This document shows positions 1 through 35,150 of a stretch of 35,150 nt of DNA, piece by piece. The DNA is from a virus, in IMG/VR virus record IMGVR_UViG_3300018405_000040, positions 1 to 35,150 of that record; one strand, 5' to 3'. Below the pieces are notes generated by a model. That model saw nothing but the letters and a program-made list of their open reading frames with translations, did not search any database and was not told the DNA's origin. The number at the start of each line of letters is the position of its first letter. The first letter of the stretch is position 1. Made by a program: the position numbers and the translations under genes.

Positions 1-195
1 GCCCGGATCCGGGCCGAGGCCGTCCGCCGTTGCGCGGGGATGGTTGAGGCTGTCCGCCAAGGGCCGCCCCCGGTGGTCTGGTTCGAGCCGGGGGGCCAGC
101 GGCAAGCCGATTTCGATAAAGGGTGGCGCGCGGCAAAAGATCAAATTTGGGCCGAGCTGGTGGCCCTTGGCGTCGCACCGAAGGCGGGCGAGTAA
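1..195 (+). CDS. Hypothetical protein, 5' end cut by the window edge
   Basis: The reading frame is open from the first base to a TAA at 193-195, giving the last 64 residues of a protein. The visible part is rich in Ala, Arg and Trp (it includes VVWFEPGGQ and KGWRAAKDQIW) and looks soluble, probably helical near its end. I recognise no family. The next possible gene starts inside its stop codon (TAATG), as in a phage operon. An overlapping frame at 44-346 gives a basic low-complexity product and is less likely to be real. Confidence is moderate because the start is missing. Confidence 0.5.
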   Translation, partial: ARIRAEAVRRCAGMVEAVRQGPPPVVWFEPGGQRQADFDKGWRAAKDQIWAELVALGVAPKAGE

Positions 196-329
196 TGGCC
201 GCCCAGATCCTCCCCGGGGCATTCCGGGGGCACCTTCCTGTGATGGTGATCGACATCGCCACCGGGACACAAACCGCCGCCGCCAGTTGCCAGCGCTGGG
301 CGCCGGGCTTACTTGGGAAATTGAGGTGA
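195..329 (+). CDS. Small hypothetical protein (44 aa)
   Basis: The ATG at 195-197 overlaps the TAA of the preceding gene, and the frame ends with TGA at 327-329, just before the next gene. The 44-residue product (starting MAAQILPGAF) has a mildly hydrophobic centre (VMVIDIATG) but no clear membrane segment. No recognisable Shine-Dalgarno lies upstream, so translation would depend on coupling to the upstream gene. No family is recognised. It is kept because it fills the space between two better-supported genes without a gap; it could be spurious. Confidence 0.38.
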   Translation: MAAQILPGAFRGHLPVMVIDIATGTQTAAASCQRWAPGLLGKLR

Positions 330-333
330 TGAC

Positions 334-1044
334 ATGCAAGGTTTAAACACAGAGATCCGGGTCGAACAGCCCTATTTCGTTGGCGCGGCCTTGCGCCTGG
401 ATGGCCCTATCAGTCTGGGCGCCCGCTGGGCCTTGTCTGGTCCGCCTGTCATGCTCGAGCACCTGGGCGGCTATCAGGCGGTGATCGATGCAGCGGGGGC
501 AGACGTCCCGGCCCCTGGCCCATCGCGTGGGCTCAAAGCGTGGCCGACATGGGCAACCCTGGAGGAGGCCGAGGCCGAGATCCCCCGGATGCTGCGCGGG
601 GCCCGTGTCCTGGCCCTGCCATATGATCGCTTGCTGGATCGTGCGCGGACCGCTGGCGACCTGGACGCGCCCACGCTGGGGGTTTATGGCTCGATATGTG
701 GTAGCCGCGCCGATCTTTATTATGGGGATCACCGTCCTGTAACCGCTTTACCTTATATCGGGCGGGCGTCGAGGGTATTATCCGTCGACGTGGATCACTT
801 GGGCGAAACCTTGCCGATGATTGGCCGGCACGGCACGGTTTTCATATATTGCGACGATGAAAACGAGCTGGCCGATATGTGGAAAGAAGTGTACGAACAG
901 GGGGCCGTTTATATATCGTCGCGCTCTGGTCCTAATGGTGGTTTCATGCTGGCCGCGATGATCTCGCATAGCCGGGCGGCCTTGAAACTTTGTCAAGTTT
1001 GGGCCGGGCTTGTGACCCACCATCGATATTTCGAGAGACATTAA
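334..1044 (+). CDS. Hypothetical phage protein (236 aa)
   Basis: The start at 334 is preceded by a good AGGTGA ribosome binding site and the frame ends with TAA directly before the next ATG. The protein appears soluble. Its first half is Pro/Gly/Ala rich. The second half, from about residue 140, has regular alternating hydrophobic stretches (LSVDVDHLGE, GTVFIYCDDENEL, GAVYISSRSGPNGG), suggesting a small alpha/beta fold. Codons in the second half are slightly richer in A and T than in the first. I do not recognise the family. It probably forms one transcription unit with its neighbours, ending at the terminator at 1377-1400. Confidence 0.65.
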   Translation: MQGLNTEIRVEQPYFVGAALRLDGPISLGARWALSGPPVMLEHLGGYQAVIDAAGADVPAPGPSRGLKAWPTWATLEEAEAEIPRMLRGARVLALPYDRLLDRARTAGDLDAPTLGVYGSICGSRADLYYGDHRPVTALPYIGRASRVLSVDVDHLGETLPMIGRHGTVFIYCDDENELADMWKEVYEQGAVYISSRSGPNGGFMLAAMISHSRAALKLCQVWAGLVTHHRYFERH

Positions 1045-1371
1045 ATGGTCTGCCCAATATGCCTGGAGGCCGCCGCATCAAACCCGGATTTTAGTAATTG
1101 GGCCGTCGCCCATGGGCTGGGGTTCGATTATTATCAATCGGTGTTTGATAGCGGTCTGGAATATTGGACGGACAGTGACGATGATTTCGCAAACTGGCGG
1201 GATCTTAAATACTTGGGCGGCGGGTCAATACCGCTAGACAAGCGCCTGGACTATTTGACCGCTCGCAATATCCTGGCCGCCAAGGTGGTCCGCTACTGGG
1301 GCGCCTATCGCCTGGACGTTCCCCCCGAATCCAGCACGGGCCGATCCCTGACGTGTGATTGCGACCTGTGA
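1045..1371 (+). CDS. Hypothetical protein with N-terminal CxxC (108 aa)
   Basis: The ATG follows the previous TAA with no gap, with only a weak GAGAG upstream, so translational coupling is likely. The product begins MVCPICLEAA and ends in TCDCDL, so there is a CPIC pair near the N-terminus and a CDC pair at the C-terminus. Together these could hold a metal ion, although the spacing does not match a zinc finger I know. The middle is acidic and aromatic (GLEYWTDSDDDFANWRDL). It is the last gene before a strong terminator. Function unknown. Confidence 0.65.
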   Translation: MVCPICLEAAASNPDFSNWAVAHGLGFDYYQSVFDSGLEYWTDSDDDFANWRDLKYLGGGSIPLDKRLDYLTARNILAAKVVRYWGAYRLDVPPESSTGRSLTCDCDL

Positions 1372-1376
1372 CCCCG

Positions 1377-1400
1377 ACCCGCCGAAAGGCGGGTTTTTTC
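1377..1400 (+). terminator. Rho-independent terminator of the left operon
   Basis: A 7-bp stem (ACCCGCC with GGCGGGT) closed by a GAAA tetraloop is followed by a T-run, five bases after the stop of the 108-aa gene. It ends the left plus-strand unit before the convergent minus-strand gene. The 160 bases between here and 1564 hold nothing else I can support. Confidence 0.88.
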
Positions 1401-1563
1401 GTTTCTGACGTCCCCCCAGCACGACCCCAGCTTGCGAATGCCCCAAATCCGGCCCCTGTAGCCCCTCCCTGCTCGTTCGACGCCCCTACCCTGTACCACC
1501 CTATATGGATCGCGGTCCGCGCTGCTGTGCGCGATTCTGGGCGGCTTCCTGGCGATGCGGTGA

Positions 1564-2319
1564 TCACAGGGGATCCCATGGCGTGACAGTCGGGATCCCG
1601 TTGTCAAAGCGATAGGCCGAATCCGGCGCGTGGCCCTTGCGTGGCCCGTGATACCAGCACACCGCCAGTAGGTTGCCCGGTTCGGGCAGCGCGTCAGGAT
1701 CCCGCCGGACAATCCAGGGGTCGTGAAGCGCCAGCCCGCAATAAGCGCACCGCCGCCCCTGGCTGGCCAGTAGGGCGCGGATGTCATCCGCCGTCGTGCT
1801 GGCCCCCAGTCGCTGGTATTTCTTGGCCCTGGTGTGAAACCAGTCCGCCCGCTTGCGCGGCATGGGGCCAATGCCGAAAGCCCCCTGGTATGCCAGTTCG
1901 GCGCGGTGGCGCTTCATGGCTTCGGCATTGGCCCGGTATTGCCGCCACTGGGTATGTTTGGCGCGGGCGTCCGGGGTCAGTTTCGCCAGCCAGCGGCGGC
2001 GGCGGATCCTGGCGGCCTCAGCTTGCTGGTGGGGGAGCAACTTCGAGCGACGACGACGGGCGGCCAGCTCATCACGCTGGGCGGGGGTCAAGCGGGTGGC
2101 CCCGGTGGCGTAGGCCTGGATCAGGGCGTCGACTACCCCGGGGCGCTTGTCTGCCCAGGCGGTCAGGGTCTGGGCACAAACCCCGGTCACTAGGGCAAGT
2201 TCGGGGATGCGGATCCCTGCACGTAGGGTCAGGGCGTACAGCGTGGATCGGCGCGGCAAGACCGGCGCGGCAGGGGGATCAAAGGGGCTAGGGTCTGGCC
2301 GCCTAACATGGGGTTGCAT
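1564..2319 (-). CDS. HTH and degenerate HNH/zinc-finger protein (251 aa)
   Basis: This is the only minus-strand gene. I chose the ATG at 2317-2319 because AGGTGA lies just upstream and a sigma70-like promoter sits a further 50 bp away; longer versions begin with low-complexity sequence. Residues about 25-65 look like a helix-turn-helix (IPELALVTGVCAQTLTAW). A very basic linker follows, rich in RRRR, KR and WR motifs. The C-terminal part has CAYC and then GNLLAVCWYHGPRKGH, that is CxxC followed by CxxH with the NLL..C spacing of HNH treble-clef nucleases. The usual DHI.P motif is not evident, although a histidine sits in ALHDPW. It may be a free-standing endonuclease gene or a zinc-dependent DNA-binding regulator. 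Confidence 0.75.
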   Translation of the reverse strand: MQPHVRRPDPSPFDPPAAPVLPRRSTLYALTLRAGIRIPELALVTGVCAQTLTAWADKRPGVVDALIQAYATGATRLTPAQRDELAARRRRSKLLPHQQAEAARIRRRRWLAKLTPDARAKHTQWRQYRANAEAMKRHRAELAYQGAFGIGPMPRKRADWFHTRAKKYQRLGASTTADDIRALLASQGRRCAYCGLALHDPWIVRRDPDALPEPGNLLAVCWYHGPRKGHAPDSAYRFDNGIPTVTPWDPL

Positions 2320-2369
2320 GGTGTCACCTGGATTGTGATGCGTCGGGGTAGCGGGGCTACGGATGGCCC

Positions 2370-2398
2370 ATGATAAGCATCTAGCCCAGGCGTGGCAA
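2370..2398 (-). promoter_or_regulatory. Sigma70-like promoter for the HTH/HNH gene
   Basis: On the minus strand, TTGCCA (2398-2393) and TATCAT (2375-2370) are separated by exactly 17 bp, each a close match to the sigma70 consensus. Transcription would start near 2363 and give a leader of about 45 bases before the ATG at 2319. A GATAAG motif, repeated upstream of the primase gene, overlaps the -10 element. Confidence 0.6.
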
Positions 2399-2663
2399 GG
2401 GATGCAGCGCGACGGGGCGGGGGCGCGGCGGTGCGACCGGGCGACCGGGCGAACGGGTCCCATCTGAGCCTTTTCGAGGGGTGCGGGGGCGCAGACTCGC
2501 GAGCTCGGACTACTTGCGAGATCCCGCATAGCGCCTCAAAAGGTTTTAATATCAACCACTTACGAGGGCGGCCCGGCCGTGTCGATTTTCTCGTTCGGCC
2601 AGGGGTTGGGCCTGAATTGGCTGGATGTTTTTCTAGGCACCTATCAAGGCAGTCGGTAAGTCA

Positions 2664-2693
2664 TTGAAACACAACGGAATACCCCTATATATT
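2664..2693 (+). promoter_or_regulatory. Candidate plus-strand promoter in the AT-rich island
   Basis: TTGAAA at 2664-2669 and TATATT at 2688-2693 are 18 bp apart. The hexamers fit sigma70, but the nearest downstream gene start is 640 bases away, so it would make a long leader or a non-coding transcript. AT-rich sequence gives such matches easily, hence the low confidence. Confidence 0.25.
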
Positions 2694-2714
2694 GTCTGAT
2701 TGTCTTATTGTCTT
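2691..2714. repeat. Three tandem 8-bp units (ATTGTCTG, ATTGTCTT, ATTGTCTT)
   Basis: Three adjacent copies of ATTGTCTK sit in the most AT-rich part of the intergenic region, followed by TAATAAATCC and an alternating TATATACATGTGTGTG stretch. The arrangement resembles a DNA-unwinding element or short iterons, though three 8-bp units is a small array. Confidence 0.6.
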
Positions 2715-2914
2715 AATAAATCCATATATACATGTGTGTGTGCCCGTGTGTGCGCTCGTCCCGCACATGTGTTTGATTTTCCGACGATCAGCCAAGCCAC
2801 AAATCGCCTCTTTTACCACTGGAAACAAGGACTTAAAACTGTCTGCAATCAAGACACCCCCAAAAACCGCGATTTTTCAGCGAAAAACCAACAACGCTGG
2901 CCGACGACGGCACT

Positions 2915-2973
2915 GTGACACCCGGATCCGCGTGTCACTTTTGCCGCTCGTGCGCCCGGATCCGCGTGTCACT
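2915..2973. promoter_or_regulatory. 24-bp near-palindrome and a 19-bp direct repeat; operator-like
   Basis: At 2915-2938 the arms GTGACAC and GTGTCAC flank a CGGATCCG core, with one mismatched base pair on either side of the core. Its right part, the 19-mer CCCGGATCCGCGTGTCACT, occurs at 2921-2939 and again exactly at 2955-2973, 34 bp later (close to three helical turns). The left arm of the second copy is poorly conserved. This is what a dimeric regulator or an initiator binding in tandem would need. A lone GTGTCAC half-site also lies at 2321-2327 in the ribosome binding site of the minus-strand gene. Confidence 0.55.
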
Positions 2974-3151
2974 GCACCCCCTGATCGAAACCCGTTTTCG
3001 CCGCCGAGCAACATGGCAGGGCGACCAATATTTTCTCCCCAGCCCCACCGTACCGCCCCATATGAGGCTGCAAATTCGCCCGAAAAAGGGGGCTATACCG
3101 CCCCAAAACGATCGGGTCTCCGGCCACCAGCATCCGGCCGACCACCGATGT

Positions 3152-3190
3152 TGATAAGAGACGCTTATCGAAGTGTGGGAAATCGATAAG
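3152..3190. promoter_or_regulatory. GATAAG inverted and direct repeats upstream of the primase operon
   Basis: TGATAAG (3152-3158) and CTTATCG (3164-3170) form an inverted repeat with a 5-base spacer, and CGATAAG follows at 3184-3190. More copies lie at 2371-2377, over the -10 of the minus-strand promoter, and just upstream of 3590 (AGATAAG). The pattern suggests an operator for a small regulator such as the DNA-binding protein encoded next door. No clear promoter hexamers were seen between here and 3333. Confidence 0.4.
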
Positions 3191-3332
3191 AAAAACCCAC
3201 TAGACAGGCGTCACGACCGCCCTGTTACCAACGTTCCCGCACGGAATAGCGAGAAACTGTGAGACAAACAGGGCGCCCCGTGGCAATATCAGGCCCGATT
3301 GCCCATCCAGATCTAGACAAGAGGACCCAAAG

Positions 3333-3569
3333 ATGACCGACGAAAGCCTTGACCCGCGAATAGAAGCGATGAAGACCCACCGAATGACCTGCCAGGAAGT
3401 GGCCGACCTCTTCGACGTTCACCGCCCGGCCATTTACCGCTGGATGAAGCAGGAGGAAGGGCCTTTCCCGCAGCCGAAAAAGCGCAGCCCTCGCCGCGTC
3501 TTCTGGTATGAGTACGATGTTCGGAAATGGGCCGAGCAACAGGGCATCACCCTCTCCGACTGCGTGTAA
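3333..3569 (+). CDS. Small AlpA/MerR-type HTH DNA-binding protein (78 aa)
   Basis: The ATG follows AGAGGA by eight bases. Residues 18-38 (MTCQEVADLFDVHRPAIYRWM) form a typical winged-helix-type HTH in which EVADLF..H...IYRW is characteristic of AlpA, excisionase and MerR-like phage regulators. The segment after it (GPFPQPKKRSPRRVFWYEYDVRKWAEQQG) matches the PxP...R..W...DV..W pattern of AlpA proteins. It lies immediately upstream of the primase-helicase gene and downstream of the repeat-rich region, so it probably regulates early transcription or takes part in replication initiation. With no integrase in view, a role as an excisionase is unlikely. Confidence 0.78.
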   Translation: MTDESLDPRIEAMKTHRMTCQEVADLFDVHRPAIYRWMKQEEGPFPQPKKRSPRRVFWYEYDVRKWAEQQGITLSDCV

Positions 3570-3629
3570 TATCTCCATCCCAGATAAGAGGTGACCGCCC
3601 CAAGGCGCGGCACCGACCCGGAGTGTCCA

Positions 3630-6236
3630 ATGACCAATTTTTTCAAGGAAATAGGTGCGCAGCTCATCGATAATGGCTTCCAGATTTTGCCTATCGTGGC
3701 TCATGACGCTGACCATCTATCCGCCGGCAAAGCCCCTGCATTGAAAGGCTGGCGCGAGTACAAACCAGACCATACCGATGTCCCGAAATGGGCCCGCAAG
3801 TACCCAAAAAACGGGATCGGCATCAACACCACGTATAACCCTGCAGTGGACATCGACGTGAAAGACCCGGATGGCGCGCAATATATGCGGACCTGGGTCG
3901 AGAACAACATCGGCCTCGCCCCTGTCCGAGTAGGGAACGCCCCGAAAACATTGCTCCTTTTCACCACGGACACCCCTTTTACTAAGGTGAAGTCGTCGGT
4001 TTGGGTGGAAGAGGACGGCACTGCGAAGGGTAAGCAACATGCCGTTGAGATCCTGGCCGACGGCGAGCAGTTTGTGGCCTATGGTATCCACCCCGACACC
4101 AAGAACCCCTACAAATGGGTGTCCATGGACGAGCCGGCGGACACTCACAGCGAGTTTGACCTGATCAAGCTGACCCTGACGGATGCCCGGGTTATCTGCG
4201 ACGAGTTCGACCGCTGGGCCAGCAAGAATACCAACTGGGTGAAGACTACCCGCCCGATGCGTGGCCGAGAGGCGGGCGGCGTGGATGACTGGGAGGAAGA
4301 CGATGAGGAAGGGATGGACGACACCGATCTTGCCGACGTCGCCCGACTGGTTTGGGAAGGGACCGAGCAAGAGCTGATCGACCTGCTAGACGAGATGCCG
4401 AACGAGGGTGGCTATGACGACTGGATCAGGGTGATCGCCGCCATCAAATCCGCCGAGCCCACCCCGGACGCTTACAAAGAGCTGGCCCGCGCTTGGTCAG
4501 AGAAAAGCGAGCTCCATGACGACATCTACTTCGAGGGTAAATGGGACGGCGGCCAGTTCCGGCGGCAGGTCGGCGATGTAGCGAACCTGAACACCATCGC
4601 CACCACCTGGAAAAAGGACCTGGAGCGGAAGGAGACCACCGAGCGGGTCAAGACCGACATCATCCCGGCTTTCCAGGCGGCCAGGACCATGGAAGAGTGG
4701 ATGGACGCCGCCGCGGCGCTGCGCCAAGCCGAGATCTTCGGGCTGACCCGGGAGATGGCAGAGAAAGCGGCGGTCACAGCCTTCAATGCGATCTCCGAAG
4801 TGAAGATGTCGGCCAAAGAGATCGGCAAGCACCTGAAATTTGACTGGTCACAGACCGAAGCGCCGGCATGGCTGGAGCCCTGGGTCTACCTGGGCGCCCG
4901 CGATGTGATGTTCAACCGCCAGACCGGAGCAGAGCGAACCAGCAAGGCATTCGATAACGAGTTTGCCCCCCTGGCCGCCGAAGCGGGCGCCACGCCCATG
5001 ATATTCGCCCGCAAACTGCGGCCGGTCCCTGCGGTCGAAAACATCGCATACCGCCCCATAATGCACGGCGAAATGCCAGGGAACCGCCGGGGTGAATACC
5101 TGGAAAACGACGACCCCGCCTTCTTCATGGACCGCGGTCGCTGGTACCTCAACTCGTTCGACCCGGCGAGCATTCCTGAGATGCCGGAGGAGATGACCAA
5201 GAAAGACCGGCAGGCCGCCGCCACCGTGGAGCAGTATTTCAACGTCCAGATCCCGGACCCGATCGAGCGAAACCACTTCCTGGACTGGATGAGCTACGTC
5301 ATGCAGAACCCCGGTCACCGCATCAATTACGCGGCGGTGGTCATCGGCGGTGAGGGCTCGGGCAAAACCATCCTCAAGGTGATGGTGGAGCACCTGCTGG
5401 GCCGGCCCAACGTGGAGACGGTATCGAACGAGATCATCCACAAGTCGTTCAACTACTGGGCCGAGGGCGCCATCGTCAAAGTGATCGAGGAGCTATCAGC
5501 AGCAGACGGCGGCGGCGGTTATGACCTCGTCAACAAGTTGAAAGAGCCGATCGCGAACGACACCCTCCACATCGAACGGAAAGGGCGAGATGGTCTGCAG
5601 GTGCACAACACCGCCTCCTGGCTGGCCTACACCAACGACGTGGCAGCCATCCCGGTAGACAGCGGCTCCCGCCGATTCCTGGTAGTCACCTCCAGGTTCC
5701 GGCACCAGGATGAAGTCCTGGCCTACACGGCCGATCACCCGACCTTCTTCTCCGACTTCGAGAAGGCTTTCACCGACCGACCCGGTGCCGTGCGCAAATG
5801 GTTCGCGGACAGGAAGCGAGACCCCGCTTTCAACCCAACCGGCCACGCGCCCGTGACCAACTCGAAAAACGACATGGTCCTGGCCACCCAGTCCAACTTC
5901 ACGCAGACCCTGCTGGAGGCGATCCAGGTAGAGAACATCCCCGGGATCACCGCCGAGCTGATCTGCACCTCGCACATCCACGAGCTCGGCACGGACCTGA
6001 CACCCCGCCGACTGGCCAGGACGATGTCCCAACTGGGCTACTACCCAATCCAGCCCGGGAAACAGACGAAAGTCATGGTCAACGGGGTGCGGGGCACGGT
6101 CTACGCGAAAAACCCGAAAGAGTGGCTGGACGCGGAGAAGCAACCCTGGAACAAGAAGATCTGGGCGCATTTCAAATACCAGATGAAGAAGCTGGAGGAA
6201 GAGGGAAACCACTGGGAGGATGTGGACGACCTGTAA
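3630..6236 (+). CDS. Bifunctional primase-polymerase / SF3-type helicase (868 aa)
   Basis: Probably primes and unwinds DNA at the phage origin. An N-terminal Prim-Pol-like domain shows VDIDVKD at residues 73-79 (metal-binding Asp74 and Asp76) and GIHPDTKNPYKW at 142-153. A PriCT-like stretch follows at about 240-310 (LLDEMPNEGGYDDWIRVIAAIKS). The C-terminal helicase/DUF5906-type ATPase has Walker A GGEGSGKT at 573-580, an acidic Walker B-like VIKVIEELSAAD-type strand (seen as IVKVIEELSAAD) and a TND motif followed by SGSRRFLVV. I chose the ATG at 3630, which has GGAG eight bases upstream; a GTG at 3591 has its only purine-rich stretch too close. The protein ends in the acidic tail WEDVDDL and is followed by a terminator. 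Confidence 0.88.
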   Translation: MTNFFKEIGAQLIDNGFQILPIVAHDADHLSAGKAPALKGWREYKPDHTDVPKWARKYPKNGIGINTTYNPAVDIDVKDPDGAQYMRTWVENNIGLAPVRVGNAPKTLLLFTTDTPFTKVKSSVWVEEDGTAKGKQHAVEILADGEQFVAYGIHPDTKNPYKWVSMDEPADTHSEFDLIKLTLTDARVICDEFDRWASKNTNWVKTTRPMRGREAGGVDDWEEDDEEGMDDTDLADVARLVWEGTEQELIDLLDEMPNEGGYDDWIRVIAAIKSAEPTPDAYKELARAWSEKSELHDDIYFEGKWDGGQFRRQVGDVANLNTIATTWKKDLERKETTERVKTDIIPAFQAARTMEEWMDAAAALRQAEIFGLTREMAEKAAVTAFNAISEVKMSAKEIGKHLKFDWSQTEAPAWLEPWVYLGARDVMFNRQTGAERTSKAFDNEFAPLAAEAGATPMIFARKLRPVPAVENIAYRPIMHGEMPGNRRGEYLENDDPAFFMDRGRWYLNSFDPASIPEMPEEMTKKDRQAAATVEQYFNVQIPDPIERNHFLDWMSYVMQNPGHRINYAAVVIGGEGSGKTILKVMVEHLLGRPNVETVSNEIIHKSFNYWAEGAIVKVIEELSAADGGGGYDLVNKLKEPIANDTLHIERKGRDGLQVHNTASWLAYTNDVAAIPVDSGSRRFLVVTSRFRHQDEVLAYTADHPTFFSDFEKAFTDRPGAVRKWFADRKRDPAFNPTGHAPVTNSKNDMVLATQSNFTQTLLEAIQVENIPGITAELICTSHIHELGTDLTPRRLARTMSQLGYYPIQPGKQTKVMVNGVRGTVYAKNPKEWLDAEKQPWNKKIWAHFKYQMKKLEEEGNHWEDVDDL

Positions 6237-6240
6237 CCGG

Positions 6241-6268
6241 AAAGCCCGCCAAACGGCGGGCTTTTCTG
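6241..6268 (+). terminator. Rho-independent terminator after the primase-helicase
   Basis: AAAGCCCGCC and GGCGGGCTTT form a perfect 10-bp stem around a 4-base loop, ending in TTTTCT. It lies five bases after the stop codon of the primase gene and separates it from the promoter at 6329. Confidence 0.88.
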
Positions 6269-6328
6269 CAGGTACGGCTTGATCCAGAACAGAACGAAGG
6301 TGAAAAGCGTTAAAAAGGGAAAAACAGG

Positions 6329-6357
6329 TTGACGGGTGCGCCGCTCCCAAGTAAATT
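6329..6357 (+). promoter_or_regulatory. Sigma70-like promoter for the replication operon
   Basis: TTGACG (6329-6334) and TAAATT (6352-6357) are separated by exactly 17 bp. It lies between a terminator and the gene at 6407 and gives a leader of about 45 bases. It probably drives the nuclease, ssDNA-binding protein and polymerase genes, and is the best plus-strand promoter in the window. Confidence 0.72.
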
Positions 6358-6406
6358 GGCCCCTGTCGATTAGACATAACCAAACCACAAGCAATCGGAG
6401 AAGACA

Positions 6407-6808
6407 ATGAGCATCACCGTAGAGCAGTATTTCACCCAGTCCCTGGCCAACCAAGCTCGCATCATCGAGCTGCTTTCCGGTGGCGCTGCTGCCGGCGCTG
6501 CTGCAGGTGCGGCTGCCGATACTACCGCCGGCAAGACCACCACCACCAAGGGCAAGACCACCACCACCAAGGGCAAGACCACCTCCAAGCCCAAGATCAG
6601 CAAGTCCCAGGCGGCCGACGCTGTGAACAAGGTCAAGGACACCATCGGCGTCGATGCGGCCAAAGCCCTGATGAAGGAGTTCGGCGTCGCCAAGCTGGCG
6701 ACCATGGAAGACGAGCAGATCGAGCCGATCTACAACGCCGCGATGCAGGCCCTGGCCGACGCTGAAAACGGCGAAGAAGAGGAAGAAGAAGAAGGCGAAG
6801 ACCTGTAA
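6407..6808 (+). CDS. Low-complexity linker protein with acidic tail (133 aa)
   Basis: A GGAG-rich ribosome binding site precedes the ATG. The N-terminal helix (SITVEQYFTQSLANQARIIELLSGG) is followed by a GAAA repeat (residues about 25-37), then by two perfect 21-base copies coding GKTTTTK and a third partial copy. A compact helical domain (SKSQAADAVNKVKDTIGVDAAKALMKEFG..., about 65-120) comes next, and the protein ends in seven Glu then GEDL. The helical part resembles small accessory proteins found beside phage SSB and recombination genes, but I cannot name a family. It is first in the replication operon. The flexible basic linker and acidic tail suggest a protein-protein or SSB-like bridging role (inference). 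Confidence 0.75.
   Translation: MSITVEQYFTQSLANQARIIELLSGGAAAGAAAGAAADTTAGKTTTTKGKTTTTKGKTTSKPKISKSQAADAVNKVKDTIGVDAAKALMKEFGVAKLATMEDEQIEPIYNAAMQALADAENGEEEEEEEGEDL
6482..6583. repeat. In-frame 12-nt and 21-nt tandem repeats
   Basis: Units of about GGCGCTGCTGCC (coding GAAA) from 6482 are followed by two perfect 21-base units at 6530-6550 and 6551-6571, coding GKTTTTK, and a 12-base partial third copy to 6583. All units keep the reading frame of the 133-aa gene and would change its linker length by slippage. Confidence 0.8.
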
Positions 6809-6810
6809 TA

Positions 6811-8187
6811 GTGACCCTTCCGATCCGCGGGCCAGGGGTAAAACCCTGGCTCAAACACGGTCTCATCAAGCTCACCAAGCTCGCCGAGGAGATCAACAAG
6901 TCCGGTCATTCGGTTTTCTCACCGTCCGGTTCAGGGATGTGGCTATACTGCGCCGGCAGCCTCATCCCGAACATGATGGAGCCCGATACCTCCTCTTTCG
7001 AGGCGGTGGAGGGGACAGTCGCTCACGCCATAGGCGAAGAATGGTTGAGGTCAGGGGCTCGCCCGTCACACTTGCTGGACACCAAGCAGGTCATAACGGA
7101 GCACGGAGTCACCTATGAGGTGGTCATCGACCGAGTCATGTTTGACTACGTCGAGGAGTACGTCGAGTGGTGCCTGTACCTCCCGGGCGAGCACTACGTT
7201 GAGACAAGGGTATTTTTCAGCGAGCTGACACCCCTGGCCAACCAGAGCGGCACCGCCGACCATGTGGCTTGTATGCCCGGGAAGATGGTCATCACGGATC
7301 TCAAGTATGGCAAGGGGATCCAGGTATTCGCGGAAGGCAACACCCAGGCGCTGCTGTATGCTCTGGGCTTCTTCCTGAAATATGACCCGGTCTACCACTT
7401 CGAGACCATCGAGATCCGCATCGCCCAGCCGCGGTTCAACCATTTCGACACATGGGAAGTCAGCCGGGAGTACCTGCTGGAGTTCGCGGAGTTCGTCAGA
7501 GAGCGCACCGCATCAGCCTGGAGACTGGACGCACCGAGACGCCCGAGTGAAAAGGCCTGCCAGTGGTGCCGGGTCAAAGCGACCTGTACCGCCTTGGCCA
7601 AACTGGCGGATGAGCTGGTAGAGGGCAACATCAGGGCTATCGGCCGAGAGTACACCCACGAGGAGCTGGAGGCGTTTGCCGAGAGCGTGGCCGATGGTAC
7701 CTACAGAGTGAGGCCAGCGGATGTGACAAAACTATCGCTTGAAGCGCTCGCCAAGATCCGGCCATACCGCCGACTGGTTGAGAGCTGGTACCGCAGCGTC
7801 GATGAGCACCTGGAGAGAAAGGCGCTCGACGGCCAGAAGGTTCCGAAAATGAAACTGGTGGAGGCCCGCACTAACAGGGCATTCAGCGACTCGGAAAAGG
7901 CGGTGTCCACCCTGGAGCTCTGGGGCCTGGAGCACGACGACATATTCGACACCAGCATGGGGTCACCCGCGCAACTTGAAGAGGTGCTGCGAAACAAGCT
8001 GGGGCTGACCAAGGCCCAAGCCGTTGAGGTCCTGGCCCCATACGTCAGCAAGCCGCCCGGCAAGCCCACCCTGGTGGCGGATACCGACAAGCGGCCTGAG
8101 CTGGGGGATTTTGAAGAACACCTGTGGGCCGACGATGACGGCCTATGGGATGAAGACGAGGAAGAGGACGACATTTTCTCCCTCTGA
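6811..8187 (+). CDS. DUF2800 PD-(D/E)XK nuclease (458 aa)
   Basis: A RecB/Cas4-like exonuclease of the DUF2800 family, expected to work in phage replication or recombination. Visible elements are FSPSGSGMWLYCAGS at 36-50 (the family's SPS..H.W..CPGS start motif), GTVAH (His72), GTADHV (Asp150), the active-site strand ITDLKYGKG (Asp163 and Lys165) and the QALLYALG helix at 179-186. Cysteines 250, 253 and 259 lie in the AddB/Cas4-like iron-sulfur position, though a fourth partner is not obvious. The GTG at 6811 follows the previous stop closely with a weak ribosome binding site; the next ATG, at residue 43, would remove part of the family motif. The tail is very acidic (DEEEDDIFSL). Confidence 0.85.
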   Translation: MTLPIRGPGVKPWLKHGLIKLTKLAEEINKSGHSVFSPSGSGMWLYCAGSLIPNMMEPDTSSFEAVEGTVAHAIGEEWLRSGARPSHLLDTKQVITEHGVTYEVVIDRVMFDYVEEYVEWCLYLPGEHYVETRVFFSELTPLANQSGTADHVACMPGKMVITDLKYGKGIQVFAEGNTQALLYALGFFLKYDPVYHFETIEIRIAQPRFNHFDTWEVSREYLLEFAEFVRERTASAWRLDAPRRPSEKACQWCRVKATCTALAKLADELVEGNIRAIGREYTHEELEAFAESVADGTYRVRPADVTKLSLEALAKIRPYRRLVESWYRSVDEHLERKALDGQKVPKMKLVEARTNRAFSDSEKAVSTLELWGLEHDDIFDTSMGSPAQLEEVLRNKLGLTKAQAVEVLAPYVSKPPGKPTLVADTDKRPELGDFEEHLWADDDGLWDEDEEEDDIFSL

Positions 8188-8254
8188 GTAGACCGCGCAA
8201 ATTGCGTAAACCGTTTAACCCGCGTGAATCGCGTAAATTGAGTAAGGGATTGAC
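8188..8254. repeat. Imperfect 16-bp direct repeat between nuclease and SSB genes
   Basis: GCGCAAATTGCGTAAA (8195-8210) and GCGTGAATCGCGTAAA (8222-8237) match at 13 of 16 positions with a 27-bp period, followed by a shorter TTGAGTAA. The spacer is AT-rich compared with the surrounding genes. It may be a regulator binding site or leader element for the ssDNA-binding protein; no convincing promoter hexamers are seen. Confidence 0.45.
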
Positions 8255-8875
8255 ATGGCTAAGAAAGAACGTCTGAAAGTTGTCGAGAAAAGCGCTGACG
8301 GCTCCGTTATCTGGTATGAAGGTTATATCTTCAAGGTCATCAACGCCCGGGCCAGCTATCCGCACCTCGACAAGCCTTATGCAGGCGAAGACGGCGGCGA
8401 GCCGAAGTACGGCATCGTCGGCCTGATGGACAAGAAGAAGCAGAAAGCCGGTATCCTTCTGCTGAAAAAGGCCATCAAGCAGTTCATGGCTGAAAACAAG
8501 TACACCTGCGCCAGCGACAAAATGTGCCTGAAAGACGGCGACGAGTCCGGCAAGCCAGAAAACGAGGGCATGTACACCCTTTCTGCCCGCGAGAACAAGC
8601 GCCCCAAAGTCCGGGATGCCGAAGGCGAGCTGGTAGAGGGAATGGATGAGATCGTCGAGATGATCTATGGCGGCTGCTATGTCGACATCATCATCAAGTT
8701 CTGGAAGCAGGCCAACAAGTTTGGTAAGCGCGTGAATGCCAACCTCACCGCCGTTCGCTTCCGTGCAGACGGCGAGGCCTTCGGTGAAGGTCGCATCGAT
8801 GACAACGACATCTGGAACGAGGACGAGCTGGACGACGACGACGACGGCGATGGCGGCTTCGACGACGAGCTGTAA
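8255..8875 (+). CDS. DUF2815 / Enc34-type ssDNA-binding protein (206 aa)
   Basis: Binds and protects single-stranded DNA during phage replication. The N-terminal region (VIWYEGYIFKVINARASYPHLDKPY) and the middle (KYGIVGLMDKKKQ..., GMYTLSARENKRPKVRD..., YGGCYVDIIIKFWKQANKFGKRVNANLTAVRF) follow the DUF2815 pattern, whose Enc34 member is a known OB-fold SSB. The C-terminal 30 residues are almost all Asp, Glu and Gly and end DDEL, like the acidic tips by which SSBs recruit partners. AAGGGA lies seven bases before the ATG. In related phages this gene also sits beside the DUF2800 nuclease and the polymerase. Confidence 0.88.
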   Translation: MAKKERLKVVEKSADGSVIWYEGYIFKVINARASYPHLDKPYAGEDGGEPKYGIVGLMDKKKQKAGILLLKKAIKQFMAENKYTCASDKMCLKDGDESGKPENEGMYTLSARENKRPKVRDAEGELVEGMDEIVEMIYGGCYVDIIIKFWKQANKFGKRVNANLTAVRFRADGEAFGEGRIDDNDIWNEDELDDDDDGDGGFDDEL

Positions 8876-8893
8876 AAATCAGCGCAGCATAAC

Positions 8894-8920
8894 AGCCCAC
8901 CTAATACGTGGGCTTTTTTG
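8894..8920 (+). terminator. Terminator between SSB and polymerase genes
   Basis: AGCCCAC and GTGGGCT pair across a 7-base loop and run into TTTTTT. It would reduce read-through from the abundant SSB message into the polymerase gene. Confidence 0.78.
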
Positions 8921-8940
8921 TCCGTCGATCGGAGTTACCC

Positions 8941-11040
8941 ATGGACATTATTAATCTCGACTACGAAAGCCGTTCCGAAGAAGACCTGATCGCCAGTGGC
9001 CTTGACCGCTACGCAAACCACGACTCAACGGAGATCGTGATGGCGGCATGGTCCATCAACGGCGAAGCCATCGAGCAGTGGGACTTGCGAGAGCGAGCCC
9101 GCCCGCCATCAATCCTTATCGACGCCCTGCGCGACCCGAATGTCCAGAAGTGGGCCTACAACGCCCAATTCGAGCGAGTCATGACCGAGAAGTGCTGGGG
9201 CATCGAGTCCGACTATGCCAACTGGCGATGCACCCAGGTCCTGGCCTACATGATGGGGTTTGCCGGCACCCTCGATAACGTGGGCCGGGCCATGAAGCTG
9301 GCCGCCGACAAGAGGAAGATGGCGGAAGGGAAAAAGCTGATCCAGCTATTCTGCCGGCCGCAAAAGATCACGACCAACCAGCCACACCAGTGGCGGGACT
9401 GGCGCACCGACCCGGATCGGTGGGACGAGTTCCTGCAGTACAACCGCCAGGACGTCGTCACCGAGATGGACATGAAGAGTAAGCTCATCAGGTACCCAGT
9501 CCCAGAGAGCGAATGGCGGCTTTACGCGGTAGACCAGCGCATCAACGACCGCGGCGTGGCCATCAACCTGGATCACGCCCGGCAGGCCCTGGCCATGGCC
9601 GATGTGCGCAAGGAAGTGCTCAAGCGGCAGGTCAACAAGATGACAGGTCTCGCTAACGCCAACTCCACCACCCAGCTCCTGCCCTGGGCCAAGGCGCGCG
9701 GCTACCCGTTCGATGACCTCCGCAAGGACTCGGTCCAGAAGGTGATCCGCGAGGCCGAAGCGGGCGAGATCGAGGTCCAGAAGATCCTGCTCCAAGCCTT
9801 GAAAAAGCGCCTGGACGCCAACAAGACCAGCCTGTCCAAATACGCCACCATGTTGAAAGCCGTGGGGAAAGACGGCCGTTTCCGCTACTCCATGCAGTTC
9901 GTCGGCGCGCAACGCACCGGGCGATGGGCAGGACGGCGGATCCAGGTCCAGAACCTCCCCCGCACTCCTAAGACCCTCGAGGATGTGCACATGCTGGCCC
10001 AGGCCAACTTCCTGATCACGAAAGGGGATCTGGTAGGCCTGCAACTGTTCAACGGGGAGCCCATCCACACCCTGGTCGGCACCATCCGATCCGCTTTCGT
10101 CCCTGCCCCCGGCAAAAAGTTCGTGGTCGCGGATCTTGCGTCCATCGAATCGGTTGTCATCGGATGGCTGACCGATTGCCGGTGGTTCATGGACAACCTC
10201 CGATCAGGCCGAGATCTGTACCGGGCATTCGCGGCCGAGTGGCTGCACATCCCCTATGACGAGACCAAGCCGCATCGCGGCAAAGCCAAGCCTGCTACCC
10301 TGGGCGCGGGTTTCCGCCTTGGCGGCGGCACCTTGCTTCCCAACGGCAAGAAAACCGGGTTGTGGGCCTACGGCGAGAACATGGGCGTCTTCATGACCAA
10401 GGAGGAAGCGCATTCATCCGTGCAGGCCTTCCGCTCGCTCTGCCCCGAGATCGTTAAGTCCTGGTACGCGCTCGAGAAGGCCGTGGCCGCGTGTATGCGC
10501 ACCAAGCAGCCCACCAAGGTCGTCCGGGAGTCGGTGGACGGGGAGAAGGAGGCCTTCACGCTACCCATCACCATCGAGTACCGCAAACCCTTCCTGTGCA
10601 TCGTGCTGCCGTCCGGCCGCCGTCTCTACTACCACGACCCGAAGATGGTCCGGAAAACGAACAAGCGCACCGACGGCTCCACATACCAGACGGTGAATTT
10701 CACCTACATGGGCAAGCCCCAGAACAAGCAGGGCTGGGAGCGACTGGAGAGCCACGGCGGCAAGCTGATCGAGAACATCGTCCAGGCCATCGCCCGCGAC
10801 ATCCTGAAACTGGGCCTGATGCGGGTCGACAAATTCGGTTCCGACCCGGACCACATAGCATGGCTGGTGGAAACGGTCATGCACATCCACGACGAAATGG
10901 TCACTGAGGTGGATGAGGACGCGGACGACGAGCAGGTGATGAATTTCGTCAAGAAGTGCCTCACTAAGCCAGTCCCATGGGCCCCCGGGCTGCCCCTCGG
11001 CGCAGCAGGCTATGTCGGCACCTTCTACAGGAAAGACTGA
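8941..11040 (+). CDS. Family A DNA polymerase with 3'-5' exonuclease (699 aa)
   Basis: Replicates the phage genome. Exonuclease motifs are visible as LDYES (Asp7, Glu9), YNAQFE at 73-78 and YNRQD at 167-171. Polymerase motif A is VVADLASIESVV (Asp398, Glu403), motif B is around RGKAKPATLGAGFRLGG (446-462), and motif C is HIHDEM (His650, Asp651, Glu652). Motif A reads DLASIE rather than DYSQIE of Pol I, a variant that I believe is common in phage enzymes found next to DUF2800/DUF2815 genes. I chose the ATG at 8941, which has CGGAG upstream; an in-frame GTG at 8908 lies inside the terminator stem. The stop overlaps the next start (TGATG). Confidence 0.93.
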   Translation: MDIINLDYESRSEEDLIASGLDRYANHDSTEIVMAAWSINGEAIEQWDLRERARPPSILIDALRDPNVQKWAYNAQFERVMTEKCWGIESDYANWRCTQVLAYMMGFAGTLDNVGRAMKLAADKRKMAEGKKLIQLFCRPQKITTNQPHQWRDWRTDPDRWDEFLQYNRQDVVTEMDMKSKLIRYPVPESEWRLYAVDQRINDRGVAINLDHARQALAMADVRKEVLKRQVNKMTGLANANSTTQLLPWAKARGYPFDDLRKDSVQKVIREAEAGEIEVQKILLQALKKRLDANKTSLSKYATMLKAVGKDGRFRYSMQFVGAQRTGRWAGRRIQVQNLPRTPKTLEDVHMLAQANFLITKGDLVGLQLFNGEPIHTLVGTIRSAFVPAPGKKFVVADLASIESVVIGWLTDCRWFMDNLRSGRDLYRAFAAEWLHIPYDETKPHRGKAKPATLGAGFRLGGGTLLPNGKKTGLWAYGENMGVFMTKEEAHSSVQAFRSLCPEIVKSWYALEKAVAACMRTKQPTKVVRESVDGEKEAFTLPITIEYRKPFLCIVLPSGRRLYYHDPKMVRKTNKRTDGSTYQTVNFTYMGKPQNKQGWERLESHGGKLIENIVQAIARDILKLGLMRVDKFGSDPDHIAWLVETVMHIHDEMVTEVDEDADDEQVMNFVKKCLTKPVPWAPGLPLGAAGYVGTFYRKD

Positions 11041-11327
11041 TGAGACCAGCGAAAAATCAGCTCGAAAAAGACATCGAGAGCGAATGCTGTGACTACGCCG
11101 AAGCGACCGGCTGGTTCACCTGCAAATTCGTCTCCCCCGGCACCCGAGGGGTGCCGGATCGACTGTTCATCCGAAACGGAGTGCACGTTTTCGGCGAGTT
11201 CAAGAAGCCCGGCGAGGAGCCGACCGCTCAACAAACACTCCGACACAAAAAGATGCGTCGACACGGCGCCATTGTCTTCTGGTGGGATAACTATGATCAG
11301 TTTAAACGCAATATCGACGCTCTTTGA
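11040..11327 (+). CDS. VRR-NUC domain nuclease (95 aa)
   Basis: A stand-alone VRR-NUC domain, a PD-(D/E)XK-fold nuclease module associated with structure-specific or restriction-like cleavage. The features are QLEKDIESECCDYAEATGW at the start, then GTRGVPDRLFIRNG with the catalytic Asp of VPD, then HVFGEFKKPGEEPTAQQ carrying the ExK pair. It is the usual minimal phage length. The start overlaps the polymerase stop, and the following helicase gene begins 35 bases before this gene ends. That tight coupling suggests a joint role in fork or recombination-intermediate processing. Confidence 0.88.
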   Translation: MRPAKNQLEKDIESECCDYAEATGWFTCKFVSPGTRGVPDRLFIRNGVHVFGEFKKPGEEPTAQQTLRHKKMRRHGAIVFWWDNYDQFKRNIDAL

Positions 11328-12798
11328 GTCCTGGCGGTCACGCAAGCACCGCAATGTCACGCTCACCCAGGAGCAGATGCACGACTACCAGATCATGGGG
11401 GTCAACTTCATCCTCGATAATCCGTTCTGCGCCCTGTTCATCGACCTCGGCCTCGGCAAGACCATCATCTCCCTGACTGCGCTCCGGGAGATCACCATGC
11501 TCGACCCGGACATCAAAAAGGTGCTGGTCGTGGCCCCGCTCAAAGTGGCCAACCGGACATGGCCAGACGAGATCCAAAACTGGGAGCACACCTGCACCCT
11601 GAGTTACAGCGTGATCACGGGCGATGAGGATGCGCGCAAACGGGCGATGCACTCGAGCGCCGAGCTCCACATTATCAACCGAGAAAACGTGGAGTGGCTG
11701 GCCCAGCAGTGGCGGTCGAAGTGGCCATACCAGATGGTGATCATCGATGAATCCAGCTCCTTCAAGGACCACACGACCAAGCGGTTCAAGGCGCTGAAAA
11801 ACGTCCGTCCCTACATCAAGCGGCTGGTGGAGCTCACGGCCACGCCGGCAGCAGAGTCCTATGTCCACCTGTTCGCCCAGATCTACCTGCTCGACGCAGG
11901 CGAGCGCTTCGGCCGGTTCATCACCCACTACAAAGAGAAATATTTCGTCGAGAGCAAGTACACCCGCAAGCTGGACCTCCGCCCCGGGGCGAAAGAGGCG
12001 ATCACGCGGAAGATCCACGACATCTGTCTGGTAATGAAGGCCTCGGACTACCTGGATATGGAGGAGCCGGTCCACATCGAGGTCCCCGTGGTGCTGTCAG
12101 CCAAGGAGATGGCCAGATACCGGTCGATGGAGGAGGACTACATCATCGAGCTGGTGGACGACCTGGATGGGGAGACCATCATCGAGGCCGAGACCGCCGC
12201 CGTTCTGGCGGGGAAACTCCTGCAGATGGCGTCAGGGTTCATCTATGACTCCCGCAAGGAGCTGGGGGAGGGGGACAAGGTGCGGGTGACCCGGACGGAC
12301 TACCACCTGCACGACCACAAGATGGACGCCCTGGACGCCCTGGTGGAGAACCTGCAGGAGCAGGGCGAGAACATCATGATCGTCTACCACTTCAAGCCCT
12401 CCCTGGCCCGGCTGCAGAAGCGCTACCCGAAAGGTGTGGTGATGGACAAGGAAGGGAACGCGGTCACCCCTTGGAACAAAGGCAAGATCCCGATCCTGTT
12501 TGTCCACGCCCAGAGCGCCGGCCACGGCCTGAATTTGCAGAAGGGAGGACGGGCCATGATCTTCTACGACATCCCCTGGTCGCTGGAGCTGTATTTGCAG
12601 ATCATCGGCAGATTGAATCGACAAGGGCAGAAAAGGCAGGTACTGCTGTATCATCTGGTTGCAAAAGGGACCATTGACCAGAAAGTCGTGCTGCGGCTGA
12701 AAGAGAAGAGGGACACCCAGGAATGGCTGCTGCGTCGGATAACCTACCTCCGCCGCAAGCGGCAGAAGCGATTATCGGAGTTAGCGGAGGCCCTATAG
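11293..12798 (+). CDS. SNF2-like SF2 DNA helicase/translocase (501 aa)
   Basis: A DNA-dependent ATPase. Motif I is DLGLGKT (51-57), motif II is IIDESSSFK (Asp152-Glu153; DES in place of DEAH), and motif III is LTATPA (181-186). The C-terminal RecA-like lobe has HAQSAGHGLNLQ, YDIPWSLELYLQIIGRLNRQGQ and a final LVAKGTID, as in phage SNF2 helicases. I chose the ATG at 11293, giving MISLNAISTL, because the longer reading frame upstream is the antisense-like shadow of the VRR-NUC gene. The ribosome binding site lies within that gene. The stop TAG overlaps the GTG start of the terminase small subunit, linking replication and packaging blocks. Confidence 0.9.
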   Translation: MISLNAISTLFESWRSRKHRNVTLTQEQMHDYQIMGVNFILDNPFCALFIDLGLGKTIISLTALREITMLDPDIKKVLVVAPLKVANRTWPDEIQNWEHTCTLSYSVITGDEDARKRAMHSSAELHIINRENVEWLAQQWRSKWPYQMVIIDESSSFKDHTTKRFKALKNVRPYIKRLVELTATPAAESYVHLFAQIYLLDAGERFGRFITHYKEKYFVESKYTRKLDLRPGAKEAITRKIHDICLVMKASDYLDMEEPVHIEVPVVLSAKEMARYRSMEEDYIIELVDDLDGETIIEAETAAVLAGKLLQMASGFIYDSRKELGEGDKVRVTRTDYHLHDHKMDALDALVENLQEQGENIMIVYHFKPSLARLQKRYPKGVVMDKEGNAVTPWNKGKIPILFVHAQSAGHGLNLQKGGRAMIFYDIPWSLELYLQIIGRLNRQGQKRQVLLYHLVAKGTIDQKVVLRLKEKRDTQEWLLRRITYLRRKRQKRLSELAEAL

Positions 12799-13373
12799 TG
12801 ACAGACAAGAACCAACAACGGCAGCGCCGGTCCAACCAGGGGGATGAGGCCAGCGAAGCCATGATTTTCGAGGGATGTACCCAGTCCCAGCTCTGCAAAG
12901 TATTCCGGATGGACCGCCGAACGGTCGCCGACAAGATAGCAGAATCCCCCGTCAGACCATGTGGTACCCGCTCTGGGTACCCCATTTATCACATCCATGA
13001 AGTCGCCCCGTATCTGGTCAAGCCGCTCTATGACGTCGAGACCTACATCAAGAAGATGCACCACAACGACCTCCCGCCACTCCTGTCGAAGGAGTTCTGG
13101 AACGGCAAGAAGGCGCGCCAGGAGTATGAGCTCCGCAACGGGGACCTATGGCGGACCGACCAGATTTTCCAGAGCGTGGGGGAGGTGTTCAAAGACCTGA
13201 GAATGGGCATTCTCCTATTCCGCGACACGGTAGAGCGGGAGACCTTGATGACCCGGGCGCAACGGGAAAAGTTGACCGCGATGACCGACGGCCTGCTGCA
13301 CAACCTCGCGGACTCCCTGCAAGAGAAGTTCAACGGAGGGAAGGCCACCGAGGAGGAAGACGATGTTCTATGA
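12798..13373 (+). CDS. Terminase small subunit, DUF1441/Nu1-like (191 aa)
   Basis: Recognises phage DNA for packaging and recruits the large subunit. A GTG start at 12798 is supported by CGGAGG nine bases upstream. Residues about 23-62 (MIFEGCTQSQLCKVFRMDRRTVADKIAES...GYPIYHIHEVAPYL) are the winged HTH of DUF1441 proteins, similar in layout to lambda Nu1. A helical region with LWRTDQIFQSVGEVFKDLRMGIL follows, and the protein ends in EEEDDVL. It overlaps the large subunit gene by 11 bases, and its length is near that of lambda Nu1 (181). Confidence 0.85.
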   Translation: MTDKNQQRQRRSNQGDEASEAMIFEGCTQSQLCKVFRMDRRTVADKIAESPVRPCGTRSGYPIYHIHEVAPYLVKPLYDVETYIKKMHHNDLPPLLSKEFWNGKKARQEYELRNGDLWRTDQIFQSVGEVFKDLRMGILLFRDTVERETLMTRAQREKLTAMTDGLLHNLADSLQEKFNGGKATEEEDDVL

Positions 13374-15432
13374 GAGCCTGGACGACATCATCTGCGAGCT
13401 GGCCGACACCCTCCGGCCACCTGAGCGGCTGACAGTAGCCGAGGCAGCGGAGACATACCGCTACGTCAACCAGCAGGGCGCCTATGTGGGCTGGTGGGAC
13501 AATATGACGGCCCCCTACATGGTGGAGCCGATGAACATCTTCGCCTCCAGGGAGCACCAGTCGATGGCCTTCATCGGCCCCGCCCAGTCCGGCAAGACGG
13601 ACGCGATCATCGTCAACGGCATCGCCTACTCGGTGAAGGTGGACCCGATGGACCTGATGGTCTTCTGCCCCACCCAGGGGGCCGCGCGCGACTTCTCGAT
13701 GCGACGGGTGGACCGTCTGCACCGCCACTCTAAGGACATCGGCGCGGTCCAGATAAAGTCCCGGGACGCGGACAACATTTTCGACAAGCACTACAAAACC
13801 GGCATGATGCTGACACTCAGCTACCCGTCAGTAACGGAGCTGGCGGGCCGACCGGTCGGCCGGATCCTCATGACCGACTATGACCGAATGGATGACGACA
13901 TCGGCGGGGATGGCTCCGCATTCGACCTCGCCTCTAAGCGGACCACCACGTTCGGCACCTTCGCCATGTGCGCCGCTGAATCGTCGCCAAGCCGCCCGAT
14001 CATAGACCCGAAGTGGATCGCCAAAACCGCCCATGAGGCCCCGCCGTGTACCGGCATCGTCGGCCTCTACAACCGTGGCGACCGCCGCCGCTGGTACTGG
14101 CCATGCCTGGAGTGCTGGGAGTGGTTCGAGGGGAAATTCCAGCTCCTCACCTGGGATGAGAAAGCCGGGTCAAACCAGTCCATCTCCGAAACTGTACGGA
14201 TGGCCTGCCCTCACTGCGGGTCGCTTCTGCACCCGGATGACCGCCACGAAATGCAACAGTGGGGGATGTGGGTACCTGACGGGATGCACGTTGACTCGAA
14301 AGGCCGCCTGCGCGGGAAGAAGCCCCGGACCCTGTTCGCGTCCCTCTGGCTGCGCGGCACGGCGGCGGCATTCGTGACATGGCCGAAGCTGGTCAACCTC
14401 TACCTGGACGCAAAGGATGAGTACGACCGGACCCTGTCCGAAGAGGCACTGAAAAAATTCTGGAATAACGACATGGGGGAGCCCTACGTCCCAGCCAATG
14501 TGGAAGGGACCAGGACCCCGGAGACCATGATGAGCAACGCGGCCGATTACCCGGAAGGCATGATCCCACCCGGCGTCCGCTTCATCGTGGGCACTGTCGA
14601 CGTCCAGAAAAACTGCTTCTCAGTGCAGATCACCGGCATCATGCCGGGCCGCCCGTTCGACATGATCCCCATCGACCGTTTTGAGATCCGCAAATCCAAG
14701 CGCCTGGACGAGGATGGTGACCCGATGCCGGTGGCCCCTGCCTCCTACCTGGAGGACTGGGATCTGATCACCGAGCAGGTCATGGATCGAGAGTACCCCC
14801 TGGCCGACGGGTCGGGCCGCACCATGGGCGTCCGCTTCACCGGCTGTGACTCAGGCGGTAAAGCAGGGGTGACCGACCGCGCTTATGACTTCTATCGCCA
14901 GTTGCGCGCGGAAAACCGGCATGGCCGCTTCGTCCTCATCAAGGGTGCGAACACCAACAACGCCCCCAGGACGGCCATCAACTACCCTGACAGCCAGAAG
15001 AAAGACAACAAATCCGCCGCCAGGGGGGACATCCCGATCCTCTTCATCAACACCAACATGCTGAAAGACTCCCTGGAAGGCCGCCTGCTGGTGGTAGAAC
15101 CAGGAAAAGGGATGGTACACCTGCCGAAGTGGCTCCCGCAGCGCTGGTATTCGGAGATGTGTGCCGAGGTGCGCACCGACAAAGGCTGGATGAACCCTAA
15201 AAAGCTCTCGAACGAAGCCTGGGACTTGTGCAACTATGCGCAGGCGATCTGTATCTGCCCGAGACTCTTGTCGATCGAGAAGGTAGACTGGGACAACCCG
15301 CCCGCGTGGGCGACGGAGTGGGACACGAATGCCCTGGTGATGGCACCCATTCAACCTGATGCACCGACACGGTTTAACCAGCGCCACGCCCCCACAATAG
15401 ATTTCGCCAAACTCGGAGAGGCATTAGGATGA
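13363..15432 (+). CDS. Terminase large subunit, lambda gpA family (689 aa)
   Basis: ATP-driven packaging motor and genome-end nuclease. The N-terminus shows the gpA signature VAEAAETYRYVNQQG...WWDNMTAPYM, then Walker A GPAQSGKTD at 72-80. Cysteine pairs CLECWEWF and CPHCGSLLHP (a zinc-binding element in this family) lie near 250-290. The nuclease domain begins at about FIVGTVDVQKNCFSVQITG (407 onward), with FTGCDSGGKAGVTD (about 490) carrying a second acidic cluster. GAGGAGGAAG precedes the ATG, and the end overlaps the gpW-like gene as ATGA. Membership of the gpA family implies cos-type packaging, although no cos site was found in the window. Confidence 0.93.
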   Translation: MFYESLDDIICELADTLRPPERLTVAEAAETYRYVNQQGAYVGWWDNMTAPYMVEPMNIFASREHQSMAFIGPAQSGKTDAIIVNGIAYSVKVDPMDLMVFCPTQGAARDFSMRRVDRLHRHSKDIGAVQIKSRDADNIFDKHYKTGMMLTLSYPSVTELAGRPVGRILMTDYDRMDDDIGGDGSAFDLASKRTTTFGTFAMCAAESSPSRPIIDPKWIAKTAHEAPPCTGIVGLYNRGDRRRWYWPCLECWEWFEGKFQLLTWDEKAGSNQSISETVRMACPHCGSLLHPDDRHEMQQWGMWVPDGMHVDSKGRLRGKKPRTLFASLWLRGTAAAFVTWPKLVNLYLDAKDEYDRTLSEEALKKFWNNDMGEPYVPANVEGTRTPETMMSNAADYPEGMIPPGVRFIVGTVDVQKNCFSVQITGIMPGRPFDMIPIDRFEIRKSKRLDEDGDPMPVAPASYLEDWDLITEQVMDREYPLADGSGRTMGVRFTGCDSGGKAGVTDRAYDFYRQLRAENRHGRFVLIKGANTNNAPRTAINYPDSQKKDNKSAARGDIPILFINTNMLKDSLEGRLLVVEPGKGMVHLPKWLPQRWYSEMCAEVRTDKGWMNPKKLSNEAWDLCNYAQAICICPRLLSIEKVDWDNPPAWATEWDTNALVMAPIQPDAPTRFNQRHAPTIDFAKLGEALG

Positions 15433-15665
15433 CCTGCGACAAAGAGACCATCAAACAAAAACTAGCAGAAGCGCAAAAAGCGTATCACGACCTGATGCTT
15501 GGCCAACAAGTCCGGGTGTTCGTCGACCAGAACGGCGAAAGGGTCGAATACACGGCGGCCAATGCCTCCCGGCTGCAGGCCTATATCCAATCCCTGTTAT
15601 CGCTGCTCAATAGCCCCACCGGCTGCGCTCAAGCGGTAACCGGCCCGGCGAGGTTCACATTCTGA
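15429..15665 (+). CDS. gpW-like head-tail joining protein (78 aa)
   Basis: A small protein expected to bind the portal after packaging and seal the head. The helix-rich sequence KLAEAQKAYHDLMLGQQVRVFVDQNGERVEYTAANASRLQAYIQSL follows the gpW pattern, with the basic/hydrophobic beta-hairpin VRVFVDQNGERVEY between two helices. Lambda W has 68 residues. Position between terminase and portal matches lambda A-W-B, and both ends overlap their neighbours. Confidence 0.88.
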   Translation: MTCDKETIKQKLAEAQKAYHDLMLGQQVRVFVDQNGERVEYTAANASRLQAYIQSLLSLLNSPTGCAQAVTGPARFTF

Positions 15666-17329
15666 TGCAGCAAGACGCCCGATCTATCCCCGTGGTCATC
15701 GACGGCCGCACCCATAAGGTGGTCAACAACGACCAGAAGATGGCCGGCGGCGGCCTGGAGGGCGCGGAGAAGTTGAGCCGCGAAATGCTGTCATGGCAGC
15801 CGGCCATCATCTCCCCTGACCAGCAGATAGCCGCCGACAAGGAGATGGCCGACGCCCGCACCAGCGACGCCGTCCAGAACATCGGCATGATGCGCGGGGC
15901 CAGCGCCACACACAAAGACTCGATCGTCGGGGCAGTCTACCGGCTCAACGCCAAGCCCAACGTCGAAGCGCTCCTGGGATATGGAGCGACCGACGAGTGG
16001 GCGGACGAGTTCCAGGTGGCGGTGGAGTCCCGTTTCAACCTCATTGCAGACAGCCCGAATAACTGGCTGGACGCCTCCCGGATGAACACTCTGACCAGCA
16101 TGGTGCGCCTTGCCATCGGGGTGTATTTCGTTCACGGGGAAGTGCTGGCAACGGCGGAGTGGATCAAGGACCCCCGACGCCCCTGCAGGACCGCGATCCA
16201 GATGGTGTCCCCGTTCCGCCTGAGCAACCCGCAAGGTGAGGCCGACAATGCCACTCTGCGCAGCGGGGTCCGCATAGATCCGACCTACGGGGCACCCCTC
16301 GGCTACTACATCAAGTCCACCTACCCCGGCGAAATCTTCAATATGGAGAACGCCTGGATATGGAAATACGTACCGGCGACCAAGCCGTGGGGACGCAAGC
16401 AGGTCATCCATATCCTGGAGCAGATGAACCCCAGCCAATCCCGGGGCATCTCTGAGATGGTCAGCGTCTTGAAAGACATGAGGATGACCAAGCGATTCAG
16501 TGAGATCACCTTGCAGAACGCCGTCGTCAACGCCAGTTATGCCGCCGTGGTCGAGTCCGACCTCCCCAGCGACATGATCTATGCGTCAATGGGGGCAGGG
16601 CAGAGCCTGGACGGCGCTACCCCTATGGCCGGGATGCTGGGGGAATACCTCACGGCGATGAATTCCTATCTGGCGTCAGCCAAGAACATCGCAGTCGACG
16701 GGGTGAAGATGCCCCACCTGTTCCCGGGCACGAAACTGAACCTCAAACCCATGGGCACCCCCGGCGGCGTCGGTACCGAGTTTGAGGCCAGCCTTTTGCG
16801 GCACATCGCCACCGGCCTCGGCCTGTCATACGAGCAACTGAGCCGCGACTACTCGCAGACCAACTATTCCAGCGCTCGAGCCACCATGGCGGAGACCTGG
16901 AAGTTCATGATGAGCCGAAAGAAGATGGTCGCGGACCGGTTCGCAACGGAGGTTTACACCCTCTGGCTGGAGGAGGAGATCCAGGCCGGCACCCTGCCGC
17001 TCCCCGGCAACATGACCCCCGATGAGTTCTACAAACCGATCGTGAAGGAGGCCATCAGCGCCTGTGATTGGATCGGCGCGTCACGCGGTCAGATAGATGA
17101 AGGGAAAGAGACGGACGCCGCGATCAAGCGGATGAACAGCAACCTCTCCACCCTGGAGATGGAGAGCGCGCGACTCGGCACCGACTGGCGGGACAACTTG
17201 AAGCAGATCGCCCGGGAGCAGAAAATGCGGAAACGCCTCGGCATCGACCCGCCACCAGCCGACCCATCCAAGCCGGCGGCACAAACCGCCACCGACGAAC
17301 AAGACAAACAGAAGGAAGACGAACAATGA
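15665..17329 (+). CDS. Portal protein, lambda gpB family (554 aa)
   Basis: Forms the dodecameric channel at the head vertex. Recognisable segments are GMMRGASATHKDSIVGAVYRLNAKP near residue 80, WLDASRMNTLTSMVRLAIGVYFVHGEVLA near 140, and FEASLLRHIATGLGLSYEQLSRDYSQTNYSSARATMAETWKFMMSRKK near 375-420, the most conserved stretch of lambda-type portals. The C-terminal 80 residues are charged and disordered-looking (PPPADPSKPAAQTATDEQDKQ). The start overlaps the gpW-like stop, and the end overlaps the protease gene as ATGA. Length is close to lambda B (533). Confidence 0.92.
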   Translation: MQQDARSIPVVIDGRTHKVVNNDQKMAGGGLEGAEKLSREMLSWQPAIISPDQQIAADKEMADARTSDAVQNIGMMRGASATHKDSIVGAVYRLNAKPNVEALLGYGATDEWADEFQVAVESRFNLIADSPNNWLDASRMNTLTSMVRLAIGVYFVHGEVLATAEWIKDPRRPCRTAIQMVSPFRLSNPQGEADNATLRSGVRIDPTYGAPLGYYIKSTYPGEIFNMENAWIWKYVPATKPWGRKQVIHILEQMNPSQSRGISEMVSVLKDMRMTKRFSEITLQNAVVNASYAAVVESDLPSDMIYASMGAGQSLDGATPMAGMLGEYLTAMNSYLASAKNIAVDGVKMPHLFPGTKLNLKPMGTPGGVGTEFEASLLRHIATGLGLSYEQLSRDYSQTNYSSARATMAETWKFMMSRKKMVADRFATEVYTLWLEEEIQAGTLPLPGNMTPDEFYKPIVKEAISACDWIGASRGQIDEGKETDAAIKRMNSNLSTLEMESARLGTDWRDNLKQIAREQKMRKRLGIDPPPADPSKPAAQTATDEQDKQKEDEQ

Positions 17330-18639
17330 GCCTGACATCCGCGACCAACGCCATTCAGCGGCTTTCTCTCAACCCGATCATGGTGGCGGGGCACATGACC
17401 AGCATCGCCCAGGATCTGTCCAAGCTGGCGGCAGAGGATGAGGCGAGCGCCCAGGTTCGGGCAAAAGAGGTCATGACCGCCCTGTGCGAGGCCTACGGGT
17501 TCAACCCCAACACCCAATCCAAGCCGTTCGCCTTCCAGGACGGGCTGGCGGTGATCCCGGTCCACGGCACCCTGTTGAACCGCTTCGGGGCCTGCTACGG
17601 CTACGTGACCGGCTACTCCTTCCTCCGCCGCCAGCGCGAGGCGGCCATGCAGGACCCGGACGTCAAGCACATCATTTATGATTGCAACTCCGGCGGCGGG
17701 GAGGCGGCGGGGTGCATGGAGTTCGCCCAGGAGTCCTTCGAGATGCGGGGCATCAAGCCCTCCACGGCCATCGTCGACTCCAACTGTTACAGCGCCTGTT
17801 TCGCCATAGCGAGCGGGTGCGACCAGATCATCGTCACTCCGTCAGGCGGGGCAGGGTCGATCGGCGTCCTCTCCATGCACGTAGACGTCTCCAAGATGCT
17901 GGATAACTTCGGCGTCAAGATCACCCCGCTCCACAAGGGCGACCACAAAGTCCAGGGCAACCCGTTTGAGGAATTGAGCGACGACGCCCGCGCCAGCATC
18001 GAGGCGAGCATCGGCCACACCTATGACCGATTCACCACCCTGGTGGCCCAAAATCGCAATATGGACGTGAAAACTGTCATCGATACCCAGGCCCGTTGCT
18101 ATAATGCCGACGCCGCACTGGAATTAGGCCTTATCGATGGTGTAGCATCGCCAATGGAAGCCATCCGCGTAATTCTGTCGGGCGGCAGCACTTCTACCAC
18201 TGAAACAGGGGAAAACCTGATGCCATTCACTCCCGAGGAACAAGCGGAGGTCCAGAAAGCAGAGCGCGATCGCATCTCGGCTATCACGACCTGCGAACAT
18301 GCCACCGGCCGCTCCAAGCTGGCAAACCATCTGGCTTTCAACACCAGCATGAGTGCTGCAGACGCGACCGCCATCCTGTCCGCGTCCGCGACCGAAGCTG
18401 CTGTCGCTCCGGTTGTCACCACCGCCGCGACCACTACCGCCGCGACCACTACCGCCCCGGCTGTGACCACCACCACCGCCGCCGCGACCACCAATTTCCA
18501 GACTGCCATGGACCAAGGCGACCATCCGAATGTCGGGGCTGACGCCGCAGCGTCCGGCCAGGACGCGGAAAAAGATCAGGCAGACGAGCTGATGTCCGCT
18601 TACTCGGCGCAGACCGGCTACAAGTTCGACAAGAAATAA
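17326..18639 (+). CDS. Head maturation protease, lambda gpC / S49 family (437 aa)
   Basis: A SppA-like serine protease that processes the prohead. The N-terminal strand FQDGLAVIPVHGTL leads into the NSGGGEAAG loop (121-129). The likely nucleophile is Ser156 in NCYSACFAIASGCD, and the general base is Lys208 in GDHKVQGNPFEEL, aligned with the SA and SHKVDGNP motifs of lambda gpC. After residue 290 the protease ends and a scaffold-like region begins, with a Thr/Ala-rich linker (about 360-390) and a charged C-terminus. Length is almost that of lambda C (439). The start overlaps the portal stop. Confidence 0.92.
   Translation: MSLTSATNAIQRLSLNPIMVAGHMTSIAQDLSKLAAEDEASAQVRAKEVMTALCEAYGFNPNTQSKPFAFQDGLAVIPVHGTLLNRFGACYGYVTGYSFLRRQREAAMQDPDVKHIIYDCNSGGGEAAGCMEFAQESFEMRGIKPSTAIVDSNCYSACFAIASGCDQIIVTPSGGAGSIGVLSMHVDVSKMLDNFGVKITPLHKGDHKVQGNPFEELSDDARASIEASIGHTYDRFTTLVAQNRNMDVKTVIDTQARCYNADAALELGLIDGVASPMEAIRVILSGGSTSTTETGENLMPFTPEEQAEVQKAERDRISAITTCEHATGRSKLANHLAFNTSMSAADATAILSASATEAAVAPVVTTAATTTAATTTAPAVTTTTAAATTNFQTAMDQGDHPNVGADAAASGQDAEKDQADELMSAYSAQTGYKFDKK
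18220..18639 (+). CDS. Nested scaffold protein inside the protease gene (Nu3-like, 139 aa)
   Basis: An in-frame ATG at 18220 (residue 299 of the protease) has AGGGGA seven bases upstream and lies where lambda Nu3 starts within C. The product, MPFTPEEQAEVQKAERDRIS onward, is helical and charged. It has a Thr/Ala-rich flexible middle and a C-terminal DQADELMSAYSAQTGYKFDKK that could bind capsid subunits. No separate scaffold gene is seen between protease and capsid genes, which supports this reading. Internal initiation is inferred from sequence and from lambda. Confidence 0.7.
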   Translation: MPFTPEEQAEVQKAERDRISAITTCEHATGRSKLANHLAFNTSMSAADATAILSASATEAAVAPVVTTAATTTAATTTAPAVTTTTAAATTNFQTAMDQGDHPNVGADAAASGQDAEKDQADELMSAYSAQTGYKFDKK

Positions 18640-18649
18640 GGGGCTCGAC

Positions 18650-19030
18650 ATGCCCAACGTAAATCCCCCCTTCCAGATGGCAGGGAACGAAAGCCTCGGC
18701 TCCTATGAGCCGGTCCACCTCTTCGCTGGCGAGAAAGAGATCGTCACCGAGAGTTTCACCGTCGGTGCAGACCTCGCGCAATATGAGGTGTTCGCCCAGA
18801 ACGCCGCCGGGGCCGCCGTGAAGCTGGATCCGGCCGCTGTTGACAGCACCAACAAGGCGATCGGTGTCACCTGCTATGCAGTGACCCTTGCCAACGGCGG
18901 GAAAGTCTCTGGTTACACCAGCGCTTTCCTGAATCACGAAGCCCTGGTGTGGCCTGCCGCACTAGATACCCTCGAGGAACGCCGGACTGCCATGCGCGGT
19001 ACCGAAGTCCGCGTCGGCACTGTTCTGTAA
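18650..19030 (+). CDS. Head decoration protein, lambda gpD family (126 aa)
   Basis: Trimeric cement protein that stabilises the expanded capsid. The pattern LFAGEKEIVTESFTVGADLAQYEVFAQNAAGAAVKLDP...AIGVTCYAV and the ending LDTLEERRTAMRGTEVRVGTVL match the gpD/HDPD family; the flexible N-terminus (MPNVNPPFQMAGNE) is also expected. AGGGGC lies upstream of the ATG. It stands between protease/scaffold and major capsid protein as in lambda, and is slightly longer than lambda D (110). Confidence 0.9.
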   Translation: MPNVNPPFQMAGNESLGSYEPVHLFAGEKEIVTESFTVGADLAQYEVFAQNAAGAAVKLDPAAVDSTNKAIGVTCYAVTLANGGKVSGYTSAFLNHEALVWPAALDTLEERRTAMRGTEVRVGTVL

Positions 19031-19040
19031 GGAGTCATCA

Positions 19041-20084
19041 ATGGCAGGTCTGTACCCCACCGTTAAGCTGGTTGAAGTCCAGCAGCAATTCAAAACGCTG
19101 CCCGCGTTTTACCTGACCTTCTTTGGTCGCCAGATCAACTTTGAAGAAGACAAAATCGCCTTCGACAAAGTCTCTGTGAACTACAAGCGCCTCGCTCCGT
19201 TCGTCGCGCCCAACGTGCAAGGCCGCGTGATCCGCGAGAAGGGCTTCCGTCGTGAATCCTTCTCCCCGGCTTACGTCAAGCCCAAGCATGTGGTCGACCC
19301 GACCCTGATCATCCCGGTACAGCCGGGCGAGCAGCCGGGTACCGGCACCAAGACCCTGGCCCAGCGTCGCGCTGCAGTGGTAACCCACCTGCTGCGGGTC
19401 CAGAAGACCATGGTTGAAAACCGTTGTGAGTGGATGGCCGCCCAAGCTGCGCTGTTCGGTTATGTCGACGTCGAAGGCGAAGACTACCCGAAAACCCGCG
19501 TCGACTTCGGCCGTGACCCGTCTCTGACCGTCACCACCGACTGGTCGGCAGGTGCCACCCCCACCCCGCTGAAAGACATCTATGCCGCTCGCAAGAACGC
19601 CAATGACAAGTCGATGGCAGGGGTAACCATCTCCCAGATCCTCTTCGGGCAGGAAGCCTGGGACATGTTCTATGCGGCAGAGAAAGCCACCCTCAAGGAC
19701 CTGATGGACAAGAACCAGGGCGGCTCCCGCAGCGAAGTCACCAAGCTCTGGGATGGCTTCGAGGGCGTGGAATACCTGGGCTCTATCTCCGGCAGTGAGG
19801 GCGGCGGTCGTCTGGACTTCTTCCTGAACACCCAGAAATACACGGCGGCCGACGGCACCAGCCAGTACCTGCAGCCGCAGAACAGCGTCCACGGCATCAG
19901 CCCGGCCATCGATGGTGTGCGCTGCTTCGGTGCCATCATGGACGCCGACGCAGGCTATCAGCCGATGATGAACTACCCCAAAAACTGGAAGAGTGACGAC
20001 CCCAGCGTGGAGTATCTGATGACTCAGAGTGCGCCGCTGATGGTCCCCGGTGATCCCAACGCCTCTTTCCTGATCTTGGCGTAA
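19041..20084 (+). CDS. Major capsid protein, lambda gpE family (347 aa)
   Basis: HK97-fold shell protein. The family features are LPAFYLTFFGRQINFEEDKIAFDKVSVNYKRLAPFVAPNVQG, then FSPAYVKPKHVVDP, and at the end GVRCFGAIMDADAGYQPMMNYPKNWKSDDPSVEYLMTQSAPLMVPGDPNASFLI. The gene has the strongest ribosome binding site of the block (TAAGGAG, seven bases before ATG), as expected for the most abundant virion protein. Length matches lambda E (341). A hairpin follows the stop codon. Confidence 0.94.
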   Translation: MAGLYPTVKLVEVQQQFKTLPAFYLTFFGRQINFEEDKIAFDKVSVNYKRLAPFVAPNVQGRVIREKGFRRESFSPAYVKPKHVVDPTLIIPVQPGEQPGTGTKTLAQRRAAVVTHLLRVQKTMVENRCEWMAAQAALFGYVDVEGEDYPKTRVDFGRDPSLTVTTDWSAGATPTPLKDIYAARKNANDKSMAGVTISQILFGQEAWDMFYAAEKATLKDLMDKNQGGSRSEVTKLWDGFEGVEYLGSISGSEGGGRLDFFLNTQKYTAADGTSQYLQPQNSVHGISPAIDGVRCFGAIMDADAGYQPMMNYPKNWKSDDPSVEYLMTQSAPLMVPGDPNASFLILA

Positions 20085-20090
20085 ACCCTG

Positions 20091-20118
20091 ATGCCCGGGA
20101 AACCGGGCATTTCCTATT
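20091..20118 (+). terminator. GAAA-tetraloop hairpin after the capsid gene (weak terminator)
   Basis: ATGCCCGG and CCGGGCAT form a perfect 8-bp stem around a GAAA tetraloop. The following TTCCTATT is a poor T-run, so it may be a partial terminator or an mRNA-stabilising 3' end that raises capsid output over downstream genes. Confidence 0.6.
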
Positions 20119-20133
20119 ACCAGGAGATCCTAC

Positions 20134-20493
20134 ATGCCGATCCGTAAAACAACCGGCGCCCTGCACCTTGTACGTGCCGGCAAGCGCACCGTCATTGAGC
20201 CCAATACCGTGGTCGAGCTGACCGAGGATGAGCTCAAGAAAATCGAACGCATCAACCCGCTTTGCTTGGTCACTGTGACCGAAGCCGAGGCGGACAAGTG
20301 GGTAGCAGCGAACCGTCCTCACAAAACCGAAGAGGCCGCCCGCGCCGAAGCAGAAGCCAAGGCCGAAGAAGCCGCCCGGGCCGAAGCAGAAGCCAAGGCC
20401 GAAGCCGAAGCCAAGGCCGAAGCCGAAGCCAAGGCCAAAGCCAAGGCCGGCGGCAAGGGCAAAGGCAGCACCAGCGCCGATGACGAGCTGTGA
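20134..20493 (+). CDS. gpFI-position protein with Ala/Glu/Lys repeats (119 aa)
   Basis: CAGGAG precedes the ATG. Residues 1-60 form a small beta-rich domain (KTTGALHLVRAGKRTVIEPNTVVELTEDELKKI). Residues about 67-105 are Ala, Glu and Lys repeats (AARAEAEAKAEE twice, then AEAEAKAE units), predicted as one long helix. The tail is GGKGKG...SADDEL. Lambda FI occupies the same place after the capsid gene and is of similar length (132), and assists terminase binding to proheads. The equivalence here rests on position and composition, not on clear sequence similarity. Confidence 0.75.
   Translation: MPIRKTTGALHLVRAGKRTVIEPNTVVELTEDELKKIERINPLCLVTVTEAEADKWVAANRPHKTEEAARAEAEAKAEEAARAEAEAKAEAEAKAEAEAKAKAKAGGKGKGSTSADDEL
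20341..20450. repeat. In-frame tandem repeats coding AEAEAKAE
   Basis: Units built on GCCGAAGCAGAAGCCAAG recur throughout this stretch of the gpFI-position gene, first as 36-base blocks and then as shorter units ending in GCCAAAGCCAAGGCC. All are multiples of three, so copy changes would alter helix length without breaking the frame. Confidence 0.7.
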
Positions 20494-20496
20494 TCC

Positions 20497-20850
20497 ATGG
20501 GGATCGCTGAGATAAAAGCGAACGCCAGAAGGGCCCTTCACGGGGCCCTATCTGTACCTGCGACCTGGACTAGCGCACTGACCGGCGAGACTAAGGCGGT
20601 GACAGTGCGCTGGCACAACAAGCAGGCGCTACGAGGCGAGCTGTCCGACGGTGGATACGCCCAGATGCTGGAGACCCAGGACCGACTGGTGTTCAACATG
20701 GAGGAGCTGGCCACCCTGCAGATCACCCTGGCCAGGGGCGACAAGATCCTGATGCCCCCCATCTATGAGAACGCCGAATTGCAGATCGAGGAGATGGAGG
20801 AGATCACCGGCCCCATCGAGCAAATCTGGCAATCAGTGAGGACCAGATAA
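20497..20850 (+). CDS. Head-tail connector, gpFII-position protein (117 aa)
   Basis: A small beta-rich protein (SVPATWTSALTGETKAVTVRWHNKQ..., LVFNMEELATLQITLARGDKILMPP) ending in an acidic helix (ELQIEEMEEITGPIEQIWQSV). It has the same length as lambda FII (117), which adds to gpW to make the tail-attachment site, and lies in the same place. The sequence resemblance is not strong by eye. The ribosome binding site is weak and the start is three bases after the upstream stop, so coupling is likely. The stop overlaps the next start (TAATG). Confidence 0.72.
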   Translation: MGIAEIKANARRALHGALSVPATWTSALTGETKAVTVRWHNKQALRGELSDGGYAQMLETQDRLVFNMEELATLQITLARGDKILMPPIYENAELQIEEMEEITGPIEQIWQSVRTR

Positions 20851-21455
20851 TGCGCATCACCAGCACCGGATTGGAGGAGCTGGGGGCATTCTTTGAGCGG
20901 GCCCCTGACATCGCCACGCAGGCGGCCAGGATGGCCATCAACGACGTGGCCCAGGGCAGCGGCATGAAGCTTATCAAAGGGAAGATGACCGACGAGATAG
21001 ACTTCCCCACCGGCTACCTGAGCGCGGATAAGCTGGGCGTCGCAAAGCGCGCCAGAAACACGGACCTCGAGGCCATCATTGTCGGGCGGAAGCGGGCCAC
21101 CAGCCTCGCCCGATTTTCCAATAGCCGGGTTCCAGGAAAGGCACCGGTCACGGTCACCGTCCGCAAGGGCCGCACCGTCACTATGCGAAACGCCTTCATC
21201 GTCCGCCTCAACGCGGGCGCATCCCTCACCGAAGATAAATATAACCTCGGTTTGGCGGTGCGCTTGAAAGAGGGCGAAACCCTCAACAAGAAAACCGACC
21301 ACCGCTCCTGGCTGGTCCCCGGCAAGGTGGCGCTGCTCTACGGCCCCTCTGTTGATCAGGTTTTCTCCGAAGTGGCAGATGACGTCCTGGACCCGATCGG
21401 TGATATGGTAGGGGCTGAGTTCTTCCGACAATTCGCGAGACTTTCAAATGGCTGA
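20850..21455 (+). CDS. Minor tail protein, gpZ-like (201 aa)
   Basis: The sequence GLEELGAFFERAPDIATQAARMAINDVAQGSGMKLIKGKMTDEIDFPTGYL, with later SLARFSNSRV..PVTVTVRKGRTVTMRNAFIVRL, follows the prophage minor tail protein Z / neck family. In lambda, Z is needed to form tails competent to join heads. Length (201) is close to lambda Z (192). It starts within the stop of the connector gene and overlaps the next gene by eight bases. Confidence 0.8.
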   Translation: MRITSTGLEELGAFFERAPDIATQAARMAINDVAQGSGMKLIKGKMTDEIDFPTGYLSADKLGVAKRARNTDLEAIIVGRKRATSLARFSNSRVPGKAPVTVTVRKGRTVTMRNAFIVRLNAGASLTEDKYNLGLAVRLKEGETLNKKTDHRSWLVPGKVALLYGPSVDQVFSEVADDVLDPIGDMVGAEFFRQFARLSNG

Positions 21456-21969
21456 TCATCTCCGCTTGCAGATCCTCAAGGCGCTGACCACGCACCTGGA
21501 GGGGATCTATCCGGACAACGACGAGGAATACACCCACGACCTCCGAGGTCGGGTGTTCCGAGGGCGCAACCGTTTCGGCGCCCAAGAAGGCAGGACCGCC
21601 ATGCTTTCCCTCCTGGAGGCAAAATCGGTCGAGTTCGGCAACTTTGCAGATGAGGAGAAATCCTATCGAAAGGATACCTGGGTCATCCTGTTGCAGGGCT
21701 GGGCCGAGGATGACGCCCAGAACCCCACGGATCCGGTTTATGCGCTGCTGGGGGATGTCGAGAGGCGTTTGTCTGATATAGTAGCCGTGCAAGAAGGGTC
21801 GAACGCTCCCAAATGGCCGGGCGTCTACAACCTGGGAGGTCTGATCGCCGGCATGGCCTTGAGCCAGCCGATAGTCAGACCACCAGAAGATGGGCTGTCT
21901 GACCGCGCATTTTTCTACATGCCGGTCCAGATTACATTGGCCTCAAACATCAAACAGCCAAAAGGGTAA
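21448..21969 (+). CDS. Tail terminator/completion protein in gpU position (173 aa)
   Basis: An alpha/beta protein starting with a helix (LRLQILKALTTHLEGIYPDN), a strand rich in Gly and Arg (HDLRGRVFRGRNRFG), a strand with VILLQGWAEDD, then the helix DPVYALLGDVERRLSDIV. That layout fits phage tail-terminator proteins. Its place between the Z-like and tube genes is that of lambda U, which caps tail polymerisation. The sequence itself is too divergent to name by eye, so the assignment is mainly positional. The start overlaps the end of the Z-like gene. Confidence 0.7.
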   Translation: MADHLRLQILKALTTHLEGIYPDNDEEYTHDLRGRVFRGRNRFGAQEGRTAMLSLLEAKSVEFGNFADEEKSYRKDTWVILLQGWAEDDAQNPTDPVYALLGDVERRLSDIVAVQEGSNAPKWPGVYNLGGLIAGMALSQPIVRPPEDGLSDRAFFYMPVQITLASNIKQPKG

Positions 21970-21975
21970 AAGCTG

Positions 21976-23124
21976 ATGGATAACTCCCAACAAACGCAAT
22001 TTTATACGCTTGGCCGCGGCAAGGTTTATCTCGACCTTTTCAAGCCCGGCACCAACACCGGCACGGGTGAGCGCTACCTGGGCAACACCCCGGAAGTCAG
22101 TCTGACCACCGAGACCGAGGTGCTGGATCACTTCAACAGTGACGCGGGTATCCGCGAGAAAGACCTGACAGTGCTGCTGGAATCCAGCCGTGGCGGGGCC
22201 TTCGCCACCGATGTGATCTCCAAGGAAAACGTCGCGATGTTCTTCATGGGCGACGTGGACAGCTCCACCATGATGGAGCTCCCTGACCAGCGCGAGGCTT
22301 TCAAGTCCTGGGTGCTCGGCCGCACCCTGCAACTGGGCACCACGGACGTCTCCCCGACCGGCGCCCGCAATATCACCAACTTGGTGATCGGTATTGCGGA
22401 CGCCTCCCTGACCCTGGATCTGTCCGGGGACATCAACTCGAACCCGAACGTTACCGTGATCCCGCTGTCCGGCAGCGCGACCGCCGATCTGGCCATGGGC
22501 CGTCTGTACCTGGAGCCCACCAGCTCCGAGCTGACTGCCAACAAGCAGATCGTCGCCCAGTTCGACATCGAGGCCCAGTCCCGCAGCGTGGTCCTGGCCA
22601 AAAACGAGATGATGTACGGTGCTCTGCGCTACATCGCAGATAACCCGGTCGGCGAAAACCGCGACATGTTCTTCCCGAAAGTGGCACTGACCCCCGACGG
22701 TGATTACAACCTCAAGGGTGATGACTGGCAAACCATGGGCTTCTCCTTCTCCGCGCTCAAGCTGGGGAACCATAGCCTCGTCTATGTCGACATCCGCGAA
22801 TCCGCCAACGAGCAGGGGCAGGTCCCGTCTGACGTCCGCACCGTCAACGTCGTGGCAGCGGCCAGCGCCGGCCCGGCCAACACTCCGATCCAGTACACCG
22901 TCACCGTGCGCGATGGCAACAACAACGCCGTGGCCGGCGAGGCGGTTACCATCACTGCATCGAACGGCGGGGTCATCTCTGACGCCAGCGAGAATACCGG
23001 TCTCAACGGCAAGGTCGTCGGCACGGTCAATCTGGCCGCCGCGGGCTCTACCACTGTCACCGCTACTGTGACCACTGCTGCAGGCCCGGTATCCGGCTCC
23101 AGCCAGTTGATCACTTTCAGCTAA
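21976..23124 (+). CDS. Major tail tube protein with C-terminal Ig-like domain (382 aa)
   Basis: The first 270 residues are a beta-rich tube domain (FYTLGRGKVYLDLFKPGTNTGTGERYLGNTPEVSLTTETEVLDHFNS). The last 100 or so (VNVVAAASAGPANTPIQYTVTVRDGNNNAVAGEAVTITASNGG...GKVVGTVNLAAAGSTTVTATVTT) are a bacterial Ig-like Big_1-type domain. Lambda V also carries a C-terminal Ig-like domain on its tube, so this is an equivalent surface decoration that may bind cell-surface sugars. The gene is followed by a large hairpin and a terminator, consistent with a separately abundant message. Confidence 0.85.
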   Translation: MDNSQQTQFYTLGRGKVYLDLFKPGTNTGTGERYLGNTPEVSLTTETEVLDHFNSDAGIREKDLTVLLESSRGGAFATDVISKENVAMFFMGDVDSSTMMELPDQREAFKSWVLGRTLQLGTTDVSPTGARNITNLVIGIADASLTLDLSGDINSNPNVTVIPLSGSATADLAMGRLYLEPTSSELTANKQIVAQFDIEAQSRSVVLAKNEMMYGALRYIADNPVGENRDMFFPKVALTPDGDYNLKGDDWQTMGFSFSALKLGNHSLVYVDIRESANEQGQVPSDVRTVNVVAAASAGPANTPIQYTVTVRDGNNNAVAGEAVTITASNGGVISDASENTGLNGKVVGTVNLAAAGSTTVTATVTTAAGPVSGSSQLITFS

Positions 23125-23131
23125 CAGGTGC

Positions 23132-23185
23132 GTCGGGCGGGCGGTGTTCCACCATCCTGGGGGTCTCCGCCACCGCCTGCTCGAC
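23132..23185 (+). other. Large RNA hairpin after the tail tube gene
   Basis: GTCGGGCGGGCGGTG (23132-23146) can pair with CACCGCCTGCTCGAC (23171-23185) as a 15-bp RNA stem with two G-U wobbles around a 24-base loop. It lies just after the tube stop codon and before the terminator, and could block 3' exonucleases. Confidence 0.5.
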
Positions 23186-23192
23186 AAACAGC

Positions 23193-23215
23193 AAAGCGCC
23201 TTCGGGCGCTTTTCT
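23193..23215 (+). terminator. Rho-independent terminator after the tail tube gene
   Basis: AAAGCGCC and GGCGCTTT pair around a TTCG tetraloop and run into TTTTCTCG. It separates the abundant tube message from the chaperone and tape-measure genes. A possible extended -10 (TGC TACAGT, 23240-23248) follows but lacks a -35. Confidence 0.8.
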
Positions 23216-23277
23216 CGTTCCCAGGCGGGCCCCTCCCCGTGCTACAGTAGGGCGTGGAAAAACAGGAGACCACTGAC

Positions 23278-23727
23278 ATGACCAACCAACCTCTTCCCGA
23301 GTTCATCGCTGAAACCCGCACCATCACTGTGAAGCGTCGCGGGCAACCCGATTTCGCTTTCAAAGTCCGAGGCCTGAACCTCCTGGACCTGACCGAGCTG
23401 TTCAAGACCCACCTGCCAGACATCGGCGCGGTGGTCGCTATGTACCAGGACTCGGGCGGCCAGCTCAACGAGGCCACCCTCGGCAAGCTGGCGATGCGGA
23501 TCTGGAAGGATGCACCCGGGCTGCTGGCCCACGCTATCGCGCGAGCAGCGGATGACCCCGATTGGGTAGAAAGCGCCGTCCGCCTCCCGATGATGACCCA
23601 GATCGAGGCACTGCGAGAGATCGCGGCCATGACCTTCGACGAGGTAGGCGGAGCAAAAAAGCTACTGGCCGACATCGCGGAGCTGGACAAGGCCGGGCTG
23701 CTGGATCCCGCAAAGATGTCGGCCTGA
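23278..23727 (+). CDS. Tail assembly chaperone, short form (gpG-like, 149 aa)
   Basis: The ATG at 23278 follows AGGAG at a good distance. The product has a beta-rich start (TRTITVKRRGQPDFAFKVRGLNLLDL) and a helical body, and ends KAGLLDPAKMSA at a TGA. Its place between tube and tape-measure genes and the overlapping second frame are those of lambda G. It would bind the tape measure and recruit tube subunits. A slippery heptamer at codons 126-128 gives the longer fusion described next. Confidence 0.85.
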   Translation: MTNQPLPEFIAETRTITVKRRGQPDFAFKVRGLNLLDLTELFKTHLPDIGAVVAMYQDSGGQLNEATLGKLAMRIWKDAPGLLAHAIARAADDPDWVESAVRLPMMTQIEALREIAAMTFDEVGGAKKLLADIAELDKAGLLDPAKMSA

Positions 23728-23984
23728 CCCCAGAAGAAAAAGCCATGCAGTTGTACGATGACCTGCGGGCAGAAGTCAGTCTGCTCATGGCCCACGGTCA
23801 TCACCGCCGAGCCTGGAGCTACACCATCGGCACCATATGGCGGGAAGCCAATCTGGTGCGGAAACGGGTGGCGAACACCATGGCGGCCGAAGCGACGTTG
23901 CTACAGGCGGCCATGGCCTCCGTGCAGTCCAAGCAGGGCGGCAAAAACTTCCAAAAAATAATCGAGGACATGCTTGATGGCTAA
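23278..23984 (+). CDS. Tail assembly chaperone, frameshifted long form (gpGT-like, 235 aa)
   Basis: A -1 shift at A AAA AAG (23655-23661) joins the first 128 residues of the short form to 107 residues of the overlapping frame. The extension, after a basic linker, reads LTPEEKAMQLYDDLRAEVSLLMAHGHHRRAWSYTIGTIWREANLVRKRVANTMAAEATLLQAAMAS and ends at a TAA at 23982. It matches the helical T-like partner expected in lambda-type phages. An alternative is an independent start at the ATG at 23744, but it has no good ribosome binding site. The end overlaps the tape-measure start by eight bases. Confidence 0.82.
23655..23661 (+). other. Programmed -1 frameshift site A AAA AAG
   Basis: The heptamer is in the exact zero-frame phase for tandem slippage (codons AAA and AAG). 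A Shine-Dalgarno-like GAGG at 23641-23644 lies 10 bases upstream and GGCGGAG lies closer still, as in the E. coli dnaX site. GC-rich sequence follows, but I could not settle on one stimulatory hairpin. Confidence 0.82.
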
Positions 23985-26900
23985 CGAGTCAACGAAAGAC
24001 GTAGAACTACGGATCCGAGCGAAGGACTACTCGCAGAAGACCTTCAAGGAGCTGGGATCTACGCTCAAGACCTTGACTCGTTTGCAAGAGCAGCAGAGCG
24101 ACGCCGCCGACAAAGGAGAGGGGAAAGCCAAAGAGCTGGCAGCCACTTACTCCCGCCTGGAGGAGGTCGGCCGCCAGCTCCTCAAGATGGATGCCCTCAC
24201 CAAGACCTGGGAGCGCCAAGCCGCCGCCCTGGAGGAGGCCAAGGTCAACGCCGAGGCGGCCCGGGTCAAGCAGGCCGCCCTGGCCGCCGAGATTGCCAAG
24301 TCCGAGAAGGTGACCAAGAAGCAGGAAGCCGCGCTGCGGTCGGCGGCCGGGGCGGTCGTCCGCGCAGAGAAAGCCGAGTCCAACCGCCAAGCGGCCCTGG
24401 CCCGGACCTCCGAGCAGATGGAGCGCTACGGCATCGACACCAAGCGGGTGGCGGACGCCCAATCAATCCTGGCCAGTCAGGTCGGTAAGGTGAATGCGGC
24501 ACTGGAGCGCCAGGACCGCGCTATCGAGTCGCTGCCCGCCAACACTCAGGCCGCCGCCATTCGCCAGCAGGAAGCGGCGGCACGGCAGGCGTCCCTGCTC
24601 GCATCGCAGCAAGCCGCCGCCCAGGCGTATAAGCAAGCCGCCGCCCAACGGGAAGCAGCCCAGTCCGTCATCAACGCCCTGCAGCGCCAAGCTGATCAGG
24701 CCGTCGCCGCGTCGAAAGGGTACTCAACCCTCGGCAAGGCAGTCCGGGACGTCACTGCAGACCAGCAGCGCCTCGGCCAGACCATTTACGGGATCATTGC
24801 GCCCGCCGCGGCCGCCCGGCAGACCCTGGCTGGCGTGGAGAAGCAGGTCAACGACCTAGACAAGGAGATCACGAGCGCCGGCAAGAGCATCAAGGACGGG
24901 GCCGCCAAGCTCCGCGAGCTGGCCGCCGCCCAGAAAGCCCTCCTCACCTCGGCCCAGGGCATCGATGCCTACCGGCAGCAGGTAGCGGCCGTGCGCGAGG
25001 CGCGCACTGCTTACATCGCGGCGAAAGCCGAGCTGCAGTCCCTGGCGGCCCAGACCAGACTGGCCGGGGTCGACGCCGAGGTCATGGGCAACCGGATCAA
25101 ACAGGCCCAGGCCAAGGTCGCCCAGGCCGGGACGTCCCTGCGCCAGCTCACCCAGGAAGCCCGCAACACCCAGACCACGCTCAAGCAGGCGGGCATCAAC
25201 ACCGCCAGACTGGCGACGGAAGAGAGCCGACTGGTCGATACAGCCAACCGGGCCACCAGCTCGGCGCAACGACTGACCGCCGCGCTCAAGCAGCAGGCCG
25301 CCGCCAGCGGCAAGAGCGCCAGCCTGTTCAAGATGATGTCCGACAACGGCCGCGAGTCGCTGTCCATCTTCCAGCGGATCCGCGGTGAGCTGCTGGCAAT
25401 CGCCACGGCTTTCGTCGGTGTCCAGGGGGCAATCACCCTGGCGGGCGGCGCGGTCAATGCCTACAAGGTGCGCCAGCAAGCGCTGTTGAAGATCTCCACG
25501 GTCGTCGGGCAGAGCGCAGAGGCACAAAACGCCGAATGGGAATACATGGTCGGGCTGGCAAACAAGCTGGGCATCAGCCTGGATGTCGTGGCCACCAGCT
25601 ACACCAAGTTCGCCGTCGCCTCGAACGCCGTGGGCAACTCGCTGCAAGAGACGAAATTCATCTTCGAGAACATCGCGAAGGCAGGCCGGGTATTCGCCCT
25701 TTCCGCTGACGACATGAACGGCGTCTTCCGGGCGCTCGAGCAGATGCTGTCGAAAGGGCAAGTCTACGCGGAAGAGTTGCGCGGCCAGCTCGGCGAGCGT
25801 CTGCCTGGGGCGGTGGCTACCTTCGCCAAGGCGATGGGCATGTCCATCCAGGAAGTCACCAAACAACTCGAGCTCGGCAACGTCACCGCGAAGGAAGTCA
25901 TCAACTTCTCCCGGGAGCAAGGCGCGGCGGTCTACGCACAGTTGGAAGCGGCCGACAAATCACTCGGGGCCGTCGAGGCTCGCCTCGAGAATGCGATGTT
26001 CCTCTTCAAACTGGCGATCGCGGACTCCGGCTTCATCGACGCATATTCCCGCGCCCTGGTGCGCCTCACCGAGTTCCTGAATAGCCCGGACGGGGCGCAG
26101 GCCGCGCAAGCCCTGGGCGAAGGCTTCTCCGCCCTGGCCGAGGCCTTGATCTGGTGTGTCGACAATACCGATCTGCTGGTCATAGCCTTCAAGGTGTTAC
26201 TGGGCCTGAAAATCGGCTCCATCGTCGTGGGCCTGGGGACCAAGATCGGGACACTGGTCAAGGCTGTCATCGATGCACGGGTAAAGTTCCTGGCATGGTC
26301 AGCGACACTAAGCGCATCGAGCGGTGCAGTCGGGGGGCTGGGAATAGCCCTGCGAGGTCTGATGCGCTTGATCCCTATCGTCGGCGGCCTGCTGCTGGCC
26401 TGGGACATCGGCTCGATAATGTACGACCAGAGCAAGACCTTCCGCGATGCCGTCGATACCATGGCCCTGTATCTCAACGGCTTCCGCAATCTCCTGGCCA
26501 CGCTCACCGGGTCCCTGGTGACAGGGATCGAGGACCTATCACGGCTGCTGTTCCGCTCAATCCACCAGATGGGCACCGATGCCGCGAAGGTGATGGCCGA
26601 GCAAGTGGCCGGGATCCTGCGGTTGATCCCGAAAGTCGGCGAAGGGCTGGCCCTGTCCGTGGAGGATTGGGCAGGCAGCCTGGACGGCCCAGAAGGCGAG
26701 TTCGTCAGCAAGACCCAAGCGCTTTGGGACCAGTTAGACAAAGACTGGAAAACCATGCAGGAGGACATGACCAACAAGCAGCGGATGGAAGCGGAGAAGC
26801 GGGCGCAGATCGAATATGCCGAAGCCAGGAAGCAGGCCGCCGGCATGAAATCCGAGTTCGAGTTCACCGAGGATCCCGGCACCGGCCCCGATGCACGGTC

Positions 26901-28377
26901 CCGCCAAGTCGACGCCTTGACCAAGGCTTTCGCCAAGCTGGAGGACAAGGCGAAGAAGGCCGACATCGCCGCCCAGAAAGCCCTGCTGCGGAAAGACCTG
27001 CCGGGCCGGCTCAAGCTGATAGACCAGGAATTTGCCCCGCAGATGGCCGCCGCCAAGGGTATCGGCGGCGCGGAAGGCGCGAAGCTGGTGGCCCAGCTAG
27101 AGAAGATCATCGCGCTGCGCAAGAAGGCGGAGACCGACCAATTCCAGGCCCAGGGGGCAGGGGCGGTCAAGGCATCGACCGACAAGCGGGCCAAGGCCCT
27201 GGAGACGCTGCGCCAGGAGTACGAGAAGCTGGCCGCCAGTGTCGGCAAGCAACAGGCTAAGGTGGACCCGACTACACCGTTTGAAGACCGACTGGCGGCC
27301 CAGCTCAAGGTCATCAACGTCCAGTATGACCAACTGATCGCCAAGGCCAACAAGCTGGGAGGGGAAGAGGGAGCAAGGCTGACCCAGCAGTTCGAGGGCC
27401 TGCGCAAGACCAACCAGGAGCTCGAGACCCAGCGGATGCGCCTGGACGAGCTGGACCGCCTGGAGGCCGCCGCCATCTCCCACGTCAACATCAAGCGCGC
27501 CGGGATCGAGGAGATCAACGCGCTGCGGGAGGCAGGGCTCATCTCGGAAGACGAGCAGGTCCGCCGGGTGAACGAGCTCTATGCCACCCAGAACGCCGAG
27601 ATCGCCAAGGCTGTGACGGCCCTCGAGCAATACGCGATGACCATGGCCACCAGCATGACGCCGGAGCAACTGGCCCTCATCAACGCCGAGATCGCCAAGA
27701 TGCGAGCCGGGCTGCAGGAAGTGTCCGGTACCTACACCAAGATGGACTCCCTGATCGTGAACGGGGTCCTGGACGGGATGATCTCTGGGATCGAGGCCGT
27801 CGCCGAGGGCATCGCCGGGATCATCGACGGCACCATGACGATGGGGGATGTCTGGAGCAACCTGGGCGACGTCATCCGGCAGTTCTTCGCCGACTTCCTG
27901 ATGCAGATTGCGAAAGCCATCCTGCAGCAGATGATCCTGAATTCCCTGGCGTCATTCGGTGGCCCGGTAGGCGGGGCGGCATCGGCAGCCGGGGGCGTGG
28001 CGGCAGGGGTGGCCCACGATGGCGCCGTCGTCGGGTCAGGTAGCATGAACCGGACCCGCAGCGCCCCGTCGACATGGTTCAACAACGCGCCCAGGATGCA
28101 CACAGGCGGCGTGGTCGGCCTCGCGCCGGACGAGGTCCCAACCATCCTGCAGAAAGGCGAGGAGGTGCTGAACAAGAACGACCCGCGCAACGTCATGAAC
28201 GGCGGCGGAGGGGCAGGCGGCACCAACGTCTCGCTTCCCGGCCCGGTCATCTACAACATGTTGGACCAGGACGAGCTGGCCCAGGCGGTCATGTCGAACC
28301 CGTCCACCGGGTCGGCCACGGTTAACATCATCCGCTCCAAGAAGCGCGAAATTAAACAGATCCTGGGGATAGGCTGA
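23977..28377 (+). CDS. Tape measure protein (1466 aa)
   Basis: Sets tail length and is later ejected to help DNA cross the envelope. Residues 1-450 are long Ala/Gln/Glu/Lys coiled coils. A conserved tape-measure domain lies at about 485-645 (VGQSAEAQNAEWEYMVGLANKLGISLDVVATSYTKFAVASNAVG... QVYAEELRGQLGERLPGAVATFAKAMG). Hydrophobic segments lie near 470, 733 (LVIAFKVLLGLKIGSIVVGLG) and 794 (LIPIVGGLLLAWDIG). Further coiled coil and a Gly/Ala-rich C-terminus follow. At about 0.15 nm per residue the tail would be near 220 nm (inference). I chose the ATG at 23977, which overlaps the chaperone stop; an in-frame TTG lies one codon upstream. Confidence 0.93.
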   Translation: MANESTKDVELRIRAKDYSQKTFKELGSTLKTLTRLQEQQSDAADKGEGKAKELAATYSRLEEVGRQLLKMDALTKTWERQAAALEEAKVNAEAARVKQAALAAEIAKSEKVTKKQEAALRSAAGAVVRAEKAESNRQAALARTSEQMERYGIDTKRVADAQSILASQVGKVNAALERQDRAIESLPANTQAAAIRQQEAAARQASLLASQQAAAQAYKQAAAQREAAQSVINALQRQADQAVAASKGYSTLGKAVRDVTADQQRLGQTIYGIIAPAAAARQTLAGVEKQVNDLDKEITSAGKSIKDGAAKLRELAAAQKALLTSAQGIDAYRQQVAAVREARTAYIAAKAELQSLAAQTRLAGVDAEVMGNRIKQAQAKVAQAGTSLRQLTQEARNTQTTLKQAGINTARLATEESRLVDTANRATSSAQRLTAALKQQAAASGKSASLFKMMSDNGRESLSIFQRIRGELLAIATAFVGVQGAITLAGGAVNAYKVRQQALLKISTVVGQSAEAQNAEWEYMVGLANKLGISLDVVATSYTKFAVASNAVGNSLQETKFIFENIAKAGRVFALSADDMNGVFRALEQMLSKGQVYAEELRGQLGERLPGAVATFAKAMGMSIQEVTKQLELGNVTAKEVINFSREQGAAVYAQLEAADKSLGAVEARLENAMFLFKLAIADSGFIDAYSRALVRLTEFLNSPDGAQAAQALGEGFSALAEALIWCVDNTDLLVIAFKVLLGLKIGSIVVGLGTKIGTLVKAVIDARVKFLAWSATLSASSGAVGGLGIALRGLMRLIPIVGGLLLAWDIGSIMYDQSKTFRDAVDTMALYLNGFRNLLATLTGSLVTGIEDLSRLLFRSIHQMGTDAAKVMAEQVAGILRLIPKVGEGLALSVEDWAGSLDGPEGEFVSKTQALWDQLDKDWKTMQEDMTNKQRMEAEKRAQIEYAEARKQAAGMKSEFEFTEDPGTGPDARSRQVDALTKAFAKLEDKAKKADIAAQKALLRKDLPGRLKLIDQEFAPQMAAAKGIGGAEGAKLVAQLEKIIALRKKAETDQFQAQGAGAVKASTDKRAKALETLRQEYEKLAASVGKQQAKVDPTTPFEDRLAAQLKVINVQYDQLIAKANKLGGEEGARLTQQFEGLRKTNQELETQRMRLDELDRLEAAAISHVNIKRAGIEEINALREAGLISEDEQVRRVNELYATQNAEIAKAVTALEQYAMTMATSMTPEQLALINAEIAKMRAGLQEVSGTYTKMDSLIVNGVLDGMISGIEAVAEGIAGIIDGTMTMGDVWSNLGDVIRQFFADFLMQIAKAILQQMILNSLASFGGPVGGAASAAGGVAAGVAHDGAVVGSGSMNRTRSAPSTWFNNAPRMHTGGVVGLAPDEVPTILQKGEEVLNKNDPRNVMNGGGGAGGTNVSLPGPVIYNMLDQDELAQAVMSNPSTGSATVNIIRSKKREIKQILGIG

Positions 28378-29573
28378 TGCAGATACTGGACTTTCAACCC
28401 AACTGGAGATCTCCGGTGTCGGAGACCCGGGAATACTTGACCAACATCATGGTTTCCTATGACCAGACCGAGCAGCGGGCAGCCCTTCGCAGTAAGCCCC
28501 GCTGCACCCTGAATTTCAACGTTCTGCTCCACGGTGCAGAGGCGTCCCAGTTCGATTGGGTCATGTCCGCCGCCCAGGCCCAGGTCCTGCTGGTGCCCTA
28601 CTGGCCGGCGCTCAATACCCTGGCCCAACCGGCGAGCAATGGCGACGTGGTGATCCACCTGACCAAAGCCCTGCCGGCCTGGGTGGTTCCTGGGGAGCGG
28701 CTGGTGCTGCTCGGCGGGAGCAAGGACAGTCAGGCCGTGGTGGTCGGCGCGGTGACGGGTAACACGGTGGTCCTGGACCCGAGCACCCCGGTCCCTGGCA
28801 ACTGGGGCACCGGCACGGCGGTCTATCCAACTTGGGAGTGCCGGGTGCCGGACGGGGTCCCCTTCAAGCGCCACACCACGACGGTGTCGGAAGCGTCGCT
28901 GACCTTGACCCGGCAAGTGAGCGGTGACGATGTGCCGGTGGCCCAGGTGCCCGCCGACATGATCTACAGTGGCCAGGAGGTGCTGGTCCGGGACATCAAC
29001 TGGCGGGATGCCATGGACATCGACATGTCCTGGGTCACCCAGCTTATGGATGGGCAAGTGGGCCGTACCTCCTATGATGTGCTATCGACCCTGCAGCAGC
29101 GGACCAGCAGCGGCACCATCCTGGTGAACGGGCACACCGAGGCCGATTGGTGGTGGTCCTTCTTCGATCGCCACAAGGGCCGCCGGGGCGTCTTCTACGC
29201 CCCCACCCGCAGCCGCGATCTCCCACTGGTGCTGTCCCCCACCCCGGTGATCTCCCCCTTCGCCGTGGCCGGCACCAAGTTCTACCAACTGGCGCAGCCC
29301 GGTACGACGATGCTGACGCACATGATGGTGCGGCTGAAAGACATGTCTTATCGGCTCTACAAGATCAAGGCGATGCAGCCTGACTACATAAACGACGTCA
29401 CCTACATCGAGACGGTGGAGCCCTGGGACCAACCTTATCGCCCAGACCAATCCCCGGTTCACTACCTCGCATCGCTCTGCCGCCTGGGGTCAGACTCAAT
29501 CAATATCAACTGGCTAACCGCCGGCATCGGTGAGATAAAGATCGCCACAACCACCGTAGGAGCTAACTGGTGA
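28377..29573 (+). CDS. Distal tail / minor tail protein (398 aa)
   Basis: Starts within the tape-measure stop (TGATG). The N-terminus (MQILDFQPNWRSPVSETREYLTNIM) and the later DWWWSFFDRHKGRRGVFYAPTRSRDLPL and DMSYRLYKIKAMQPDYINDVTYIETVEPWD suggest a beta-rich tail-hub protein. The two halves look like related beta domains, both built around aromatic W..F/W pairs followed by a valine-rich sheet. Its position between tape measure and the gpL-like gene fits a Dit/gpM-type distal tail role. The name is positional, as I cannot assign a specific family. Confidence 0.75.
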   Translation: MQILDFQPNWRSPVSETREYLTNIMVSYDQTEQRAALRSKPRCTLNFNVLLHGAEASQFDWVMSAAQAQVLLVPYWPALNTLAQPASNGDVVIHLTKALPAWVVPGERLVLLGGSKDSQAVVVGAVTGNTVVLDPSTPVPGNWGTGTAVYPTWECRVPDGVPFKRHTTTVSEASLTLTRQVSGDDVPVAQVPADMIYSGQEVLVRDINWRDAMDIDMSWVTQLMDGQVGRTSYDVLSTLQQRTSSGTILVNGHTEADWWWSFFDRHKGRRGVFYAPTRSRDLPLVLSPTPVISPFAVAGTKFYQLAQPGTTMLTHMMVRLKDMSYRLYKIKAMQPDYINDVTYIETVEPWDQPYRPDQSPVHYLASLCRLGSDSININWLTAGIGEIKIATTTVGANW

Positions 29574-30391
29574 CATACCGCGCTTTCGATGAGAGTAGTC
29601 ACAGCGGGCAGCCGGTCGAGCTGCTTGAGATTCAATACGGCCAGACAGAGGCCGAGATCGTCCGGACCACCAGCGGCGACCGGGACGTGGTGGTCGGCGG
29701 CAAGACCTATCTCGCATTCACCACAACTCGCGACCAATTTGACGACGAGGTAAACCCGGACGACGCGAAACAGCTCTCGATCAGGGTCCCCCGCGACCAC
29801 CCTTTCATCCTGGAGTTCGACCAGCGGGAGTTCCCGACCATGGTGGCCGTCCGCATCAAGCGGTGCCATCTCAATGACCCGGACCTCGGCACGTTCAACA
29901 TCTGGAGCGGTCGGCTGGTGGGCGTATCCTTCGAGGCCCCGTGGATGGTGATGGGGTGCGAGAAGATCGCCACGGCATTGACACAGACCGGCTGCCGGAT
30001 CCGCTATATGCGGCAGTGCCCACATGCGCTCTACATGCCGCGCTGCTGGGCCGACAAAGAGCAATTCAAGGCGGTCGGGCAGGTCACGGCCCTCTCAACA
30101 AACAAGGCAACGGTGACGGTCACACTACCCAGCACCCCGTCAGTCGGATACTACGTTGGCGGGATCCTGCTGTTCAACGGCCTCTCCCGGTTCATCATCG
30201 AGCAGAACGGATCGAACCTGAAACTCAGCCGTCCGCTGCTCGACCTTGATGTGGGCGAGAGTGTTACACTGCACCCAGGTTGCGACCGACTGGCCGCGAC
30301 CTGCAAAGACAAGTTCAACAATCTCGACAACTATGGCGGGTTCGACTACATCCCGCCGAAGGGCCCGTTCGAGGGCACCAGTATCGTTTAA
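29570..30391 (+). CDS. Cysteine-rich tail-tip protein, BR0599/gpL-like (273 aa)
   Basis: A GTG start follows AGGAG and overlaps the previous stop. The N-terminal half is beta-rich. The C-terminal half carries Cys142, Cys150, Cys159, Cys238 and Cys245 in GCRIRYMRQCPHALYMPRCW and GCDRLAATCKDKFNNLDNYGGFDYIPPKGPFEG, the signature of the phage BR0599 family. Lambda gpL carries an iron-sulfur cluster in its C-terminal domain, so a cluster here is plausible, though I infer it only from the spacing. It would sit at the tail tip between distal tail and tip proteins. Confidence 0.85.
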   Translation: MTYRAFDESSHSGQPVELLEIQYGQTEAEIVRTTSGDRDVVVGGKTYLAFTTTRDQFDDEVNPDDAKQLSIRVPRDHPFILEFDQREFPTMVAVRIKRCHLNDPDLGTFNIWSGRLVGVSFEAPWMVMGCEKIATALTQTGCRIRYMRQCPHALYMPRCWADKEQFKAVGQVTALSTNKATVTVTLPSTPSVGYYVGGILLFNGLSRFIIEQNGSNLKLSRPLLDLDVGESVTLHPGCDRLAATCKDKFNNLDNYGGFDYIPPKGPFEGTSIV

Positions 30392-30400
30392 GGGGACATC

Positions 30401-30625
30401 ATGGGCTGGGAGTTTTTCGTCTACGCGATCGTTATGATGGCGGTCTCTTTCCTTCTGCAACGCAAACCGAAGACCTCTCCGCCGCAGGCCCAGGAGTTCC
30501 AGGAAGTCCCGACGGCCCAGGAGGGGGAGTCGATAGTGGTACTATTCGGCACCCGCGATATTAAGAGCCCATCCGTTGTGTGGTATGGTGACGTCGCGAC
30601 CGAAGCCATCAAGAAAAGAGCATAA
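30401..30625 (+). CDS. Small membrane-anchored tail-region protein (74 aa)
   Basis: AAGGGG precedes the ATG. Residues 2-19 (GWEFFVYAIVMMAVSFLL) form one hydrophobic segment, followed by basic RKPK. The soluble part ends with GESIVVLFGTRDIKSPSVVWYGDVATEAIKKRA, whose PxPVxxGTRxVxxPxVxWYGD-like pattern is typical of the N-terminal part of phage tail-tip proteins. It could be a split-off tip domain or a membrane-associated assembly factor. No function assigned. Confidence 0.72.
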   Translation: MGWEFFVYAIVMMAVSFLLQRKPKTSPPQAQEFQEVPTAQEGESIVVLFGTRDIKSPSVVWYGDVATEAIKKRA

Positions 30626-30630
30626 CCACG

Positions 30631-30864
30631 ATGGGCCAAGTCACCTTCAAACACATTCGAGCGCTGGGGTATTGCACTCCACGCCTGCGCGAGTGGTGCC
30701 AGCATAACGGGTTCGAGATGCGCGGGTTCCGGGACGGGATCGATGCAGACAGACTCCGCCAAACTGGTGACCCCTTCGCCATCGCGGCAGCGGATCTAGC
30801 GGAGCAGGAAAACAATCAATGGGTGGAAAGAAAAGCCAAACGGTCGGCTACCGATACAAAGTAG
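30631..30864 (+). CDS. Small tail-region protein (77 aa)
   Basis: The ATG comes five bases after the previous stop, with a weak ribosome binding site, and the gene overlaps the giant tail-tip gene by 46 bases. The sequence RALGYCTPRLREWCQHNGFEMRGFRDGIDADRLRQTGDPFAIAAADLA resembles small helical proteins found just before tail-tip genes in transposable and Chi-like phages; the LREWCQHNGFEMRGFRDGI part looks like a compact helical motif. Function unknown. The tight packing suggests co-expression with the tail tip. Confidence 0.75.
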   Translation: MGQVTFKHIRALGYCTPRLREWCQHNGFEMRGFRDGIDADRLRQTGDPFAIAAADLAEQENNQWVERKAKRSATDTK

Positions 30865-33800
30865 GGGTCCACTTCTCGATTTGCCACGGGCCCATCGACG
30901 CAATAAAAGCCATCCACGTAGACGACAAACGGTTGTGGGTGCCGGCAGATGACAACGGCCCAGGGCAAGGGCTGACCGACGGTTACGAGACCATCCACGT
31001 AGACGTGCCGGAGCTGTTCGGTGGCGAGGACAGGGAAGGCGGGATCGCCGGGGACATCGACATCGGCATGGGGCACCGGGAGCAGCCGAAAAACAGCTAC
31101 CTACAGACGGTCCTCAAGGATAAATTGGTCCCAGCATACCGGGGCGTGGTCTCGGTCATCCTGAAACACCTCTACGTCGGCACAAACCCCTACCTCAAAC
31201 CTTGGAAATTCAGGGTACAACGGATCTGGTCACCGACCTCCACCGGGAGAGTGCAGTGGGCGCCTGCGATCGCCGGCATCGGCCTGCCGGGAGATCTCTA
31301 CGGGTCGTCCGGGGCCTACTGCAACGGCGGCAACGGGTCCACATCTTCTGTGTGGGGCGCACTATTCCGCGCAAGCGGCACGGCGCTAATGGTGGGGAGC
31401 TCCTACTACAAGGGGCGCATCTACTCGCTCAAAGTTGCCCCGGTAACCGGGACACTGGAGGGCAAACGCCGCGTCCCTGCCGGGACATCTTCCGGGGTGA
31501 CCGTCGCGATCAATGACCAAGCCACCGGCAAGCGGACGTATATCAACTTGCCGCGCGGCCACCTTGACGCCGGCTTCTACTTCCTGCCTATGACAGATGA
31601 CCCTATCCCCCTGGAGGGCGGGCGAAAACTGTTGTGGCCGCTGTGCGTGGACGGGGACGGCGCTACACCCTATGCGAACACCGGATGGCCGGAGTCGTCC
31701 CCGACATGGCAATGGCGATACCACTACGCAGCGGTGATCGACCTCGAAACTATGGAAGTGACCAGGATCCAGTACCCGGCGTCACCACTCATGGCCAACA
31801 TAAAACAGATCGTCGATGCCTCCAGGACAGGGCAGGGGATCTATGACGACTCGGCAAACTACTGCAGCCACAATTTCATGGGCCCCCGTTATGTCTCATG
31901 TTGGGACGATGATCCCGATGGGCACTATCTGGTCCTCGGTCCCGCCGGCAACTCCTTCACTTTGTCCCCGTTGACCGGGCAAGTGACAGCAGAATTCCAG
32001 GATACCCCTATCGGGCCGAATGGCTGGCGGATGGGCGTGGAGAAGGCCCCGCAGCGTCGGATGTTCGTCTTGTGGGTCTCACAGTTTGATGTCGGCGGAG
32101 CGAAACGAGACCAGATTACCGCAGCGATACTCGACACTGAGACCGGCGCGAAAATCTGGCAATCAGGGTCCACCTTGATCCCTGGGGGAGCTTTCGTTCG
32201 AGACGGCGGAGGCCGTCAGGCCCCAGTCCCGGACGTCAGCATCGTTTGCCTGGAGGACCGTTTTGTCTACGTGGTTTTGCCGCGCGCTATGGCTGCCACG
32301 ATGGGCAAACGGTTCATGGTGTACAACACTGCAGCGGCCCAGGGGGAAAACCCGGAGCTCACGGATATGGGGTTGCCGTGGTTCGCTCCCTCTGTAAACG
32401 GGTCCGCCAGCTTCCCGCAGAGCATCAACTGGGGATCCGGTAACAACCTGCCGGGCCGGCTGTTCCGCGGCGAACGGGGCCGTGATGGCCGCACGGTTTG
32501 CTGGAGTATCGCCTCCTCCGAGCCGGGCCTGATTTTCACCCCTGGGCGCGGCCCCGGGCTGGAGATGGGCACGGTCGAGCAGATGCCATGGGTGCACGTT
32601 GGTCCGGACGCCTCGGGGTACACCCCAGGTCCTGGGGCGATCTACGGGGACCGGGTTACCTTGCACGGGATCCCGATGTGCGTCACGTCCCACTGGACCA
32701 AAGGCGGCCCTCAGATGGGCCTCGGCGTAGAAGTGGACATGGGTTTGACCTCTGCTGACGGCAGCGCGGCCTATCGCATGTCCCCCGGCCCTTACGACAT
32801 GAACCCGGCTCACATCATCCGGGAGTGCATGACCAACACGGAATGGGGCCGCGGCCTGCCGGAGTCGATCATAGGCCCATCCTTCACAGAGGCGGCCAAC
32901 ACCCTTTACAAGGAGGGCCTGGGCCTCTCTATGCTCTGGACGAGCGAGATGGCCGTGAACGACTTCATCCTGGAGGTGATCCGCCATATCGATGCCGTGC
33001 GCTATGAGGACCCGGAAACCGGTCTGCAGGAGATAAAGCTCATCCGGCCGGACTATGACGTGGCCACGTTGCCGGTGCTCACCCCATCAAACTGCAGCCT
33101 GGAACAGCTCACGGAGCCCATGCTCTATGACCTCGTCAACCAGATCACCGTCAACTACTGGAACCGGGAGAGCGGGTCGGACTCCGCCTTGGCCGTCCAG
33201 GACACCGCTGCGATCAACATGGTCGGCACCATCAACAACCAGACCATGGAGTATTCCGGCATCTGCTCGGACAGGGTCGCCCTGATGGTCGGCCAGCGGG
33301 ACCTGGCTCGCTACTCCAAGCCGTTCCGCCAGGGGCGCCTGACCGTGAACCGGAAGGTGGCGAACATCAAGGTCGGGGATGTGTTCCTGCTCAACTGGCC
33401 GGCGCGTGGGGTGAACCAGTTGGTTTGCCGGGCTGCCCGCCGATCCGATAACGGTGAGCTCGACGGCATGGTCGGGATCGAGTTCGGCGAGGACATCTTC
33501 GGCGAGGAGTACCGGGTCGCTGCCGTGCCGCCTCCCAGCGGCTGGGTGGACCCCATCGCCCCGCCCAGCAACTTCGATCTGGTCACCGGGTTCGACGAAC
33601 CTTACCCGATGCTGGTGGAGCGCCTGGGCGAAGACGCGGCTGTGGCCACGCGCAATGACTCCAGCTATTTCGTCTTTGCAGGCGGGCGCCCTGGTACCGG
33701 GTCACACATCGATTACGGCTTCTTTGCTTATCCGGAAGGCGCTCCGCCGGTCACGGACAGCCAGCAGGAGCGGGATGCGGAATTCACCCCGACCGCGCTA

Positions 33801-35150
33801 CTGGCCGAGGACATAGAGGAGATCACCGACACCGAGATCACCGTGGCGGTGTCGTCCCCGCGTGACATGTCGAACGTTCGAGCTGGCGACTGGGTGCTGG
33901 TGGGCAACGTGGATGACCGCCAGCGGGAGGTCATGACCGTGGCCGAGGATCCTGGTTCGTCCCCGGTGGCGCTGAAACTCATTCGCGCGGTCGCCGACAC
34001 CTACCCGAAGGCTGCGCCCATCGGCACGGCGATCTACGTGGTGGGCACCTTCGCCGGTACCGACACAACAGAGCGCACGGATGGTGAGCAGGTCGGGGCA
34101 TATGGCCGGCCCAAGAATGGTAAGGGTGCGTACCAGGGTCCCTTCACGTACCTGGACGTCGAGATGCTGGGCCGCCAGGGTCGCCCATACCCTGCCGCCG
34201 CCTTCAAGGTGGACGGGTCATATCAGCCCGCCCTGGGCACCCCTGCAGACGCGGTCACGTTGACCTGGGCCCACCGCCATCGGGTGCAGCAGTCGAATCA
34301 GGCCGTTTCCTGGCTGGCAGAAAGCAACTTCGGACCGGAGACCGGGGTGTCCTACTTCCTGCGCCGCCTGCCGCTGGATGCCGCGCTGGCGCCGATGCCG
34401 GAGATGCCGGTGATCGATATGGGCACCGGGACGTCGTTTGTGCTGGATCTCGTGGCCGACCCGATGCCGGAAGGCGCGGTCTTCGCTGACTTGATCATAG
34501 AGGCTCGTCGCGGGGCGCTGGTGTCGCTGCAGAACCGGATGATCCGGATTGCGCTGCCGGTCCGACTGTCTGCCCCGTTCGACCTGTTCGCCGAGTACAG
34601 CAATGTGCTGTCCGCGCCCACCAGCTTGAGAGCGCAATACAGCACAGCCCTGTCCGCGCCCTCCAGCTTGAGAGCGCAATACAGCACCGCCTTGTTGCCG
34701 CCCACTGAGTTGACGGCAAACTACAGCACGGCCCTGCTGCCGCCCACTGGGTTGATCGCGGACTACAGCACCAGCCTGCTGGCCCCGGCCGACCTGTTCG
34801 CGCAGTACAGCACCGCCTTGCTGCCGCCCACCGAGTTGACGGCAGACTACAGCGCTGCTTTGACCGCGCCCACCGAGTTGACCGCGGACTACAGCACCCG
34901 CCTGCTGGCCCCGGCCGACCTGACGGCGCAGTACAGCACAGCACCGCTTCCGCCAACAGGGTTGACCGCGGACTACAGCACCTCGCTGCTGCCGCCTTTC
35001 GGGATCCGGAGCGATTATCGTGAATCGCTGCTGGCCCCGGCCGACCTGACGGCGCAGTACAGCACCAGCCTGCTGGCCCCGGCCGACCTGACGGCGCAGT
35101 ACAGCACCAGCCTGCTGGCCCCGGCCGACCTGACGGCGCAGTACAGCACC
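30819..35150 (+). CDS. Giant tail-tip / host-recognition protein, gpJ-like, C-terminus cut
   Basis: The frame is open from ATG 30819 to the window end (1444 codons, no stop). AGGA lies about 10 bases before the ATG. Residues 1-137 (YRYKVGVHFSICHGPIDAI..., ELFGGEDREGGIAGDIDI, VPAYRGVVSVILKHLYVGTNPYLKPWKFRVQRIW) are a conserved tip domain. It resumes at 659 (YDMNPAHIIRECMTNTEWGRGLP...FILEVIRHIDAVRYEDPETG). Between them, about 160-640 is a beta-rich insertion with propeller-like turns (VAPVTG 206-211, LSPLTG 382-387, LDTETGAKIW 438-447). Residues about 700-1240 are further tip beta-domains. From residue 1249 (34563) tandem 14-residue repeats run to the edge. Confidence 0.92.
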   Translation, partial: MGGKKSQTVGYRYKVGVHFSICHGPIDAIKAIHVDDKRLWVPADDNGPGQGLTDGYETIHVDVPELFGGEDREGGIAGDIDIGMGHREQPKNSYLQTVLKDKLVPAYRGVVSVILKHLYVGTNPYLKPWKFRVQRIWSPTSTGRVQWAPAIAGIGLPGDLYGSSGAYCNGGNGSTSSVWGALFRASGTALMVGSSYYKGRIYSLKVAPVTGTLEGKRRVPAGTSSGVTVAINDQATGKRTYINLPRGHLDAGFYFLPMTDDPIPLEGGRKLLWPLCVDGDGATPYANTGWPESSPTWQWRYHYAAVIDLETMEVTRIQYPASPLMANIKQIVDASRTGQGIYDDSANYCSHNFMGPRYVSCWDDDPDGHYLVLGPAGNSFTLSPLTGQVTAEFQDTPIGPNGWRMGVEKAPQRRMFVLWVSQFDVGGAKRDQITAAILDTETGAKIWQSGSTLIPGGAFVRDGGGRQAPVPDVSIVCLEDRFVYVVLPRAMAATMGKRFMVYNTAAAQGENPELTDMGLPWFAPSVNGSASFPQSINWGSGNNLPGRLFRGERGRDGRTVCWSIASSEPGLIFTPGRGPGLEMGTVEQMPWVHVGPDASGYTPGPGAIYGDRVTLHGIPMCVTSHWTKGGPQMGLGVEVDMGLTSADGSAAYRMSPGPYDMNPAHIIRECMTNTEWGRGLPESIIGPSFTEAANTLYKEGLGLSMLWTSEMAVNDFILEVIRHIDAVRYEDPETGLQEIKLIRPDYDVATLPVLTPSNCSLEQLTEPMLYDLVNQITVNYWNRESGSDSALAVQDTAAINMVGTINNQTMEYSGICSDRVALMVGQRDLARYSKPFRQGRLTVNRKVANIKVGDVFLLNWPARGVNQLVCRAARRSDNGELDGMVGIEFGEDIFGEEYRVAAVPPPSGWVDPIAPPSNFDLVTGFDEPYPMLVERLGEDAAVATRNDSSYFVFAGGRPGTGSHIDYGFFAYPEGAPPVTDSQQERDAEFTPTALLAEDIEEITDTEITVAVSSPRDMSNVRAGDWVLVGNVDDRQREVMTVAEDPGSSPVALKLIRAVADTYPKAAPIGTAIYVVGTFAGTDTTERTDGEQVGAYGRPKNGKGAYQGPFTYLDVEMLGRQGRPYPAAAFKVDGSYQPALGTPADAVTLTWAHRHRVQQSNQAVSWLAESNFGPETGVSYFLRRLPLDAALAPMPEMPVIDMGTGTSFVLDLVADPMPEGAVFADLIIEARRGALVSLQNRMIRIALPVRLSAPFDLFAEYSNVLSAPTSLRAQYSTALSAPSSLRAQYSTALLPPTELTANYSTALLPPTGLIADYSTSLLAPADLFAQYSTALLPPTELTADYSAALTAPTELTADYSTRLLAPADLTAQYSTAPLPPTGLTADYSTSLLPPFGIRSDYRESLLAPADLTAQYSTSLLAPADLTAQYSTSLLAPADLTAQYST
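34563..35150. repeat. At least 14 tandem 42-bp repeats coding SLLAPADLTAQYST
   Basis: Fourteen consecutive 14-residue units fill 588 bases exactly to the window edge. The consensus is xLLxPxxLxAxYST; Leu2, Pro5, Leu8, Ala10, Tyr12 and Ser13 are kept in nearly all. Unit 10 has Pro at position 2, and unit 11 (SLLPPFGIRSDYRE) is the most divergent. Units 13 and 14 are identical in DNA and unit 12 differs only in its first codon, so the array has grown recently at its downstream end. The total copy number is unknown. Confidence 0.95.

Follow-up and report, generated by a model that had tools for sequence, protein, structure and literature searches.

P4 alpha and ORF904 of pRN1 use winged-helix-type domains, as described in the passages retrieved from PMC4234260, and the genome of Salmonella phage chi ends in 12-base overhangs, GGTGCGCAGAGC (PMC4342425). 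In the portions of the literature reached by a text search, no replication origin of chi-like phages was found. The DNA analyzed here, called the window throughout, is a virus record of 35,150 bases, and all counts for the record refer to this partial genome. Judged by its genes, the virus is a relative of the chi-like Aeromonas phages (Casjensviridae), related to Salmonella phage chi: it carries the chi-like set of primase-helicase, DUF2800 exonuclease, Enc34-like SSB, family-A polymerase, helicase, and GpA terminase. When the primase was compared with 50,697 phage records by tblastn, 421 matched, the best being Aeromonas phage 13AC503A (87.8%), followed by other Aeromonas Casjensviridae at 51–58%; among the matches listed, enterobacterial genera reached 35–42%. 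A search for more close relatives by alignment of the primase yielded 10 loci, all of them viral, and nothing from genome_contigs, and alignment of the AlpA-like protein led only to one known phage and to locus L132, the latter being judged unrelated from its sequence and ORFs.

The cos-proximal non-coding kilobase of this chi-like phage contains a pair of dyads with the consensus GTGACACGCGGATCCGCGTGTCAC, the centers of which are 34 bp apart (Table 1). Site 1 is laid out as GTGACACCCGGATCCGCGTGTCAC, with 7-base arms, CGGATCCG at the center and one unpaired position per side, and is the top-scoring gapless palindrome of the window. In site 2, the left arm is degenerate (6/8 mismatched). The 19-mer at 2921–2939 is present in two exact copies spaced by 34 bp, and both coordinates and sequence of palindrome and second copy agree with the earlier note. 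Its view that symmetry and repeat are unlikely by chance was borne out: an equally good gapless palindrome arose in 3 of 1000 dinucleotide shuffles of 2530–3332, an exact direct repeat of at least 19 bases within 100 bp in none of 1000 (longest, 12), and the 19-mer with up to three mismatches occurs in the window only as the two copies and the palindrome's own reverse match, with 0.02 expected. Because of these shuffles and mismatch counts, chance is ruled out as the source of palindrome and repeat. GGATCCGNGTGTCAC is confined to the element within the record. The further GTGTCAC half that had been pointed out at 2321 is present, but at chance level and without conservation in 13AC503A. GTGTCAC and GTGACAC together occur five times in the window, three times inside the element, and simple arithmetic predicts that a 7-mer will occur about four times in 35 kb when both strands are counted; the 13AC503A locus contains no GTGTCAC, and its copies of GTGACAC lie elsewhere.

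Table 1. Features of the cos-proximal region and the adjacent genes (positions in the window)
Feature	Position	Strand	Remarks
cosN-like 12-mer GGGGCGCAGACT	2486..2497	+	aligned with chi overhang GGTGCGCAGAGC, 9/12; 2480–2500 identical at 21/21 in 13AC503A
IHF-consensus match TATCAACCACTTA	2550..2562	+	no second such match in the window; distance to cosN ~64 bp
AT-rich, then GT-alternating block; possible unwinding region	2690..2777	.	80/88 identical in 13AC503A
Site 1, 24-bp palindrome GTGACACcCGGATCCGcGTGTCAC	2915..2938	.	11/12 pairs complementary
Stretch between conserved parts, including inner right arm of site 1	2932..2954	.	length kept; 5/23 identical in 13AC503A
Site 2, core and right arm CCCGGATCCGCGTGTCACT	2955..2973	.	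exact copy of 2921–2939
AlpA-like HTH protein, 78 aa; candidate binder	3333..3569	+	Pfam HTH_17, Phage_AlpA; 91% identical in 13AC503A
Prim-Pol/DUF5906 primase-helicase	3633..6236	+	start codon from alignment with relatives
Primase C-terminal winged-helix-like domain (predicted); candidate binder	5895..6125	+	AlphaFold model; co-variation unfavorable

At the same place, 13AC503A has GTGACACGCGGATCCGCaagcagc and, 34 bp further, GTGACACGCaGATCCGCGTGTCAt. Identity to the window is 17/18 for 2914–2931 and 15/19 for 2955–2973, compared with a background of 236/456 (~52%) over 2778–3270 minus both sites, which gives binomial tails of 0.0001 and 0.014, respectively. Three of the four arms are kept in each phage: in the window, site 1 is complete and site 2 retains its right arm, and in 13AC503A, site 2 is complete and site 1 retains its left arm. 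A different inner arm has thus been lost in each, which matches the expectation for a pair of sites bound by dimers. The non-coding kilobase itself found 13AC503A as its sole match, and the 66-base element retrieved from the phage records 13AC503A and five weak, chance-like records. The earlier note had considered absence from close relatives, or many copies, as signs against the motif; instead, it stands at the same position in 13AC503A and within the record it is limited to the element. The paired dyad is a real yet fairly ordinary cis element. It is conserved and most likely a protein-binding site that would suit a dimeric DNA-binding protein, as had been proposed. The motif is missing from most of the relatives scanned, as would befit a product of chance or a functionless relic, but the islands of conservation and the kept spacing in 13AC503A as well as the shuffles make this explanation improbable. 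In wider searches, the exact full palindrome was absent from genome_contigs (84,980 species), and a host operator is therefore unlikely. Viral contigs yielded no match for an 18-mer and none for a strict degenerate palindrome; the 14-base core matched there 94 times in a chance-like manner, always with at least four mismatches to the consensus and with no second copy seen. Plasmids contained no match to the element.

A consensus scan of the window and 22 loci with up to seven mismatches retrieved, beyond the window and 13AC503A, sites in JC01 and L112 (five mismatches each); matches in Kokobel and Saba at seven mismatches fall inside the primase gene, and the dyad of SLP22 is eight mismatches away from the consensus. 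JC01 and SLP22 are annotated as Jacunavirus, and L112 was assigned by similarity. In JC01 and L112, the related 24-bp dyad is 518–546 bp away from the cos end; the primase stop precedes it by 2 (JC01), 9 (L112), and 1 (SLP22) bases. It adjoins the end of the primase gene with no AlpA gene there, and cos, AT-rich stretch, and dyad follow one another as in the window. A tuned pattern matched 3 of 15 records at up to three mismatches (JC01, L112, and 13AC503A, cos-proximal sites only) and its reversed control none, a result that is partly circular because the pattern had been adjusted after JC01 and L112 were seen. In an untuned control on the loci of 14 relatives (199 kb), 2.3% of 300 shuffled palindromic consensuses matched once at up to five mismatches; two such matches were obtained with the real consensus and with 0 of the 300 shuffled palindromes. 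In 18 records (1.06 Mb), the 17-base half-site with at most one mismatch picked out only the 13AC503A pair and the cos-proximal site of JC01. When three mismatches were allowed, five unrelated places were added (G003, Kokobel twice, Smarc1, and Stilesk), and the reversed control matched once in each of two records. The 10-base core GCGGATCCGC occurs at seven places in the 18 records, three of which are the cos-proximal sites. The link between the window dyad and the Jacunavirus-type sites is suggestive, not proven. A different cos-proximal sequence, GCAGATCAnAGGTTTA (one base varying), is common to Cronobacter phage JC01 and Aeromonas phages C4 and A034, which are otherwise far apart.

From cos onwards, the window presents the IHF match, the AT/GT block, the dyads, 360 bp, the AlpA-like gene and the primase gene, with the dyads ~430 bp inside the cos-like end and past the conserved AT/GT-rich block. 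Four of 13 other regions, some of which stop short of cos, have a match to WATCAANNNNTTR, which we take to be the IHF consensus, at an offset of 58–65. In 13AC503A, a run of N is found at the cos-like site (locus L001, ~6070–6181, just before that site), where the window reads through. A CATAnCGCC-like motif at 2527–2545 near cos returns ~560 bp further on (3091–3105), and it is doubled in C4 and BUCT552 too, at ~410 bp. At the place of 2690–2777, the alternation is of the GT type in BUCT552 and of the AC type in C4 and A034, so that alternation and not sequence may be what is conserved. The dyads could conceivably be an accessory packaging site recognized by the terminase complex within an extended cos region: they are on the same side of cos at a distance of roughly 420–525 bp in the window, 13AC503A, and JC01, and they share the kilobase with the cos-like 12-mer and the IHF match. 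We regard this as improbable. The IHF match and a CATAGCnCC motif are situated within ~80 bp of cosN also in phages devoid of the dyads (partly by eye), the known cos functions of lambda fit into ~200 bp, and small terminase subunits are 55–65% identical across phages with different palindromes.

Even less probable is a hairpin in RNA or single-stranded DNA, that is, a terminator or a stem-loop origin like that of pRN1. The outer arms (2915–2930 and 2957–2972) can pair around a 26-nt loop, the folding z scores are −2.9 (window) and −3.9 (13AC503A), and TTTT follows site 1. The predicted folds differ, however, between window and 13AC503A, and the long conserved stem-loop typical of pRN1 was not found. 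Furthermore, 13AC503A has an intact site that is not followed by TTTT, the terminator scan did not report the element as an intrinsic terminator, and JC01 has a separate terminator-like stem beside its dyad (by eye).

A more serious though still unlikely alternative is an operator pair for a phage regulator, either the AlpA-like or the HTH/HNH protein, with two dimers on the dyads setting early transcription towards the AlpA and primase genes. The dyad is of operator size, and twofold symmetry over 24 bp, two sites, a fixed spacing, and conservation of the symmetric site in relatives are all traits of the dyad operators of dimeric HTH regulators. The AlpA-like gene starts ~360 bp downstream. 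Its product retains the VHRPAIYRWM helix in 13AC503A and is only 42–44% identical in BUCT552 and C4, which possess other palindromes; among Aeromonas phages, the helix varies with the palindrome. Contrary to such operators, no promoter was found at the window sites: a sigma-70 scan gave a single match, 2664–2693, at chance level (1 found, 0.7 expected; phage promoters may differ), and none that overlaps the dyads. The Jacunavirus phages, with their related dyad at the primase gene end, encode a different kind of small HTH protein in place of the AlpA-like one. As for the HTH/HNH gene, its ORF (1564–2529) comprises 321 aa, with homology to relatives only from residue ~92, and alignment suggests that the true start is probably near 2255 and not at the first ATG, which places the gene far from the dyads (~650 bp from the element). 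The earlier suggestion of a regulator acting in both directions did not hold, given the chance-level, unconserved copy at 2321, these distances to both gene starts, and the lack of a promoter-like overlap. Control of the Dam/SeqA type via the central GATC was rejected, as GATC is not enriched in the window region (7 seen, 5.9 expected). In BUCT552, the region between cos and primase (L099:3552–4235) has 14 GATC sites in 684 bp where 4.9 are expected, and no denser cluster was found in that genome.

We favor the paired dyad as a replication-origin element over an AlpA-like operator, with a probability of roughly 0.45. A phage protein would bind both dyads, the three intact arms anchoring two dimers, and the dyads may, with less certainty, belong to the phage replication origin. 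The bound complex would help to open the nearby conserved AT/GT block, and opening would allow loading and priming by the primase-helicase encoded just downstream. An AT-rich stretch (2676–2735, by eye) adjoins the dyads, as is the case in iteron origins, and the Prim-Pol/DUF5906 gene is adjacent. Two findings stand against an origin: BUCT552 and C4 lack the motif although their primases (57% and 51%) are closer than that of JC01 (41%), and the element is not a classical iteron array, because the window region has only two dyads and no repeated k-mer above shuffles. An initiator site for the Prim-Pol helicase had been raised in the earlier note as an alternative; it has become the leading reading, except that the primase's own winged helix is a doubtful partner. 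Divergence of the primase is faster towards its C-terminus, where the last ~115 residues share 44% identity with BUCT552, compared with 61% for the remainder. AlphaFold modeled 180 residues with a mean pLDDT of 76 and ten-residue blocks of 82–93 over residues 71–170. A PDB fold search gave no significant match for this domain, and Pfam reported nothing there; the P4 origin-binding domain was absent among the fold matches, which is no evidence against a winged-helix fold. The predicted recognition helix, PRRLARTMSQ, is much like PRRIARIMSQ in BUCT552, where the palindrome is different, and unlike SDSRVASRLS in JC01, where the dyad core is similar, and for this reason co-variation argues against the primase winged helix as the specific binder.

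Several other lineages have repeats of their own. Among 15 regions from the cos side that were screened for k-mers repeated above shuffles, CCCTAAG occurs nine times in Smarc1, GTTACAA eight times in iEPS5 and six times in Stilesk, and GGTAACA six times in Smarc5, each on the cos side of the primase gene, and ACACACT/CACACTA four to five times in three Jacunavirus-type regions. Weaker, low-complexity, or palindrome-derived repeats were noted in BUCT552, C4, A18P4, 13AC503A, PM87, and Saba, and in the window region and Kokobel, all k-mers of 6–9 bases stayed within the 95% maximum of the shuffles. The iteron-like repeats of Smarc1, iEPS5, Smarc5, and Stilesk surround AT-rich stretches and are putative origins in chi-like phages. 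In the equivalent interval, a 34-bp palindrome, AAAACTGCAATAATCG-nn-CGATCATTGCAGTTTT, is found in BUCT552 and AVP3 (L099:3913–3946 and L106:362–395, respectively); it is stronger than that of the window, with arms 94% complementary, a 2-nt gap and a third arm 180 bp upstream. Kinship of the half-site with ACAGATCAGCGTGTTACA of BUCT552 (three mismatches) was set aside, as ACAGATCAGCGTGTTACA is more like an IHF-type repeat. Repeats or palindromes peculiar to each lineage fit an origin with changing sites, and operators could give the same pattern. More tentatively, the Casjensviridae may possess a common layout beside a Prim-Pol helicase gene, consisting of cos, a site like that of IHF, an AT-rich stretch, and sites for the initiator, with the sequence of these last sites exchanged completely between genera (TTAGGGC, GGTTACAA, ACACACT, and palindromes), the double dyad of the window being one version. 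If this were true, the family would amount to a series of natural switches in origin specificity. Should the element belong to an origin, the start of phage replication by a Prim-Pol helicase could be mapped at a small and conserved target, and the chi-like family would provide a comparison set of changing sites.

The origin of P4 with its initiator alpha and the iteron origins of plasmids resemble the window in having repeated sites in a non-coding AT-rich stretch beside a primase-helicase gene, the product of which has a C-terminal winged-helix-like domain (passages of PMC4234260 and general knowledge). They differ in that they contain an array of direct repeats and the window two dyads; moreover, the window primase is of the Prim-Pol type and not TOPRIM as in P4 alpha, and its winged helix, predicted without a significant fold match, is only a candidate binder disfavored by co-variation. 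The pRN1 replicon (orf56/orf904) needs a downstream stem-loop of ~100 nt, whereas the window has two short dyads, the pairing of which is not conserved and which are placed upstream of the operon. Its likeness to the window, according to the same passages of PMC4234260, consists in a gene for a small DNA-binding protein followed by that for a Prim-Pol/helicase/winged-helix protein and in an origin located in adjacent non-coding DNA; the Jacunavirus dyad, too, lies directly after the primase stop.
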